This document shows, one piece after another, positions 1 through 64,000 of a DNA stretch of 64,000 nucleotides (positions within the stretch are counted from its first letter, which is position 1; each line of letters begins with the position of its first letter). The translations under genes were made by a program, and so were the position numbers. Location of the stretch: assembly GCF_005871165.1 (NCBI RefSeq), contig NZ_SWKP01000003.1:372001-436000 (forward strand), read 5' to 3'. The notes below the pieces were generated by a model. That model saw only the letters and a program-made list of their open reading frames with translations. It ran no database searches and had not been told where the DNA came from. The stretch comes from Maricaulis alexandrii. Lineage in GTDB: Bacteria > Pseudomonadota > Alphaproteobacteria > Caulobacterales > Maricaulaceae.

Positions 1-1978
1 GGACCCGGTGCTGCGGCCAGTCCATTTCGCTCAGGATCAGATCGGCGCGCTGACAATCGGTTTGCCAATCATCCGGGTTCCGGAGGTGGATGAGGACGGC
101 CGCCTCGTTTCCGATAGGCTGCCGGCAGCCCCAATCATCGCAGTGAAGCGGTGCCCGTTCAGGCGGGGCCGTCACGCCCTGGCTCTCCAGGAAGACCCGC
201 ACGGCGAACCGGTCGCGCCGGCCATGGCTGACCTGCCAGTCCGCACCATCTTCGCTCCGGGCCACGACCACTCCCTGTCGCGAAATGAACAGATCCGGCG
301 GTGTATAAAACGCCCAGCCCAGAGCGGCGATGAGAACTCCGCCCACCCCGATCAGACGCCACGGCCCGCGCCCCAGGAGCAGACCGGCAAACCCCATGAC
401 ATAGACCAGCAAGACCCAGCCCGGAGCCCCGCGCAGCGGCTGCAGCGCGCCCGGCCAGGACGACACCCAATGTGCCATGTCCAGGACGCGCTCCAATCCC
501 CAGCCCATCACCCAGAGCGGAACCGCTTCCAGACCCAGCGGCATGAGACAGAGCGCCAGAATCCCGGCCGGCATGACCAGCAGGGAGAAGACCGGCATGA
601 CCATCAGATTGCCCGCCAGGCCGAAACTCGCCATGCGATGAAAGTGGAAGGCTGCGAAACCGCCCGTTGCCAGGCCGGCGACCAGGCTGGTCGTCGCCAT
701 GCCGCCGAAGAATTGCCGGAACCAGCCCGGCCGCTGCAGGGGCGCCGGTGGTGGACGGTGGCCCTGCCAGGCCTGGGCCACCGCCATCAGGGCCGTGACC
801 GCGGCGAAGGACATCTGGAAACCCGGTGCGATCACGGCCTCCGGGGTCAGCAGGAGAACAAGGATGAGCGCCAGGGCCAGCGTGTGGAATGACAGCGCTC
901 GCCGGCGCGCCAGCAAGGCGCCCAGCATGGCGGCCGTCATGATGAAGGCCCTCTGGGTCGGGATCGCCGCTCCGGACAGGAGCAGGTAGATCACGGCCGC
1001 CACCAGGGCCAGCCAGGCGGCAGGACGCGCCGGGTCATGCCGGCGGGCCCAGGGCGTGATGGCAGCCAGTCCGGCCCTTACTCCGAAGAAAAGCCCGCCC
1101 GCGAGCAAGGCCATGTGCAGGCCGGATATCGCAAGCAGATGACCCAGGCCGGCCGTGCGCAATGCCTCCATGTCCGACCGGTCCATGCCGGACCGGTCCC
1201 CGGTCAGAAGGGCTGCCGCCAGGGCTCCGCTTCGCTCCGGCAAGTGTGAGCGGATGCGTTGCGCCATGGCGAAGCGCAATCGCGCCAGATTGCGCCGGGC
1301 CCAGCGAAGGGGCGCCCGGCCATTCAGTTCGGGGCCAGGTTCTGCCGGGGCGATGGCATATCCCGTGCCCGCCAGGCGCCTGAAATAGGACTGGAAAGCG
1401 AGATCATAGCCGCCCGGGATCACGGCCTCTCTGGGCGGCTGCAGGACCGCCCGCACCCGGATTGTCTCGCCCGGCGTGACCGGTCCGGGATCTCCCAGGA
1501 CCCGCACCCGGTATTCCGGGGCGTCGGCCGAGGCGGGCACGGCAATCATCAGGCGCATCCGCCCGCTTCCGCTCCGGTCGATGGCCTGCAGCCAGCCGGA
1601 CACCGCCACCGCCCGCTCCCCCGTATCGATCACCGGCGCGCCCTCGAAGGCCGCGGTTCTCGCCTCACTCCGCACCAGCCCCAGGGCCAGGCCTGCCAGC
1701 AGGCACGCGATCACCCCGATCACCGGCACCAATCGGCCGGGCTGCTGTCCCCGTCTCGACAGGACAATGATGACGGACATGGCGCCCGCCAGCGCGGCCC
1801 CCATCCAGGGCAGAAGACGGCTGCTGCCCGGCACCGAAAAATAGAGTGCGCACCCCAGCATTACAGCCATAGCGAGCATGACTGCCGGACTTTCAGCGTC
1901 CGCAGCGCGAAATTTCAGCAGCGGTTTTGTCAGCCCGTCCGATGATGAAGCCGGAGGGCGCGAGGTGATGAGGAACAC
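1..1978 (-). CDS. comEC: ComEC/Rec2-type DNA uptake channel protein (partial, C-terminus off window)
   Basis: Inner-membrane competence channel family, which in transforming bacteria moves single-stranded DNA into the cytoplasm. Reading the minus strand gives a continuous hydrophobic protein with an N-terminal membrane segment (around ESPAVMLAMAVMLGCALYF), an OB-like DUF4131 region, and the family hallmark GLGHLLAISGLHMALLAGG, followed by many membrane helices. The frame stays open to base 1, so the C-terminal metallo-beta-lactamase-like part is not in the window. The reading frame opens after a TAG just upstream. I chose the GTG at 1978; the next in-frame ATG (1879) would cut into the N-terminal segment. 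It is divergent from gltX, with about 70 bp between them. Identity is secure, the start is not. Confidence 0.85.
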   Translation of the reverse strand, partial: MFLITSRPPASSSDGLTKPLLKFRAADAESPAVMLAMAVMLGCALYFSVPGSSRLLPWMGAALAGAMSVIIVLSRRGQQPGRLVPVIGVIACLLAGLALGLVRSEARTAAFEGAPVIDTGERAVAVSGWLQAIDRSGSGRMRLMIAVPASADAPEYRVRVLGDPGPVTPGETIRVRAVLQPPREAVIPGGYDLAFQSYFRRLAGTGYAIAPAEPGPELNGRAPLRWARRNLARLRFAMAQRIRSHLPERSGALAAALLTGDRSGMDRSDMEALRTAGLGHLLAISGLHMALLAGGLFFGVRAGLAAITPWARRHDPARPAAWLALVAAVIYLLLSGAAIPTQRAFIMTAAMLGALLARRRALSFHTLALALILVLLLTPEAVIAPGFQMSFAAVTALMAVAQAWQGHRPPPAPLQRPGWFRQFFGGMATTSLVAGLATGGFAAFHFHRMASFGLAGNLMVMPVFSLLVMPAGILALCLMPLGLEAVPLWVMGWGLERVLDMAHWVSSWPGALQPLRGAPGWVLLVYVMGFAGLLLGRGPWRLIGVGGVLIAALGWAFYTPPDLFISRQGVVVARSEDGADWQVSHGRRDRFAVRVFLESQGVTAPPERAPLHCDDWGCRQPIGNEAAVLIHLRNPDDWQTDCQRADLILSEMDWPQHRV

Positions 1979-2048
1979 GAAGCAGCCTTCGGTCTATCGC
2001 AAAAGCTGATATCCATGCTAACACGACTTTCCCTTCTTGCAGCGCAAC

Positions 2049-3479
2049 ATGAATTCGCACGTGCAAAACACTGACAACCCCATTCGAACGCGCTTCGCGC
2101 CGTCCCCGACCGGTTTTCTGCATATCGGCGGAGCGCGAACCGCATTGTTCAACTGGCTGCTGGCAAAACGCCATGGCGGTCAATTCTTCCTGCGGATCGA
2201 AGACACCGACCGCGCGCGTTCCACACAGGCCGCCGTCGACGCGATTCTCGATGGGCTGAGCTGGCTGGGTCTGGACTGGGATGGCGATGCCATTTCCCAG
2301 TTTGACCGCGCCGACCGTCATGTCGAAGTCGCGCATGAATTGCTGGCCAAGGGCCAGGCGTTCAAATGCTATTGCAGCCCGGATGAAGTCCAGGAATTGC
2401 GTGACCAAGCCTTTGCCGAGGGTCGCGCCCTGCGCTCACCCTGGCGCGACCGCGACCCTGCCGATGCCCCGGCTGACACGCCTTTCACCGTGCGGTTCCG
2501 GGCACCGGACAGCGATGTGACCCTCAAGGATGCCGTCCAGGGAGAGGTTCGCTGGGCCGCCAAGGAATTCGACGATCTGATCCTGCTCCGCTCGGACGGA
2601 ACGCCCACCTACAATCTGGCCGTGGTCGTGGATGATCACGATATGGGCATCACCCATATCGTGCGCGGCGATGATCACCTGGTGAATGGCGGACGCCAGA
2701 GCCAGATCTATGACGCGCTGGGCTGGGAGCGTCCGGTCTTCGCGCATATCCCGCTCATTCATGGTGATGACGGCAAGAAACTGTCGAAGCGCCATGGCGC
2801 TCTGGGTGCGGAAGACTATCGCGCCATGGGTTATCTGCCCGAAGGCCTGCGCAATTATCTACTGCGCCTGGGCTGGTCCCATGGTGACCAGGAAATCTTC
2901 ACCGATGCCGAGGCGATCGCGGCCTTCGACCTGTCCGGCCTGAACAAGGCGCCGGCCCGGATGGACATGGGCAAGCTCAATCACATCAATGGCCATCACC
3001 TGGCCCAGGCGGACGATACCCGCCTCGCCGAGCTGGTCGTGCCCTTCCTGGACGGGCTTGAAAACCGCATCGCGGATGCCGAGATCACCCAACAGCGGCT
3101 GCTTGCCGCCATGCCAGTGCTCAAGACCCGGGCGGCCACTCTGGCAGAGCTGGCACAGCAGAGCTATTTTCTGCTCAAAAACCGGCCCTTCCACCTGGAG
3201 GGCAAAGCCGCTAAACCGCTCAACGACGAAGCGCGGCAGCGTCTTTACCGGCTTTTCACCCGTTTGGCCGATTTGAACGGCTGGACGGAGAAGGCTCTTA
3301 CCGAAGAGCTCAAGAATTTCGCGGAAGCCGAAGAGATCGGTTTCGGCAAGGTTGGCCAACCGCTGCGTGCGGCGCTGACCGGTGGAGCTCCGGCTCCCGA
3401 TCTGGCGCAAGTCATGACCTTCCTGGGTCGTGAGGAAGCGCTGGACCGTATCAAGGACCAGATGTCGGCGGACGCTTAG
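2049..3479 (+). CDS. gltX: Glutamyl-tRNA synthetase
   Basis: Class I aminoacyl-tRNA synthetase charging tRNA-Glu (possibly also a tRNA-Gln precursor in an alphaproteobacterium) with glutamate. The 476-residue protein is normal size. It shows the HIGH-type motif in [13 protein letters not shown] (residues 16-28) and the KMSKS-type motif KKLSKRHG (243-250). The ATG at 2049 was chosen; a TTG 12 bases upstream is in frame but a poor start. It lies 29 bases upstream of gltA on the same strand and is divergent from comEC, so gltX-gltA probably form one transcript ending at the hairpin after gltA. Confidence 0.96.
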
Positions 3480-3508
3480 GCGAAGCCGCGAACCTAGGGG
3501 ATGACGTG

Positions 3509-4813
3509 ATGGAAAACAAAGCGAAACCGAACGGAACCGCCACCCTCACCTATAATGGTCAAAGCTTTGACCTGCCGGTGATGAGCGGGGAGATCGGTCC
3601 GGACGTGATCGATATCCGCAAGCTGTACGCACAGACGGGTATGTTCACCTTTGACCCGGGCTTCACCTCGACGGCGAGCTGTGAAAGCCAGATCACCTAT
3701 ATCGATGGCGGCGAAGGCACCCTGCTCTATCGCGGTTATCCGATCGATCAGCTGGCTGACCAGTCCAACTTCATGGAAGTCTGCTACCTGCTGCTGCACG
3801 GTGAACTGCCGAGCTCGAACGAGTTCGAGGACTTCGACTGGACCATCCGCCGCCACTCCATGCTGCACGACCAGTTCGACCAGTTCTTCCGCGGTTTCCG
3901 CCGCGACGCCCACCCGATGGCCATCATGGTCGGCACGGTCGGCGCGCTGGCTGCTTTCTACCATGACAGCACGGACATCAATGATCCGGAAGCGCGCACC
4001 ATCGCGTCGCACCGCATGATCGCCAAGATGCCGACGATCGCGGCCCGCGCCTACAAATACTCCATCGGCCAGCCCTTCATCAGCCCTCGCAACGAGCTGG
4101 ACTATGCGTCCAACTTCCTGCGCCAGTGCTTCGCCGTTCCGGCCGAGGACTACAAGGGTTCCGACGTGCTCGCCAAGGCGATGGACAAGATCTTCATCCT
4201 GCACGCCGATCACGAGCAAAACGCCTCGACCTCGACCGTCCGTCTGGCCGGTTCGTCGGGTGCCAACCCGTTCGCCTGTATCGCTTCGGGCATTGCCTCG
4301 CTGTGGGGTCCGGCCCATGGCGGTGCCAATGAAGCCGCGCTGAACATGCTTTACGAGATCGGCTCCGTGGACAAGATCCCGGAATATGTCCGCAAGGCCA
4401 AGGACAAGGACGATCCGTTCCGCCTGATGGGCTTCGGTCACCGCGTCTACAAGAACTACGATCCGCGCGCCAAGGTCATGCGCGAGACCTGCCACCAGGT
4501 TCTCGACGAACTGGGCGTGCGCAACGACCCGCTCCTGCAGGTCGCCATGGAACTGGAAAAGATCGCTCTGGAAGACGAGTACTTCGTCGAGAAGAAGCTG
4601 TACCCGAACATCGACTTCTATTCGGGCATCACGCTGAAGGCGATGGGCTTCCCGACCGAGATGTTCACCGTGCTGTTCGCCCTGGCCCGTACGGTCGGCT
4701 GGATCGCCCAGTGGAGCGAAATGGTCGAGGATCCGTCCCAGAAGATCGGCCGTCCGCGCCAGCTCTTCACCGGCGCCACGCCGCGCGATTATGTCGACCT
4801 GTCCAAGCGCTAA
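3509..4813 (+). CDS. gltA: Citrate synthase (type II)
   Basis: First enzyme of the TCA cycle: condenses oxaloacetate with acetyl-CoA. The 434-residue length is typical of the hexameric Gram-negative type. Catalytic and substrate-binding segments are seen in [15 protein letters not shown] and [15 protein letters not shown] (about residues 268-322). The ATG at 3509 follows an AGGGG ribosome binding site; a GTG directly before it is in the same frame. It sits 29 bases downstream of gltX and is followed at once by a perfect terminator hairpin. Confidence 0.97.
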
Positions 4814-4836
4814 GCGAGACACAGACCGACACAAGA

Positions 4837-4868
4837 AGGGCCGCCCCATCGGGCGGCCCTTTTTCTTT
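4837..4868. terminator. Intrinsic terminator between gltA and lpxB
   Basis: A perfect 10-bp stem (AGGGCCGCCC / GGGCGGCCCT) with a CATC loop, followed on the plus strand by TTTTTCTTT. It ends gltX-gltA 23 bases after the gltA stop. Read from the minus strand it is also a hairpin, with a weaker T tract, so it may help end the long lpx transcript arriving from the other side. Confidence 0.92.
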
Positions 4869-4893
4869 GTATCGCATCATGCCGGAAACGCGA

Positions 4894-6048
4894 TCAATCG
4901 GCCTGCAGCAGGGTCAGAACCGTTTCAGCCGCCCGCCGGCTGGCATCACCCTCGCCGCGCAGCTCCCGCGTGGCAGCCATCAGCTCGTCCCCGAGTGCTG
5001 AGCGCCGCTGCGGATCGTCCAGAAACTCCGCCACGGCACCGGACAAGCGGGACGGCGTGCACCGGGTCTGCACGAATTCCGGCACCAGCATCCGGCCTGC
5101 TGCGATATTCACCAGCGAGATGAAGGGCGCTTTCATGACGCGGAGCGCCCGGATCAGCGCCCAGGTCAGCCAGCCGAGCCGGTAACCGGTCACAGTCGGC
5201 ACGCCGACAGTCGCGAGCTCCGTCACCACCGTGCCCGAACAAGCCAGAGCTGTATCAGCAGCGGCAAAGGCATCGGCCTTTTCGTCCTCGCCGACATGGA
5301 ACCAGCCAACAGCCTCGAGCCGCGGCACCAGGATATCCTCTACCGGTTCGGCGACCAGAAAGACCGGCTGCAGGTCCGGGCGATCTTCCATGAGGCGTTT
5401 GACCGCCCCTTCGAAGGACGGCCATAGCCGCCGGACTTCCGAGCTTCGGCTGCCCAGAAGGACCAGAAGCACATCCCGGTCCGGCTTCAGACCGTGACGC
5501 GCCCGGAAGCCGGGCCCATCGCCTGTCGGCATGCGGTCCAGCGTCGGATTGCCGACAAAGGTGACCGGCAGGCCGTGGGGTTCATAATACGGCGCATCAA
5601 AGGACAGGATCGTCATCAGATGATCGACGGCACCGGCCAGGGTGCGGGCCCGGCCGGGACGGGTCGCGAAGACCTGCGGGCCGACATATTTCACCAGACG
5701 GATGTCGGGGTCCTGCTCCCGGACGCCCTGGGCCACGCGCAGCATGAATCCCCAACTGTCGATCAGGACGACCATGTCCGGCTTCGTCCTGATGATGTCG
5801 GCGACCGTCTGGGCGACGCGTTCCTTGAGCAGGCCGAAGGATTTCAGCCCGTCAAAGAAGCCGAGGATGGACAGGCCGGTGATATCGACAGCACTGTCAA
5901 CACCCTCCGCAGCCATCGCCTTGCCACCCACACCCGCCAGGGTGATGTCATCCCCGGTCTGCGCCTTGAGTTCCCGTATTAGTCCGGCGCCCAACAAGTC
6001 GCCTGAGCGTTCCGCCGCGACGATATAGACTGATCGTGCCTCACCCAT
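4894..6048 (-). CDS. lpxB: Lipid-A-disaccharide synthase
   Basis: Condenses UDP-2,3-diacylglucosamine with lipid X to give the lipid A disaccharide at the inner face of the cytoplasmic membrane. The 384-residue GT19 protein opens with VYIVAAERSGDLLGAGL, the usual LpxB N-terminus, and keeps the later motifs VDHLMTILSFDAPYY and ALACSGTVVTELATVGVP. The start at 6048 overlaps the lpxI stop by 8 bases; a longer in-frame extension upstream only reads antisense-type sequence over lpxI and was discarded. Last gene of the lipid A block. Confidence 0.95.
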   Translation of the reverse strand: MGEARSVYIVAAERSGDLLGAGLIRELKAQTGDDITLAGVGGKAMAAEGVDSAVDITGLSILGFFDGLKSFGLLKERVAQTVADIIRTKPDMVVLIDSWGFMLRVAQGVREQDPDIRLVKYVGPQVFATRPGRARTLAGAVDHLMTILSFDAPYYEPHGLPVTFVGNPTLDRMPTGDGPGFRARHGLKPDRDVLLVLLGSRSSEVRRLWPSFEGAVKRLMEDRPDLQPVFLVAEPVEDILVPRLEAVGWFHVGEDEKADAFAAADTALACSGTVVTELATVGVPTVTGYRLGWLTWALIRALRVMKAPFISLVNIAAGRMLVPEFVQTRCTPSRLSGAVAEFLDDPQRRSALGDELMAATRELRGEGDASRRAAETVLTLLQAD

Positions 6049-6913
6049 GTCCGGGCTCCGCCGGATCCACAATCGTGATGAAAAGACCGTGCTCCAGAAG
6101 CGCGTCCTGCAATACATCCCGCTCCAGGATGATGGCGCCGCCCGCTTCCAGCACGATGCCGGCCAGCCCGGCCCGGGCACAGGCCTCAACGGTATCGAGG
6201 CCGACGGTCGGCAAGTCGACGCGCCGTTCCTGGATCGGCTTGGGCATTTTTGCGAGCACACCGCGCCGGTCCTGCTCAGAGCCGCGCACTTCTGCCGGCA
6301 GGCCGGCGACCCGCTCCAGCATGGCCTGTGTGCCTTCCTGTGCCTCGACGGCCAGAACCAGGCCATCGGCGACGACCGCAGCCTGGCCGATATCCAGCTC
6401 GCCCATGCGGCGCGCGATCCCGGCGGCCTTGGCGATATCGTCAGCATGGGCGGACGGGTCCACGCCCATGGCGTCATCGCGGCCGGCCGGCGTCAGCGCG
6501 GTCTTCACGGCATCAGCCCCGACAACCCGGAAGCCCGCAGTCTCGAAGGCCTCCACGACAACGCGGATCAGGGCGTCATCACCCTTTCGACCGGCCGCCA
6601 GGGCTTTGGGCAGAAGCGCCAAGCCCTTGGCATCCATTTTCAAGGCAGAGAAATCCGGGCGCGTCACATAGCCGGCGAAACACAGCGTGTCGCATCCGGC
6701 CGCTTTCAATGATTTGATGATGGCGCCGATCTGCCCGACCGCATGCGTGCAGGTTTCGAACCCGGAAAAATCCCGGTCGACAAAGCCTTTCAGCAAGACG
6801 AGGAAAGGGTTCTCATCCTTTCGGGCCTGCGCCAGTTCCAGCGGCAGATCCCCGCCACCGGCCAGAATGCCCAGACGCGACCAATCCGCCGTCTGCGCCT
6901 TCGTGTCAGTCAT
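6041..6913 (-). CDS. lpxI: UDP-2,3-diacylglucosamine pyrophosphatase, LpxI type
   Basis: Hydrolyses UDP-2,3-diacylglucosamine to lipid X and UMP, the step between LpxD and LpxB. LpxI is the unrelated replacement for LpxH in many alphaproteobacteria and was first defined in Caulobacter. The 290-residue protein begins with [16 protein letters not shown] and carries the conserved [17 protein letters not shown] near its C-terminus, as expected for the family (formerly DUF1009). Its position between lpxA and lpxB, with 8-base overlaps on both sides, supports the call. Confidence 0.94.
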
Positions 6914-7700
6914 GGGGCATGCAGACCGATCGTTTGGCGTCTTCCCGGATGAAGGCGATGATTTCCATTACCGGCGCATTCTCCTTGTAGAGATGCGCCA
7001 CATCATCCACGCGCTCGTCGAACGTACCCTCTTCGGCGAACAGGAGCCGGTAGGCGGCCCGCAAATCCCGCAGCGTTTCGCGCGGCATGCCGCGACGCTT
7101 CAGACCGACCACGTTGAGCCCGGCCAGGTGGGCGTGATTGCCGATCACCGACCCGTAGGGGATGACATCCGCGGTTACCATGGCCATGGCGCCGACAAAG
7201 GCATGACGGCCGATCCGGCTCTTCTGGTGGATGCCCGCATAGCCGCCCAAGATGGCATGATCCGCGATGATGGTTTCGCCGCCAATGGCCGCACAGTTCG
7301 CGAACACGACCCGATTGCCCACGATACAATCATGGGCGACATGGGCGCCGACCATGAAATACCCGTCATCGCCGACCACGGTCTGGCCCCGGGCGAAGGT
7401 CGTGCCCGGGTGCATGGTGACATTTTCGCGCATGATATTGCGCTGACCGATGATGAGCTTGGTGTCCTCGCCCTGGTATTTGAAGTCCTGGGGCGGATGA
7501 CCCAAATGGACGCCCGGATAGAGGACGCAATCCTCGCCCAACTGGGTGTGGCCAGCGATTGTCGCATGGGAAATCATGCGAACCCGGTCGCCCAGTTTCA
7601 CATTAGGGCCGACCATGCAGAAGGGCCCGATCTCGACGCCGTCGCCCAGTTCGGCCCCGTCTGCGATAATCGCGGTGGGATGGATATCAGCCTGGCTCAT
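6906..7700 (-). CDS. lpxA: Acyl-ACP-UDP-N-acetylglucosamine O-acyltransferase
   Basis: First acyl transfer of lipid A synthesis, in the cytoplasm: 3-hydroxyacyl from ACP to UDP-GlcNAc. The 264-residue protein has the left-handed beta-helix hexapeptide pattern from the N-terminus ([20 protein letters not shown]) and the LpxA catalytic-region His in VAHDCIVGN. The C-terminal helical part ([20 protein letters not shown]) separates it from LpxD. It overlaps fabZ by 4 bases (ATGA) and lpxI by 8. Confidence 0.96.
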
Positions 7701-8143
7701 AGGTTTTCGACCGCCTTGGCAGAGAATTCAGCCTGCACGGCCCGGACGCCGTCGGCAAAGACCTCACCCTTGAACTTGAACACGCCATGGCGAGCCGCCG
7801 TCACGCTCACCGGCATGCGCAGCATCATGCCCGGGCGTACGGGCGAGCGGAAACGGACCTTGTCCGTGCCCATGAAGAACACGGTGGCAGCATCCGGCCG
7901 CACATCCAGTGTCTTGTACATCAGCACCGCGCCCGCTTGGGCCATGGCCTCGATCATCAAGACGCCCGGCATCACCGGATTGCCCGGGAAATGCCCCGGG
8001 AAAAACGGCTCATTGGCGGTCACAGCCTTGAGGCCGACGATGGATTCGCCCGCCTTGTAGTCTTCCGCCGCGTCGATCAGCAGGAAGGGATAGCGGTGTG
8101 GCAGGAGGGTGAGGATCTCCTGGTGTTCAATCCGGTCGGACAC
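7697..8143 (-). CDS. fabZ: 3-hydroxyacyl-ACP dehydratase FabZ
   Basis: Dehydrates 3-hydroxyacyl-ACP in fatty acid elongation. It competes with LpxA and LpxD for the same 3-hydroxyacyl-ACP pool, which explains its place between them. The 148-residue hotdog-fold protein shows [13 protein letters not shown] with the catalytic His and [15 protein letters not shown] with the catalytic Glu. It lies 5 bases from lpxD and overlaps lpxA by 4. Confidence 0.96.
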
Positions 8144-8148
8144 TGACG

Positions 8149-9180
8149 TCAGTCCTTTTTCTTCTTGGTCGTCCGGTAGAGACGGCGCAGGGCGGCAATC
8201 TGCTTCATTTCCGCTTCGATGGGTTGAGCCGGCGATCCGAGCCAGGTTTGTCCGGGCGGTATATTGCGGCCAACGGCCGAGTTTCCGCCAACCCGGGCCC
8301 CGGCCCCGATCTCGATATGGTCATGCGTACCGACACGTCCGCCGAACATCACGCCATCCCCGATCGTGCAGCTGCCCGAAACGCCGGCATAGGCGGCCAT
8401 CACGACATTTTTCCCCACCTGGCAGTTGTGCCCGATATGGCAGAGATTATCGATCTTGGTCCCCTCTCCGATTCGCGTCGGGCCGAACACACCGCGGTCG
8501 ATACAGGAATTTGCGCCAATCGTGACGCGATCCCCGATCTCCACCGATCCCAGATGCGGAACATCGGCCAGCCCTTGGTCGGATACTGCGACGCCAAAGC
8601 CCGCCTCGCCAATCACGGCTCCCGCAAAAATGTTGCAGTCCTGACCGATATCCGAGCACTGGATGACAGCATGGGCACCGATCCGGCTGCCCGCGCCGAT
8701 ATGGCAACCGGCGCCGATGACCGCTCCCGGCCCGAGGGCCACGCCGTCACCGATCACGGCATCCTCGCCGATCACGACACCGGGCGACATGCGCACGTCT
8801 GCGCCCAATTTCGCCGTCGCTGACACGGCCTCACCCACAGGCATGGGCCTCACCACGAACAAGGCCGCCGCCGCCCGGGCAAAACCGCCACGCGGGTGCG
8901 TGTGCGTCAGCACGATCGCACCGCGGCCTTCCAGGTCCGGGATCAAGGGTTCGGGTGCCAGGACAAACACGCCGTCGAGCCGCTTGTCGTCGGGCAGGCC
9001 GCGAATGGCAGCGGGATTGTCGGCATAGGCCAGAACGCCCGGCTCAGCGGACGCCAGCGGGGCCAGCATGTCGATGGTGGCGTCACCGGCTCCGGAATCA
9101 GAAATCGCCGCACCCGAAAGCGCGGCGATCTCAGTAAGAGTCAGTGGGCCCAGCCGGTTGAAGAAACGCGGATCGGCCAC
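8149..9180 (-). CDS. lpxD: UDP-3-O-(3-hydroxyacyl)glucosamine N-acyltransferase
   Basis: Adds the N-linked hydroxyacyl chain to UDP-3-O-acylglucosamine, third step of lipid A synthesis. The 343-residue protein has the LpxD N-terminal uridine-binding domain (PLTLTEIAALSGA onward, about residues 1-105), then a long hexapeptide-repeat beta helix with the catalytic-His region in LCHIGHNCQVGKNVVMAA. It lies between ompH and fabZ, 9 and 5 bases from them, as in most proteobacterial lpx clusters. Confidence 0.96.
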   Translation of the reverse strand: MADPRFFNRLGPLTLTEIAALSGAAISDSGAGDATIDMLAPLASAEPGVLAYADNPAAIRGLPDDKRLDGVFVLAPEPLIPDLEGRGAIVLTHTHPRGGFARAAAALFVVRPMPVGEAVSATAKLGADVRMSPGVVIGEDAVIGDGVALGPGAVIGAGCHIGAGSRIGAHAVIQCSDIGQDCNIFAGAVIGEAGFGVAVSDQGLADVPHLGSVEIGDRVTIGANSCIDRGVFGPTRIGEGTKIDNLCHIGHNCQVGKNVVMAAYAGVSGSCTIGDGVMFGGRVGTHDHIEIGAGARVGGNSAVGRNIPPGQTWLGSPAQPIEAEMKQIAALRRLYRTTKKKKD

Positions 9181-9189
9181 GGTCTGTCC

Positions 9190-9789
9190 CTATTGCTGTT
9201 GAGCCGCAGCGGCAGCAGCAGCTTCCTGGGAGACGCGGACACGGGCGACCTGCACCGTCGGCAGGGCCGTGTTCAGACGCTCGATCACGATCGGAGTGAT
9301 GTCCACGTCCGGAGACGCGAAGACCAGATTGCCACGATCGATCAGGATATCGATGCCACGCTCTTCCACGACCGCCTGCAGGATCGGCTGCAGGGCCTGA
9401 TAGACCGGCTGCATGGCCTGACGTTCGGTCTGCACCAGCTCTTGCTGGCGCGCACGACGGGCCAGTTCAAACTGCTGGGCGTTCTGGTTGAGCGCTTCGA
9501 TGCGCTGCATCAGGTCCGGACGGCCCTGGATGGCTTGCGGCGTCATGGAGGCGGTTTCCGCACCCAGGCGCTCGGTTTCCTGCTGGATCGGCTGACCGAG
9601 CGCGTTGAGCTCGGCGTCGATTTCCGTGGCGATTTCCTGGATCCGCGAGGCGATGTGCTGACCGACAGCGCTTTCCCGCAGGACGCGTTCTTCGTTGAAC
9701 ACGGCGATGGAGGGCTGCTGGGCCATGGCCGGCGCGGCCAGACCGGCAATCATCACCGGGAGAAGAAGGATGGATTTGAGAAATTTCAT
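9190..9789 (-). CDS. ompH: OmpH/Skp-family periplasmic chaperone
   Basis: Periplasmic chaperone that holds unfolded outer-membrane proteins for the BAM machine. From the ATG at 9789 the protein has 199 residues, with a clean signal peptide (MKFLKSILLLPVMIAGLAAPAMAQQ) and the Skp-like pattern of an N-terminal strand (IAVFNEERVLRES), a long Gln/Glu/Ala-rich helical hairpin and a C-terminal strand region. The ATG lies 4 bases after the bamA stop; longer in-frame starts fall inside bamA. The tail is Ala/Gln-rich (AAAAAAQQQ). Confidence 0.9.
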   Translation of the reverse strand: MKFLKSILLLPVMIAGLAAPAMAQQPSIAVFNEERVLRESAVGQHIASRIQEIATEIDAELNALGQPIQQETERLGAETASMTPQAIQGRPDLMQRIEALNQNAQQFELARRARQQELVQTERQAMQPVYQALQPILQAVVEERGIDILIDRGNLVFASPDVDITPIVIERLNTALPTVQVARVRVSQEAAAAAAAQQQ

Positions 9790-9793
9790 AACT

Positions 9794-12172
9794 TTAGAAC
9801 CCTGTTCTTGTACTGAACCGGAAGAACTCGGCACGGTCATAGTCTTCGCGGATGAAAGCTTCCGCAAAGTCGAACCGCACCGGTCCGAACGGTGAATCCC
9901 AGAACACGCTCAGGCCGGCAGACGCGCGAAGCGCCATGTCGTCAACCGTGAACGCCGTTCCGGCAGCGCCCTCTGCGATCTGGTCAGAGGAGTCGAGCAG
10001 CCCGAGGGTGCCGAACTCCGTGAACAGACTGGCCCGTACGCCGTATTGCTCCGGCAGGCCGAGCGGGAAGGACACTTCGAACGCCCCGATCGCGTACAGG
10101 CGGCCACCCAGGGCATCACCCCGGACCAGTTCGCCTGTCGTCGCATCCCGGGAAACAATGCGGGGACCGATACCAGCCACCTCAAAGCCCCGGAAAGAGT
10201 TCCCCCCCTTGAAGAAGCGGTCATTGATGCGGACGGTGTCGCCGCCCCAAGGCATCGTGAAACCACTATTCATGGAGAAGCTGGCCACAACGTCATTGCC
10301 GAAAATGCTCGGCAAGACAGGCCGGTAGATGCTGCCCTCGATTTCCGAGCGCATATAGCGGACATCACCCCCGATACCGGCAAAGCCCTGCGAGAATTGC
10401 AGGCGATAGCCATTGCTCGGCTCGATCGGGTCATTCAGACGCGACCAGTTGAGCGTATAGGTGATGACCGAGGTATTCCGGTTGCCCGCCTGGTTCAGCA
10501 GTGCCGAGGAGGCGGAGGAGTACACCAGGACATTGTCGGTCCGGTAGGTGTAGCCCAGCTGGAGATTGGTGGACGCCGTCACCGGGAAGCCCAGGCGCAG
10601 CGAAGCACCGGTCGACTCGGTCTGGAAGGAGGCTTCCGACAGGAAGTCCGAATTCACCCGGAAGAGGTCGAAGCCGGCCGCCAGATTGCGGTCCATGAAG
10701 CGCGGTTCGGTGAAACGGATATCGATCGATTCCCGGTTGGAACTGGCCGAGATCCGGAAGCGCAGGAACTGGCCCCGGCCGCGCAGATTGCGTTCGGAGA
10801 TCGACAGGTCGACCAGGAAGGCATCCGTGGACGAGAAACCGGCACCGAAGGCCAGCTCGCCGGTCGGCTGCTCGGTCACCTGCACATTGACACGGGCCCG
10901 GTCCGGCGCGGAGCCTGGCGTTTCGGCAATCTCGACTTCCTCGAAGAAGCCGAGGCGGCGGATATTGTTGCGCGAGCGGTCGATCAGGACCTGGTTGAAG
11001 GCGTCGCCTTCCACAATGTCCAGCTCACGACGGATGACCCGGTCCAGCGTCCGCGTATTGCCGGCAATGTCGATGCGCTCGATATAGACGCGCGGGCCTT
11101 CATCGATGACGAATTCGATGTCCACGGTCCGGTCTTCCCGGTTCCGCGTGGTACGCGGGCTGATATTGACGAAGGCATAGCCGGAGGCGCCCGCCGCAAA
11201 GGTCAGCGTATCGATCCCGTCCTCGATCATCTGGCCCTGATAGAGATCGCCCTCCTGCATCGGCAGGATCCGCGCGAGATACTCTTCATTCAGGTCCGGA
11301 ATCTCGGTGGACACCGACACATCGCCGAAATTGAAGACCTCGCCCTCATCCACGGTCAACGTGATGTAGAAGCTTTCCTGGTCGGGCGTTAGCTCGGCCA
11401 CGGCGGACAGAACCCGGAAGTTGGCATAGCCCTGGTTCATGTAGAACTGGCGCAGCAATTCCTGGTCATATTCCAGACGGTCCGGGTCGTAATTGTCGTT
11501 CGACGAGAAGAAGCGCCACCAGCGCGACTCACGCGTCACCAGCTCTCGGCGCAGGCGACGGTCGGAGAAACTGTCATTGCCGATGAAGTTGATCCGGCGA
11601 ACGCCGGTCACCGGACCTTCGGAAATCTCGAAGATGAGATCGACACGGTTTTGCGGCTGTTCGACAATCTGCGGCGTCACGGTCGCGGCGAAACGGCCGG
11701 ACCGGCGATAGACCTCGATAATACGCTGTACATCGGACTGAACCCGGTGACGCGTGAAGATGGCGCGCGGCTGGGCTTCGATCTCGTCGGTGATCTTTTC
11801 ATCATCGATGGCGTTATTGCCCTCGAGAATCACCCGGTTGATGATCGGGTTTTCCTGCACCCGGACCACCACGATCTGGCCACGATCCTCGAATTGAACG
11901 TCTGAGAACAGCCCGGTCGCGATCAGGGTCTGGATCGACAGGTTAACCAGGCGGGTATCGTAAACCTGGCCTGGCTGGATCAGCAGATAGGACAGAACCG
12001 TATCGGCTTCGACCCGCTGATTGCCTTCCACCAGGATCTGGCGAATGACCTGCGGTCCTTCCACCTGGGTCTGGGCGGCTGCATTCGGAGCACCCGTTTG
12101 CTGGGCCGACGCTAAGGTCGACAGACTCACAGTCATCAGGGCTGCGAAGAGCACACGCAGAACACTTGCCAT
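9794..12172 (-). CDS. bamA: Outer membrane protein assembly factor BamA
   Basis: Central Omp85 subunit of the BAM complex, which inserts beta-barrel proteins into the outer membrane. The 792-residue protein has a signal peptide ending in LASAQQ. Five POTRA domains follow (about residues 35-430, starting at VIRQILVEGNQRVEADTVLSY), then a 16-strand barrel that ends in a terminal Phe (FRFSTRTGF), the usual beta-signal. The conserved barrel segment FFKGGNSFRGFEVAGIGPR is present. It lies between rseP and ompH, its standard place. Confidence 0.97.
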   Translation of the reverse strand: MASVLRVLFAALMTVSLSTLASAQQTGAPNAAAQTQVEGPQVIRQILVEGNQRVEADTVLSYLLIQPGQVYDTRLVNLSIQTLIATGLFSDVQFEDRGQIVVVRVQENPIINRVILEGNNAIDDEKITDEIEAQPRAIFTRHRVQSDVQRIIEVYRRSGRFAATVTPQIVEQPQNRVDLIFEISEGPVTGVRRINFIGNDSFSDRRLRRELVTRESRWWRFFSSNDNYDPDRLEYDQELLRQFYMNQGYANFRVLSAVAELTPDQESFYITLTVDEGEVFNFGDVSVSTEIPDLNEEYLARILPMQEGDLYQGQMIEDGIDTLTFAAGASGYAFVNISPRTTRNREDRTVDIEFVIDEGPRVYIERIDIAGNTRTLDRVIRRELDIVEGDAFNQVLIDRSRNNIRRLGFFEEVEIAETPGSAPDRARVNVQVTEQPTGELAFGAGFSSTDAFLVDLSISERNLRGRGQFLRFRISASSNRESIDIRFTEPRFMDRNLAAGFDLFRVNSDFLSEASFQTESTGASLRLGFPVTASTNLQLGYTYRTDNVLVYSSASSALLNQAGNRNTSVITYTLNWSRLNDPIEPSNGYRLQFSQGFAGIGGDVRYMRSEIEGSIYRPVLPSIFGNDVVASFSMNSGFTMPWGGDTVRINDRFFKGGNSFRGFEVAGIGPRIVSRDATTGELVRGDALGGRLYAIGAFEVSFPLGLPEQYGVRASLFTEFGTLGLLDSSDQIAEGAAGTAFTVDDMALRASAGLSVFWDSPFGPVRFDFAEAFIREDYDRAEFFRFSTRTGF

Positions 12173-12198
12173 GGAAGATCGCCGCTTGCTGGGCCCGG

Positions 12199-13377
12199 TC
12201 AGAAAATCTGCCCGAGCAAATAATTCAGGTCATTCCAGGTGGCTACAAGCATCATACCGAGCACAAGTGCAAGCCCTACCCGGAAACCGAGAGCTTGCGC
12301 CTTCATGCTCAGCGGACGCCGAGCCACCGCTTCATAGGCGTAATACACCAGATGCCCGCCGTCGAGGATGGGTATCGGTAGAAGATTCACCAAACCCAGT
12401 CCGACAGACAGGAAACCGGCGAGGTTAATCAGGTTTATCAGCAACAATAGCGTGCTTTCACCGGCATTGTTGCCAGCTTCCACACTGGAAACAGCTGTTT
12501 GACCGGCAGCCGTTGCGATTCCCACCGGACCGTTGAGCAATTCCGGCGAGACACGCCCCGTGATCACCCGGATGACATAGCGCGATGTCATCGACACCGC
12601 CGACCAGGTCCGGTCAATACCGTGGCCGATCGCCGTGATCGGGTTGTAGCTGTCGCGCAGCGGCGGCGTGGAGAGCGAGCCCAGCCCGATACGCCCGAGC
12701 GTGCGGGTCCCGCCAAACTGGTCTTCGACCTCCGTCGGCGCCGGCGCGGCCCGCAGCGTCATTTCGCGCTCGCCACGCTGCACCGTGAAGGTCAGCATCT
12801 CACCCGGACGCCACACGACTTCCGTGATGATGTCCTGGAAGGCATCAATCCGGTTGTTGTTGATGGCAAGGACCCGGTCGCCTTCCTGGAAACCGGCTTC
12901 GGCGGCCGGGCTGCCTTCTGCCACCGCGCCGATGATCGGCGGCTGGTAGGGCTGGCCGCCCAAGGTCAGGGCAATGCCGGCAAAAATGGCGATGGCGAGG
13001 ATGAAGTTCGCGATCGGGCCTGCCGCGGTCACGAAAGCGCGCTGCCAGATCGGCTTGAAATGATAGCAGCGCTCCGCATCGGGCCCCATGCGCCGGCGCA
13101 TTTCCTCGAGCTTCTCGGCATCCGGCTCACTGGCCGCGCCGGCATCGCCGAGGAATTTCACATAGCCACCCAAGGGAAAGGCCGCGATGCGCCACACCGT
13201 CCCGCGCTTGTCCCGCCATGAGGCAATCGTCGGCCCGAATCCCATCGAGAAGGCTTCAGCGTGAACGCCGCACAGGCGACCGGCCCAGTAATGCCCCAGC
13301 TCGTGAATGACCACGACGATCGAGATCAGGAACACGAAGGAGAAAATGGTGAGAAATCCGGTGCCGATCAGGCTCAT
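12199..13377 (-). CDS. rseP: RseP site-2 zinc metalloprotease (M50)
   Basis: Intramembrane protease that cuts membrane-anchored regulators such as anti-sigma factors. The 392-residue protein has the zinc motif HELGH (residues 25-29) in the first membrane helix, a periplasmic PDZ domain (around EGSPAAEAGFQEGDRVLAIN), and the second conserved site NLLPIPILDGGH near the C-terminus. One PDZ domain is evident by eye. It overlaps dxr by 4 bases and lies 26 bases upstream of bamA. Confidence 0.95.
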   Translation of the reverse strand: MSLIGTGFLTIFSFVFLISIVVVIHELGHYWAGRLCGVHAEAFSMGFGPTIASWRDKRGTVWRIAAFPLGGYVKFLGDAGAASEPDAEKLEEMRRRMGPDAERCYHFKPIWQRAFVTAAGPIANFILAIAIFAGIALTLGGQPYQPPIIGAVAEGSPAAEAGFQEGDRVLAINNNRIDAFQDIITEVVWRPGEMLTFTVQRGEREMTLRAAPAPTEVEDQFGGTRTLGRIGLGSLSTPPLRDSYNPITAIGHGIDRTWSAVSMTSRYVIRVITGRVSPELLNGPVGIATAAGQTAVSSVEAGNNAGESTLLLLINLINLAGFLSVGLGLVNLLPIPILDGGHLVYYAYEAVARRPLSMKAQALGFRVGLALVLGMMLVATWNDLNYLLGQIF

Positions 13378-14585
13378 GAGGAGGTGGTCCGTGATTGTGG
13401 GTCGCTGATGCGGTCAGCTATCAAGTCGCGTGCCAGCTGACGGGCCCGCGCATCGATCGCATACACATCATCAAAGGCCGACAATGAACGGGGCATGTCT
13501 GCATCCCCGTGACTGCGGGAAAGAACCTCCTCAACGCATGCGGCGATGTCAAGGAAGCGGATGCGGTCTGCGAGGAAGCTCTCGACGGCGATTTCATTGG
13601 CTGCATTGAGCACGGCCGGCGCGATCCCGCCCGCCTTGATCGCCTCCCGCGCCAGCCGGATCGCCGGGAAACGTTCGAGATCCGGGGCCTCGAAATCCAG
13701 CCGGGCGATCTCGGCGAGACGCAGGCGCTCCACCGGCGCCGCCATGCGCTCCGGCCAGGCCAGCGCCGAGGCGATCGGCGTCCGCATGTCCGGGGAACCC
13801 AACTGGGCCAGGAGACTCCCGTCCGCATACTCCACCATGCCGTGCACGATGGATTGGGGATGGACGACCACGTCCACCTGTTCCGGGGGCAGATCGAACA
13901 ACCAGCAGGCTTCAATGATCTCGAGGCCTTTATTCATCATCGACGCGCTGTCGATCGTAATCTTGGCGCCCATGTCCCAGGTTGGATGCGCCAGGGCATC
14001 GGCCCGGCTCGCCTGCATCATCCGTTCGCGTGACCAGGTCCGGAACGGACCACCCGAAGCGGTCAGGGTGATCGATCGGATCGCCGAACGCTGAGCGCCA
14101 TCAAAAACCTGAAAGACCGCATTGTGCTCACTGTCGACCGGCAGGAGCGTGGCCCCGCAGCGGGCCGCCTCGGTCATGAACAGACTGCCGGCACAGACCA
14201 GGCATTCCTTGTTGGCGAAGGCGAGCGCCCGCCCCTGCTGAAGCGCCGCCAGCGTGGGGCGCAGCCCTGCGGCCCCGACAATGGCCGCCATGGTCCAGTC
14301 CGCGGGCATGGCCGCCGCCTCGACGACAGCCGGCTCACCGATCCCGATCGTGATTTCCGGATGATCGCTCAGGGCCTGCTTCAGCGCGATCCCCGCTTGC
14401 GGATCGGCAATAGCGACGTGCGCTGCCTTGTGGCGCACCGCCTGGCGCGCCAATTCCTCCGCATTCGACCGCGCGGTCAGTGCCACCACTTCATAGGTGC
14501 CTGGCTCGGCACGGCCGATCAGGTCCAGCGTGGCCAGCCCGACCGATCCGGTGGCGCCCAGAATTGATACGCGTCGCGGTGTCAT
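13374..14585 (-). CDS. dxr: 1-deoxy-D-xylulose-5-phosphate reductoisomerase
   Basis: Second step of the MEP isoprenoid pathway, making MEP from DXP with NADPH. This feeds UppS and hence undecaprenyl carriers. The 403-residue protein starts with the dinucleotide-binding VSILGATGSVGLATLDL, then has LLPVDSEHNAVFQ with metal ligands and the flexible-loop region ASGGPFRTWS, followed by KITIDSASMMNKGLE. It overlaps cdsA and rseP by 4 bases each. Confidence 0.97.
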   Translation of the reverse strand: MTPRRVSILGATGSVGLATLDLIGRAEPGTYEVVALTARSNAEELARQAVRHKAAHVAIADPQAGIALKQALSDHPEITIGIGEPAVVEAAAMPADWTMAAIVGAAGLRPTLAALQQGRALAFANKECLVCAGSLFMTEAARCGATLLPVDSEHNAVFQVFDGAQRSAIRSITLTASGGPFRTWSRERMMQASRADALAHPTWDMGAKITIDSASMMNKGLEIIEACWLFDLPPEQVDVVVHPQSIVHGMVEYADGSLLAQLGSPDMRTPIASALAWPERMAAPVERLRLAEIARLDFEAPDLERFPAIRLAREAIKAGGIAPAVLNAANEIAVESFLADRIRFLDIAACVEEVLSRSHGDADMPRSLSAFDDVYAIDARARQLARDLIADRISDPQSRTTSS

Positions 14586-15400
14586 GCCGCCTCTCCCCAG
14601 CCCAGGGGCAGGATATTCTGGAACAGCGCGGCCGCAATGACGGCGAGCATGAGCGCGTCCACCCGGTCCAGAACACCGCCATGCCCCGGTATCAGCGTGC
14701 CCGTGTCCTTCACTTTGAAACTGCGCTTGAACAGTGACATGGCCAGATCACCCAGGACCGAGGCGATCGCCACGACCGAAGCGAAGACGGCGACCCTCGG
14801 CAGGTCGAGCTCGAACACCACACCGATCCCCGTACCAGCGCCCACTCCGGCCAGAAGGCCGGCGAGAAAACCGGACCAGGTCTTGTTGGGGCTGGCCTGG
14901 GGAATGAGTTTCGGACCGCCCAGCCAGGTTCCGACCAGATAGGCCAGACTGTCAGCCGCCCAGACGATGGCGAACAACAGGACCACCGAGGCCAGGCCAT
15001 GATCCGCACCGGCCCGCATGGCCGCCAGCAAGCCCGAAGACAACGCGATATAGAGCACGCCGATGACTTCGATCGACCAGCCCCGCCGAATGCGCTCCAC
15101 GCCGATGGCGAGCGTGCCGGCCGCGCCCCAGAACACCGCATCCTGCAAACTGGTCTGGCCGGCCAGAAGGACGGCACCGGACGCCGTGGCGCAGGCAATG
15201 GCATAGGCCACGGGCGGCGCCTTGGAATCCGACATCTGGATCCACTCCCACGCCATCGCGGCCGCAAAGGCCGCCACCCAGGCCGTGAAAAAAATGTCCC
15301 CGAGCCAGAGGAGCAGAACAGCCAGCGGTCCCAGGATGACGGCCGAGATCAATCGCCGCTGGAAAGCAGGATCACGCCGCCCCGGCATCCAGCCCCCCAT
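14582..15400 (-). CDS. cdsA: Phosphatidate cytidylyltransferase
   Basis: Makes CDP-diacylglycerol from phosphatidate and CTP, the precursor of all phospholipids; an integral membrane protein. The family signature KVKDTGTLIPGHGGVLDRVDA lies near the C-terminus and several membrane helices precede it. The start is uncertain. An ATG at 15400 and one at 15388 (behind a GGGGG stretch) are both plausible, and a more distant one at 15451 would overlap uppS by 80 bases. Whichever is right, the gene overlaps the 3' end of uppS. Confidence 0.93.
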   Translation of the reverse strand: MGGWMPGRRDPAFQRRLISAVILGPLAVLLLWLGDIFFTAWVAAFAAAMAWEWIQMSDSKAPPVAYAIACATASGAVLLAGQTSLQDAVFWGAAGTLAIGVERIRRGWSIEVIGVLYIALSSGLLAAMRAGADHGLASVVLLFAIVWAADSLAYLVGTWLGGPKLIPQASPNKTWSGFLAGLLAGVGAGTGIGVVFELDLPRVAVFASVVAIASVLGDLAMSLFKRSFKVKDTGTLIPGHGGVLDRVDALMLAVIAAALFQNILPLGWGEAA

Positions 15401-16109
15401 AACGGCGGCTCCGCGTCTTGTAGGCGTCAATCGCGTCAGCGAGCTGATCAATCGTGAAGTCCGGCCATAGCGTGTCCACGAACATCAGCTCGGCATAGGC
15501 CGCCTGCCAGAGCAGGAAATTGGAAATGCGCTGTTCGCCACTGGTCCGGATCATCAGGTCCACATCCGGGGATTCAGCTGTATCGAGCCAAGTGCCAAAC
15601 GCGCCCTCGTCCAAGCGGGCCGGATCCAGCTCGCCCTTCTGTGCTGCTTCCGCGATCGCCCGGCTGGCCCGGACGATCTCGTCCCGGCCACCGTAATTGA
15701 AGGCGATATTGAGGTGAAACGCCGTATTGTCCGCCGTCCGCGCCTCGGCGCGCCGGATCATGTCGGACACATCCTCGCGCAAACCCTCCCGGCTGCCCAG
15801 AATGCGGATTTTCACACCGCGACGGGCCAGACCGTCCAGGTCGGCCGCGATATAGTGCTTCATGAGTTCGAACAGCGCGCCGATCTCATCCGCCGGACGG
15901 CGCCAGTTCTCTGTCGAAAAAGAGAACAGCGTCAGGTGTTTGACGCCCAGATCGCCGGTGCCTTCGACGATCCTGCGAACCGTCTCCACACCCTTGCGGT
16001 GGCCGAAAGCCCGCGGCTGGCCACGCCGACGCGCCCAGCGCCCATTGCCATCCATGATGATGGCAATATGGGCCGGGGCCGGCCGGTCAGCGGAGACGTC
16101 ATCACTCAT
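15372..16109 (-). CDS. uppS: Undecaprenyl diphosphate synthase
   Basis: cis-Prenyltransferase that makes the C55 carrier for peptidoglycan and O-antigen from FPP and IPP. The 245-residue length is normal. The active-site segment IIMDGNGRWARRRGQPRAFG (about residues 17-36) and the later conserved VDLMIRTSGEQRISNFLLWQ are intact. It lies 23 bases after frr and overlaps cdsA at its end. Confidence 0.97.
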   Translation of the reverse strand: MSDDVSADRPAPAHIAIIMDGNGRWARRRGQPRAFGHRKGVETVRRIVEGTGDLGVKHLTLFSFSTENWRRPADEIGALFELMKHYIAADLDGLARRGVKIRILGSREGLREDVSDMIRRAEARTADNTAFHLNIAFNYGGRDEIVRASRAIAEAAQKGELDPARLDEGAFGTWLDTAESPDVDLMIRTSGEQRISNFLLWQAAYAELMFVDTLWPDFTIDQLADAIDAYKTRSRRYGGLDAGAA

Positions 16110-16132
16110 GGTTTCGCTCCGCTGGAGGGTGA

Positions 16133-16699
16133 TCAGACCTGCATGATCTCTTCTTGCTTGGCCTTCAGGCTTTCATCAATGCGCTTGATGGCATCGTCCG
16201 TCAGCTTCTGGACGTCGTCGGAGAAGGCCTTCAGTTCGTCCTCGGAGAGGTCGCCGGCCTTTTCCATCTTCTTCAGCGCATCCATGCCGTCACGGCGCAC
16301 ATTGCGCACGGCCACACGGGCATGTTCGGCATAATTGCCAGCCAGTTTCGCGATTTCCGCACGACGCTCCTCATTGAGCGGCGGGATCGGAATGCGCAGC
16401 AACTGGCCTTCGACAACCGGATTCAGGCCGAGGCCGGAATTGCGGATGGCCTTGTCGGCGGCGGGAACCATGGTCTTGTCCCAGATCTGCACCGAGATCA
16501 TGCGCGGTTCCGGCACCGACACCGTGCCGACCTGGTTAATCGGGGTCAGCGAGCCATAGGCATCAATCTTGATCGGATCGAGCAGGCTGGCCGACGCACG
16601 GCCGGTCCGCAGACCGCCGAATTCCTTGCGCAGCGCCTCGATAGCCCCGTCCATGCGGCGCTTGAGGTCGGCTTCGTCGTAATCAATCTCGTCACTCAT
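16133..16699 (-). CDS. frr: Ribosome recycling factor
   Basis: Splits post-termination ribosomes together with EF-G. The 188-residue protein has the three-helix bundle plus small beta domain expected for [24 protein letters not shown] near residue 30 and LTEERR-like [20 protein letters not shown] near residue 110. It is 15 bases downstream of pyrH and part of the rpsB-tsf-pyrH-frr run found in most bacteria. Confidence 0.97.
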
Positions 16700-16714
16700 G
16701 GCTTGTCTTTCCTG

Positions 16715-17497
16715 TTATTCGCCAGTGGACGCGCGGTCTTTCGGCTTCCCGATCATGGTGCAAACACCCTCCCCGGCGAGCACCCGGGCCAGACCGCCCT
16801 TGTCATGAATATTGAACACCACGATGGGTATCGCATTTTCGCGCATCAGCGTCACCGCCGAGGCATCCATCACCCGCAAATCACGTGTGAGAACATCCAG
16901 ATAGTCGAGCTGCTCATAGCGCTCGGCGTCCGGATGGGTCCGCGGGTCATCGGAATAGACACCGTCCACCTGGGTGCCCTTCAGCAAGGCATCGCAGCCC
17001 ATCTCGGCAGCGCGCAGGGCGGCCGCCGTATCGGTCGTGAAGAAGGGATTGCCGGTACCGGCGGCGAAGATCACCACCCGGCCCTTTTCCATGTGCCGCG
17101 TGGCACGCCGGCGGATATAGGGCTCGCACACCGTGGTCATGGGGATGGCGGACTGGACGCGCGTCTGGACGCCGATGCGTTCCAGAGCGGTCTGCATGGC
17201 CAGAGCATTCATGACCGTGGCCAGCATGCCCATATAGTCGGCGGCGGCCCGGTCCATGCCCTTGGCAGCGCCGGACAGGCCCCGGAAGATATTCCCGCCC
17301 CCGATCACAAGGCACATTTCCGTGCCGGCCTGGACGGCCTGGGCCACCTCGCCGGCGATACGGTTCGCCGTCTCGAGGTCGATGCCATAGCTCTGATTGC
17401 CCATCAGGGCCTCACCAGAGACCTTGAGCAGAACCCGCCGGAATTGCGGCGGGTTCGACTGGCCGTTTTCAGGCCCGGATGAAGATGAATCGGTCAC
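16715..17497 (-). CDS. pyrH: UMP kinase
   Basis: Phosphorylates UMP to UDP in pyrimidine nucleotide synthesis; an amino-acid-kinase-fold hexamer. [14 protein letters not shown] near the N-terminus and [19 protein letters not shown] mark the family. I chose the GTG at 17497 (VTDSSSSG, 260 residues). A TTG further up at 17545 would add residues overlapping the tsf-pyrH hairpin and looks unlikely. The roughly 20 residues before the core are longer than in many PyrH proteins. Confidence 0.95.
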
Positions 17498-17517
17498 AGC
17501 GCTGCAGCATATACAAA

Positions 17518-17543
17518 GCGGCGGCGCATTAAAGCGCCGCCGC
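17518..17543. terminator. Perfect hairpin between tsf and pyrH (possible weak terminator or attenuator)
   Basis: A 10-bp perfect GC-only stem (GCGGCGGCGC / GCGCCGCCGC) around a 6-base loop. It starts 12 bases after the tsf stop and ends about 20 bases before the pyrH GTG. On the minus strand it is followed only by TTTGTAT, so termination is probably partial. It could lower expression of the downstream block relative to rpsB-tsf, or act as an mRNA processing or stability element. Confidence 0.55.
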
Positions 17544-17554
17544 AATGTTCAAGA

Positions 17555-18490
17555 TCAGGATTGGCCGGTCGCAGCAGCGACTTCGGCAGCAAAATCCTCT
17601 TCCTTCTTTTCCACGCCTTCGCCCAGCGCCATGCGGACAAAGCCGGAGATCTCGACCGGCGTGCCGAATTCCTTCGACGCGTCAGCCAGGACCTGCTCGA
17701 TCGTGCGGTCCGGGTCCATCACGAAAGCCTGCTTCAGCAGCACGACTTCCTCAAAGAACTTGCGCATACGGCCTTCGACCATCTTCTCGATGATCTGTTC
17801 CGGCTTGCCGGACTGACGGGCCTGGTCCGCAAAGACTTCGCGTTCCTTGTCGGCAATCGCGCTGTCGACACCGTCCACGTCCACGGACACGGCCACAGCC
17901 GGGGAACCGGCGGCGACGTGCATGGCCAGCTTGCGGCCCAGCTCGGCCAGCTTGCCGGCATCGGCTTCCGACTTCAGGCCGACCAGAACGCCGATGGCGC
18001 CCATATTGTCAGCCGCCGGGTTGTGCACATAGCTGGCCACGACGCCCGGCTCGGCCACGACAACGGCAGCACGGCGCAGGGCCATGTTCTCGCCGATCGT
18101 GGCGATCAGGTTGGTCAGCTTGTCATCAACGCTTTCACCGGAGGCGAGCTTGGCGGCCTTGAGACCGTCAACATTGCCGTCCGTGCCCACAGCCAGGGCA
18201 GCGATTTCCGTCACTGCAGCCTGGAACTTCTCGTTGCGGGCCACGAAGTCGGTTTCAGAGTTGACCTCGACAACGGCACCCTTGCCGCCATCGGTCGACA
18301 CGGCGACCAGGCCTTCAGCCGCAACGCGGTCGGCCTTCTTGGCAGCCTTGGACAGACCCTTCTTGCGCAGCCAGTCAACGGCGGCTTCAAAATCGCCATC
18401 CGTTTCGGCCAGGGCCTTCTTGCAGTCCATCATGCCTACGCCGGTCTTTTCGCGCAGTTCCTTCACGAGAGCAGCCGTAATCGCAGCCAT
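17555..18490 (-). CDS. tsf: Elongation factor Ts
   Basis: Nucleotide exchange factor for EF-Tu. The 311-residue protein has the N-terminal UBA-like domain ([20 protein letters not shown]) and the core motif [14 protein letters not shown]. It is the second gene after rpsB, 35 bases downstream, and shares its promoter. Confidence 0.97.
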
Positions 18491-18525
18491 CGGTATCTCC
18501 TGGATTCTCGGTTCGAAATCGAAGC

Positions 18526-19359
18526 TTACGCTTCGGTCTTGTCAGATTCGGACGACGTTTCCGTGGCAGTCTCGGCGGCCGCTTCGGTTTCTTCCGCAGC
18601 CGTTTCCTCGACCAGGGTTTCCACCGGAGCTTCGCTTTCGCCCAGGTCCACGCCCATGGCCAGCTGGCTGTCCGCCATGCCGTCCAGGACGGCGTCGGCG
18701 ATCAGGTCGCAGTACAGGGCGATCGCGCGGGAGGCGTCGTCATTGCCCGGGATCGGGAAGTCGATCGGGTCCGGATCGCAATTCGTGTCGACCACGGCGA
18801 TGACCGGAATGCCCAGCTTCTTGGCTTCCTGGATGGCGATGCCTTCCTTGTTCGTGTCGATCACGAACATCAGGTCCGGCGTGCCGCCCATGTCCTTGAT
18901 ACCGCCCAGCGAACGGTCGAGCTTTTCGCGCTCGCGGGTCAGCATGAGCTGTTCTTTCTTGGTCAGACCGGCCAGGCCGTTCTCACCTTCGAACATGGTT
19001 TCCAGCTCGCGCAGACGGGCGATGGAGTTGGAGATGGTGCGCCAGTTGGTCAGCGTACCACCCAGCCAGCGCTGGTTCATGTAGTATTGGGCGCAGCGCG
19101 ATGCGGCGGTGGACAGCGGGTCCTGGGCCTGGCGCTTGGTGCCGACGAAGAGGACGCGGCCGCCCTTGGCAGCGGTTTCGCGGACTTTCACCAGGGCCTG
19201 GTGCAGCAGCGGGACCGTCTGGGACAGGTCGATAATGTGGATATTGGAGCGCTCACCAAAGATGAAATCCTTCATCTTCGGGTTCCAGCGGTGAGTCTGG
19301 TGGCCGAAATGGCAGCCGGCTTCGAGCAGCTGGCGCATGCTAAATTCAGGGAGAGCCAT
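18526..19359 (-). CDS. rpsB: 30S ribosomal protein S2
   Basis: Small-subunit ribosomal protein. The core begins [22 protein letters not shown], as in all bacterial S2, and includes FVGTKRQAQ and [14 protein letters not shown]. At 277 residues it carries an alphaproteobacterial-style C-terminal tail rich in Glu, Thr, Ser and Ala (about residues 240-277) with no obvious fold. First gene of the long block; a good promoter lies about 110 bases upstream. Confidence 0.97.
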
Positions 19360-19397
19360 CGATTTTCCTTTTCCGGTTGGCCTCCACGGAGCGGAGC

Positions 19398-19414
19398 CGC
19401 CTGACCTTCAGGCG
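19398..19414 (-). promoter_or_regulatory. Hairpin in the rpsB 5' leader
   Basis: A perfect 7-bp stem (CGCCTGA / TCAGGCG) with a 3-base loop, 39-55 bases upstream of the rpsB start and inside the predicted leader. S2 operons often have leaders controlled by S2 itself. Whether this hairpin plays that role here is inference from position only. Confidence 0.35.
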
Positions 19415-19469
19415 ACACCGGAGCGTCTGGTGGATAACCGGACGTAGCCCCGTGTGCGTGATGGGGCGG

Positions 19470-19499
19470 CTTATAGGCTCAGGAGAGCGGGTTTGGCAA
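19470..19499 (-). promoter_or_regulatory. Sigma70-like promoter of rpsB-tsf
   Basis: On the minus strand, TTGCCA (-35, 5 of 6 matches to consensus), an 18-base spacer and TATAAG (-10, 5 of 6). The predicted start site is near 19462, giving a leader of about 100 bases before the rpsB ATG. This is one of the best promoter matches I see in the window and fits a highly expressed operon. Confidence 0.65.
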
Positions 19500-19584
19500 G
19501 TCGTGGGAAGCGGCCCGAATGCAGTGCTGGCATGCGAATGCGGGCGGCTATCCTCGGGACAGTGTCCGCAGCGTCCGCCCGCGC

Positions 19585-22500
19585 CTAGACCGTCTCGACC
19601 GAGGCGACGCCATCCACGCCTTTCAGGGCGGCCTGCAGGGCGCTGTCGGCACTGTGGCGTCCGGGCAGGCGCAGCTCGACCTCACCGCCATCGGACAGGG
19701 GCAGGAGCAGGTCGACAATGGCACTGAGCGAGGCATCGGCCCGCCGGTCGGCCCGCTCCATGCGCGCCTGGATGCGTTCCAGCGCCGTGGCATCATCAAG
19801 CCGGACCCGCAACCGGTCCGCAGAGACCTTCATGTCGAGCGGTTCGAGCCGGTCGGCAAAGAAGGAGATCTGCTCGTCCCGCTCATCGACCCGGCAATTG
19901 ACCAGGATGGCCTGCCCGCTTTCGAGCAAATCGCGTGATGTGCGGAGCAGTTCCGGCGCGATGAAGACCTCGAACTCCCCGGTCGGATCGGACAGGGTCA
20001 CCCAGGCAAACCGCTCGCCGGACTTGTTGGAGACGCGCTCCTGACGGCGCCGGACCATGCCGGACAGGCGCAGCGCCGTGGCGCCATCGGCGACCCGGGC
20101 CGGCGCTTCGGCATGGAACACCACGCCGCGGCCGGCGAGGTGCTCGGTCATGTCGTCCAGCGGGTGGCCCGACAGATAGAAGCCAATCGCCGACAGCTCA
20201 TTGTCGAGCCGTTCCGTGGCGGTCCAGGGATCGGGCTCGGGCAGGCGCGGCCGCGCCAGGGCGATCTCTTCACCCCCGCCCCCGCCGAACAGGCTGGCCT
20301 GGGCACTGTCACGCTGTTGTGCGGCGTGTTGCGCCATGGATATCAGCGTTTCCGCCGAGGCCAGCACGCGGGCCCGGTCCGGATCGAGCGTGTCGAAAGC
20401 ACCGGCGCGGGCCAGGTTCTCGAAGGTCCGCTTGTTGATATGCTTTGGATCCACACGTTCAGCAAAGTCATACAAGTCCTTGTAAGGACCGTTTGAATTG
20501 CGTTCGGCGACAATGTGTTCCATGGCGGAGAAACCGACATTGCGGATCGCGCCGAGGGCGAAGCGGACCGTCCCCTCCTCGACCGAGAAATCCGCCTGGG
20601 ACGCGTTGACATCCGGCGGACGCACCTCGATGCCCATGCGCCGGATTTCCTGATGGAAAGCGGCCAGCTTGTCCGTATTCGCCGCATCGAGCGACATCAG
20701 GGCCGCCATCAGCTCGACCGGGTAATTGGCCTTGAGATAGGCGGTGCGATAGGCGATCGCGGCATAGGCGGCGGCGTGGGACTTGTTGAAGCCGTAGCCG
20801 GCAAATTCGGCCACAAGTTCGAAGATGTAAGACGCCTTCTCGCGGCTGACCCCTTTCTTCTCCGCGCCTTCCAGGAAACGGACTTTCTGCTTGTCCATCT
20901 CCTCTTTCTTCTTCTTGCCCATGGCCCGGCGCAGCAGGTCGGCTTCCCCGAGGGAGTAGCCGGACAGGATCTGCGCGATCTGCATCACCTGTTCCTGGTA
21001 GATGATGACGCCGTAGGTTTCCGACAGCACGCCTTCCAGATCGGGATGCAGGCAATCCACTTCGGCGCGGCCGAATTTCCGGTCGACATAGACGTCGATA
21101 TTCTTCATCGGACCCGGACGATACAGGGAGATAAGGGCGATCAAATCCTCGATCGCGTCGGGCTTCATCTTCTTCAGCGTGTCCCGCATGCCCGAGGATT
21201 CCAGCTGGAAAACCCCGATGGCGTGACCCGATTGGAGCAGTTCGAAAGTCGGCTTGTCGTCGAAATCAATCCCTTCAATATCAGGGACTTCCTTGCCGGC
21301 TGAGGCGATATAGCCGAGCGCCCGGGCGATCACGGTGAGGGTTTTAAGCCCGAGGAAATCGAACTTCACCAGGCCGGCGGGCTCCACCCATTTCATGTTG
21401 AATTGGGTGGCGGGAATATCCGATCGCGGATCGCGATAGAGCGGCACAAGTTCGGAGAGTTTGCGGTCGCCGATGACGACGCCGGCGGCGTGTGTGGAGG
21501 CGTTCCGGAAAAAGCCTTCCAGCTTGAGCGCAATGGTCAGGAGACTGTCGACCGCATCATCCTCGGCCCGCATCTCCTTGAGCCGCGGCTCCATGTCCAG
21601 GGCCTGGGCCAGGGTAACCGGATTGGCGGGATTGGAAGGGACCAGCTTGGCCAGCTTGTCCACCAGGCCGAAAGGCAATTGCAGGACCCGGCCGGTATCG
21701 CGCACCACGGCGCGCGCCTGCAGGGTTCCGAACGTGATGATCTGCGCCACCCGGTCATGCCCATAGCGTTCCTGCACATAACGGATCACCTCGCCGCGAC
21801 GCTCCTGGCAGAAGTCGACGTCGAAGTCCGGCATGGACACGCGTTCCGGGTTCAAGAAGCGTTCGAACAGAAGGCCGAAACGCAGCGGATCCAGATCGGT
21901 GATGGTCAGCGAATAGGCCACCAGCGAGCCGGCACCCGACCCCCGGCCCGGCCCGACCGGAATGTCATGGTTCTTGGCCCACTGGATGAAGTCCGACACG
22001 ATCAGGAAATAGCCGGGAAAGCCCATTTCCTTGATGATGCCGAGCTCGAAATCGAGCCGCTCGCGATACTCCGCCTCCGGCGCAGCATTGGCCCCGGCTG
22101 CCAGGCGCTCGGTCAGCCCCTCATGCGCCCGCGCCACCAATTCCTCGGCCTCGTCCCGCCCGCCCTGGGTCGGGAAGCTGGGCAGGATCGGTTTGTGGGT
22201 GCGCACGCGATAGGCACAGCGTTGGGCAATCTCCAGGGTGTTGGCCAGCGCCTCCGGCAGATCGGCAAAGCGCTCGCTCATCTCCTGCGGTGTGGTGAGG
22301 TAATGGTCGGCCGTCACCTTGCGCCGGTCGGACACGGAGACAAAGGAGGATTGGGAAATGCACAGGAGCGCGTCATGCGCCTTGTGCATGGACGGATCCG
22401 GAAAATAGGCCTCATTCGTGGCCACCAGCGGCAAATCCCGCGCATAGGCCTGCTCGACCAGCCAGTCCTCGGCCTGAAGCTCCGTTTCCAGCCCGTGACG

Positions 22501-23031
22501 CTGCAGCTCGACATAGAGCCGGTCACCGAAATTCTCCTGAAGGCGGGACAGGGTCTTCTCCGCCTCCGGCAGGCGTCCGGTCGCGATCATCCGGTTGAGG
22601 ACGCCGTCCGGACCACCGGTCAGGCAGATCAGGCCTTCGGAATGCCCCAGCACGCTGGACAGCGGCACATGCGCCTCTTCCGACCCGTCGACATCGAGAA
22701 AGGCGGCGCTGGTCAGCGCCATCATGTTCTCATAGCCGGTGCGATCCTGGACCAGGAGGACGATCGTCCCCTCCGGTTCGGCGCGTTCGCCGGGATGCGG
22801 ATCGACCGTGCGCACCGAGAGCGTACAGCCGACGATCGGCTGGATCCCGGCACCGGCCATGACCTCGGAGAATTCCAGCGCCCCGAAGAGATTATTGGTG
22901 TCCGTCAGCGCGATGGCGGGCATGCCGTGGGTCTGGCAGGCAGAGACCATCTGGGGCATGCGGATCGCGCCTTCCAGGAGCGAATAGGGCGAGCGGACAC
23001 GCAGATGTACGAAAGGATGTGTCTGCGCCAT
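19585..23031 (-). CDS. dnaE: DNA polymerase III alpha subunit
   Basis: Replicative DNA polymerase catalytic subunit. The 1148-residue protein opens with the PHP domain ([17 protein letters not shown]). The polymerase core has [16 protein letters not shown] near residue 358 and the catalytic Asp cluster [13 protein letters not shown] near residue 400. The helix-hairpin-helix and OB domains lie in the C-terminal third. An AGGAG ribosome binding site precedes the ATG. The 140-base gap upstream separates it from a small SOS-type gene. Length and motifs fit the main DnaE1, not the mutagenic DnaE2/ImuC. Confidence 0.97.
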
Positions 23032-23171
23032 GTCCGGCTCCTGCCCGCTTATCCCTGCCCCTGAGATCGCCGGTTTCGGGGATAGCCCCCTGCCCGACGC
23101 ATCTAAAAGTCCGCGCCCTCACCCGCCCGGACGCCCCGGGCCGCGAGTCGCGAACCGTCAGAGTAACCGGA

Positions 23172-23267
23172 TCAGGCGGCGCCGAGAACCGATCCCCACA
23201 GAGTGATCATCCAAGCGAAACCGAGAATGGCGGTGGCGGCTGAGACATCTTGCAAAACACGGCGCAT
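23172..23267 (-). CDS. 31-residue SOS-controlled membrane protein, candidate SidA-type cell division inhibitor
   Basis: The sequence shows a 31-codon gene starting MRRVLQDVSAATAILGFAWM with a basic, then acidic N-terminus and one hydrophobic helix (about residues 9-30). It follows a strong ribosome binding site (GGGGAGGAA, then TT, then ATG) and a promoter overlapping a perfect GTTC-N7-GTTC box, the alphaproteobacterial LexA site. In Caulobacter, SidA is a 29-residue, LexA-controlled inner-membrane peptide that blocks division through FtsW/FtsN, and as I recall its gene also lies next to dnaE. Size, topology, control and position agree, so I infer a SidA-type protein. I cannot confirm residue-level homology, hence no gene symbol. 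Its stop is 140 bases before dnaE. Confidence 0.72.
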   Translation of the reverse strand: MRRVLQDVSAATAILGFAWMITLWGSVLGAA

Positions 23268-23311
23268 AACTTCCTCCCCGAAGTCCAGAAATCCGACGGA
23301 CAGGCTCGTCC

Positions 23312-23326
23312 GTTCTGTTTTTGTTC
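23312..23326. promoter_or_regulatory. LexA (SOS) box, GTTC-N7-GTTC
   Basis: GTTCTGTTTTTGTTC is an exact match to the direct-repeat SOS operator established for Caulobacter, Rhodobacter and other alphaproteobacteria. It overlaps the predicted -10 of the 31-residue membrane protein gene, so bound LexA would block RNA polymerase. It lies 45 bases upstream of that gene's ATG. I saw no second copy in the intergenic regions I read. Confidence 0.8.
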
Positions 23327-23351
23327 TATGGGTGAAAAAATCAGCCGTCAA
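23323..23351 (-). promoter_or_regulatory. Promoter of the SOS-type small gene
   Basis: On the minus strand, TTGACG (-35, 5 of 6 matches), a 17-base spacer and TAGAAC (-10, 4 of 6). The start site would be near 23316, giving a leader of about 49 bases. The -10 is overlapped by the LexA box, as expected for a repressed promoter. Confidence 0.65.
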
Positions 23352-23450
23352 GCGTAAAAGTTCCACCTTTGTTCCGTCCGCAATCATCGCGCAATTTAAT
23401 GAAACAGGGCTCAAGGCGGGTTCGGGATGGGATCAGGACGGGATCGGCTT

Positions 23451-23486
23451 GGGTTCGGGAGGGGTTTGGGATGGGTCTGGGACGGG
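23451..23486 (+). repeat. G-run array with G-quadruplex-forming pattern
   Basis: Seven runs of three or more G in 36 bases, separated by 1-3 bases, extending a looser array of GGG runs that starts near 23417. Four or more such runs with short loops is the standard sequence rule for a G-quadruplex. It lies on the plus strand in the gene-free stretch between lolD and the SOS-type small gene. Confidence 0.6.
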
Positions 23487-23534
23487 TCCCGGATCTGCGC
23501 CCGGCTCAAGGCCGGGCATCCGTCCGGGATGACA
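23483..23534. repeat. Intergenic palindromic repeat unit (BIME-like)
   Basis: Contains GGTCCCGGATCTGCGCCC, the 7-bp inverted repeat GCCCGGC-TCAAG-GCCGGGC (23499-23517), then a CCGGGATGAC end. Nearly the same block, including the ATCTACGCCCGGC...GCCGGGCATTCGTC...GGGATGAC order, recurs at 55706-55761, so this is a dispersed element of the genome. Confidence 0.65.
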
Positions 23535-23588
23535 AGTGAGTGGATTGGGGTGTGGGAACTGAAATATGTCCGTGCACACAATAAGCTC

Positions 23589-23680
23589 CGTCATCCCCGG
23601 CTTGTCCGGGGGACCTCACCTAGCCAGCCCACAGTTTCGCTCAGGTCCCCCGGACGCCCTGCGGGCACCGCGGGATGACG
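23589..23680. repeat. Long inverted repeat with GTCATCCC...GGGATGAC ends
   Basis: A perfect 13-bp inverted repeat (23604-23616 and 23643-23655, GTCCGGGGGACCT / AGGTCCCCCGGAC) separated by 26 bases and flanked by GTCATCCC and GGGATGAC. This is the layout of BIME-like intergenic repeats. The rest of the 23268-23735 gap holds the promoter/LexA site, the G-run array and the neighbouring repeat; I see no further gene. Confidence 0.7.
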
Positions 23681-23735
23681 GGTGCGTTTTTGGGAGAGAA
23701 ATGACCTGTCCTGCCCATCTCATGGGGAGGAAAAC

Positions 23736-24425
23736 CTATCCCGCTTCGTAGTCCGTCAGCACGCCATCCGCGAAAGTCACGACCCGGTCCATGCGGGAGG
23801 CGAGATCGTGGTTGTGGGTGGCGACCAGGGCGGCGGCACCGGCCTTTTTTACGGTGGCGCGGAAGGCGTCAAAGACGGTGGCGGACGTGTCCGGGTCGAG
23901 ATTGCCGGTGGGTTCGTCGGCCAGGAGGACGCGGGGGTCATTGGCCAGGGCGCGACCGATGGCGACGCGTTGTTGTTCACCGCCGGACAATTGGGAGGGC
24001 TGGTGGGAGGCGCGATCGGTCAGGCCGAGCATGGCGAGCAACTCGTCGGCGCGGGCGACGGCAGCGGCGCGTTTCACACCGGCGATGAGCTGGGGCAGGA
24101 CGATATTCTCGCGGGCATCGAATTCCGGCAGCAGATGGTGGAACTGGTAGACGAAGCCGATATCGCGGCGGCGGATCGCCGTGCGATCGCGATCCTTGAG
24201 CTGCGAGGTCGCCTGCCCTGCCACTTTCACTTCACCGGCATCGGGACGTTCCAGCAGACCGGCGGCATGCAAAAGCGAGGACTTGCCGGAACCGGACGGT
24301 CCGACCAGGCCGACAATCTCGCCGGGGTTCAGGACCAGGCTGGCCCCGCGCAGGACCGGCAGGGTCGCGGCCTCGGTGACATAGGTGCGCTCGATGGCGA
24401 CGAGTTCGAGGACGGGCTTACTCAT
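23736..24425 (-). CDS. lolD: Lipoprotein-releasing ABC transporter ATPase LolD
   Basis: Cytoplasmic ATPase of the LolCDE-type complex, which extracts outer-membrane lipoproteins from the inner membrane. The 229-residue protein has Walker [10 protein letters not shown], the ABC signature [16 protein letters not shown] and Walker [13 protein letters not shown]. It overlaps the preceding lolC by 8 bases. Confidence 0.95.
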
Positions 24426-25755
24426 AGCGCAGCGCCTCCACCGGATCGAGGCCGGAGGCCCGCAGGGCCGGCGGCAGGGTGACCAGGAGCGAGACGACCA
24501 GGCCGAAGATCGAGATGAACCCGACCTCGCCCCAGTCCAGCTTGGCCGGGATGCGGTAGAGATAATAGACGGACGGATCCCAGACCTGCGCCCCGGTGAC
24601 CCAGGTGATGAAGTCCTGGATCGGGCCGATATTCACCACAAAGAGAATGCCCAGAATGATGCCCGCCAGCGTGCCGGACAGGCCGATGGCGGCGCCGACG
24701 ATCAGGAAGACGCGCAGGACGGCGGCCCGGGTCGCGCCCATCGTGCGCAGGATGGCGATATCCCGGCTCTTGTTCTTCACCAGCATGACCAGGCCGGAAA
24801 TGATGTTCATGGCGGCAATCGCCACGACGATGGCGAGGATGAGCCGCATGGCGGTGCGCTCGAACTGGAGCGCGTTGAAGAAGGCCGGATTGAGCTGGGT
24901 GTAGTCGTAGACGGAGGCATTGTAGCCGGCGAGGTTCCGGACCGGCTCGAGGAAGGCGGTGGCCAGTTCCGGATTGTCGAGCCGGATATGGATCATGTCC
25001 GTCTCCTCGCCCCGCACGAAGAAGAGACGCCCCTGCTCCAGCGGCATGAAGGCGAGACTGTCATCGATCGTGGAGACCCCGGCGGCCAGGATGGCGCCGA
25101 CATAATAGGCTTTCTGCTGCGGCCGGGCCCCGAACACGGTCGGCGCAGCCCGTGCCGTGGTGAAAGTCACCCGGTCGCCGACATTGACGCCGAGACGGCG
25201 GGCCACACCCGTACCGAGCACGATCGTATCACCGCCATGATTGCCGACACCGAATTCGGTGAGATCGCCGAACATGAGACCGGTCGAGGAGGTCGGGGTC
25301 TGGTTGGTAATGACATCCAGCTGGCCCAGATCCTCCGGACTGATGCCGAGCACCTGGAGGAAGGTTTCCGACCGGTCCGAGGTCGCCATGACCTGGCCCT
25401 GGACCACCGGATCGGCGGAGTGGATGCCTGGCAGGGCTTCGATCTCGCGGACGAGATCCTCGATCCGCCCGGCCTCGACCTGGCGCGTATCCACATAAAC
25501 ATGCGGTTGGAAACCCAGCAATTGATTGAACAATTCCGCCCGGAAACCATTCATGATGGACATCACGGCGATCAGGCCGAGCACGGCCAGCGTGATGCCG
25601 GCAAAACTGATCGAGGCAATCAGGGCGACACCGCCATGCTTGCGCTTGGCCCGCAAATAGCGGAAGGCGAGCATGAATTCATACGGGCTGAACGGGTGTG
25701 CCCCGCCCGGCCCGCCGGTCTGTGCAGCGGTGTCAGCCTGTGCCGGTTCAGCCAT
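24418..25755 (-). CDS. lolC: Lipoprotein-releasing ABC transporter permease (LolC/E type)
   Basis: Inner-membrane permease partner of LolD. The 445-residue protein has the MacB-like layout of one N-terminal helix ([20 protein letters not shown]), a periplasmic domain of about 220 residues and three C-terminal helices, with [14 protein letters not shown] before the last two. A single permease gene is seen, so the complex may be a LolF-type homodimer, as is common in alphaproteobacteria. It overlaps both proS and lolD by 8 bases. Confidence 0.93.
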
Positions 25756-27082
25756 TTAAGAACGCGCCCTCGGTCAAACGGTTGATCGCATCCTCCGGCG
25801 ACAGCTCATGGGTCTCGCCAGTGCGGCGGACCTTGAGCTCCACCTTGCCCTCTTTCAGGCCACGCGGCCCGATGATGATCTGATAGGGCAGACCGATCAG
25901 GTCGGCGGTGGCGAACTTGCCGCCCGGACGTTCCGACGTGTCGTCATAGAGCGGGTCGAGCCCGCCGGCAGAAAGCTTGGCATAGGCGTCCTCGCAGGCC
26001 GCGTCGGCGGCGTCATCGCCCGCGCGCAGATTGAGAATGCCGGCACCGAAGGGCGCGACGCTTTCCGGCCAGATCACGCCCTTCTCGTCATGATGCGCCT
26101 CGATGATGGCGCCCAGCAGGCGGGACACGCCGACCCCGTAGGAGCCCATATGGACCGGTTGCGGCCTGCCGTCCCGGTCCTGGACCAGGGCTTTCATGGG
26201 TTCGGAATACTTGGTGCCGAAATAGAAGATATGGCCCACTTCGATACCGCGCGCGGAGAGCTGGCGGTCGGCGGAGACTTTGGCAAATTCGGCCGGGTCG
26301 TGCATTTCCTCGGTCGCGGCATAGAGCGCGGTGCGCTGGTCGACGAGCGGCTGGAGATCGCCCTCGAAATCCACGTCCAGGCCCGGCGCGCCCATCTCCA
26401 CCAGATCGGCATGGCAGAAGACCTCGCTCTCGCCGGTCTCGGCCAGGACGATGAATTCATGGGAGAGATCGCCGCCGATCGGACCGGTATCGGCCTTCAT
26501 CGGCACGGCCTTCAGGCCCAGGCGTGAGAAGGTGTTGAGATAGGCCACGAACATGCGGTTATAGGATTTGCGGGCGCTGTCCTCGTCGATGTCGAAGGAG
26601 TAAGTGTCCTTCATCAGGAATTCGCGGCCGCGCATGACGCCGAAACGCGGCCGGCGCTCATCCCGGAACTTCCACTGGATGTGGTAGAGGAGTTTCGGAA
26701 CATCCTTGTAGGACTTGCAATAGGACCGGAAGATCTCGGTGATCATCTCCTCATTGGTCGGCCCGTAGAGCATGTCGCGCTTGTGGCGGTCGGTGATGCG
26801 CAGCATCTCGTCGCCATAATCATCATAGCGGCCGCTTTCGCGCCACAGATCGGCGGGCTGAACCGTCGGCATCAGCATTTCCACGGCCCCGGCCCGGTCC
26901 TGCTCCTCGCGCACGATCTGCTCGATCTTCTTCAGCACCTTGTGACCCAGCGGCAGCCAGGAATAGATGCCGGCCGCCTGCTGGCGGATCATGCCGGCGC
27001 GCAGCATGAGCTGGTGGGAGACGATCTGGGCGTCCGAAGGGGTTTCCTTCAGGACAGGCAGGAAATAACGGGAGAGGCGCAT
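25748..27082 (-). CDS. proS: Prolyl-tRNA synthetase (short bacterial type)
   Basis: Charges tRNA-Pro. From the ATG at 27082 the protein has 444 residues, the short alphaproteobacterial form without the editing insertion found in E. coli ProS. Class II motifs are visible: motif 2 around [20 protein letters not shown] and motif 3 around [16 protein letters not shown]. An in-frame start 36 bases upstream is possible but lies outside the conserved N-terminus ([20 protein letters not shown]). Confidence 0.96.
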
Positions 27083-27150
27083 GGGGGCGATTCCGGTGGA
27101 TTGAGGTTTGCCGCCCATTAGACCGGTCAGCGCCGGTATTACAAGGATAG

Positions 27151-27328
27151 ATGGGGGTAATTCTCAGCCTGGACGCAGGGGGACGGGCTGCTGGCCGGGG
27201 CCGAGCTTGTGCTGAACGGCGCGGTCAAGCCTGGACTGGGACGCGCCCTCGCCCGCTCGGATGTGGCCTATATCGATGTGCAAAATGCCGCGCATGGCTG
27301 TTTCGCCGCGCGCGTGCGCCGTTGGTGA
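27151..27328 (+). pseudogene. Small unknown gene, apparently frameshifted at a G5 run
   Basis: An ATG at 27151 behind an AAGGA ribosome binding site starts [10 protein letters not shown]. After the G5 run at 27178-27182 the coding pattern (GC-rich third positions) moves to another frame, which reads DGLLAGAELVLNGAVKPG, then SDVAYIDVQNAAHGCFAARV, and stops at 27328. Joined across one base this would be a protein of about 58 residues. I do not recognise the family. It could be a decayed gene, a fragment, or a real gene with a sequencing error in the homopolymer. The rest of the 27083-27401 gap shows nothing else. Confidence 0.4.
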
Positions 27329-27401
27329 TTCCATCAACCATGAAAAGCTGCTTGTTACGTCAAAAGCCAATGCCTAGCGGGGCAATTTTTGAAGTCAGGT
27401 C

Positions 27402-27956
27402 TCAACGCATCACTTTGGCAACCCATCCAAAGAACGCTTCGGACGCACGTGCCCATAAGACGGTGGGACTGAGCCAATAAGCCCATCGAGCAGGGCCTTT
27501 GCGAACGCGTTTCCCTTGTTCTTCAAACTTCTCCCACATTCCGGCGATGGCGGGATGCGCCTGGCTGACCGTGTAGTTGAAAACCGTCATGTCCTTGCCC
27601 TCGCCGAATCCCGCGAGTTCATCCATAATCGCCTGAAGCACGCATTCGTCTGCACTCGCATAGTAAAATCGCGATTTCAGCCGGATAAAGTCTGCCCGAA
27701 GCTGTGATATTTTCTCGGCATCCTTGTTGGGCCGCCTGCACCGCATAAACTCAAAAAACAGAGCCAACCCAGCTGTTTGGGGATACGCTTTTGCCGAGAG
27801 TTTCCCTGAATACACTTGTTCAGAAAAATCAGAAAAGAATGCCTCCGGATCCTGACCGTTCGGGACCGCAGACAAGTCGAATTCAATGACAAACGTCTCC
27901 AAGTGCTGGATTGCCTCACCGAACAAGCCATCGTACTCGACCGGGCCAGCCATCAT
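27402..27956 (-). CDS. Hypothetical protein, low-GC orphan
   Basis: A 184-residue soluble protein that I do not recognise. It has no signal peptide or clear membrane segment, is rich in aromatic and charged residues, and has a Trp-rich C-terminus (ARWAYWLSPTVLW). Its DNA is clearly less GC-rich than neighbouring genes, with many A/T-ending codons, which suggests recent acquisition. It sits between proS and the AbgT gene where related genomes usually have none. The start could be the first or second Met. Confidence 0.65.
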   Translation of the reverse strand: MMAGPVEYDGLFGEAIQHLETFVIEFDLSAVPNGQDPEAFFSDFSEQVYSGKLSAKAYPQTAGLALFFEFMRCRRPNKDAEKISQLRADFIRLKSRFYYASADECVLQAIMDELAGFGEGKDMTVFNYTVSQAHPAIAGMWEKFEEQGKRVRKGPARWAYWLSPTVLWARASEAFFGWVAKVMR

Positions 27957-28012
27957 GCTCTCACGCCTACCGGTTCCCGATTTTCGGTATCAAGAGAAGC
28001 CGGTTTAGCCAC

Positions 28013-29614
28013 CTACCCGGCCCCTTCCGCCGGATAGTAGGTCGGCGAGCCCGGGCCGACCGGGAGGTCGAGGCCGAAGGCCCACAGGAAGAAGAAGCTC
28101 GACCAGATCAGGATGAAGAAGATCGTGTAGGGCAGCATCATCGCGATCAGCGTGCCGACGCCCAGGTTTTTGTCATAGCGCGTCGCCCAGGCGAGGATGA
28201 GGCCGAAATAGCTCATCATGGGCGTGATGATATTGGTGGTGCTGTCGCCGATCCGGTAGGCGGCCTGGATGACTTCCGGGGCATAGCCGATCAGCATCAG
28301 CATGGGCACGAAGATGGGAGCGGTCACCGCCCACTGCGCCGAGGCCGAGCCCAGCGACAGATTGATCACCGCACACATCAGGATGAAGAGGAAGAAGACC
28401 AGCGGGCCGGTCATGCCGGTATCCTGCAGGAATTGCGCGCCGGTGACGGCGGTGATGGCACCCAGATTGGTCCAGCCGAAAAAGGCCACGAACTGGGCGG
28501 CGAAGAAGACCAGTACGATATAGAGGCCCAGCGCGCTGATCGCGCCGGACATGGCGTGGATGACATCCCGGTCGGTCTTCATGACGCCGGTGGCGCGGCC
28601 ATAGGCATAGCCCGCGGCGATGAAGAAGATCAGGATCCAGACGACGAAGCCGCGGAAGAAGGGCGAGGCAATGCGGTCACCGGTCTCCGGATTGCGCAGC
28701 ACGCCCCATTCCGGTGCCAGGGTCAGCGCCATCAGGGCGAAGACGCCGAGAATGGCGATGCCGGCCCACATCAGGCCCTTGCGCTCGATGGCTTCGAGCG
28801 GTTGCATCATGTGCTTGTCCAGCACGGTCTCGTCGGCGCGCGAGGAATCGTAATTTCCGAGCTTGGGCTCGACGATGAAAATGGTGACCAGTGAGCCGAT
28901 CGCCGTGATCAAAAAGGTGGAGGCGAACATGAAATACCAGTTCGCCGTGGCCACGACCTCATAATCCGGATCGATCAGGCGGGCGGCTTCCTGGGTGATG
29001 CCGGCCAGCAGCGGGTCGATCGTGCCGATCAGGAGATTGGCACTATAGCCGCCGGAGACACCGGCAAAGGCGGCGGCCATGCCGGCGAGCGGGTGGCGGC
29101 CCAGGGCGTAGAAGATCGCGCCGGCCAGCGGGATGAGCACGACATAGCCCACTTCCGACGCCGTATTAGAGACGATGCCGGCGAAGACGATGGCCACGGT
29201 CACAACATGGCGCGGGGCAGACAGGACCATGGCGCGCACGGCGGCGGACAGGAGGCCCGACTTCTCGGCCACACCGACGCCGAGCATGGCGACCAGCACG
29301 ACGCCGAGCGGGGCGAAACCGGTGAAATTGGTGACCAGATTGGTCCAGATACGGCGGATGCCGTCACCGTCGAGCAGGCTGACCGCGCGGATCATGCCGT
29401 CCTCGGCGACACCGCGGGCGCCCGCCGGACGCGGATCCTCGACCGCCAGCCCCATCCAGCCGAACAGGCCGGACAGCAGCACGATACCAACGGCCAGCAG
29501 GGCGAACAGGGTGACCGGATGCGGCAGGAGATTGCCCAACCATTCCACCCCGTCCAGGAAACGGGTGAAGGCGCTGCGGCGCGGCTGCTCCGGTGTGGAC
29601 GGGCTGTTGCTCAT
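28013..29614 (-). CDS. abgT: AbgT-family transporter (first copy)
   Basis: Integral membrane transporter of the AbgT family. E. coli AbgT imports p-aminobenzoyl-glutamate, while MtrF/YdaH are reported to export antimetabolites; the substrate here cannot be read from sequence. The 533-residue protein has the family segments TNFTGFAPLGVVLVAMLGVG, FAGVSGGYSANLLIGTIDPL and, near the C-terminus, YRIGDSTTNIITPMM. It starts 35 bases downstream of the DUF1467 gene and may share its transcript. A second family member lies at 50445-52004. Confidence 0.88.
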   Translation of the reverse strand: MSNSPSTPEQPRRSAFTRFLDGVEWLGNLLPHPVTLFALLAVGIVLLSGLFGWMGLAVEDPRPAGARGVAEDGMIRAVSLLDGDGIRRIWTNLVTNFTGFAPLGVVLVAMLGVGVAEKSGLLSAAVRAMVLSAPRHVVTVAIVFAGIVSNTASEVGYVVLIPLAGAIFYALGRHPLAGMAAAFAGVSGGYSANLLIGTIDPLLAGITQEAARLIDPDYEVVATANWYFMFASTFLITAIGSLVTIFIVEPKLGNYDSSRADETVLDKHMMQPLEAIERKGLMWAGIAILGVFALMALTLAPEWGVLRNPETGDRIASPFFRGFVVWILIFFIAAGYAYGRATGVMKTDRDVIHAMSGAISALGLYIVLVFFAAQFVAFFGWTNLGAITAVTGAQFLQDTGMTGPLVFFLFILMCAVINLSLGSASAQWAVTAPIFVPMLMLIGYAPEVIQAAYRIGDSTTNIITPMMSYFGLILAWATRYDKNLGVGTLIAMMLPYTIFFILIWSSFFFLWAFGLDLPVGPGSPTYYPAEGAG

Positions 29615-29649
29615 GATTTCCCCCTTGGCGGCGCTGACGCGCCGTCTGA

Positions 29650-29994
29650 TTACCAGTGACCGCCGGTCGGCATGTATTGCGCGACGAGGCCGCTTTCATT
29701 GATGACGTAATAGACGATCCACACCCCTGATGTGGCAATGGTCGTCCACCAGCCCTTCTTCACCAGATTGGCCGCCACCGGTGCGCCCGGTTCGGAGCCC
29801 TCGACGATATCGCCCTCCTCCTCCTGGGAGCGCACGCCGACGGGCAGCATCATGAAGAAGACCAGCCACCACACGATCAGGAAGACAACGAGCCCGTTGA
29901 CCACGCCGACCCCGTCATCGCGGATGATGAAGCGCGACAGCCAAAGCAGGAAGGCCAGGCCCGGCAGGCCGTATTGGGTGATCCGCCAGAGCAT
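29650..29994 (-). CDS. DUF1467 family membrane protein
   Basis: A 114-residue protein with an N-terminal hydrophobic stretch, a second helix (VVFLIVWWLVFFMMLPVGV) followed by RSQEEEGDIVEGSEPGAPVA, and a third helix near residue 90. The LPVGVRSQEE...GAP pattern is that of DUF1467, whose function is unknown; it commonly sits beside mce and proS in alphaproteobacteria. Its ATG overlaps the mce stop by one base (TGATG). The first 25 residues are longer than in most family members, so the true start may be internal. Confidence 0.8.
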   Translation of the reverse strand: MLWRITQYGLPGLAFLLWLSRFIIRDDGVGVVNGLVVFLIVWWLVFFMMLPVGVRSQEEEGDIVEGSEPGAPVAANLVKKGWWTTIATSGVWIVYYVINESGLVAQYMPTGGHW

Positions 29995-30413
29995 CAGGCC
30001 GGCTCCTGCATCAGCTCGATGAGCTGGCCATGACTGTCCTTGGGATGGATGAAGATGACCGGCACGCCATGGGCGCCGATATAGGGCTCGCCCGTGCCCA
30101 GCACGGTGGCGCCCTTGGCCACCATCGCATCACGCGCGGTGGTGATGTCCGGCACTTCAAAGCACAAATGGTGCTGGCCGCCCTTGGGATTGCGCTCGAG
30201 GAATTTGTGGACCGGGCTGTCGGCGCCCGAGGGTTCCAGCAGCTCGATCTCCGAATTGTCCAGATGCACGAAGGCGACTTTCACACCGAGATGCGGGAAA
30301 TCCTTGGTCTCGGTGGCGTCGGTGGCGCCATAGAGATCGGCATAGGTCTTCTTGGCCGCTTCGATATCGGGCACGGCCACGCCGACATGGTTCAAACGTC
30401 CGATTTTCATCAC
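29994..30413 (-). CDS. mce: Methylmalonyl-CoA epimerase
   Basis: Interconverts (R)- and (S)-methylmalonyl-CoA in propionate breakdown. The 139-residue vicinal-oxygen-chelate protein starts GRLNHVGVAVPDIEAAKK and carries HLCFEVPDI and VIFIHPKDSHGQLIELMQ, which supply metal-binding His and Glu residues. It lies between rnj and the DUF1467 gene. The methylmalonyl-CoA mutase is not in the window. Confidence 0.93.
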   Translation of the reverse strand: MMKIGRLNHVGVAVPDIEAAKKTYADLYGATDATETKDFPHLGVKVAFVHLDNSEIELLEPSGADSPVHKFLERNPKGGQHHLCFEVPDITTARDAMVAKGATVLGTGEPYIGAHGVPVIFIHPKDSHGQLIELMQEPA

Positions 30414-30439
30414 TCAGATCTCCAGCACTCTATGTCTTT

Positions 30440-30573
30440 CTTCCCCATAGCATGGGGAAGTGGGCCGCGGCTCGCCGCGGGTCGATGGGGTGGCGCGCAG
30501 CACCTGAATACTCGCCGCTGAAGCGGCGCCCCTCCACCGCTTCGCGGTCCCCCTCCCCATTTTCATGGGGAGG
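30440..30573. repeat. Cluster of intergenic palindromes between rnj and mce
   Basis: Two copies of a TCCCCA...TGGGGA palindrome, CTTCCCCA-TAGCA-TGGGGAAG (30440-30460) and CCTCCCCA-N6-TGGGGAGG (30552-30573), flank a CCGCGGCTCGCCGCGG hairpin and GCCGCTGAAGCGGC. Related palindromes are at 55866-55886 and, as a half (CATGGGGAGGAAAAC), near 23720. It fills the 167-base gap in the rnj-mce transcript and may fold as stabilising or processing hairpins. Confidence 0.6.
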
Positions 30574-30580
30574 AAAAACA

Positions 30581-32263
30581 TCAAATCTCCAGCAGCATGA
30601 CGTCGATCCAGGGTTTCTTGCCCCAGATGCGGTTGGCTTCGCGGCGCACGGCGCGGCGGATTTCCTCTTCGGCGTATTCCAGATCGCGGCGATTGCGCGG
30701 GCTGAGCCGGTCATAGGTGCGCTCGGCCTCGTCGGCGAGCGCGTCCATGAATTCCTCATTGGAGAGGTTGGCGTCTTCGGCAACGCCCATGCAGCGCAGG
30801 TCCGGACCGGAGAGAAGCTCGCCTTTGCGGGACACGGCCATGGCGACAGTGATTTCACCGGCATAGGCCAGTTTGCGGCGCTCGCGCATGGAGTTCGCAT
30901 CGGCATCGGTGAGGAAATTGCCATCGACGTGGAGGCGGCCGGCGGGAGCTTCATCGATGATGGAGGCGGTGCCGTCGGACCGGATTTCCACCATGTCGCC
31001 ATTGCGCACGGTGACGGAATGCGGGACCTGGAGTTCGCGGGCGAAGGCGGCGTGCTCGATGAGGTGGCGGCGCTCGCCATGGACCGGGATGGCCACGGAA
31101 GGCTGGGCCCATTGATACATCTGGGCCAGCTCGTCACGGCAGGGATGGCCGGAGACGTGAACCGGGCGGTCCTTCTCGGTGATGATCTCCACGCCACGCT
31201 CGGCGAGCCGGTTCTGGAGCTGGAAAATGCCCAGATCATTGCCCGGAATCACGCGGCTGGAGAAGATGACGGTATCGCCCGGGCCGAGATTTACATTGCG
31301 ATGATTGCCCTCGGCAATGCGCGAGAGCGCGGCGCGGGGCTCGCCCTGGGACCCGGTGCACAGATAGAGGATTTTCTCCGGCGGGAAGAAGCCGGCCTCC
31401 TCTTCGGACACGAAATCCTGCACATGCTGCAAGAGGCCGACGGATTTGGCGGCGGCGGTCATGCGGTGCATGGAGCGGCCGATCAGGCAGACCCGGCGGC
31501 CATTGGCCTCGGCGGCCTCGATGGCGGACTGGAGGCGCGCGACATTGGAGGCAAAGGCGGCGATGGCGACCTTGCCGGTCGTGTTCTCAGACACGACCTT
31601 GACCAACTCCTCCTTCACCCCGGCTTCGGAACCGCTTTCCCCCTTGGAGAAGACATTGGTGCTGTCGCAGACCATGGCCAGCACCCCCTCCTCGCCCATG
31701 GCGGTCAGGGCGGAGACGTCGGTGCTTTCCCCGATCAGCGGATCGGGATCGATCTTCCAGTCGCCCGTGTGCAGGACGAGACCGGCCGGCGTGCGGATGG
31801 CGAGACCATTGGGTTCCGGAATGGAGTGGGTCAGCGTGACCAGCTGGATGTCGAAGGGGCCGAGATCGAAACGGCTGTCGAGTGCGATCTCGTGCAGCTC
31901 GACCTCGTCTTCCAGACCGTATTCATGCAGGCGGTCGCGGACCAGCCAGGCGGTGAAGGGCGTCGCCCAGATCGGGCAGCGCAGACGCCGCCAGAGATGC
32001 GCCACGGCGCCCATATGGTCTTCATGGGCATGGGTGAGAACCATGCCGATCAGATCCCCGGCGCGTTCCTCGATGAAGCGCGGATCGGGCATGATCAGAT
32101 CGACACCCGGCGTCGACAGATCGCCGAAGGTCACGCCGCAATCGACGATGATCCATTTGCGATCACGCTCCGGCCCATAGCCGTAGAGATTGAGATTCAT
32201 GCCGATTTCGTCGGACCCGCCCAGGGGCAGGAAGCAAAGGCTGTCGGGGTTGGTATCTGTCAC
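30581..32263 (-). CDS. rnj: Ribonuclease J
   Basis: Metallo-beta-lactamase-fold 5'-3' exo- and endoribonuclease acting in rRNA maturation and mRNA decay. The 560-residue protein has the metal site HAHEDHMGA (near residue 78), a beta-CASP domain with [10 protein letters not shown] and [16 protein letters not shown], and the late motif [16 protein letters not shown]. RNase J in this position, after coaX, is usual in alphaproteobacteria. It overlaps coaX by 4 bases. Confidence 0.94.
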
Positions 32264-33042
32264 GATGTGAGGCGTCCGCCGTTGAGTTTCCAGACTTCCA
32301 ACAGGCCACGAATGGTCAGGTCGGGGTCATAATGATCGATGGTTTTGGATGCGCCTTCGAACAGGGAGACAACCCCGCCGGTGGCGATCACGGTGCAGGC
32401 TTGGTTCATCTCCGTCTTGAGACGGGACACCAGACCGTCGATGAGGTCGATATAGCCCCAGAACACGCCAGACTGCATGGCCGTCACCGTGTCCTTGCCC
32501 ATGACGGACTGGGGCTTGGCGATGGCCACACGCGGCAGTTTCGCCGCCGCGCCGTGCAGGGCCTGCATGGAGAGGTTGATGCCCGGCGCGATGATGCCGC
32601 CCTCGAAGGCGCCATCGGCCGCAATCACATCGAAGGTCGTGGCGGTGCCGCTGTCGATGATGATCAACGGGCCGGTATAGGCGGCGCGCGCTCCCAGCGC
32701 GTTGACGAGACGGTCGGCGCCGGCATCCTGGGGCCGTTCCAGCCGGACTTCGATATCCATCACCACGCCCGGTTCGCCGACGATGACCGGCTCGGCACTG
32801 AAATAACGGCGCGAGAGATTGCGCAAATTGAACAGGGCCTGGGGCACCACGGTGGAGATCACGCAATCGGTGATGTCCTCAAGCTTGCGGCCCTGCAGCG
32901 CCATGAGCTGGGACAGCCAGACAGCATGCTCGTCCGCCGTGCGGGTCGAGTCGGTACCGGAGCGCCAATGAGCGACCCAGTCTGTACCGTCATGGATGGC
33001 AAACAGCGTATTGGTATTGCCGCAATCGATGGCAAGCAGCAT
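32260..33042 (-). CDS. coaX: Type III pantothenate kinase
   Basis: First step of coenzyme A synthesis. The 260-residue ASKHA-fold protein shows the phosphate-binding [14 protein letters not shown] at the N-terminus, [11 protein letters not shown], and [14 protein letters not shown], all typical of CoaX and unlike CoaA. It lies between birA (17 bases) and rnj (overlap). Confidence 0.95.
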
Positions 33043-33059
33043 GCCGGTCGTCCTTGTGG

Positions 33060-33812
33060 TTATGTCGTGTGCCCGGTCGGGAAAAACACGTCCCCTGCCG
33101 AGATATACCGTCGGCCGCCGCCGTCCAAGTCCAGCCGCAGTGCGCCATCGGGTCCCAGGTCGGCAAATGTGCCATGCAGGGTTTCGCTGGACAGCCGCAC
33201 TTCACAGGCTTCGCCCAGGCCGTGGGCACGAACCAGCCAGCCATCGCGGACCGGGCCGAACCCGTTGCTGACCCAGCGCTCGCGCCAGGTTTCGAAGCGA
33301 TCCACCAGATGGCCCAGGGCGGTTTCCCTGTCCAGGCTGGCGCCGGCAGCTTTCAGGGAAATCGCGGGACGTTCGGCATCATCGGGATGATGGACGAGAT
33401 TGAGACCGATCCCGATCGCGACCCACAGCCCGCCGCCCGGAGCCGGACCGCTTTCCAGCAGGATGCCGCAGGCCTTGCGGCCATCGACCAGGAGGTCGTT
33501 GGGCCATTTCACTTTTGTGCGAGCCCGGTCGCCCAGGGCGATATCACAGACCTCGGCCGCCGCCAGGGCGGCGAGGAAGGACAATTCTCCGGCCAAGGCT
33601 GCCGGTCCGGACAGGGTGTAGAGCCCGGTGGTGAAGAGATTGCCGTCCAGCCCGGTCCAGGCGCGGCCGCGCCGACCGCGGCCGGCGGTCTGTTCGCGGG
33701 TGGCGATCCAGAGCGGCCCGCGCTCGCCCGACAGGGCCCGCTCCCGCGCTTCGGCATTCGTCGAAGCGCAGGTGTCGAGCCAGTCGGTACGAGGCGTTGG
33801 AGCCGGGGTCAC
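33060..33812 (-). CDS. birA: Biotin-acetyl-CoA-carboxylase ligase, monofunctional
   Basis: Activates biotin to biotinyl-AMP and attaches it to the biotin carrier protein. The 250-residue protein begins directly with the catalytic domain: GRGRRGR (residues 44-50) and KWPNDLLVD (102-110). The helix-turn-helix domain of E. coli BirA is absent, so it is a class I ligase and should not repress bio genes. It is 7 bases downstream of nuoN, the last nuo gene. Confidence 0.94.
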
Positions 33813-33819
33813 ACCAGCG

Positions 33820-35262
33820 TCAGAGCGTGGCCAGGCCGACGGAATAGGCGCGGAAGACCAGCCAGCCGATGACCGGCAGGAGCAGGACCGTGGCCAGGCC
33901 GGCCAGGCGCGTCACCCAGTAGACACTGACAGCAGCGGGAACGAATTCCACCTCGCCCTCATCGAACCAGACCGTCTTCACGACCCGCAGATAGTAGGCC
34001 GCGCCCACCACGGAGAAGAGAACGGCCAGGACGGCGAGGATCAGCATGCCTTCCTGCACGGCGGCGAAGACGACAAAGAACTTGCCGAAGAAGCCCACCA
34101 TGAAGGGCAGACCGCCAATGGAGAACATCAGCGCGGTGATCGACCAGCCCAGGCCCGGATTGCGCTGGGCAATGCCGGCCAGGTCGGAGATCTGCTCGAC
34201 CATGCCTTCACGCGTCCGCATGGACAGGATGGCGCCGAAAGAGCCGATCACGCCGATCATGTAGAGGATCATGTAGACCAGCAGCGCCCACAGACCGGTC
34301 TGGCTGGCCGAGGCGATCGCCACCAGGGCATAGCCCATGTTGGAGATCGAGGAATAGGCCATCAGACGCTTGATATTGGTCTGGGTCAGCGCGCCGAAGG
34401 CACCGATGCCCATGGACAGGACCGCGACGATCCAGATCACGTCACGCCATTGCTCGACCATGCCGCCGAAGGGCTCGATCAGGACGCGGGCCAGCAGCAC
34501 GATGGCCGCCATTTTCGGAGCCGTCGCGAAGAAGGCCGTGACCGGGGTCGGGGCACCTTCATAGACGTCCGGCGTCCACATGTGGAAGGGCGCAGCGGAG
34601 ACCTTGAAGGCCAGGCCGCAGATCACGAAGACCAGGCCGAAGGTCAGGCCGACCGAAGGGCCGGACTGGACGGCGATCGCGATCTCGTTGAATCCCGTGG
34701 CACCGGCAAAACCGTAGACCAGGGAGGAGCCGTAGAGCAGCAGGCCGGAAGACAGGGCGCCGAGCACGAAATATTTCAGGCCGGCTTCCGAGGCACGCAG
34801 GCTGTCGCGGTTGAAGGCGGCCAGCACATAGAGCGACAGGGATTGCAGCTCGATGCCCATATACATGGAGATCAGGTCGTTCGCGGACACCATCATGAAC
34901 ATGCCGGTGACGGCGAGCGTCATCAGCACGGAATACTCGATCTTGCCGAGCTTTTCCGCCTTCAGATAGGGCATGGCCAGCAGCAGCGCGATGGCCGCCA
35001 CGACACCGATCGCGACTTTCGAGAAGCGCGCCAGACCGTCGAAGATGAAGCCGCCATCGAAGGCCTGGCCTTCACCGGTGACCAGGAAGAGCGAGGCCAG
35101 ACCGGCCCCGGCGAGCAGGACCACAGCCAGCCATTGCACCAGCTTGTTGGCGCCCTCGCCCTTCATGAACACGCCCAACATGAGCAGCGCCATGGCGCCG
35201 CCTGCCAGAAGCAGTTCCGGAATGAGCAGGGACAGGTCCTGAGAAAGCATGTCCGCCGTCAT
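33820..35262 (-). CDS. nuoN: NADH-quinone oxidoreductase subunit N
   Basis: Antiporter-like membrane subunit of complex I. The 480-residue protein has about 14 hydrophobic helices, with the conserved Lys/Glu-containing segments FHMWTPDVYEGAPTPVTAFF and IKRLMAYSSISNMGYALVAI. Last subunit gene of the operon, 12 bases after nuoM. Confidence 0.96.
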   Translation of the reverse strand: MTADMLSQDLSLLIPELLLAGGAMALLMLGVFMKGEGANKLVQWLAVVLLAGAGLASLFLVTGEGQAFDGGFIFDGLARFSKVAIGVVAAIALLLAMPYLKAEKLGKIEYSVLMTLAVTGMFMMVSANDLISMYMGIELQSLSLYVLAAFNRDSLRASEAGLKYFVLGALSSGLLLYGSSLVYGFAGATGFNEIAIAVQSGPSVGLTFGLVFVICGLAFKVSAAPFHMWTPDVYEGAPTPVTAFFATAPKMAAIVLLARVLIEPFGGMVEQWRDVIWIVAVLSMGIGAFGALTQTNIKRLMAYSSISNMGYALVAIASASQTGLWALLVYMILYMIGVIGSFGAILSMRTREGMVEQISDLAGIAQRNPGLGWSITALMFSIGGLPFMVGFFGKFFVVFAAVQEGMLILAVLAVLFSVVGAAYYLRVVKTVWFDEGEVEFVPAAVSVYWVTRLAGLATVLLLPVIGWLVFRAYSVGLATL

Positions 35263-35274
35263 GGCTCGCCTCTC

Positions 35275-36789
35275 CTACTGGGCCGCGGCGGGCAGAGCCG
35301 CCTGGTATTGGTTGATCAGATTCTCGACCGAAGCCGCGGTGATGTCGGTGACCATGGTCGACGAGATGCCGAGCCACAGCGTCATGATGATGAGCGGGAT
35401 GAAGATCGCCCATTCCATGCGGTTGATGTCGGTGATGTTTTCCAGCTTGGGATTGGTGATCTCACCGAACACGACATTGCGATAGACGGTCAGCATGTAC
35501 ATGGCCGACAGGATGACGCCGACGGCGGCACCGGTGGCGATCCACCAGGACACCTGGAAGGCCCCGACCATGGTCATGATCTCGCCGACAAAGCCGGATG
35601 TGCCGGGCAGGCCGACATTGGCCATGGTGAACAGGCCGAAGATCACCGCAAACACCGGCATGCGATGCACGAGGCCGCCATAGAAGGCGATTTCGCGGGT
35701 GTGCATGCGGTCATAGATGACGCCGACGCAGAGGAAGAGCGCGCCGGAGATGAAACCGTGGGAGATCATCTGGAAGATGGCGCCCTGCACCCCGGTCTCG
35801 TTCATCGCGAACAGGCCCATCGTCACGAAACCCATGTGGGCGACGGAGGAATAGGCGATCAGCTTCTTGATGTCGGTCTGCCGGAAGGCCACCAGCGAGG
35901 TGTAGATGATGGCAATGATCGACAGGGCGAAGACCAGCGGGGCGAAATAGTCCGAGGCTTCCGGGAACATGGGCAGCGAGAAGCGCAGGAAGCCATAGCC
36001 GCCCATTTTCAGCAGGATGCCGGCCAGGATGACCGAGCCCGCCGTCGGGGCCTGCACGTGGGCGTCCGGTAGCCAGGTATGGACCGGCCACATCGGCATC
36101 TTCACCGCGAAGGAGGCGAAGAAGGCCAGCCACATCCACATCTGCGCATTGCGCGCGAACTCGTGATCCAGCAGCACGGTGATGTCGGTCGTGCCGGCCT
36201 GCAGGAACATGTAGATCATCGCCACCAGCATGAGCACGGAGCCCAGCAGGGTGTAGAGGAAGAATTTGAACGCGGCATAGACGCGGTTCTGGCCACCCCA
36301 GACACCGATGATGATGAACATCGGGATCAGGCCACCTTCGAAGAAGATGTAGAAGACCACCAGGTCGAGCGCGCAGAACACGCCGATGACCAGGGTTTCC
36401 AGCAGCAGGAAGGCGATCATGTAATCCGCGACGCGCTTCTGGATCGCGCCGGACGCCATGATGCAGAGCGGCATCAGGAAAGCGGTCAGCACGACGAAGA
36501 GCACGGACAGGCCGTCGACACCGAGGCGGTAGCCCAGACCGATCTGGGACAGCCATTCGATCTCATGGACGAACTGGAAGCCGGCCGTGTCCTGATCGAA
36601 GCTGAACAGCAGGATCAGGGACAGGGCCAGCGTCACCATGGTCGCCACCCAGGCCACCATGCGCGAATTCTTGTCGATCTGCGCCTGGTCTTCAGCCCGG
36701 GCAGTGAATCGGAAGATCGCGATAACCAGCGCACCCAGGGCCGGGACGAAGGTCAGGATCGAAAGAAAGGCTTCGAACTCGCCAAACAT
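35275..36789 (-). CDS. nuoM: NADH-quinone oxidoreductase subunit M
   Basis: Proton-pumping antiporter-like subunit of the complex I membrane arm. The 504-residue, 14-helix protein has the conserved [20 protein letters not shown] and [19 protein letters not shown] segments. Its start directly abuts the nuoL stop. Confidence 0.97.
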
Positions 36790-38997
36790 CTATTGGCCTC
36801 CTGCACTGACCTGCGCCCAGAGCAGAAGCCCCACGACACCGATCAGCATGACGAATGCATAGTGATAGAGATAACCCGACTGGGCCTTGGCCATGCGCTT
36901 GGCAAAAGCCAGCGTGGTGCCGGCGACGCCATTGGGGCCCCAGCCATCGATGATGCGCACATCACCGATTTTCCAGAACAGGTCACCCAGCCCCTTCGCG
37001 CCGCGCACGAAGATGAAGTGATAGATCTCGTCGAAATACCACTTGTTGGACAGGAAGCTGTGGAGCGGACCACCGCGAGCCGCGATGCGCGCGCCCATGC
37101 CTTCCTTGACCAGGTAGAACCAGATGGCCGCGAAGAAACCGGTCCAGGTCACGATGAAGGGCGCCCAGAGGACCCAGGCCGGCGGATGGTGTCCGCCATG
37201 ATGCTCCTCATCGCCATGGCCGGCATCCGCCACGGCCTCGCCATGACCCGCATCGGCATGCGTGTCGGTGGCGTGGTCATCGCTGGCCGCATCGCTGGTC
37301 GGGGCGGCATGGTCGTCCGTGGCATGGGCCACATCGGCATACTCGCTCGTGCCCGGATAACCGTCGGCATATTCGGGATAATTGCCCTCGGCATAGGGAC
37401 CGGCCGGAAGCGCGTCGCCCCAAAAGTTGAAGGCGTCCTTGCCGACGAAGCTGTCCTTGAAGAAGGCGCCGGCGAACACGGCGCCGATCGCCAGCAGGAC
37501 GAGCGGACCGGTCATCACCCAATTACTGTCATGGGCGTGATCATAATCGTCCTGCTTGCCCCGGAAGGAGCCGTGGAAGGTCATGAAGATCAGGCGCCAG
37601 GAGTAGAAGCTGGTCAGCAGGGCCGCGACGACACCGATCCAGAAGGCCGGGAGACCGAAGAAGAGCCCCTCCTGCCCCATCATGAAGGCTTCCTCGATGA
37701 TCATGTCCTTGGAGTAGAAGCCGGCGAAGCCGAACCCGCCCAATTCCATGCCGAACAGGGTGAAGGGCGGCAGGCCGACACCCGTCAGGGCCAGCGTACC
37801 GATCAGCATCAGCACCCACGTCATGGGCATCATCTTGTAGAGGCCACCCATTTTGCGCATGTCCTGCTCGTCGTGCAGGCCGTGGATGACGGCGCCGCAA
37901 CCGAGGAACAAGAGCGCCTTGAAGAAGGCGTGCGTGAACAGGTGGAACATGGCAGCCGAGTAGAGGCCCAGGCCCGCCGCGAAGAACATGTAGCCCAGCT
38001 GTGAACAGGTCGAATAGGCGACGACCCGCTTGATGTCGTTCTGGGCCAGACCGACCGTGGCGGCGAACAGGGCTGTGATGGCCCCGATCACGGTGACAAC
38101 GGCCGAGGCGGCCGGGGCCAGTTCATAGATCTCGAAACTGCGGCACACCAGGAAGACACCGGCGGTCACCATGGTGGCGGCGTGGATCAGGGCGGAGACC
38201 GGCGTCGGGCCTTCCATCGCGTCCGGCAGCCAGACATGGAGGAAGAACTGGGCCGACTTGCCCATCGCGCCGATGAAGAGCAGGAAGGCGATCAGTTCGA
38301 TCGCATTGAAGCTCATCCCGAAGAAGCTCAGGGCCGCGTCCTGCGCCGGTACAGCCAGCGTGCTGCCGGCCACAGTCACCAGCTCGTTATTGCTGATCGC
38401 GCTGAAGACGGTCTCGAAATTGACGCTGCCGAAGACCGAGAAGATCGCCATGATGCCGAGCGCAAAGCCGAAATCGCCAACCCGGTTGGTCACGAAGGCC
38501 TTGATGGCGGCGTCATTGGCGGACTTCTTCTTGTACCAGAAGCCGATCAGCAGATAGGAGGCCAGCCCCACGCCTTCCCAGCCGAAGAAGAGCTGGAGGA
38601 AGTTGTCGGCGGTCACCAGGGCCAGCATGGCGAAGGTGAAGAGCGACAGGTAGGAGAAGAAGCGCGCCCGGTGCGGATCGTGGGACATGTAGCCCCAGGA
38701 ATAGATGTGCACGAGCGAGGAGACCGTGTTCACCACGACCAGCATGACCGCGGAGAGATTGTCGATCTTGATCGCCCAGGAGACGTCGAAATCGCCGACG
38801 CTCATCCATTGCAGCACCTGGATCGTGTATGTGTTGCCGCCCATGGTGACGTCGAAGAAGACGATCCAGGACAGGATGGCCGACAGGACGACGGTCGCCG
38901 TGGTGACGATCTGCGCCGCGCGATGGCCGATATAATTGCCGAACAGACCGGCAAAGGCCGAAGCGAGGAGCGGCCCGAAGACGATAATAGGTGCCAT
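36790..38997 (-). CDS. nuoL: NADH-quinone oxidoreductase subunit L, with a His/Asp-rich insertion
   Basis: Distal antiporter-like subunit of complex I with the long lateral helix. The 735-residue protein has the core motifs FFGWEGVGLASYLLIGFWY, HVWLPDAMEGPTPVSALIHA and DIKRVVAYSTCSQLGYMF. At 735 residues it is longer than the E. coli subunit (613). Much of the excess is a hydrophilic stretch at about residues 550-605 with ten His and many Asp, Glu and Ala, just before the last helices. The late conserved DEIYHFIFVRGAKGLGDLFW is intact, so the gene looks functional. Confidence 0.96.
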   Translation of the reverse strand: MAPIIVFGPLLASAFAGLFGNYIGHRAAQIVTTATVVLSAILSWIVFFDVTMGGNTYTIQVLQWMSVGDFDVSWAIKIDNLSAVMLVVVNTVSSLVHIYSWGYMSHDPHRARFFSYLSLFTFAMLALVTADNFLQLFFGWEGVGLASYLLIGFWYKKKSANDAAIKAFVTNRVGDFGFALGIMAIFSVFGSVNFETVFSAISNNELVTVAGSTLAVPAQDAALSFFGMSFNAIELIAFLLFIGAMGKSAQFFLHVWLPDAMEGPTPVSALIHAATMVTAGVFLVCRSFEIYELAPAASAVVTVIGAITALFAATVGLAQNDIKRVVAYSTCSQLGYMFFAAGLGLYSAAMFHLFTHAFFKALLFLGCGAVIHGLHDEQDMRKMGGLYKMMPMTWVLMLIGTLALTGVGLPPFTLFGMELGGFGFAGFYSKDMIIEEAFMMGQEGLFFGLPAFWIGVVAALLTSFYSWRLIFMTFHGSFRGKQDDYDHAHDSNWVMTGPLVLLAIGAVFAGAFFKDSFVGKDAFNFWGDALPAGPYAEGNYPEYADGYPGTSEYADVAHATDDHAAPTSDAASDDHATDTHADAGHGEAVADAGHGDEEHHGGHHPPAWVLWAPFIVTWTGFFAAIWFYLVKEGMGARIAARGGPLHSFLSNKWYFDEIYHFIFVRGAKGLGDLFWKIGDVRIIDGWGPNGVAGTTLAFAKRMAKAQSGYLYHYAFVMLIGVVGLLLWAQVSAGGQ

Positions 38998-39003
38998 GAT
39001 CCC

Positions 39004-39315
39004 CTAGCCCTTCATCAGGTTGACGCCCTCAACCGAGATATCGCCCCGGTTGCGGAAGTAGACGACGAGAATGGCCAGACCCACAGCGGCTTCCGCTGCG
39101 GCGACGGTCAGAACGAACAAGGCGAACACCTGCCCTGCCAGATCGCCCAGGAAGGCGGAAAAGGCGACGAGGTTCACATTCACCGAGAGCAGGATCAGCT
39201 CGACCGACATCAAAAGGATGATGACGTTCTTGCGGTTCACGAAAATGCCGAACACACCGATGGTGAAGAGCACCGCGGCGACGGCGAGGTAATGCCCCAG
39301 CCCGATCTCCATCAT
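39004..39315 (-). CDS. nuoK: NADH-quinone oxidoreductase subunit K
   Basis: Three-helix complex I membrane subunit of 103 residues. The conserved membrane Glu residues are visible in [18 protein letters not shown] and [14 protein letters not shown]. It overlaps nuoJ by 4 bases and lies 6 bases upstream of nuoL. Confidence 0.97.
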
Positions 39316-39923
39316 TCTCCAATCCCCTGTCCCGGCTTGATATCCAGCATTTCGATCGCCTCTTTGCGATCACGGCCGACCTGCGCGGTCACGGACTGGC
39401 GCTTGACGCCGTCCTTGTGACGCAGGGTCAGCACGATGGCGCCGATCATGGCGACCAGAAGCACCAGGCCGGCGGCCTGGAAGAAATAGACATACTGGTC
39501 GTAGATGACCGTACCGAGCGCCTCGATATTGCTCATCCCGTCCGGCATGGCGGCCGCGCGCAGCGACTGGGCCTGATCGGAGGCCTGCCAGGTGGCGACG
39601 GTCATGGCGAGCAGCGCGGCGAGCACGAGGGCGAAGGCCCCGCCCAGCGGCAGATAGCTGAGGAAGCCCTGTTTCAGCTCGGCGAAATCGATGTCCAGCA
39701 TCATCACGACGAAGAGGAAGAGCACCGCGACCGCGCCGACATAGACGACGATCAGCAGCATCGCCAGGAACTCCGCGCCGAGCAGGACGAACAGACCCGC
39801 AGCCGAGAAGAAGGCCAGGATCAGGAACAGCACGGACCTGACCGGGTTACGGGCAATGACGACCATGAAGGCCGAGGCGATTGCCACTCCGGAAAAGGCC
39901 CAGAAGGCCAGTGTTGCGAGCAT
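39312..39923 (-). CDS. nuoJ: NADH-quinone oxidoreductase subunit J
   Basis: Complex I membrane subunit with five helices in 203 residues. The conserved [23 protein letters not shown] marks the family. The C-terminus is a short basic tail. It is 38 bases after nuoI and overlaps nuoK. Confidence 0.96.
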
Positions 39924-39961
39924 GATGCCCTCTTCCGTTTGTTATTCAGCCAATGCGCGCC

Positions 39962-40450
39962 CTAGCGGTACGGCGCATCGAGTTCCAGGTTCTTGGCAAT
40001 TTCCCGTTCCCAGCGATCGCCGTTCTCGAGCAGTTTTGCCTTGTCGTAGAAAAGTTCTTCGCGGGTCTCGGCGGCGAACTCGAAGTTCGGGCCTTCCACG
40101 ATCGCATCCACCGGGCATGCCTCCTGGCAGTAACCGCAATAGATGCATTTGGTCATGTCGATGTCGTAGCGCGTGGTCCGGCGCGAGCCGTCCGAGCGCG
40201 GCTCGGCCTCGATCGTGATCGCCTGGGCCGGGCAGATCGCCTCGCAAAGTTTGCAGGCGATGCAACGCTCTTCACCGTTGGCATAACGGCGCAGGGCGTG
40301 CTGGCCGCGGAAGCGCGGGCTGAGCGGACCCTTCTCGAACGGGTAGTTCAGCGTCGCCTTCTTGGCGAAGAAATAGCGCAAGCCCATCCCGAAAGCGGAC
40401 CAGAAGTCCATCAGGAGTGCACCGCGAATGGCCTGTGTCAGTCTGTTCAT
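39962..40450 (-). CDS. nuoI: NADH-quinone oxidoreductase subunit I
   Basis: Peripheral-arm subunit carrying two [4Fe-4S] clusters (N6a, N6b). The 162-residue protein has the paired ferredoxin motifs [12 protein letters not shown] and [12 protein letters not shown]. The N-terminal amphipathic helix region is normal. It lies 5 bases downstream of nuoH. Confidence 0.97.
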
Positions 40451-40455
40451 CGGAC

Positions 40456-41532
40456 TTATCCTTGCGGGCCGTAGACGACGGCAGCGCCCACCAGGGCCAC
40501 AGCCACCAGGGAGGTCGGCAGGAAGATCTTCCAGCCCAGACGCATCAGCTGGTCATAGCGGTAGCGGGGCACCAGCGCCTTCACCATCGCGAACATGAAG
40601 AAGAAGAAGACAACCTTGGCGGCGAACCAGAAGAAGTGCCACGCCTGGGCCGCCAGATAGGGCCAGTTGTCGACGAAACCGTCCGGGATCGGGGAATTCC
40701 AGCCGCCGAAGAAGAGGATCGTCGTCATCGCGCACATCAGCACGATGTTGAGATACTCACCCACCATGAAGAGCAGGTAGGGCGTGGAGGAATACTCGAC
40801 CTGGTAACCGGCGACGAGTTCGGACTCGGCTTCCGGCAGGTCAAACGGCGGACGGTTGGTCTCGGCCAGGGCCGAGATGAAGAAGATCACCGCCATCGGG
40901 ATCATCACCAGGAACATCGGCATCGGCCAGGCATGGAAGGACAGGACGTTCCAGTTCCAGAAACCGCCATCCTGGATCGCGACGATGTCGCTGAGGCTCA
41001 TCGAGCCGGCGAACAACAGGACGGTGACGATGATGAAGCCGATGGAGACTTCATAGGACACCATCTGGGCCGCCGAGCGCAGGGCGCCGAGGAAGGGATA
41101 TTTCGAGTTGGACGCCCAGCCGCCGATGATGATGCCGTAGACACCCAGCGAGGACATGGCGAAGAGATAGAGAATGCCGACATTGATGTCCGCGATCACC
41201 CAGCCCGGCGCGACCGGCACCACGGCCCAGGTCACGAAAGCCAGGATCAGCGTGATCAGCGGCGCCAGCAGGTAGAGCGAACGGTCCGCCCCGGCCGGCA
41301 CCACGATTTCCTTGAACACGAACTTGAAGAAGTCCGCGAAGGATTGCAGCAGACCGAAGGCACCGACGACGTTCGGCCCCTTGCGCATCTGCACCGCCGC
41401 CCAGACTTTCCGGTCCATCAGGAGCAGGAAGGCCAGGGAGATCAGCAGGACGATCACGAAGCCGAGGATCTGGCCGAGAACGGCCAGCGTGCCCCAGAGC
41501 GGTCCGAATTGTGAAACCAGGTCGCTCATCAC
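40456..41532 (-). CDS. nuoH: NADH-quinone oxidoreductase subunit H
   Basis: Membrane subunit at the quinone-binding junction of complex I. The 358-residue, eight-helix protein contains the conserved FALAETNR-type segment [20 protein letters not shown] and [20 protein letters not shown]. Its start directly follows the nuoG stop. Confidence 0.97.
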
Positions 41533-43626
41533 TTACTCCGCGGCTACGGCTGCCGGAGCGTCGTTCAGCGCGGCGCAGGCGGCCAGCGCTTCCGAAGCCC
41601 GGGCGATCGGGTTGGTGAAGTAGAAGTTCGACACGGCCGAGCCGAGCGGCGTGTCACCGACCTCGCCATCCGTGCCGATGGACTTGGCATCGAACTCAGC
41701 GGCGCCTTCAGCGCCCGGTGCGTGGTCGATCCCGCCCAGAACCGGCGTGTCGGCGAAGAGTTTCTGACGCAGCTCGACGAGATTGTTGTAGGGCAGCGTC
41801 TTGTTGAGGCGGTCCGACAGGGCGCGGAAGATGGCCCAGTTCTCCTTCGCTTCGCCTTTCGGGAAGACGGAGCGGAAGGCGAGCTGAACCCGGCCCTCGG
41901 TATTGGCAAAGATGCCGTCCTGTTCGGTCCAGGCGGCGCCCGGCAGGATCAGGTCGGCGCGGTGGGCACCGGCATCGCCGTGCGAACCGACATAGATGAC
42001 GAAGGCGCCATCCAGCTTGGCCATGTCGATCTCGTCGGCGCCCAGCAGGACAACCGTGTCCATGCCGCCCGACAGCATGCCGGTCGTGTCCTGACCGCCC
42101 TCACCCGGCAGGAAGCCGAGATCGAGCCCGGCAACACGGCTGGCCGCCGTGTGCAGGACGGAGAAACCATTCCAGTCTTCCGACACGGCACCGACAGAGG
42201 CGGCCAGATCGCCGGCCGCGCGCAGGATGGCACCACCATCCTCACCCGTCAGGGCCCCGGCGCCGAGAATGATCATCGGGCGCTTGGCGTCTTTCAGGAT
42301 CTTGATGAAGCCGGAGCGCTTCTTCTTGAGGCCGGCCAGATCCTTGGCGGATGTGCCGACATGCTCGTAATCATAGGTCAGGTCGACCGGCTCACCGATG
42401 ACGCCGACTTGGGTGTCATTGTGCAGCCAGGTCTTGCGGATGCGGGCATTGATGATCGCGGCTTCGGTGCGCGGATTGGCGCCCACGATGAGGATGGCAT
42501 CGGCCTCCTCGATGCCGGCGATCGTGCCGTTGAACAGGTATTCCTGACGGGCACCGCCACCGATCTTGGCACCATCCTGGCGGCAATCGATCGAGGTGAC
42601 ACCGAGCGCGTCGGCGAGATCCTTGGCGGCCTTCATTTCCTCGGCGGAGCAGAGGTCGCCGGCAATCATGCCGATCTTGGAGGCGTCGCCGGAGAGCTTC
42701 TCGGCGGCCACACCCAGGGCTTCCCCCCAGGAGGCGGCGCGCAGCTTGCCATTCTCGCGGACATAGGGCTTGTCGAGGCGCTGTTTGGACAGGCCTTCCC
42801 AGGCATAGCGCGTCTTGTCGGAGATCCACTCCTCATTCACGCCCTCATGCACGCGCGGCAGGATGCGCAGCACGGCCGGGCCGCGATTGTCGACGCGGAT
42901 GTTCGAGCCGACCGCGTCCATCACATCGATGGTCTCGGTCTTCTTCAGCTCCCACGGGCGGGCGTTGAAGGCGTAGGGCTTGGAGGTCAGCGCGCCAACC
43001 GGGCAGAGATCGATGACATTGCCGGAGAGTTCCGACGTCACGGCCTGTTCCAGATAGGTGGTGATCTCGGCATCCTCGCCGCGGCCGATCATGCCGATCT
43101 CCGGCACGCCCGCGACTTCCGTGATGAAGCGGACGCAGCGCGTGCACTGGATGCAGCGCGTCATCTCCGTCTTCACGATCGGACCCATTTCCTTGTCTTC
43201 CACGGCGCGCTTGTTTTCCGGGAAGCGCGAGCCGGTACGGCCATAGGTGACGGACTGGTCCTGCAGGTCGCATTCGCCGCCCTGGTCACAGATCGGGCAA
43301 TCGAGCGGGTGGTTGATGAGCAGGAATTCCATCACCCCTTCGCGCGCCTTCTTCACCATCGGCGACAGCGTGTTCATGGCCGGCGGTTCGCCATTCGGCC
43401 CGCCGCGCATGTCGCGCACCTGCATGGCGCAGGAAGCGGCCGGCTTCGGCGCCCCGACGAGTTCGACCAGGCACATCCGGCAATTGCCGGCGACCGAGAG
43501 GCGCTCGTGATAGCAGAAACGCGGGATTTCCCGGCCGGCGGCTTCGGCAGCCTGCAACAGCGTGAAGGAGTTCGGTACTTCGACTTCTTCACCGTCGACA
43601 ATGATTTTGCGAAGGTCGTCGCTCAT
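41533..43626 (-). CDS. nuoG: NADH-quinone oxidoreductase subunit G
   Basis: Largest peripheral subunit of complex I. The 697-residue protein has an N-terminal 2Fe-2S ferredoxin domain (IPRFCYHERLSVAGNCRMCLVE), the HxxxCxxC-type site LINHPLDCPICDQGGECDLQD and the 4Fe-4S site TRCIQCTRCVRF, then a molybdopterin-oxidoreductase-like domain that is structural only. Its start overlaps the preceding unknown membrane gene by 4 bases (ATGA). Confidence 0.97.
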   Translation of the reverse strand: MSDDLRKIIVDGEEVEVPNSFTLLQAAEAAGREIPRFCYHERLSVAGNCRMCLVELVGAPKPAASCAMQVRDMRGGPNGEPPAMNTLSPMVKKAREGVMEFLLINHPLDCPICDQGGECDLQDQSVTYGRTGSRFPENKRAVEDKEMGPIVKTEMTRCIQCTRCVRFITEVAGVPEIGMIGRGEDAEITTYLEQAVTSELSGNVIDLCPVGALTSKPYAFNARPWELKKTETIDVMDAVGSNIRVDNRGPAVLRILPRVHEGVNEEWISDKTRYAWEGLSKQRLDKPYVRENGKLRAASWGEALGVAAEKLSGDASKIGMIAGDLCSAEEMKAAKDLADALGVTSIDCRQDGAKIGGGARQEYLFNGTIAGIEEADAILIVGANPRTEAAIINARIRKTWLHNDTQVGVIGEPVDLTYDYEHVGTSAKDLAGLKKKRSGFIKILKDAKRPMIILGAGALTGEDGGAILRAAGDLAASVGAVSEDWNGFSVLHTAASRVAGLDLGFLPGEGGQDTTGMLSGGMDTVVLLGADEIDMAKLDGAFVIYVGSHGDAGAHRADLILPGAAWTEQDGIFANTEGRVQLAFRSVFPKGEAKENWAIFRALSDRLNKTLPYNNLVELRQKLFADTPVLGGIDHAPGAEGAAEFDAKSIGTDGEVGDTPLGSAVSNFYFTNPIARASEALAACAALNDAPAAVAAE

Positions 43627-44078
43627 GCTGCGATCCCTGCTGTTGTGGGCTTAGGCGCCCGAATCCAAAAAACTGTGCCCCAGGCAGCGCCGGCCAGGAC
43701 GATCTCGCCCCAAAGCGAAATTGATCGAAGGTAGGCGGGCAAACTGCCAACTTCCATAAACGGCGAGGCCACAGCGAACGTCACGATCACGACCGTGGCC
43801 ACGATCAAAATCCCAACCAGCGGAGCCCGGATGGCAGACCCGAACAATTGTGCCCCGCCAAAAAACCGTACCGCCACGAACGTCGCCAACCCCACGGCCG
43901 CAAAGTAACCCATGGCGCGAAAACCCACTTCGAGCAGCGGGTTGAGCACGGCCAGAGCCCGATAACGACCTTCCAGAACACCGGAGATCATGTCCCAGTT
44001 GTAGAGGCCGCTGACAATGACCGTCACGGCCAATGCCGCCGCCAAAGCCGCCAGAACGTATGTGAGGAGCGTTCTCAC
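43623..44078 (-). CDS. Unknown four-helix membrane protein inside the nuo operon
   Basis: A 151-residue protein with four predicted membrane helices (about residues 4-25, 54-73, 83-104, 118-140) and short loops. I do not recognise the family. It starts 8 bases after nuoF and overlaps nuoG by 4 bases, so it must be translated with complex I. Alphaproteobacterial operons do sometimes carry small accessory genes here, but nothing in the sequence shows whether it is a complex I subunit, an assembly factor or unrelated. An uncertain point is that its codons are less GC-rich than those of nuoF and nuoG. Confidence 0.8.
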   Translation of the reverse strand: MRTLLTYVLAALAAALAVTVIVSGLYNWDMISGVLEGRYRALAVLNPLLEVGFRAMGYFAAVGLATFVAVRFFGGAQLFGSAIRAPLVGILIVATVVIVTFAVASPFMEVGSLPAYLRSISLWGEIVLAGAAWGTVFWIRAPKPTTAGIAA

Positions 44079-44086
44079 AGTGCGCC

Positions 44087-45400
44087 CTACTCCGCCGCAA
44101 CCTGGCTGACAAACACGGGCTTGCCGGCGCGGTAATTGTTGATGCGTTCCTCGATCTCGCCACGGAAATGGCGGATCAGGCCCTGGACAGGCCAGGCGGC
44201 CGCGTCACCCAGAGCACAGATTGTGTGACCTTCCACCTGACCGGCGACGTCGAGCAGCATGTCGATTTCCTCGATCGTGCTCTCGCCGGCTGCCATGCGG
44301 GTCAGCACGCGCCACATCCAGCCGGTGCCTTCACGGCACGGCGTGCACTGGCCGCAGCTTTCATGGCGGTAGAAGTAGGAAATGCGGGCAATCGCCTTCA
44401 CCACATCGGTGGACTTGTCCATGACGATGACGGCGGCGGTGCCCAAGCCCGATTTGTGCGCCTGCAGGGCATCAAAATCCATCAGCACATCGTCGCAAAT
44501 GTCTTTCGGAAGAAGAGAGACAGAGGACCCACCCGGAATGACGGCCTTCAGATTGTCCCAGCCGCCGCGCACACCGCCGGCATGCGTCTCGATGAGGGTC
44601 TTCATCGGGATCGACATGGCTTCTTCGATATTGCACGGCTTGTTCACATGGCCGGAGATCGAGAAGATCTTGGTGCCGACATTGCGCTCGCGACCGAAGG
44701 AGGAGAACCATTGCGCGCCGCGGCGCAGAATGGTGCCGGCCACCGCGATGGACTCGACATTGTTCACCGTGGTCGGGCAGCCATAGAGACCGGCATTGGC
44801 CGGGAAAGGCGGTTTCAGGCGCGGCTGGCCCTTCTTGCCTTCCAGGCTTTCCAGCAGGGCCGTTTCCTCGCCGCAGATATAGGCGCCGGCGCCATGGTGG
44901 ACATAGACGTGGAAGTCCCAGCCATGGACATTGTCGTCGCCGATCAGCTTGGCCTCATAGGCCTCCTTGACCGCCTTCTCGAGCGCCAGGCGCTCGGTGA
45001 CGTATTCGCCGCGCAGATAGATGTAGCAGGCATGCGCCTGCATGGCGAAGGAGGCAATGAGGCAGCCTTCGATCAGCAGGTGCGGGTCGTGCCGCATGAT
45101 CTCGCGGTCCTTGCACGTGCCCGGCTCGGATTCGTCGGCATTGACGACGAGATAGTGCGGGCGAGCCCCCACTTCCTTGGGCATGAAGGACCATTTCAGA
45201 CCGGTCGGGAAACCGGCGCCGCCCCGGCCGCGCAGGCCGGAGGCTTTCATCTGGTCGATGATCCAGTCACGGCCCTGTTGCAGGATCTCATTGGTGCCAT
45301 TCCAGCAGCCGCGCTGCTTGGCGCCGTCCAGACCCGGGTCATGATGACCGAACAGGTTGGTGAAGATGCGGTCTTTGTCCTGGAGGAGTTGCGTACCCAT
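44087..45400 (-). CDS. nuoF: NADH-quinone oxidoreductase subunit F
   Basis: Holds FMN, the NADH site and cluster N3. The 437-residue protein has the nucleotide-binding [38 protein letters not shown] and the 4Fe-4S motif [16 protein letters not shown] near residue 350. It lies 3 bases from nuoE. Confidence 0.97.
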
Positions 45401-45403
45401 GGA

Positions 45404-46069
45404 TCAGCCCTCCTCTTTTTCGGTGTTCGGCAGCTTGATCGGCTTGGCCTTCGAGCCGTCATAGAGCGACGGATCGGTCAGCGCCTCGGTGCCGTGGGGT
45501 TCGGACGCGTTGCGCTCCGAATGCGGGCCGAATTTCACTTTTTTGCCGGCGGCGAGATCGTCGAGCAGGGCTTCGAACTTTTCTGCATCGAGATCCTCGA
45601 TGTAGTGGTCGCCATCCTTGTTCGCGAGCTGGATCATCGGGGCATTGGCGCAGGCGCCCATGCACTCCACCTCGACCCAGGTGAACTTGCCGTCTTCGGA
45701 AATCTCGTGCTGCTTGCCGATGCGCTTCTTGCAGACCGAGATCAGGTCTTCCGCACCGCGCAGCATGCAGGGCGTCGTACCGCAGACCTGGACCAGGTTC
45801 TCGCCGACCGGAGCCAGGTTGAACATGGTGTAGAAGGTCGCGACCTCATAGACGCGGATATAGGGCATTTCCAGCCGGGTCGCGATGTCGCGGATCGCCG
45901 GTTCGGACACCCAGCCCTCCTGCTTCTGGGCAATCCAGAGCATGGGGATGACGGCCGAGGCTTTCTTGGCCTCGGGATATTTCGCCAGCCAGAACTTGAT
46001 CTCGGCTTCGCTCTTCTTGTTGAAGGCAAAGCTTTCCGGCTGTTCTTTCGCGAGACGACGAACGCTCAT
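45404..46069 (-). CDS. nuoE: NADH-quinone oxidoreductase subunit E
   Basis: Thioredoxin-like subunit with the N1a [2Fe-2S] cluster. The 221-residue protein shows the four Cys ligands in CGTTPC and [12 protein letters not shown]-terminal extension of about 50 charged residues ([15 protein letters not shown] onward) exceeds the E. coli form and resembles other alphaproteobacterial NuoE. It overlaps nuoD by 4 bases. Confidence 0.96.
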
Positions 46070-47271
46070 CGGTCGATCTCCCCGAACACAATGTCGAGCG
46101 AGCCCAGGATGGCGGAGACGTCCGCCAGCATGTGGCCCCGGTTCATGAAGTCCATGGCGGCCAGGTGCGGGAAGCCCGGGGCGCGGATTTTCAGGCGATA
46201 CGGCTTGTTGGTGCCGTCGGCGACCAGATAGACGCCGAATTCACCCTTGGGCGCCTCGACGCAGGCATAGACTTCGCCCTCGTCGACATGGACACCCTCG
46301 GTGTAAAGCTTGAAGTGCTGGATGAGCGCTTCCATGGAACGCTTCATCTCGGCGCGGCGCGGCGGCGAGAATTTCGAGTCGGTGGCCAGCACCTCACCCG
46401 CATTCTCTTCCTTCATGAGCCAGTCACAGCACTGGATCATGATTTTCACGCTCTCGCGCATCTCTTCCATGCGGCAGAGATAGCGGTCATAGCAGTCGCC
46501 ATTCTTGCCGACCGGAATCTGGAAATCGAGCTCGTCATAAACCTCATAGGGCTGCGAGCGGCGCAGATCCCAAGCGAGGCCGGAACCGCGCACCATGACG
46601 CCGGAGAAGCCCCAGGCGAGCACGTCTTCCTTGGTGACAACGCCGATATCGACATTGCGCTGCTTGAAGATGCGGTTCTCGGTCAGCAGGGCGTCGATAT
46701 CGTCCAGCTTGGCCGGGAATTGGTCACACCAGTCACGGATGTCCTGGATGAGCTGCGGCGGCAGGTCCTGGTGCACACCGCCCGGACGGAAATAATGGGC
46801 GTGCATGCGCGAGCCCGAGGCGCGCTCATAGAAGACCATCAACTTCTCGCGCTCTTCAAAGCCCCAGAGCGGCGGCGTCAGGGCGCCGACATCCATGGCC
46901 TGGGTCGTCACGTTGAGCAAATGGTTCAGGACGCGGCCGATCTCGCAGTAGAGCACGCGGACATACTGGCCCCGCTTCGGCACGGTGATGCCGGCGAGAC
47001 GCTCGGCGGCCATGCAGAAAGCGTGTTCCTGGTTCATCGGCGCGACATAGTCGAGACGGTCGAAATAGCCGATGCCCTGGAGATAGGTCTTGTGCTCCAG
47101 CAGCTTCTCGGTGCCGCGGTGAAGCAGGCCGATATGCGGGTCGACGCGCTCGACGACCTCGCCATCCAGTTCCAGCACGAGACGCAGCACGCCGTGGGCG
47201 GCCGGGTGCTGGGGACCGAAGTTCAGCGTGAACTTGCGCGGGGCTTCATTGGTGATCTGATCGTCAGCCAT
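46066..47271 (-). CDS. nuoD: NADH-quinone oxidoreductase subunit D
   Basis: Quinone-site subunit related to the large subunit of [NiFe] hydrogenase. From the ATG at 47271 ([14 protein letters not shown]) the protein has 401 residues. It shows [21 protein letters not shown] at the N-terminus and ends with the conserved [20 protein letters not shown]. Earlier in-frame starts lie inside nuoC and were rejected. Confidence 0.97.
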
Positions 47272-47275
47272 TCTC

Positions 47276-47881
47276 TCAGCCCTCCGCCTTCTCATCACCC
47301 GGGATGACGTATTTGGCGCCTTCCCACGGGCTCATGAAGTCAAAGTCACGGTATTCCTGGACGAGCTCGACCGGCTCGTACACGACGCGCTTCTCTTCCT
47401 CGTCCCAGCGCACTTCGACATAGCCGGTGAGCGGGAAGTCCTTGCGGAGCGGGTAGCCCTCGAAGCCGTAATCCGTCAGCAGACGGCGCAGGTCCGGGTG
47501 GCCGGAGAAGATGATGCCGTACATGTCGAAGGCTTCACGCTCGAACCAGTCGGCCACGGGATAGACGCCATGCACGGACGGCACGGCGCTTTCCTCATCC
47601 GTGGAGAGCTTCACGCGGATGCGGTGGTTCTGGTGCATGGAGAGCAGGTGGTAGACGACCTCGAAACGCTCGGCGCGCTGCGGGTAGTCGACGCCGCAGA
47701 TATCAATCAGCGTCGTGAACTTGCAGGCCGGGTCATCCCGCAGCCAGGTCAGCACCTCTTCGATGCGGTCCCGGTAAATCGCAATCGTCAGCTCGCCATG
47801 GGCGATGTCCCAACCGGTGACCGCTTCGGGCTGGGCCGAGGCGACGTGTTCACCGAGGACTTTGAGCGCTTCACTCATCAT
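47276..47881 (-). CDS. nuoC: NADH-quinone oxidoreductase subunit C
   Basis: Peripheral-arm 30-kDa-type subunit, here separate from NuoD. The 201-residue protein has the signature [21 protein letters not shown] and [21 protein letters not shown], then [20 protein letters not shown]. It lies 6 bases after nuoB. Confidence 0.97.
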
Positions 47882-47887
47882 TCTCTC

Positions 47888-48451
47888 CTAGCGCTCGATC
47901 GAGCCTTCACGGCGGATCTTCTTCTGCAATTGCAGAATGCCGTAGACCAGGGCTTCCGCGGTGGGCGGGCAACCCGGGACATAGACGTCCACCGGAACGA
48001 TGCGGTCACAGCCGCGCACGACCGAATAGGAATAGTGGTAATAGCCGCCGCCATTGGCGCACGAGCCCATCGAGATCACATAGCGCGGCTCGGGCATCTG
48101 GTCGTAGACCTTGCGCAGGGCCGGCGCCATCTTGTTGGTGAGCGTGCCGGCGACGATCATCACGTCAGACTGGCGCGGGGAGGCGCGGGGCGCAAAGCCG
48201 AAGCGCTCGACATCATAACGCGGCATGGACGCCTGCATCATTTCGACGGCGCAGCAGGCCAGGCCGAACGTCATCCACATCAGCGAGCCGGTGCGGGCCC
48301 AGGTGACGAGGTCGTCGGCCGCAGCCACGACAAAGCCCTTGTCCGCCAGCGCATCGGAAACGCCGTCGAAGAAGGGATCGTGTTTCTTCGGATCGTAGCC
48401 GGGAACGGCTGCGCGGCCGGCCATGCCGGCGGGGGTCAGGTCAGATGCCAT
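47888..48451 (-). CDS. nuoB: NADH-quinone oxidoreductase subunit B
   Basis: Carries cluster N2 next to the quinone site. The 187-residue protein shows the Cys ligands in [20 protein letters not shown] and [15 protein letters not shown]. It starts 6 bases after nuoA. Confidence 0.97.
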
Positions 48452-48457
48452 TGTGGT

Positions 48458-48826
48458 CTACTCCCAGTCCAGCGCGCCTTTTTTCAGCTCGTAAATGAAG
48501 CCGATTGTGAGAACGGTGAGGAAAACCATCATCGACCAGAACTCGAACGGGCCCAGATGCTCGCCGAGCGTCACGGCCCAGGGGAAGAGAAAGGCCACTT
48601 CCAGGTCGAAGATGATGAAGAGGATGGCGACGAGGTAGAAACGCACGTCGAATTTCATGCGGGCATCGTCGAACGCGTTGAAGCCGCATTCATAGGTCGA
48701 CACCTTTTCCGGATCCGGCCGTGACGGCGCGATCACGAAGGCCGCCAGCATGAAGCCGAGGCCGATCACGGCGGCAATGCCGAAGAAGATCAGGATGGGC
48801 AAGTAATCGAGAAGCATCGCGTCCAT
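48458..48826 (-). CDS. nuoA: NADH-quinone oxidoreductase subunit A
   Basis: Three-helix membrane subunit opening the complex I operon. From the ATG at 48826 ([15 protein letters not shown]) it has 122 residues, with the conserved [21 protein letters not shown] and [13 protein letters not shown]. The upstream in-frame extension has no helix or similarity and was left out. Confidence 0.96.
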
Positions 48827-49027
48827 CGCCAAGCCTCGCCTTTTCGCGTCGGTTTTCCGCTCGGGAACCGGGGCCAATTTGTAAGGCAGGAAACGCCGGG
48901 AAGCGAATCGGATAGCGCCTACGGGCCCCCTGCCCGATTTGGCGCGGAAGCTAGAGCGCAGCGGCGCTGGCTGCAAGGCCTAAAGGCGGCCTTCTATCAG
49001 TTCGATGACGCGTGAACCGTGCATAAG

Positions 49028-49047
49028 ATCAGTCAGTTGCGACTGAT
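49028..49047. promoter_or_regulatory. Palindrome upstream of the nuo operon
   Basis: A perfect 7-bp inverted repeat ATCAGTC-N6-GACTGAT, about 200 bases upstream of nuoA and 40 bases past the end of the next gene. It has no T tract, so it looks more like a protein-binding site than a terminator. The factor is unknown. The rest of the 48827-49086 gap shows no gene I trust and only weak promoter matches. Confidence 0.35.
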
Positions 49048-49086
49048 TTGCAAGTAGCGCATTCAGGGGTGAAGTTGATATCCGGT

Positions 49087-49533
49087 TCAGCGCAACCCCA
49101 GAACCGAACGCCAGAAGGCCGGCTTGAGGAAGGGCGAATGCCGCGTGAAGGCCCTGTCCGGAAAGACATGCCAGGGCTTGTAACCCCATTTCGCGATCAG
49201 CCGGCGCGCCTCGCGCCCCAGCCCTTCCGCTTGCGCGGCGGCCAGGGCGGCACTGCGTGTGCACCAGGAGGTCCGCGCCCGGCGAAATTCGACCAGCGCG
49301 CGGCCTGACAGGCCGCGTGCCACACGAAACACCGCGCGCAAGTCCTTGTATTGGCGCAACCTTGCCGCCGCATCCAGGAGCAGAATGCCAAATCCGCCCA
49401 GCGCTGCCAGACCGAGCCACAGGGGCGGCGAGACCAAAAGGATGGCGAGGCACAGCAGGGCCAGAAACAGGGGCGGCCAGATCGCCAGAAGCGACCACAG
49501 GCCGGACCGCGTGCGCAGAAGAAGAGCCGTCAT
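49087..49533 (-). CDS. Unknown membrane protein, 148 residues
   Basis: Two hydrophobic helices near the N-terminus (about residues 11-55), then a basic, Arg/Ala-rich cytoplasmic helix and a distinctive end, WGYKPWHVFPDRAFTRHSPF. I do not recognise the family. Strong GC-rich third positions in this frame favour it over the overlapping alternative frames. It is divergent from the DUF599 gene and lies upstream of nuoA on the same strand, but 260 bases away. Confidence 0.65.
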   Translation of the reverse strand: MTALLLRTRSGLWSLLAIWPPLFLALLCLAILLVSPPLWLGLAALGGFGILLLDAAARLRQYKDLRAVFRVARGLSGRALVEFRRARTSWCTRSAALAAAQAEGLGREARRLIAKWGYKPWHVFPDRAFTRHSPFLKPAFWRSVLGLR

Positions 49534-49672
49534 GGCGCCAGAATGCCCGGCGCGGACATCTCGGACAGAGGGACAGGCTGCGGCGCCGTCCCCTCTTCCG
49601 CCTTTCGCAAGGCGAATGGATGCGCCAGCCCCGGAATCTGCCTAGATTGCCGTCAATCGGGGAGAGCGGACC

Positions 49673-50371
49673 ATGCTGTCTGAGTATTATGGCGTCATCG
49701 GGTTTTTTGTGATCGCGGCCGGATTTTCCTTCCTGGTCGATCATTCGCCGCTGGCGCGGCACACCCTGTCGCGGGCCATGGACGAGCACCGGCGCTACTG
49801 GATGATCGGCATGGCCGGCCGGTCCGTTCGGATTGTGGACAGCCAGATCATTGCCGGTCTGCAGAACGGGATCGCCTTCTTTGCTTCCACCGCCCTGTTA
49901 GGCATCGGTGCCGCCTTCACCCTGATCACGGCGCTCGATCCGGTGATGACGGCCGTGAGTGATGTGCCCTTTCTGGATACCGGATCGCGCACGCAGTGGG
50001 AGGTGATGAGCCTGGGCCTGCTGGTGATCTATGCCTATGCCTTCTTCAAGTTCGGCTGGTCCTACCGGCTGGTGAATTACTCGGCCATGCTGCTGGGCGC
50101 GACGCAGGAAACCCCGCGCGATGGCGAGACCACGCCGCAGGCACTGGCCGGGGCCTACCGGGCGGGGGCGATGAATGTGGTGGCGGGCCGCCAGTTCAAT
50201 CGCGGCCTGCGCGCCCTCTTCATGTCGATCGGCTATCTGGCCTGGATCGGCGGCCCGCTGGCGCAGATCCTGGTGACGCTGGGCATTGCCGGCATCCTGT
50301 CCTACCGCCAGTTCGCCAGCCCCGCCCTTGCCGCGCTGCGGGAACCGGACATGGCCGACGACACACACTGA
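49673..50371 (+). CDS. DUF599 family membrane protein
   Basis: A 232-residue protein with four predicted helices. The segment RSVRIVDSQIIAGLQNGIAFFAS and the later FKFGWSYRLVNYSAMLLGA match DUF599, a family of inner-membrane proteins of unknown function. It is followed 73 bases later by an AbgT transporter on the same strand. The ribosome binding region GGGGAGAG lies just upstream of the ATG. Confidence 0.82.
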   Translation: MLSEYYGVIGFFVIAAGFSFLVDHSPLARHTLSRAMDEHRRYWMIGMAGRSVRIVDSQIIAGLQNGIAFFASTALLGIGAAFTLITALDPVMTAVSDVPFLDTGSRTQWEVMSLGLLVIYAYAFFKFGWSYRLVNYSAMLLGATQETPRDGETTPQALAGAYRAGAMNVVAGRQFNRGLRALFMSIGYLAWIGGPLAQILVTLGIAGILSYRQFASPALAALREPDMADDTH

Positions 50372-50444
50372 CCGGTTTGTGTTGCGCCGGGGCGGCAAAC
50401 GCGTCCACTCTCCCGGGCAAATTCCAATTCAGGGGGAAAACCAA

Positions 50445-52004
50445 ATGAGTCTGGGTAATTCCATCCTCAATGCGGTCGAAAAGGCCGGCAACAAGCTTCC
50501 CGATCCGGTGACCATTTTCGTGATCCTGATCGGTGTCGTCATGCTGGCCTCGCTGGTCATGTCCAGCCTGGGGGCCTCGGTCGAACACCCGGTCACCGGG
50601 GAAACGATCGAAGTGGTCAATCTGCTGACCGGGGCGCAATTGCAGACCCTGCTGGTCAACATGCCCGCCGTGCTGACCGGTTTTGCCCCGCTGGGCATGG
50701 TCCTGGTCGTGATGATCGGTGCCGGCATCGCCGAAAAGACCGGCCTGCTGGCCGCCGGCCTGCGCGCCATGGTGTCCGGCGTGACCAATGCCCTGCTCAC
50801 CCCGACCCTGGTCTTTGCCGGCGTCATGGGCAATCTGGCGGTGGATTCCGGCTATATCGTCATGGTGCCGCTGGGTGCCGTGGTCTTCGCCGCTGTCGGC
50901 CGTCACCCGATTGCCGGCCTGGCCGCCGTCTTCGCCGGCGTCTCCGCCGGCTTCTCGGCCAATCTGGTCGTGACCTCGCTGGAACCGCTCCTGTTCGGCA
51001 TCACGCAGACCGCCGCACAATCCATCGAGCCGGGCTGGACGCTGAACAATCTGGACAATTTCTACTTCACGGCGGCGCTGACGCCGGTCCTCGTCGTCGT
51101 CGGCACGCTGGTCAACAATTACATCGTCGAGCCGCGCCTGGGCACATGGGAACGCCCGGCCGACTTCGCCGAGCCGGAAAACAGCGGCAAATTGTCGGCC
51201 GCCGAGAACAAGGGCCTGCGCTGGGCCGGCATTTCCCTGGTGGTGATGATCGCCCTCGTCCTGTTCATGACGGTGCCGGAAAACGGCATCCTTCGCGACG
51301 CCAATGGCGGGCTCGGCCCCTTCTTCCGCTCCATTGTCGGCATTCTGATGATCGCCTTCCTGGTCTCCGGTGCGCTCTACGGCATGGCCGTGGGCTCGGT
51401 GAAATCGGACCGCGACCTGGTCAAGCTGGGCACGAGCTCGATGGCCGACATGGGCGGCTATATCATTCTCGCCTTCGTCATGGCGCACTTCATCGTCCTG
51501 TTCGGCGCATCCGAAATCGACACGGTGATCGCGATTGGCGGTGCGGAAAGCCTGCGCGCCCTCAACCTGCCCGCCCCGCTGCTGATTGTCGGCATGGTGC
51601 TGCTGGTGGCCGTGCTGAACCTGTTCATGGGCTCGGCTTCGGCGAAATGGGCGCTGATCGCGCCGATCTTCGTGCCGATGCTGATGCTGCTGGGCATTTC
51701 GCCGGAAGGCTCCACCCTCGCCTACCGCATGGGTGACCAGGCGACGAATATCATCACGCCGCTGATGCCCTATCTGCCGCTGATCCTCATCTTCGCGCAG
51801 CGCTATGTTCCGGAGTTCGGACTGGGAAGCCTGATCGCGACGATGCTGCCCTATTCCATCGCGATCCTGGTCTCGTCCCTGCTGATGCTGGCCCTCTGGT
51901 TCGCCCTGGGTCTGCCACTGGGTCCGGACGGAGCCAGCTTCCACTATGAAATCCCGGCTGCGGCCGAGACAGCGCAACTGGTTTCATCACCCAACCATTC
52001 GTAG
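50445..52004 (+). CDS. abgT: AbgT-family transporter (second copy)
   Basis: A second AbgT-family transporter, 519 residues from an ATG behind the strong ribosome binding site AGGGGGAAAA. It shares LTGFAPLGMVLVVMIGAGIAE, FAGVSAGFSANLVVTSLEPL and YRMGDQATNIITPLMPY with the copy at 28013-29614, yet differs enough that the two are not recent duplicates. It may act on p-aminobenzoyl-glutamate-like compounds or export antimetabolites; the sequence does not decide. Confidence 0.9.
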   Translation: MSLGNSILNAVEKAGNKLPDPVTIFVILIGVVMLASLVMSSLGASVEHPVTGETIEVVNLLTGAQLQTLLVNMPAVLTGFAPLGMVLVVMIGAGIAEKTGLLAAGLRAMVSGVTNALLTPTLVFAGVMGNLAVDSGYIVMVPLGAVVFAAVGRHPIAGLAAVFAGVSAGFSANLVVTSLEPLLFGITQTAAQSIEPGWTLNNLDNFYFTAALTPVLVVVGTLVNNYIVEPRLGTWERPADFAEPENSGKLSAAENKGLRWAGISLVVMIALVLFMTVPENGILRDANGGLGPFFRSIVGILMIAFLVSGALYGMAVGSVKSDRDLVKLGTSSMADMGGYIILAFVMAHFIVLFGASEIDTVIAIGGAESLRALNLPAPLLIVGMVLLVAVLNLFMGSASAKWALIAPIFVPMLMLLGISPEGSTLAYRMGDQATNIITPLMPYLPLILIFAQRYVPEFGLGSLIATMLPYSIAILVSSLLMLALWFALGLPLGPDGASFHYEIPAAAETAQLVSSPNHS

Positions 52005-52064
52005 GGACACGGATTTTTAAACCGGTTCGGGCATGTTGCGCCTTCCTTTCCTGGGAGGCCTGAC

Positions 52065-52898
52065 ATGCCCGAACAACACAAGCGGACCGGTTGCGATCTG
52101 TGCAAGAGCCGCGGCAAGACGAAATTCGACCTGCCGATCCGCATGGCCTTCCATCCCATCATCGATGTGGAAGCCGGGCAGGTCTTCGCCCATGAAGCGC
52201 TGGTACGCGGACCTGAGGGCCAGTCTGCCGGCAGTGTTCTGGGCCGGGTCGATGATGGCAACCGGTACAATTTCGACCAATTGTGCCGGACCACGGCCAT
52301 CGAGACCGCCAGCGAGATCGGCATGACCACCGCGCTGAGCATCAATTTCATGCCCAACGCCGTCTATGAACCGGCCAATTGCATCCAGGCCACGCTGCGC
52401 GCCGCCGAGCGCACCGGCTTCGATCTGGAACGCATCATCTTCGAATTCACCGAGAATGAAGACCTGACGAGCTCCGACAAGCTCAACGAGATTGTCCAGG
52501 AATATGCCCGTCATGGCCTCCGCACCGCGATCGATGATTTCGGTGCGGGTTATTCCGGCCTCAACCGTCTGGCCCAGCTACAGCCCGATTACGTCAAGCT
52601 GGACATGGACCTGACGCGCAATCTGGATCAGGACGCCCGGCGCCGCACCCTGGTCTGGCACACCAAGCAGATGTGCGATGATCTGGGGATCAAGGTGATC
52701 GCCGAAGGTATCGAAACCCTGCCGGAACTGGCTGCCGTCCGCGATACGGGCATCAGCCTGATCCAGGGCTATGTGTTCAGCGAGCCGCGTCTGGAAGAAT
52801 GCTTCCGCGACAGCGAGATCCTGAAAGCCTTCCTGACCGGCCCGGCCCGGATGTCACAAGACATCCAGGCTGGCCCGACCCTGCGCGCTTCAGCCTAG
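52065..52898 (+). CDS. Stand-alone EAL-domain c-di-GMP phosphodiesterase
   Basis: A 277-residue protein that is nearly all EAL domain. Catalytic and metal residues appear intact: E44-A45-L46 (HEALVRG), N94, E127/E130 in FEFTENE, D157-D158 in DDFGAGYSG, K178 and E214 in VIAEGIET. It should therefore hydrolyse c-di-GMP to pGpG. No sensor, GGDEF or membrane segment is present; the only extra is a short N-terminus with a CxxC (C10, C13). Its closest style is the EAL half of BLUF-EAL proteins. It is convergent with the helicase gene, the two stops sharing CTAG. Confidence 0.9.
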   Translation: MPEQHKRTGCDLCKSRGKTKFDLPIRMAFHPIIDVEAGQVFAHEALVRGPEGQSAGSVLGRVDDGNRYNFDQLCRTTAIETASEIGMTTALSINFMPNAVYEPANCIQATLRAAERTGFDLERIIFEFTENEDLTSSDKLNEIVQEYARHGLRTAIDDFGAGYSGLNRLAQLQPDYVKLDMDLTRNLDQDARRRTLVWHTKQMCDDLGIKVIAEGIETLPELAAVRDTGISLIQGYVFSEPRLEECFRDSEILKAFLTGPARMSQDIQAGPTLRASA

Positions 52899-54367
52899 GC
52901 ATTGCTGGCCGCCGGACGGCGCTGGCGCCGCGGCGGACGATTGCCACCGGCCTGCCCACCCGGCTTGCCGCGACCACCCTGGCCGCTGCGCTGACCGTTC
53001 CGGTTTCCACCCTTCTGCCCGCCCGGCTTGCCGCCTGACTTCGGTCCGGACTGGAACTGACCCTCGCGCTGGGGACGATCCTCACGCGGGGCCTGGGCCG
53101 GCTGGCCGTCCCGCGCGCCTTTCGGCTTGCCCTTGGCCTTGTTGCGCGGCTTGCCCCCGGCTTGCGGACGGCGACTGCGCGGCTTCTTGGCCTTGGAGGC
53201 GGCCGGTGTGGCGTTCTTCGCTTCGGCGTAGAAATCCTCTTCCTCACCGACAATGCCCTTGTCGATCTCGATCCCGGTGAGGCGTTCGATATCGCGCAGA
53301 TAATCATACTCGGTCGGATCGCAGAATGAGACCGCAATGCCGGCCTTGCCGGCCCGGGCGGTCCGGCCGATCCGGTGAACATAACTCTCCGGAATGTTCG
53401 GCAGCTCGTAGTTCACGACGTGGGAGACATCGTCGACATCAATGCCGCGCGCGGCAATGTCCGTCGCGACCAGGATTTTCATCGTGCCGTCCTTGAAGCC
53501 CGCCAGCGCCTTGACGCGCTGGCCTTGGGACTTGTCGCCATGGATGGCGGCGGACTTGAGGCCGTAATCGACGAGGATCCGGTTGACCTTGTCGGCACCG
53601 CGCTTGGTGCGGGTGAAAACAATGGCGCGCTCCATGTCCTTGGCGCTGAGCACGGACAGGAGCAGATCCTTCTTGGCATTCTTCGGCGTCAGGATCGCCG
53701 ACTGGGTGATGCGCTCGATGGGGCGCGAGACCGGCGAGACGGAAATCCGCTGGGGATCATCGAGCAGGTCTTCCGCCAGTTTCTTGATCTGCGGCGGCAT
53801 GGTGGCCGAGAGCAGCGCCGTCTGGCGCTCCTTGGGCAGCATGGACACGACTTCGCGGATCGCCGGGAAGAAGCCGAGATCGAGCATCTGGTCGGCCTCG
53901 TCCAGGACCAGGGTCTTCACCTCGTCCAGACGCAGGGCGCGCTGCTTGACCAGGTCGAGCAGGCGGCCCGGCGTGGCGACAATGACGTCCACACCGCGCG
54001 CCACGACCTTGATCTGCGGGCCGATTTTCAGCCCGCCGACGATCAGGGCCGAGGACAGGCGCATATGGGCGGAATAATTCTGCAGGTTCTCACGGATCTG
54101 CGCGGAGAGTTCGCGGGTCGGCGACAGGATGAGCGCACGGCAGGTCTTGGGAGACGGGCGCTTGGGCAGATTGGCCAGGTTGTGCAGGATCGGCAGGACA
54201 AAGGCCGCCGTCTTGCCGGTGCCCGTCTGGGCAATACCGAGGACATCGCGTCCGCCCAACAGGGCGGGAATGGTCTGAGCCTGGATCGGGGTCGGTTCGC
54301 GATAGCCCGCATCATCGAGGGCACGCAGAATCGGGTCGGCCAGGCCGAGTTCGGAAAACTGGGTCAA
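52895..54367 (-). CDS. DEAD-box RNA helicase (RhlE-like)
   Basis: ATP-dependent RNA helicase, probably acting in RNA decay or ribosome assembly. The 490-residue protein has the Q motif (REPTPIQAQTIPALL), Walker A AQTGTGKT (46-53), the DEAD motif in VLDEADQMLDLG, SAT in LLSATMPP and HRIGRTARAG. After about residue 370 the tail is a low-complexity Lys/Arg/Gly-rich segment typical of RNA-binding tails. The only sensible start is a TTG at 54367 with a weak ribosome binding site. The 337-base gap upstream has no gene I can support. Confidence 0.93.
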   Translation of the reverse strand: MTQFSELGLADPILRALDDAGYREPTPIQAQTIPALLGGRDVLGIAQTGTGKTAAFVLPILHNLANLPKRPSPKTCRALILSPTRELSAQIRENLQNYSAHMRLSSALIVGGLKIGPQIKVVARGVDVIVATPGRLLDLVKQRALRLDEVKTLVLDEADQMLDLGFFPAIREVVSMLPKERQTALLSATMPPQIKKLAEDLLDDPQRISVSPVSRPIERITQSAILTPKNAKKDLLLSVLSAKDMERAIVFTRTKRGADKVNRILVDYGLKSAAIHGDKSQGQRVKALAGFKDGTMKILVATDIAARGIDVDDVSHVVNYELPNIPESYVHRIGRTARAGKAGIAVSFCDPTEYDYLRDIERLTGIEIDKGIVGEEEDFYAEAKNATPAASKAKKPRSRRPQAGGKPRNKAKGKPKGARDGQPAQAPREDRPQREGQFQSGPKSGGKPGGQKGGNRNGQRSGQGGRGKPGGQAGGNRPPRRQRRPAASNA

Positions 54368-54704
54368 ATAGTCAAATCTTTCAAAACGCTGCGCACGGCG
54401 TCACCGCGACAGCTATGGTAATTCAAAAAGGAAGCTTGCGTAGATCAGCCGCCGGTTCGTCGACGCCTTCCTGGCGCCCGAGGTGGCAGGATCAATACGC
54501 GCTGGGTTCAGCGGAAAGTCTCGCCAACATCCGACCGGTCGCCGCGTGAAAACGGCCTACACCCCGGCTGGATGTGAGCTCCGTGTCTCACGTTTCATGC
54601 TGCAGTGCAAACTAATTTCTCGCGTGGTTTGAGGCCCGGACGATTGACTCGACCGTCCCGAACGCAACACTTGAACAGCGTTCACTTCACGGGATTGCCA
54701 CGCC

Positions 54705-55559
54705 ATGCCCTCCACGCACGCCCCCGACGACCTGGTCATCCATCCGCGCAATCTGCGTTTCGGGACCGAGGGAAAACCCCAACGCTGGTGGCTCAACGGG
54801 GATCCCGTCGCGACGGCCTGGCACAATGCGCTTTCGATCACCTTCCCGGCTGGCGAAACCTTCTTCATCGAGAGCGTGCGGCGCTTCCAGAAGGAAGTCC
54901 CCGAAGACCTGGCCAAACAGATCAAGGACTTCGCAAAGCAGGAAGCCTTTCACACCCGCGAGCACAATGAGTTCAATGCGCGAGTTGAGGCCGATGGCTA
55001 TGAGATCGCCTCGGAAGTCGCCCGGGTGGAGGAACGCTTGCGGGAAGCGCGTGACCAGCATCCGGTGGGCCAGTTGGCCATGACCGTGGCGCTGGAGCAT
55101 TTCACCGCCATCTTCGCCCATTCCGCGCTGAAAAACCCGGCGCTGATGGCCGAAACGGACCGGGACTCGCAGCGCATGTGGGCCTGGCACGCGATCGAGG
55201 AGATCGAGCACAAGAGCGTCGCCTTCGACACCTATGTGCATGTGATGCGCGACGTCCCCGCCCGCAAGCGCTGGGGCATTCGCTGTCTCGTCTTCCTCAA
55301 TGTCTCGCGCAATTTCATCACCAGCCGCTGGACCGAAACCCTGCGCCTGCTGGAGCAGGACGGGATCACCGGCTGGTCGGCGCGCTGGAAACTGCTGGGT
55401 TATCTGCTGGGCAATCCCGGCGTCGTCCGCCGCATCATCCTGCCCTGGCTGGCCTTCCTGCGCCCGGGGTTTCATCCGTGGGAGGTGGATGATCGCGCAT
55501 TGATCGGTGATGCGCAGGCGCGCTACGGGCTTGAGGACGAGGCTGTGGCGGCGGAGTGA
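54705..55559 (+). CDS. Predicted metal-dependent hydrolase (COG3687, PF10118)
   Basis: A 284-residue ferritin-like protein. Likely di-metal ligands recur in helices: E51, E80-x2-H83, E86-H87, E131-H132, and H162/E165/E166-x2-H169 (WHAIEEIEHKSVAFD). This is the pattern of COG3687, whose biochemical reaction is not established. A hydrophobic stretch near residues 195-270 may touch the membrane. It is divergent from the helicase gene and ends before a repeat-rich gap. Confidence 0.85.
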   Translation: MPSTHAPDDLVIHPRNLRFGTEGKPQRWWLNGDPVATAWHNALSITFPAGETFFIESVRRFQKEVPEDLAKQIKDFAKQEAFHTREHNEFNARVEADGYEIASEVARVEERLREARDQHPVGQLAMTVALEHFTAIFAHSALKNPALMAETDRDSQRMWAWHAIEEIEHKSVAFDTYVHVMRDVPARKRWGIRCLVFLNVSRNFITSRWTETLRLLEQDGITGWSARWKLLGYLLGNPGVVRRIILPWLAFLRPGFHPWEVDDRALIGDAQARYGLEDEAVAAE

Positions 55560-55633
55560 AGCAGCGTCAGCCGAAGGCATTTCTCGACTCCCTCTCCCTG
55601 TGGAGAAGGCAGTTGTGCTTCCTGCCTTTCATT

Positions 55634-55761
55634 GTCATCCCGGATGGATGCCTCGCGAAAGCGGGGCGCAAATCCGGGACCCATGCCTGAACAAGAGCGG
55701 CTCTCGGAAATGGGTCCCTGATCTACGCCCGGCACGAGGCCGGGCATTCGTCAGGGATGAC
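55634..55761. repeat. Inverted pair of BIME-like repeat units
   Basis: Starts GTCATCCCGGATGGATGCC and ends GGGCATTCGTCAGGGATGAC. Two units in opposite orientation meet around 55685-55706 (ACCCATG ... ATGGGTCCC). The second unit closely matches the one at 23483-23534 in reverse context. The whole element can fold into one long hairpin. The rest of the 55560-55962 gap holds the next repeat and a terminator, no gene. Confidence 0.7.
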
Positions 55762-55865
55762 AAGTTTTTCCTGATCAACGCGGTCTGTTGAAAGGCTGGC
55801 CGGCGGAGCCGGTAGTCGGCGCTGGCGCGCCGCCCCATCGACCCGAAGCTTTGCTTCGGCCCACT

Positions 55866-55886
55866 TCCCCACAGAGTGGGGAAGAA
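55866..55886. repeat. CTTCCCCA...TGGGGAAG palindrome
   Basis: CTTCCCC-ACAGAGT-GGGGAAG, preceded by an alternating GC-rich hairpin region (CCGAAGCTTTGCTTCGG at 55843-55859). The same palindrome is found at 30440-30460, so it is a second dispersed intergenic family. Confidence 0.55.
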
Positions 55887-55897
55887 AACCCAAAACG

Positions 55898-55930
55898 AAA
55901 ACGGCCGCCCCGTATGGAGCGGCCGTTTTT
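55898..55930. terminator. Bidirectional intrinsic terminator after tRNA-Asp
   Basis: AAAACGGCCGC paired with GCGGCCGTTTT around a 10-base loop: an 11-bp perfect stem with T tracts on both sides. It ends the tRNA-Asp transcript about 35 bases after the tRNA and can also stop reading from the plus-strand hydrolase gene. Confidence 0.9.
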
Positions 55931-55962
55931 CGCTGTGCATGTCGCCAATTCCTGGAAGGAAA

Positions 55963-56039
<77 letters not shown>

Positions 56040-56138
56040 TTGATGCGGCTCGCCGAAGCGAGGTGCGTTGTTTATGAGCAGACCGAATTTGGGTCAAGCG
56101 GCGAATGTAAGCGATCTGCAGATATTGCAGCGGCTTTG

Positions 56139-57404
56139 TCAGCGCGCCGGGAAATGCCCCTGTGCCCATTGGCGGATCACGCCCAGACCGGTCTGCAGGA
56201 GCCGGTCGAGATCAGCCTCGGATATCACATAGGGCGGCATGAAATAGATGATCGAGCCGAAGGGACGCACCCAGAGGCCGGAATCAACAAAAGCCGCCTT
56301 CAGACCATCCAGATCCGGCAGGCTTTCCATCTCGATCACGCCGATCGCGCCCTGCCAGCGCACATCCACCACGCCGGGAATATCCCGGGCCTGCGGCAGT
56401 CCCTCCGCGTAGGCAGCCTCTATGGCGGCGACCTGCTCCAGGCGCGGCTCGGTTTCGAACAGGTCGAGCGAGGCATTGGCCGCCGCGCAGGCGGCGGGAT
56501 TGCCCATATAGGTCGGCCCGTGCATCAGGGCGGCGGAGGCGTCGTCGGACCAGAAATCCTCGAAAATCCGGCGCGAGGCGATGGCGGCAGCGAGCGGCAG
56601 TGTGCCGCCGGTCAGCGCCTTGGACACGGTCATGATGTCCGGCACCACGCCGGCCTTCTCGCAGGCGAACATCGTGCCCAGACGGCCGAACCCGGTCATG
56701 ATCTCGTCGAGGATGAGCGGCAGGCCATGCCGGTCGCAGGCGGCGCGGATGCGCTGCAGGGTTTCAGCTGAGAAAAAGCGCATCCCGCCTGCGCCCTGGA
56801 CCAGGGGTTCGGTGATCACACCGGCGATCTGGTCGCCCTGCTCCGTCAGCAACGCCTCGAAACGGGCCGCACTCTCTTCGTCCACGGGCAGATCGGCGAT
56901 GATCTGTTGCGGCAGCGCGCCGGCGAACAGGGTGTGCATCCCCTCCTCCGGATCACAGACCGACATGGTGGCGATGGTGTCGCCATGATAGCCGCCGCGG
57001 AAACAGACAAAACGGGTCCGGCCGCGCTCGCCGCGATTGAGGAAGGACTGGACCGCCATCTTCATGGCGATCTCGACGGAGACGGATCCGGATTCGCAGA
57101 AGAAGACGTGATCCAGATCGCCCGGTGCCAGATCGGCCAGGCGGCGGGCCAGGCGTTCGGCCGGTTCATGGGTCAGCCCGCCCAGCATGACATGGGACAG
57201 GGTCGCCACCTGCTCCTGGATCGCCGAGACGATATGGGGATGGGAATAGCCATGCACCGTCGTCCACCAGGAGGAGACGCCATCGATCAGGGTACGGCCA
57301 TCGGTCAGATGCAGGCGGACGCCCTCGGCCGACCGGATCGGCAGGGCGTCCGGCGTGGTCTTCATCTGGGTATAGGGGCGCCAGAGATGGGGATAATCGG
57401 TCAT
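56139..57404 (-). CDS. bioA: Adenosylmethionine-8-amino-7-oxononanoate aminotransferase
   Basis: Makes 7,8-diaminopelargonate from KAPA using SAM as amino donor in biotin synthesis; a PLP enzyme. The 421-residue protein starts HLWRPYTQMK, the typical BioA N-terminus. It has GVSSWWTTVHGYSHP, LDEIMTGFGRLGTMFACEKAG, and the PLP Lys in TVSKALTGGTLPLA (about residue 265). It is divergent from bioF with 74 bases between; I see no BioR-like box there. Confidence 0.96.
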   Translation of the reverse strand: MTDYPHLWRPYTQMKTTPDALPIRSAEGVRLHLTDGRTLIDGVSSWWTTVHGYSHPHIVSAIQEQVATLSHVMLGGLTHEPAERLARRLADLAPGDLDHVFFCESGSVSVEIAMKMAVQSFLNRGERGRTRFVCFRGGYHGDTIATMSVCDPEEGMHTLFAGALPQQIIADLPVDEESAARFEALLTEQGDQIAGVITEPLVQGAGGMRFFSAETLQRIRAACDRHGLPLILDEIMTGFGRLGTMFACEKAGVVPDIMTVSKALTGGTLPLAAAIASRRIFEDFWSDDASAALMHGPTYMGNPAACAAANASLDLFETEPRLEQVAAIEAAYAEGLPQARDIPGVVDVRWQGAIGVIEMESLPDLDGLKAAFVDSGLWVRPFGSIIYFMPPYVISEADLDRLLQTGLGVIRQWAQGHFPAR

Positions 57405-57478
57405 GGGCTTCACACATGCATGCGGCGGATGTCAGGGCTGGGCTTTAGCAGGCCTCAATTCTGTGCAACAGGGCTGGC

Positions 57479-58654
57479 ATGACATCGCATCGCTCCCTGG
57501 ATGATTTTGCGTCAGCCAAGCTGGACGCGCTGGACCGCAAGGCCCTGCGCCGCCGTCCGCGCGAGACCCGTCACAGCGATGCCGTGACGGTCGAGCGGGA
57601 CGGGAAATCCCTGATCAATGCCTGTTCCAATGATTATCTGGGCCTGGCGCACCATCCCGAGGTGATCGAAGCGGCGCGCGAGGCCACGGCGCGTTGGGGA
57701 ACGGGTTCCGGCGCCTCGCGCTTGGTCACGGGTGGTCACCCGCTCCTGTTCGAACTGGAAGCGCGCCTGGCGGCCTTCAAGGGTACGGAGGACTGTCTGG
57801 TGTTCGGCTCGGGCTATCTGGCCAATCTGGCCATCACGCCGGCGCTGGCGGGCCAGGCGGATCTCGTCCTGATCGACCAGCTGGCCCATGCCTGTCTCTA
57901 TGCCGGGGCGCGCCTGTCCGGCGCCCGCATCGAGGTCTTCAGGCACAATGACACGGCGCACCTGGCCGAGCTGCTGTCGGACCATCGCCGATCTGCGCGC
58001 CATGCCATGGTGCTGACCGATGGTGTGTTCTCGATGGATGGTGATCTGGCCCCGCTGCCGGAGATCCTGGCACTGGCCGAGCAGCATGATGCCTGGACGC
58101 TGGTGGATGATGCGCACGGCATCGGCACGCTCGGCGGCGGCCGAGGCTCGGCCCATGCCTTCACACCGCCAGCGACGGCCCCGCTGCAGATGGGGACGCT
58201 GTCCAAGGCATTGGGCAGTTATGGCGGCTATCTGTGTGCCTCACACACGGTGTGCGAACTCCTGCGCAGCCGGGCCCGCCCCTTTGTCTTCACCACCGCC
58301 CTGCCCCCGGCCAGTGCGGCGGCGGCGCTGAAGGCGCTGGACCTGATCGAGGCCGATGCGGCGCTGAGCGCCCGGCCGCTGGCGCTGGCGGAGCGTTTTT
58401 GCATGGCGCTGGGCCTGGCCCGGCCGGCCTCGCCCATCGTGCCGGTGGTGCTGGGATCAGCCGAGCGCGCCCTGTCCGTCTCGCGGGAATTGGAAGCGCG
58501 CGGCTTCCTGGTCACCGCCATCCGCCCGCCCACGGTTCCCGAGGGGACGGCCCGGCTTCGGATCACGTTTTCCGCGGCCCACAGCGAGGCGGACGTCGAC
58601 CGGCTGGCGGCAAGCCTTGCCAGCCTGACCGAGACCGTTGAAGCTGCGCAGTAA
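57479..58654 (+). CDS. bioF: 8-amino-7-oxononanoate synthase
   Basis: Condenses pimeloyl-thioester with alanine to KAPA. The 391-residue PLP protein has SNDYLGLAHHPEV, GTGSGASRLVTGGH, VDDAHGIGTLG and the PLP Lys at 243 in GTLSKALGSYGGYL. Its TAA overlaps the bioD ATG by one base, so bioF and bioD are translated together. Confidence 0.95.
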   Translation: MTSHRSLDDFASAKLDALDRKALRRRPRETRHSDAVTVERDGKSLINACSNDYLGLAHHPEVIEAAREATARWGTGSGASRLVTGGHPLLFELEARLAAFKGTEDCLVFGSGYLANLAITPALAGQADLVLIDQLAHACLYAGARLSGARIEVFRHNDTAHLAELLSDHRRSARHAMVLTDGVFSMDGDLAPLPEILALAEQHDAWTLVDDAHGIGTLGGGRGSAHAFTPPATAPLQMGTLSKALGSYGGYLCASHTVCELLRSRARPFVFTTALPPASAAAALKALDLIEADAALSARPLALAERFCMALGLARPASPIVPVVLGSAERALSVSRELEARGFLVTAIRPPTVPEGTARLRITFSAAHSEADVDRLAASLASLTETVEAAQ

Positions 58655-59304
58655 TGCGACCGCTCTTCGTCACCGGAACCGGAACCGATATCGGCAAGAC
58701 CCATGTCTTGTGCGCCCTGCTCAGTGCGCACCGCGCCGCAGGCGGCCAGGCCCGCGTGCTCAAACCCGTGATCTCCGGATTCGATCCGGCCCAGGCCAAT
58801 GAGACGGACACGATCCGCCTGATGCGCGCCAATGGCGATTCGCTGACGGCGGAGAATGTGCAGGCGGTCTCGCCCTGGCGGTTCAAGCCGGCCCTGTCAC
58901 CGGACATGGCCGCGCGGCGTGAGCGCCGCAGCCTGCCGATCGACCGGGTGGTGAGCTGGTGCCTGGACCACATCTCGCGCGACATGCCGACCCTTATCGA
59001 AGGGGCGGGCGGCGTGATGTCCCCGATTGCCGAGGACGGTCTCAATCTCGACCTGATCCGCGAACTGGATGCCCACCCCATCCTGGTGGCCGGAAATTAT
59101 CTGGGCACGATCTCGCATACGCTGACCGCGATCCGCGTATTGGACGGGCGCTGTGCCGTGATCATCAATGACCAGGGCGATGGCGCTGTCCCCGCCGAGG
59201 AAAACGCCCAAGCCCTGATGCGCTTTGCACCGCGGGCCGATGTGCGGGTCTTCAACGGGGATGCGACGGTCCTGCTGGACCTGCTGAACGTGAATTCCGC
59301 CTAG
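58654..59304 (+). CDS. bioD: Dethiobiotin synthetase
   Basis: ATP-dependent ring closure of diaminopelargonate to dethiobiotin. The 216-residue P-loop protein begins PLFVTGTGTDIGKTHV and carries KPVISGF and LIEGAGGVMSPIAEDG. The last step, bioB, is not in the window. Its stop shares a CTAG with the convergent M15 peptidase gene. Confidence 0.95.
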   Translation: MRPLFVTGTGTDIGKTHVLCALLSAHRAAGGQARVLKPVISGFDPAQANETDTIRLMRANGDSLTAENVQAVSPWRFKPALSPDMAARRERRSLPIDRVVSWCLDHISRDMPTLIEGAGGVMSPIAEDGLNLDLIRELDAHPILVAGNYLGTISHTLTAIRVLDGRCAVIINDQGDGAVPAEENAQALMRFAPRADVRVFNGDATVLLDLLNVNSA

Positions 59305-60356
59305 CTGCGGCCCCACCGGGCCCGCCAGCCGCGCTCATCCACATGCACGAAGGCGCCGTGATAGGCGTTGGGGCCGTATTCACCCAGACCACCATGACGC
59401 CAGTCCTCATGACCGGACGCGGCCATGCCATCGACCAGGTCATACAGGGCGGCGGCGTCCTGCCGGTCCAGTCGGCCATCGCCGTTGAGATCGTCCATCA
59501 CGCCATTGCCATCGGTATCGATGAAGATGTCGGCCGCCCCGCCATAGATGTGCCGCGAGTGGCGCCCATTGCCCAGACCGGCATTATAGGCCGGCGTGCG
59601 ATAACCGCTCATCACGGTGAAACCGTCCGTGCGCCAGCCATTTTCATTGGCGGCTTCCAGGATGTTTTCCAGCTTCACCACGAGGCGTTCGGAGACGACC
59701 AGATATTCCGGGCCTTCACCGGATTCCTGCTTGCACAGGAATTGCCCGAGGCGGAAATGGGGCGAGAGCGGGATGTCCTCGACGCCCTCCCCGACTTCGA
59801 CGAAATATTCCGGCGCGCGGTAATTGTCCTGGCCGCGATAGGGTTCGGCCGGATATTCGCCGATGCGATAACCATTGATCGCGTCATCGCCCGCCTCGCG
59901 ACGCCGCATCACCACGAGGTGCAGATGCATGGTCTCGCCGCTCTCACTGGTCGCAACCAGGTGATGGTGGCCGGGATCGTCCGGGGCGGACCAGTCCAGA
60001 GAGAGCCGGGCTTCGCCATCACCGAGCGCCGTTTCCTCATGGCTCCAGCGGACCGGCGTACTGGCTGTCAGATCAAGCTGCTGGCCCGGCCGAACAAAAA
60101 GCGCGAATTCCTCGAAACCAACTTCGATCCCGTCCGGGGTCGTGATGGTGAAACCGGTGCGACCCGGGTCAAAGGGGGCTACATATTCCTCGATGGTGAT
60201 GGGGGCGGTCGCCGCGGCCACCGTGTCGGCGGACGGGGCATCATTCACACTCGCCGCGGCGCTGGCGGCCAATACCATGAACAAGGGCACTCGCTTACTC
60301 CGGGTCTGTCTGACTACCCCCCGATAGTCCGTTGATAATCGCGTCGTCCTTTTCAT
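59301..60356 (-). CDS. M15-family peptidase with a dockerin/EF-hand-like insertion
   Basis: A secreted or periplasmic protein of about 351 residues. The C-terminal domain has the zinc pattern of M15A/DUF882-type peptidases: SGYRTPAYN, HSRHIYGGAADIFID and HGAFVHVDERG, suggesting D,D-carboxypeptidase-type action on peptidoglycan. Between the metal motifs, at about 280-300, lie two tandem Ca-loop motifs, DTDGNGVMD and DLNGDGRLD followed by RQDAAALYDLVD, much like a dockerin repeat. The N-terminal half is a beta-rich region of unknown role. The start is uncertain: the ATG at 60356 gives a basic signal peptide but overlaps ycbB; a GTG at 60290, 4 bases after the ycbB stop and behind GGAG, is the alternative. 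Confidence 0.82.
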   Translation of the reverse strand: MKRTTRLSTDYRGVVRQTRSKRVPLFMVLAASAAASVNDAPSADTVAAATAPITIEEYVAPFDPGRTGFTITTPDGIEVGFEEFALFVRPGQQLDLTASTPVRWSHEETALGDGEARLSLDWSAPDDPGHHHLVATSESGETMHLHLVVMRRREAGDDAINGYRIGEYPAEPYRGQDNYRAPEYFVEVGEGVEDIPLSPHFRLGQFLCKQESGEGPEYLVVSERLVVKLENILEAANENGWRTDGFTVMSGYRTPAYNAGLGNGRHSRHIYGGAADIFIDTDGNGVMDDLNGDGRLDRQDAAALYDLVDGMAASGHEDWRHGGLGEYGPNAYHGAFVHVDERGWRARWGRS

Positions 60357-61878
60357 ATAGGTCCGCGACAAACCGGATATAAGCTAGCTGCGACGGAATG
60401 ACCGTCCTATAAGCAGTGTGAACCGGAATCCGGCGGGTCAGATCGACCCGGGTTTCGGCATCACCGGCGGCGACTTCATCAATGCGTTCCGGGCTCCAGC
60501 CGGTCAGCCCCTGGGCGACCCAATGGGCCAGATCAATCGGTTGGTCGACCCGCATGCAGCCGGAGGAAAACGCCCGCCGACTTTCCTGGAAGAGATGGCG
60601 TCCGGGCGTGTCGTGAAGATAGGTATTATGCGGATTGGGGAAGATAAACTTTATTTCTCCCAATGCGTTATGAGGACCTGGCGCCTGGCGGAGACGATAG
60701 GGAAACGGGTTGGCAGGCACCTCGTTCCAGTCGATCTCGCTGGCATCCACGACCGTGTTTGTCTCGCGATCCAGCACCTGGAAGCCGAGCCGTTCGACCA
60801 TGTCCGGATCGCGGCGGAAGGCCGGCAGCTCATCCCGGACCGCGAGGGAGTATGGCGTCTCCCACCAGGGATTGATGATAAAATATGCAAGCTCGGCGGA
60901 GAAGATCGGGGTTGGACGGCTGGTCCGCCCGACGATAAGCCGATGCTGATCGATGATCCGGCCATCCTCCAGCAGATCGAGCCGGAAATCGGGGATGTTC
61001 ACCCGCAGCACCCGCCCTGCTTCGAGCGCCGGACGCCAGCGGCGCCGTTCCAGATTGGCGGCAATCTGCGCCACCCGCGCCTCAGGCCGGATGGCCAGCC
61101 AGGCCTGCATGCCGGCCCCGACAATGCCGTCATCCTCCAGATGGGCTGAGCGCTGCATGCGCAGGATGGCGGCCGCCATGTCGGCGTCGAACACATCCCG
61201 GTCGGCGGCATTGACCTGAAGCGATATCTGCCCCTGGGCTTCCAGCAGCGCCCGCAATTGCGCCACGCGCGGCCCCTCATCGCCGGGGTGCAGGGCTGGT
61301 CCGTTCTCAAGGACCGGCCAAACATTCTTCTCCGCGACATCACGCCAGGCCTGCAGGCCCAGGCGAAGACGCTGATAGGCCTCATCCCGCGGGGCCAAAG
61401 CTTCCAGACTGGCGCCCACCTCGCCCAGTTCCAGCGCGAGATAGAGGCGGGCAGCCAGGTCCAGCTGGCGGCGCGGCAGGTTCCAGCCCGGTTCATGAGC
61501 GTGCGGATCAAGGCGTCCCAGGGCGAGATCATGCGCCAGGTCCAGCCAGGCCTGCGTCGCCTGACTGTCCAGCCCGGGGTCCGCGTGCAGCGGATCCGCG
61601 GCGCTCAGGAGGGAGAGCCGGTAATGCTCCGGATCAAGCCCGTGCGACCGGGCCGCGCGGATGGCATCCAGCAATTGGTCGTAATGCACGCGATTGTCGG
61701 GGCCGGTCCAGGCCAGCGCCCCGTCGCGCATGAGATAGAAGCGCGAGACCGCATCACAGACCGCGCAGGCAGACGGCTCCGTGACGCCGGCTGTCTCCTG
61801 CACCGGCCGCTCGGCCGGCACGAGCGGATCGGCACTGCACAGGCCGGACGCCAGTAATGCGGTCAGGAAAAGGGACAC
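60295..61878 (-). CDS. YcbB-type L,D-transpeptidase
   Basis: A 527-residue periplasmic L,D-transpeptidase that makes 3-3 cross-links in peptidoglycan. It has a signal peptide (MSLFLTALLASGLCSA), a large N-terminal scaffold region, a peptidoglycan-binding-like helical part (PALHPGDEGPRVAQLRALLEA) and the YkuD catalytic domain with the Cys in RAFSSGCMRVDQ (about residue 440). The insert IINPWWETPYSLA is typical of YcbB/LdtD. It overlaps the following M15 peptidase gene or abuts it, so the pair probably remodels the wall together. Confidence 0.92.
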   Translation of the reverse strand: MSLFLTALLASGLCSADPLVPAERPVQETAGVTEPSACAVCDAVSRFYLMRDGALAWTGPDNRVHYDQLLDAIRAARSHGLDPEHYRLSLLSAADPLHADPGLDSQATQAWLDLAHDLALGRLDPHAHEPGWNLPRRQLDLAARLYLALELGEVGASLEALAPRDEAYQRLRLGLQAWRDVAEKNVWPVLENGPALHPGDEGPRVAQLRALLEAQGQISLQVNAADRDVFDADMAAAILRMQRSAHLEDDGIVGAGMQAWLAIRPEARVAQIAANLERRRWRPALEAGRVLRVNIPDFRLDLLEDGRIIDQHRLIVGRTSRPTPIFSAELAYFIINPWWETPYSLAVRDELPAFRRDPDMVERLGFQVLDRETNTVVDASEIDWNEVPANPFPYRLRQAPGPHNALGEIKFIFPNPHNTYLHDTPGRHLFQESRRAFSSGCMRVDQPIDLAHWVAQGLTGWSPERIDEVAAGDAETRVDLTRRIPVHTAYRTVIPSQLAYIRFVADLYEKDDAIINGLSGGSQTDPE

Positions 61879-62029
61879 GCCGGATCACTCATTTTGATCA
61901 TGAAACCGGACTAGCCGGACCCCGGGACCGGGGCAAGTGCCAGTCTGGCGTTTTCGCCCGCACGCCGCCATGCGGCGCTCTGTCCCGTGGGGACGCAGAG
62001 CCAAGCTGTTCCCGGCAAAGATGGGGAAA

Positions 62030-62105
62030 TGGTGGGCGGTGAGGGGCTCGAACCCCCGACCCTCTCGGTGTAAACGAGATGCTCTCCCAACTGAGCTAAC
62101 CGCCC
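62030..62105 (-). tRNA. tRNA-Val (anticodon TAC)
   Basis: A 76-base cloverleaf on the minus strand with CCA encoded (62030-62032). The acceptor stem GGGCGGT pairs with ACCGCCC. The D arm has AGCTCAGTTGGGAGAGC, the anticodon stem TCTCG/CGAGA holds loop TTTACAC (anticodon TAC), and the T loop is GGTTCGAGCCC. A short CGCCGC/GCGGCG hairpin lies about 55 bases downstream (near 61963), without a T tract. Confidence 0.97.
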
Positions 62106-62174
62106 GAACCTGTCGCCCCGCCGCAGCGGGGACGCGCTTTCTAGTCTGTCTGCCCCGGCCGAGGCAAGGCCCTG

Positions 62175-62831
62175 TCAGAGCCGTTGCGCAGCCTGACACA
62201 GCATGCCGGTCGCGACGAGGTCGATCTGCGCCACGACTTCCGCCACCGGATCGCTGACCCGGGCATTGGGAAGCCCGACCGTGATCATGCCGTGGACCGC
62301 TGCCCACAGGGCCCGCGAGGACCGGGCCCGGAATTCCGGATCTTCAAATCCCGGCGCCTTGGCGAGCTCATTGGCGATGATGTCGAGCAGGTCGTCCTCG
62401 ACCTCGCGGTATTCGCGGGGCAAGGCGGTGCCATGCCGGGCATTGAAGGTCAGCAGCGCCGTCCAGCGCGCATTCTGGGTGACCACGAACTCGATATAAG
62501 CCCGGGCCAGCACCATGAGACGGTCATGCACCGCGTTTTCCGGCAGATCGGCCTGGGTCAGCGCCGCCTGGTGGTGATCGGCAATCGCCTGATAGGTCTG
62601 GTAGTTCAGCTCCCGGATCAGGTCCTGGATGTCCCCGAACAATTTGTAGATGGAGCCCACGGACAGGCCGGCCCGGCGCGCAATCGTACGGGCCTGCATG
62701 CCGTTGAGCCCTTCTTCGGCCAATAATTCCCCGGCGGCCGCGAGCGCCTGCTCGCGGACTTCGGGCGTCAGGCCCGGGCGACCGCGCGAACGCGGTGCCG
62801 CCCCGGCCTGTGAATTCGACGACGTTTCCAT
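62175..62831 (-). CDS. TetR/AcrR-family transcriptional regulator with WHG-type C-terminal domain
   Basis: A 218-residue regulator. The N-terminal DNA-binding domain has the helix-turn-helix TIARRAGLSVGSIYKLFGD (about 49-67). The C-terminal half holds ALWAAVHGMITVGL, the WHG motif of TetR_C_33-type regulators. The ATG at 62831 was chosen over a TTG 36 bases upstream. It lies 59 bases after pheA on the same strand, with a palindrome in the gap that may be its operator. Its target and ligand are unknown. Confidence 0.88.
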   Translation of the reverse strand: METSSNSQAGAAPRSRGRPGLTPEVREQALAAAGELLAEEGLNGMQARTIARRAGLSVGSIYKLFGDIQDLIRELNYQTYQAIADHHQAALTQADLPENAVHDRLMVLARAYIEFVVTQNARWTALLTFNARHGTALPREYREVEDDLLDIIANELAKAPGFEDPEFRARSSRALWAAVHGMITVGLPNARVSDPVAEVVAQIDLVATGMLCQAAQRL

Positions 62832-62861
62832 ACCGTTCAAACTAGGCTGGTTTGCGCAGAC

Positions 62862-62872
62862 GAACAATGTTC
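62862..62872. promoter_or_regulatory. Palindrome GAACAATGTTC upstream of the TetR gene
   Basis: An 11-base inverted repeat (GAACA-A-TGTTC) in the 59-base pheA-tetR gap, 31 bases upstream of the TetR start. TetR regulators often repress their own genes through such sites. The half-site GAAC recalls LexA, but alphaproteobacterial LexA needs direct repeats 7 bases apart, so TetR autoregulation is the better reading. Confidence 0.35.
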
Positions 62873-62890
62873 AGTCGTCGCGCTGCGCAC

Positions 62891-64000
62891 CTATTCCGCC
62901 ACGCTGACCCGGTCGATCGCATCGGCCGCGTAACAACCCAGCAGCTTGATCTCCCGGGTATGCTCCTCCAGCACCGACATGGACTCCCGGATGGCCTTGT
63001 CTTCGACATGGCCCTCGACATCCATGATGAACATCTCTTCCCAGGGATTGCCGGCAATCGGCCGGGATTCCAGCTTCACCAGATTGATGCCATGGTCGCG
63101 GAAACCCAGCAGGGCATCGACAAGACAGCCCGGCGTGTCGCGCGTTGTGAACATCATGGAGGTCTTGCTCTCCACTTCCCGCGTCGGGAAGGAGGTCTTG
63201 CGGCCGATCACGATGAAACGGGTGATATTCTGTTCGTGGTCACCGATGCCGCGCTCCAGGATATCCATGCCGAACAGGCGGGCTGCGTCTTCACCGGCCA
63301 CGGCACAGGCGGTGTCATCATCCTCCAGAAGCCGCTCCAGCGCCCGCGTGGTGGAAGCTGCCATATGCGTTTCCAGCTCCGGATGGGAGGCAATGTAGCG
63401 GCGGCACTGGGCCAGCGCCTGCGGGTGACCATAGACGCGGTTGAGACGCCCCTGCCCGCTGGCCTTGCCGACCAGGCAGTGATCCACGCGCAGGAAGAAT
63501 TCACCGATGATCTGGGTCTTGGAATTGATCAGGATGTCATAGACTTCATTGATCGAACCGGTGGTCGTGTTCTCGATCGGGATCACGCCGAAATCCACTT
63601 CGGCATTCTCGACAGAGCGGAAGATCGAGACGAAATCACGCTTGGGCGACGGGACGACGGTCGCATTGCGCCGCTCGAAGACCTTCTGGGCCGCGATATG
63701 GCTGTAACTGCCCGGCCCGCCGAGATAAGCGACGCTGGCCTCATTGAGCTCCTCATTGCGCATGCTGTCGAAGCGTTCGCGCTGGCGGCGGATGGAAATC
63801 TCGAACAGGTCCTGGAACAGGTTCTCGACAACCTTGTCCGGCACGCCCTTTTTGCGGCCCAACTCCAGAGCTCCGCGCAAAACCGCTTGCTCGCGCTCAC
63901 GGTCACGAACGGGCTGTCCGCTGCGCACCTTCGCCTCGAGGATTTCCTCGACCAGTTCCGACCGCCGTGCAATCGCTTCGATCAACTGCCGGTCGATCGC
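62891..64000 (-). CDS. pheA: Bifunctional chorismate mutase / prephenate dehydratase (partial, N-terminus off window)
   Basis: P-protein of phenylalanine synthesis. The N-terminal chorismate mutase helices run from the edge (AIDRQLIEAIARRSELV), the dehydratase domain starts at VAYLGGPGSYSHIAA with PIENTTTGSINEVYD, and the C-terminal ACT domain has KLESRPIAGNPWEEMFIMDV, the phenylalanine-sensing ESRP motif. The frame stays open to base 64000 and the chorismate mutase start motif is cut, so the true start lies beyond the window. Confidence 0.94.
   Translation of the reverse strand, partial: AIDRQLIEAIARRSELVEEILEAKVRSGQPVRDREREQAVLRGALELGRKKGVPDKVVENLFQDLFEISIRRQRERFDSMRNEELNEASVAYLGGPGSYSHIAAQKVFERRNATVVPSPKRDFVSIFRSVENAEVDFGVIPIENTTTGSINEVYDILINSKTQIIGEFFLRVDHCLVGKASGQGRLNRVYGHPQALAQCRRYIASHPELETHMAASTTRALERLLEDDDTACAVAGEDAARLFGMDILERGIGDHEQNITRFIVIGRKTSFPTREVESKTSMMFTTRDTPGCLVDALLGFRDHGINLVKLESRPIAGNPWEEMFIMDVEGHVEDKAIRESMSVLEEHTREIKLLGCYAADAIDRVSVAE

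Follow-up and report, generated by a model that had tools for sequence, protein, structure and literature searches.

What is encoded by the 31-codon frame that lies directly upstream of dnaE, behind a LexA-type operator, in Maricaulis alexandrii? In Caulobacter, the already known SidA is an inner-membrane protein of 29 residues with FtsW and FtsN as interaction partners (PMC4211646). Judging from its sequence, the small and easily overlooked gene considered here appears to encode a membrane peptide that would stop division while DNA damage is repaired. A preliminary description of this DNA had proposed a SidA-type inhibitor at this place, and we examined the locus, its relatives and the competing readings. 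Throughout, "the window" denotes the whole stretch of DNA that was analyzed (64,000 nucleotides), to which all coordinates refer (Table 1).

The frame, its promoter and its operators

The frame encodes MRRVLQDVSAATAILGFAWMITLWGSVLGAA (31 residues, read directly from the window sequence), which begins with MRR and continues into one hydrophobic helix. This layout matches the SidA pattern of ~29 residues with a single hydrophobic helix, and D7, F17 and W24 are the best-kept residues of the peptide in alignment A1. Both the 31-codon gene and its helix had been claimed in the preliminary description and were found in the sequence as described, though the helix is only moderately hydrophobic (best Kyte-Doolittle mean 1.67 over 17 residues). 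The ribosome binding site that it placed before the gene (23279-23271) is likewise present, and GGGAG or a close variant occurs as ribosome binding site across the genus alignment. The stop of the small gene and the start of dnaE, both on the minus strand, are separated by 140 nt, and the same-strand neighbors upstream include a proline–tRNA ligase gene in addition to those listed in Table 1. Between the operators and the lolD-like gene, the intergenic DNA (23418-23700) contains a stretch that by eye is degenerate and G-rich, and two copies of the CGGGATGAC type at 23525 and 23671.

Table 1 Features of the dnaE-upstream locus in the window, in order of position.
Feature	Position	Strand	Remarks
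dnaE, DNA polymerase III alpha subunit	19585..23031	-	NF004226, 1460 bits; scanned without first codon
SidA-like gene	23172..23267	-	31 codons plus stop; ATG at 23267, stop 23172-23174
Ribosome binding site GGGGAGGAA	23271..23279	-	Read in window sequence
Hairpin, GC-rich, in presumed 5' leader	23295..23314		In leader insert common to the window and G063
LexA-type operator 1, GAACAAAAACAGAAC	23312..23326	-	Perfect GAAC-N7-GAAC, starts inside the -10
Promoter TTGACG-N17-TAGAAC	23323..23351	-	TTGACG 23351-23346, 17 nt, TAGAAC 23328-23323
LexA-type operator 2, GAACAAAGGTGGAAC	23360..23374	-	Perfect GAAC-N7-GAAC, upstream of the -35
lolD-like ABC ATPase, upstream neighbor	23736..24425	-	Below curated LolD cut-off
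lolC/E permease	24418..25755	-	TIGR02212, 402 bits

The promoter given in the preliminary description was read in the window sequence and is kept in the genus: an alignment of 16 genus upstream regions retained TTGA of the -35 in 16/16 and TTGAC in 15/16, and a stricter sigma-70 rule did not pick up the window promoter. The perfect GTTC-N7-GTTC box over the -10, also claimed there, was confirmed at 23326-23312 of the minus strand, so that a LexA-type operator over the promoter, a feature of SidA, is present at the window gene as a sequence match to GTTC-N7-GTTC. The interval given earlier covered this operator and missed a second perfect box, which lies 48 nt from the first, start to start. 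In the same 16 upstream regions, AGAACAAA-N4-GAAC is kept throughout (16/16) and the surrounding DNA varies freely. A second box was present 47-59 nt upstream in 7/9 genus loci checked, and box pairs 18 nt apart were seen in five g12 loci of family f3. The leader of one genus member, L038, is longer than that of the window and has different letters.

A GTTCN7GTTC consensus has been published for Caulobacter (PMC4211646). The window contains 4 such boxes against 1.46 expected, a mild excess (4/100 shuffles reach 4). In the whole genome there are 83, and the backward-read pattern occurs 41 times; such counts by themselves are weak evidence. In 18 stretches taken from the 83 genome boxes, mostly picked for AT-rich spacers, boxes were found before lexA (TIGR00498, 184 bits), ssb, a partial pcrA/uvrD-like helicase gene and an imuA-like gene (NF033429, 34 bits, below the cut-off of 150). 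The box of the imuA-like gene (L197:1325-1339; C8:325724 in the own genome) consists of the identical 15 letters as operator 1. Further perfect boxes of the own genome (L202, L189) have mraZ and a DivK-like response regulator gene, the latter recognized by eye, in their vicinity. They may be chance occurrences, because the genome contains the reversed pattern half as often as the box.

The 31-codon frame is real and under purifying selection. Its peptide is present in 17/17 genomes of the genus, the window's own counted, and pN/pS was 0.24 in frame, compared with 1.24 and 3.60 when the frame was shifted, among 16 of these genomes, all distinct at the DNA level, with the incomplete locus L037 left out. 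Variation in the same 16 sequences fell on 25/30 third and 6/30 second codon positions. The small frame is thus kept among relatives, a point on which the preliminary description had staked its proposal. A coincidence of a random open frame and a random operator would be compatible with the number of boxes in the window, which by itself exceeds chance only mildly; this account is contradicted by conservation, codon pattern, synteny and operator conservation, with the codon (pN/pS) test speaking strongly against it. Given the genus-wide presence of the peptide and its pN/pS, we take a chance frame to be ruled out and consider such a coincidence exceedingly improbable.

Relationship to SidA of Caulobacter

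Comparison with SidA requires an anchor in Caulobacter. In C. vibrioides DSM 9893 (L108), dnaE is immediately preceded by a gene for a 29-mer, with a GAAC-N7-GAAC box in front of it. This peptide reaches 72.4 bits with NF033228 (NCBIfam, cell division inhibitor SidA), well over the cut-off of 35, and the dnaE-upstream gene of this species is therefore SidA. This identification rests on NF033228; the opening eight letters of the Caulobacter peptide did not occur in the literature searched. The sidA gene is designated CCNA_02004 (PMC10769358) and dnaE of C. crescentus CC1926 (PMC1839093), in differing numberings, and no paper with both sidA and dnaE was found in the literature searched. The placement of sidA next to dnaE in the preliminary description is borne out by the C. 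vibrioides locus.

The window gene shares this position upstream of dnaE. Family models from Pfam and NCBIfam gave no match to its peptide; NF033228 gave none at E up to 10, short of the 35-bit SidA cut-off, and the best place of this model over the window's whole genome (12.3 bits) was not at this gene. Across 398 genomes of the order, NF033228 exceeded its cut-off in 42, all in f3, which we identify as Caulobacteraceae from its matches to named Caulobacter and Phenylobacterium records (e.g., L083/L132 and L081/L155).

Profile comparison gave a different picture. When two hand-assembled profiles were aligned with hhalign, one of 26 peptides from family f1 (A4) and one of 24 f3 or Caulobacteraceae peptides (A5), the score was 35.6 and the probability 96%. 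Four kinds of control reached at most 14.4: 42 hydrophobic FtsW windows (maximum 11.9), reversed sets (≤9.3), 40 column permutations (≤14.4) and 60 sets in which residues were shuffled within blocks so that the M-polar-helix layout was kept (maximum 14.3). The homology of the f1 and Caulobacteraceae peptides thus extends beyond helix composition. Because this score is joined by a shared locus, orientation and operator and by a nearly equal size, orthology is the simplest reading. Our data support the window gene as a putative divergent ortholog of Caulobacter sidA that may, like it, arrest division through FtsW/FtsN. The SidA-type identity put forward in the preliminary description thereby gains support from locus, orientation, helix, operator, size and profile score, with NF033228 missing the peptide.

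Caulobacter SidA resembles the window peptide in size (29 vs 31 aa), in its one helix, LexA-type operator and dnaE-upstream locus, and in homology at the profile level. In contrast to C. vibrioides SidA, the window peptide is not recognized by NF033228; it is 28% identical to the C. vibrioides peptide and carries W24 and a WGSVLG tail where Caulobacter SidA has CxVAxLVA. Unlike Caulobacter sidA, the window gene has two perfect operators, and the FtsW of the window genome, unlike that of Caulobacter, has Ile at the A31 site.

Distribution within the order and across the class

The A1 profile found the peptide in 89/91 f1 genomes at E up to 1 (86 of them with E below 1e-3), by a hand count in which not every locus was checked. 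At E up to 1 this profile lists 284/398 genomes of the order, many of them likely chance matches, and for this reason we relied on the list only at checked loci, the f1 hand count excepted. Directly upstream of dnaE and on the same strand, the small gene was present in 26/30 loci of a first search and 19/20 from a second. The single-sequence search (E up to 10) yielded weak matches, of which four (L025, L027, L029 and L030) had no adjoining dnaE and were dropped, and L065, also with no adjoining dnaE, was dropped from the tallies.

Searches started from dnaE in 30 loci of other families, with genomes picked by hand, recovered the small gene in 23/30: 17/17 in f3, 5/5 in f5 and 1/4 in f4, and it was not found before dnaE in 3/4 f4 and 4/4 f2 genomes examined (0/4 in f2). 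In one of the f4 genomes (L099), dnaE is preceded by a perfect GAAC-N7-GAAC box that no membrane frame follows. The four f2 genomes (L102, L103, L104 and L106) have a frame that by eye is lolD-like directly before dnaE, and no boxed peptide. A collection of named genomes showed the small gene upstream of dnaE in 75/80 loci (68 by a strict pattern, 7 by eye); two of the other five lack upstream room (L116, L185) and three lack the gene (L166, L178, L184).

A joint tally over both collections, which took loci with dnaE and at least 200 nt upstream, placed the peptide within 520 nt in 154/165 dnaE loci, some of which are the same genome from both collections (e.g., L092/L107, L062/L160 and L064/L180). 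Since the peptide call uses identity to peptides that come partly from the same loci, this figure is a tally and no independent test. The operator count is independent of that call: within 125 nt upstream, an operator with 0-1 mismatches was present at 154/154 peptide loci (115 perfect, 19 with at least 2 perfect operators), against a chance expectation that by our own arithmetic is ~4% of such windows at equal base composition. Genus member L038 counts as a miss in the tally; it keeps the gene and promoter, and ~1.3 kb of other DNA lies between the small gene and dnaE. In hhalign comparisons, the f5 set matched the f1 set (24.4) and a set from outside the order (26.1), and its score with the Caulobacteraceae set was at chance level (11.6). 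Taken together, locus, operator and profile indicate likely relatives in f1, f3, f5 and part of f4.

Relatives may also exist beyond the order. When 289 genomes of the class were searched with a profile, 10 finds resulted at E up to 0.01. Four are within the order, and one of these, from f2, is embedded in a 321-residue frame and probably a chance match. The six outside the order comprise four before dnaE, one at a contig break and one with no dnaE in reach. A scan of dnaE-upstream regions that was blind to peptide sequence covered 109 of the 146 outside-order genomes with a dnaE match, leaving out G404 (dnaE match at a contig end) and the 36 weakest dnaE matches; its rule was written after the first 29 of the 109 regions had been looked at. 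Perfect boxes in the right orientation occurred in 16/109 regions from 12 families, in all 16 cases followed by a membrane frame of 26-49 residues, and these positives fell mostly where dnaE is most like that of the window (11 among the first 29 regions and 5 among the remaining 80). Over 20 rounds of dinucleotide shuffling, a mean of 0.85 regions had a box and 0 had a box plus frame; control spacings of 5, 6, 8 or 9 gave 0-2 regions with one frame, at spacing 9; and boxes in the opposite orientation were present in 8/109 regions, 2 with a membrane frame.

A profile of 13 outside peptides, none of them found by the profile search, scored 32.4 against the f1 set and 24.7 against the Caulobacteraceae set, compared to maxima of 13.3 and 14.7 for the respective block-shuffled controls. 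A core of W/F-x-K-D-x-x-A-L recurs in the peptides, followed by the helix and often by a W near the helix end. In G415, one contig breaks off just past the boxed peptide gene and a second one a short way upstream of dnaE (L212/L269), and the two ends may adjoin. SidA seems to belong to an ancient family of dnaE-linked, LexA-controlled peptides, whose place upstream of dnaE probably dates from early in the Alphaproteobacteria.

The literature searched, a scope to which the original SidA paper (Modell 2011) does not belong, contained no report of SidA outside Caulobacter. Within that scope, two elements of our data seem to be new: putative divergent SidA relatives that escape NF033228 and precede dnaE in several of the order's families, and candidate LexA-boxed membrane peptides at the dnaE-upstream place in 12 further families of the class.

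Proposed role in the SOS response

Building on the frame, its conservation, operators, locus and homology to SidA, all of them read from sequence, we consider it very probable that the window gene is a divergent sidA ortholog that would be LexA-repressed and damage-induced, with a peptide that would hold the late divisome inactive. Under this model, LexA would repress the gene from one or two GTTC-N7-GTTC operators located across the promoter, and removal of LexA upon DNA damage would allow its transcription. The 31-residue peptide would then enter the inner membrane as one helix and may hold the late divisome (FtsW/FtsI/FtsN) inactive until the damage is repaired. We assign this division-inhibitor role to the window gene because of its putative orthology with SidA, whose overproduction is suppressed by changes in FtsW and FtsI, and the model for Caulobacter is that of an FtsW/I/N complex held in an inactive state (PMC4211646). 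In Caulobacter, F145 and A246 of FtsW are sites of suppressors acting on both SidA and DidA, and A31 is a SidA-specific suppressor site. A comparison of ten genomes showed F145 and A246 kept in the FtsW of the window genome; with Ile in place of A31, details of the contact may differ.

Two further accounts of the locus need to be weighed against SidA orthology. Peptides of the TisB/DinQ kind are small, have one helix and are LexA-controlled, features that the window peptide would have in common with them, and the window gene might accordingly encode an SOS-induced membrane peptide that strikes the membrane potential and not the divisome; given the orthology with SidA, we judge this unlikely. 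Selection at the protein level and conservation at the profile level also set the peptide apart from a LexA-controlled leader, in which the promoter would serve dnaE and the short frame would be a leader peptide or translation device tuning DnaE in the SOS response. At nearly all confirmed loci the small gene does precede dnaE on its strand, no terminator-like minus-strand site was found between them in the window, and L099 has its perfect box before dnaE but no such frame, all of which would suit a leader. However, the ortholog in Caulobacter is known to inhibit division in trans, and L038 keeps gene and promoter though dnaE is ~1.3 kb away, which makes a leader, in our estimate, slightly less likely still.

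We know of no named SOS division inhibitor in most Alphaproteobacteria. YneA of Bacillus and SosA of Staphylococcus, which are longer than the window peptide and have an extracellular domain, and SulA of E. coli, which is soluble and not a membrane peptide, are likewise SOS-induced division inhibitors. For YneA, an interaction with FtsW has been reported (PMC13396833), whereas SulA acts on FtsZ and is stated to have no wide conservation outside the gammaproteobacteria (PMC4211646). DidA of Caulobacter resembles the SidA kind as a small single-helix division inhibitor that is induced by DNA damage and has a late divisome target, but it has 71 aa, is under DriD and not LexA, binds FtsN and is encoded at another locus (PMC4211646).

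We lean, with some reserve, towards a broader view: LexA-controlled one-helix peptides for division arrest would form an alphaproteobacteria-wide family that has been located beside dnaE since before the orders split, and SidA would be its best-known member. Many lineages would then possess an unrecognized SOS division checkpoint, and the link to dnaE may itself be functional, through a shared SOS transcript or a coupled supply of polymerase and brake. In practice, the simple rule of reading the DNA before dnaE yields a candidate checkpoint gene where annotation may miss one, and the natural variants of the peptide constitute a set for mapping the FtsW/FtsN contact. The finding also raises the testable question of why a division brake stays beside the gene of the replicative polymerase.
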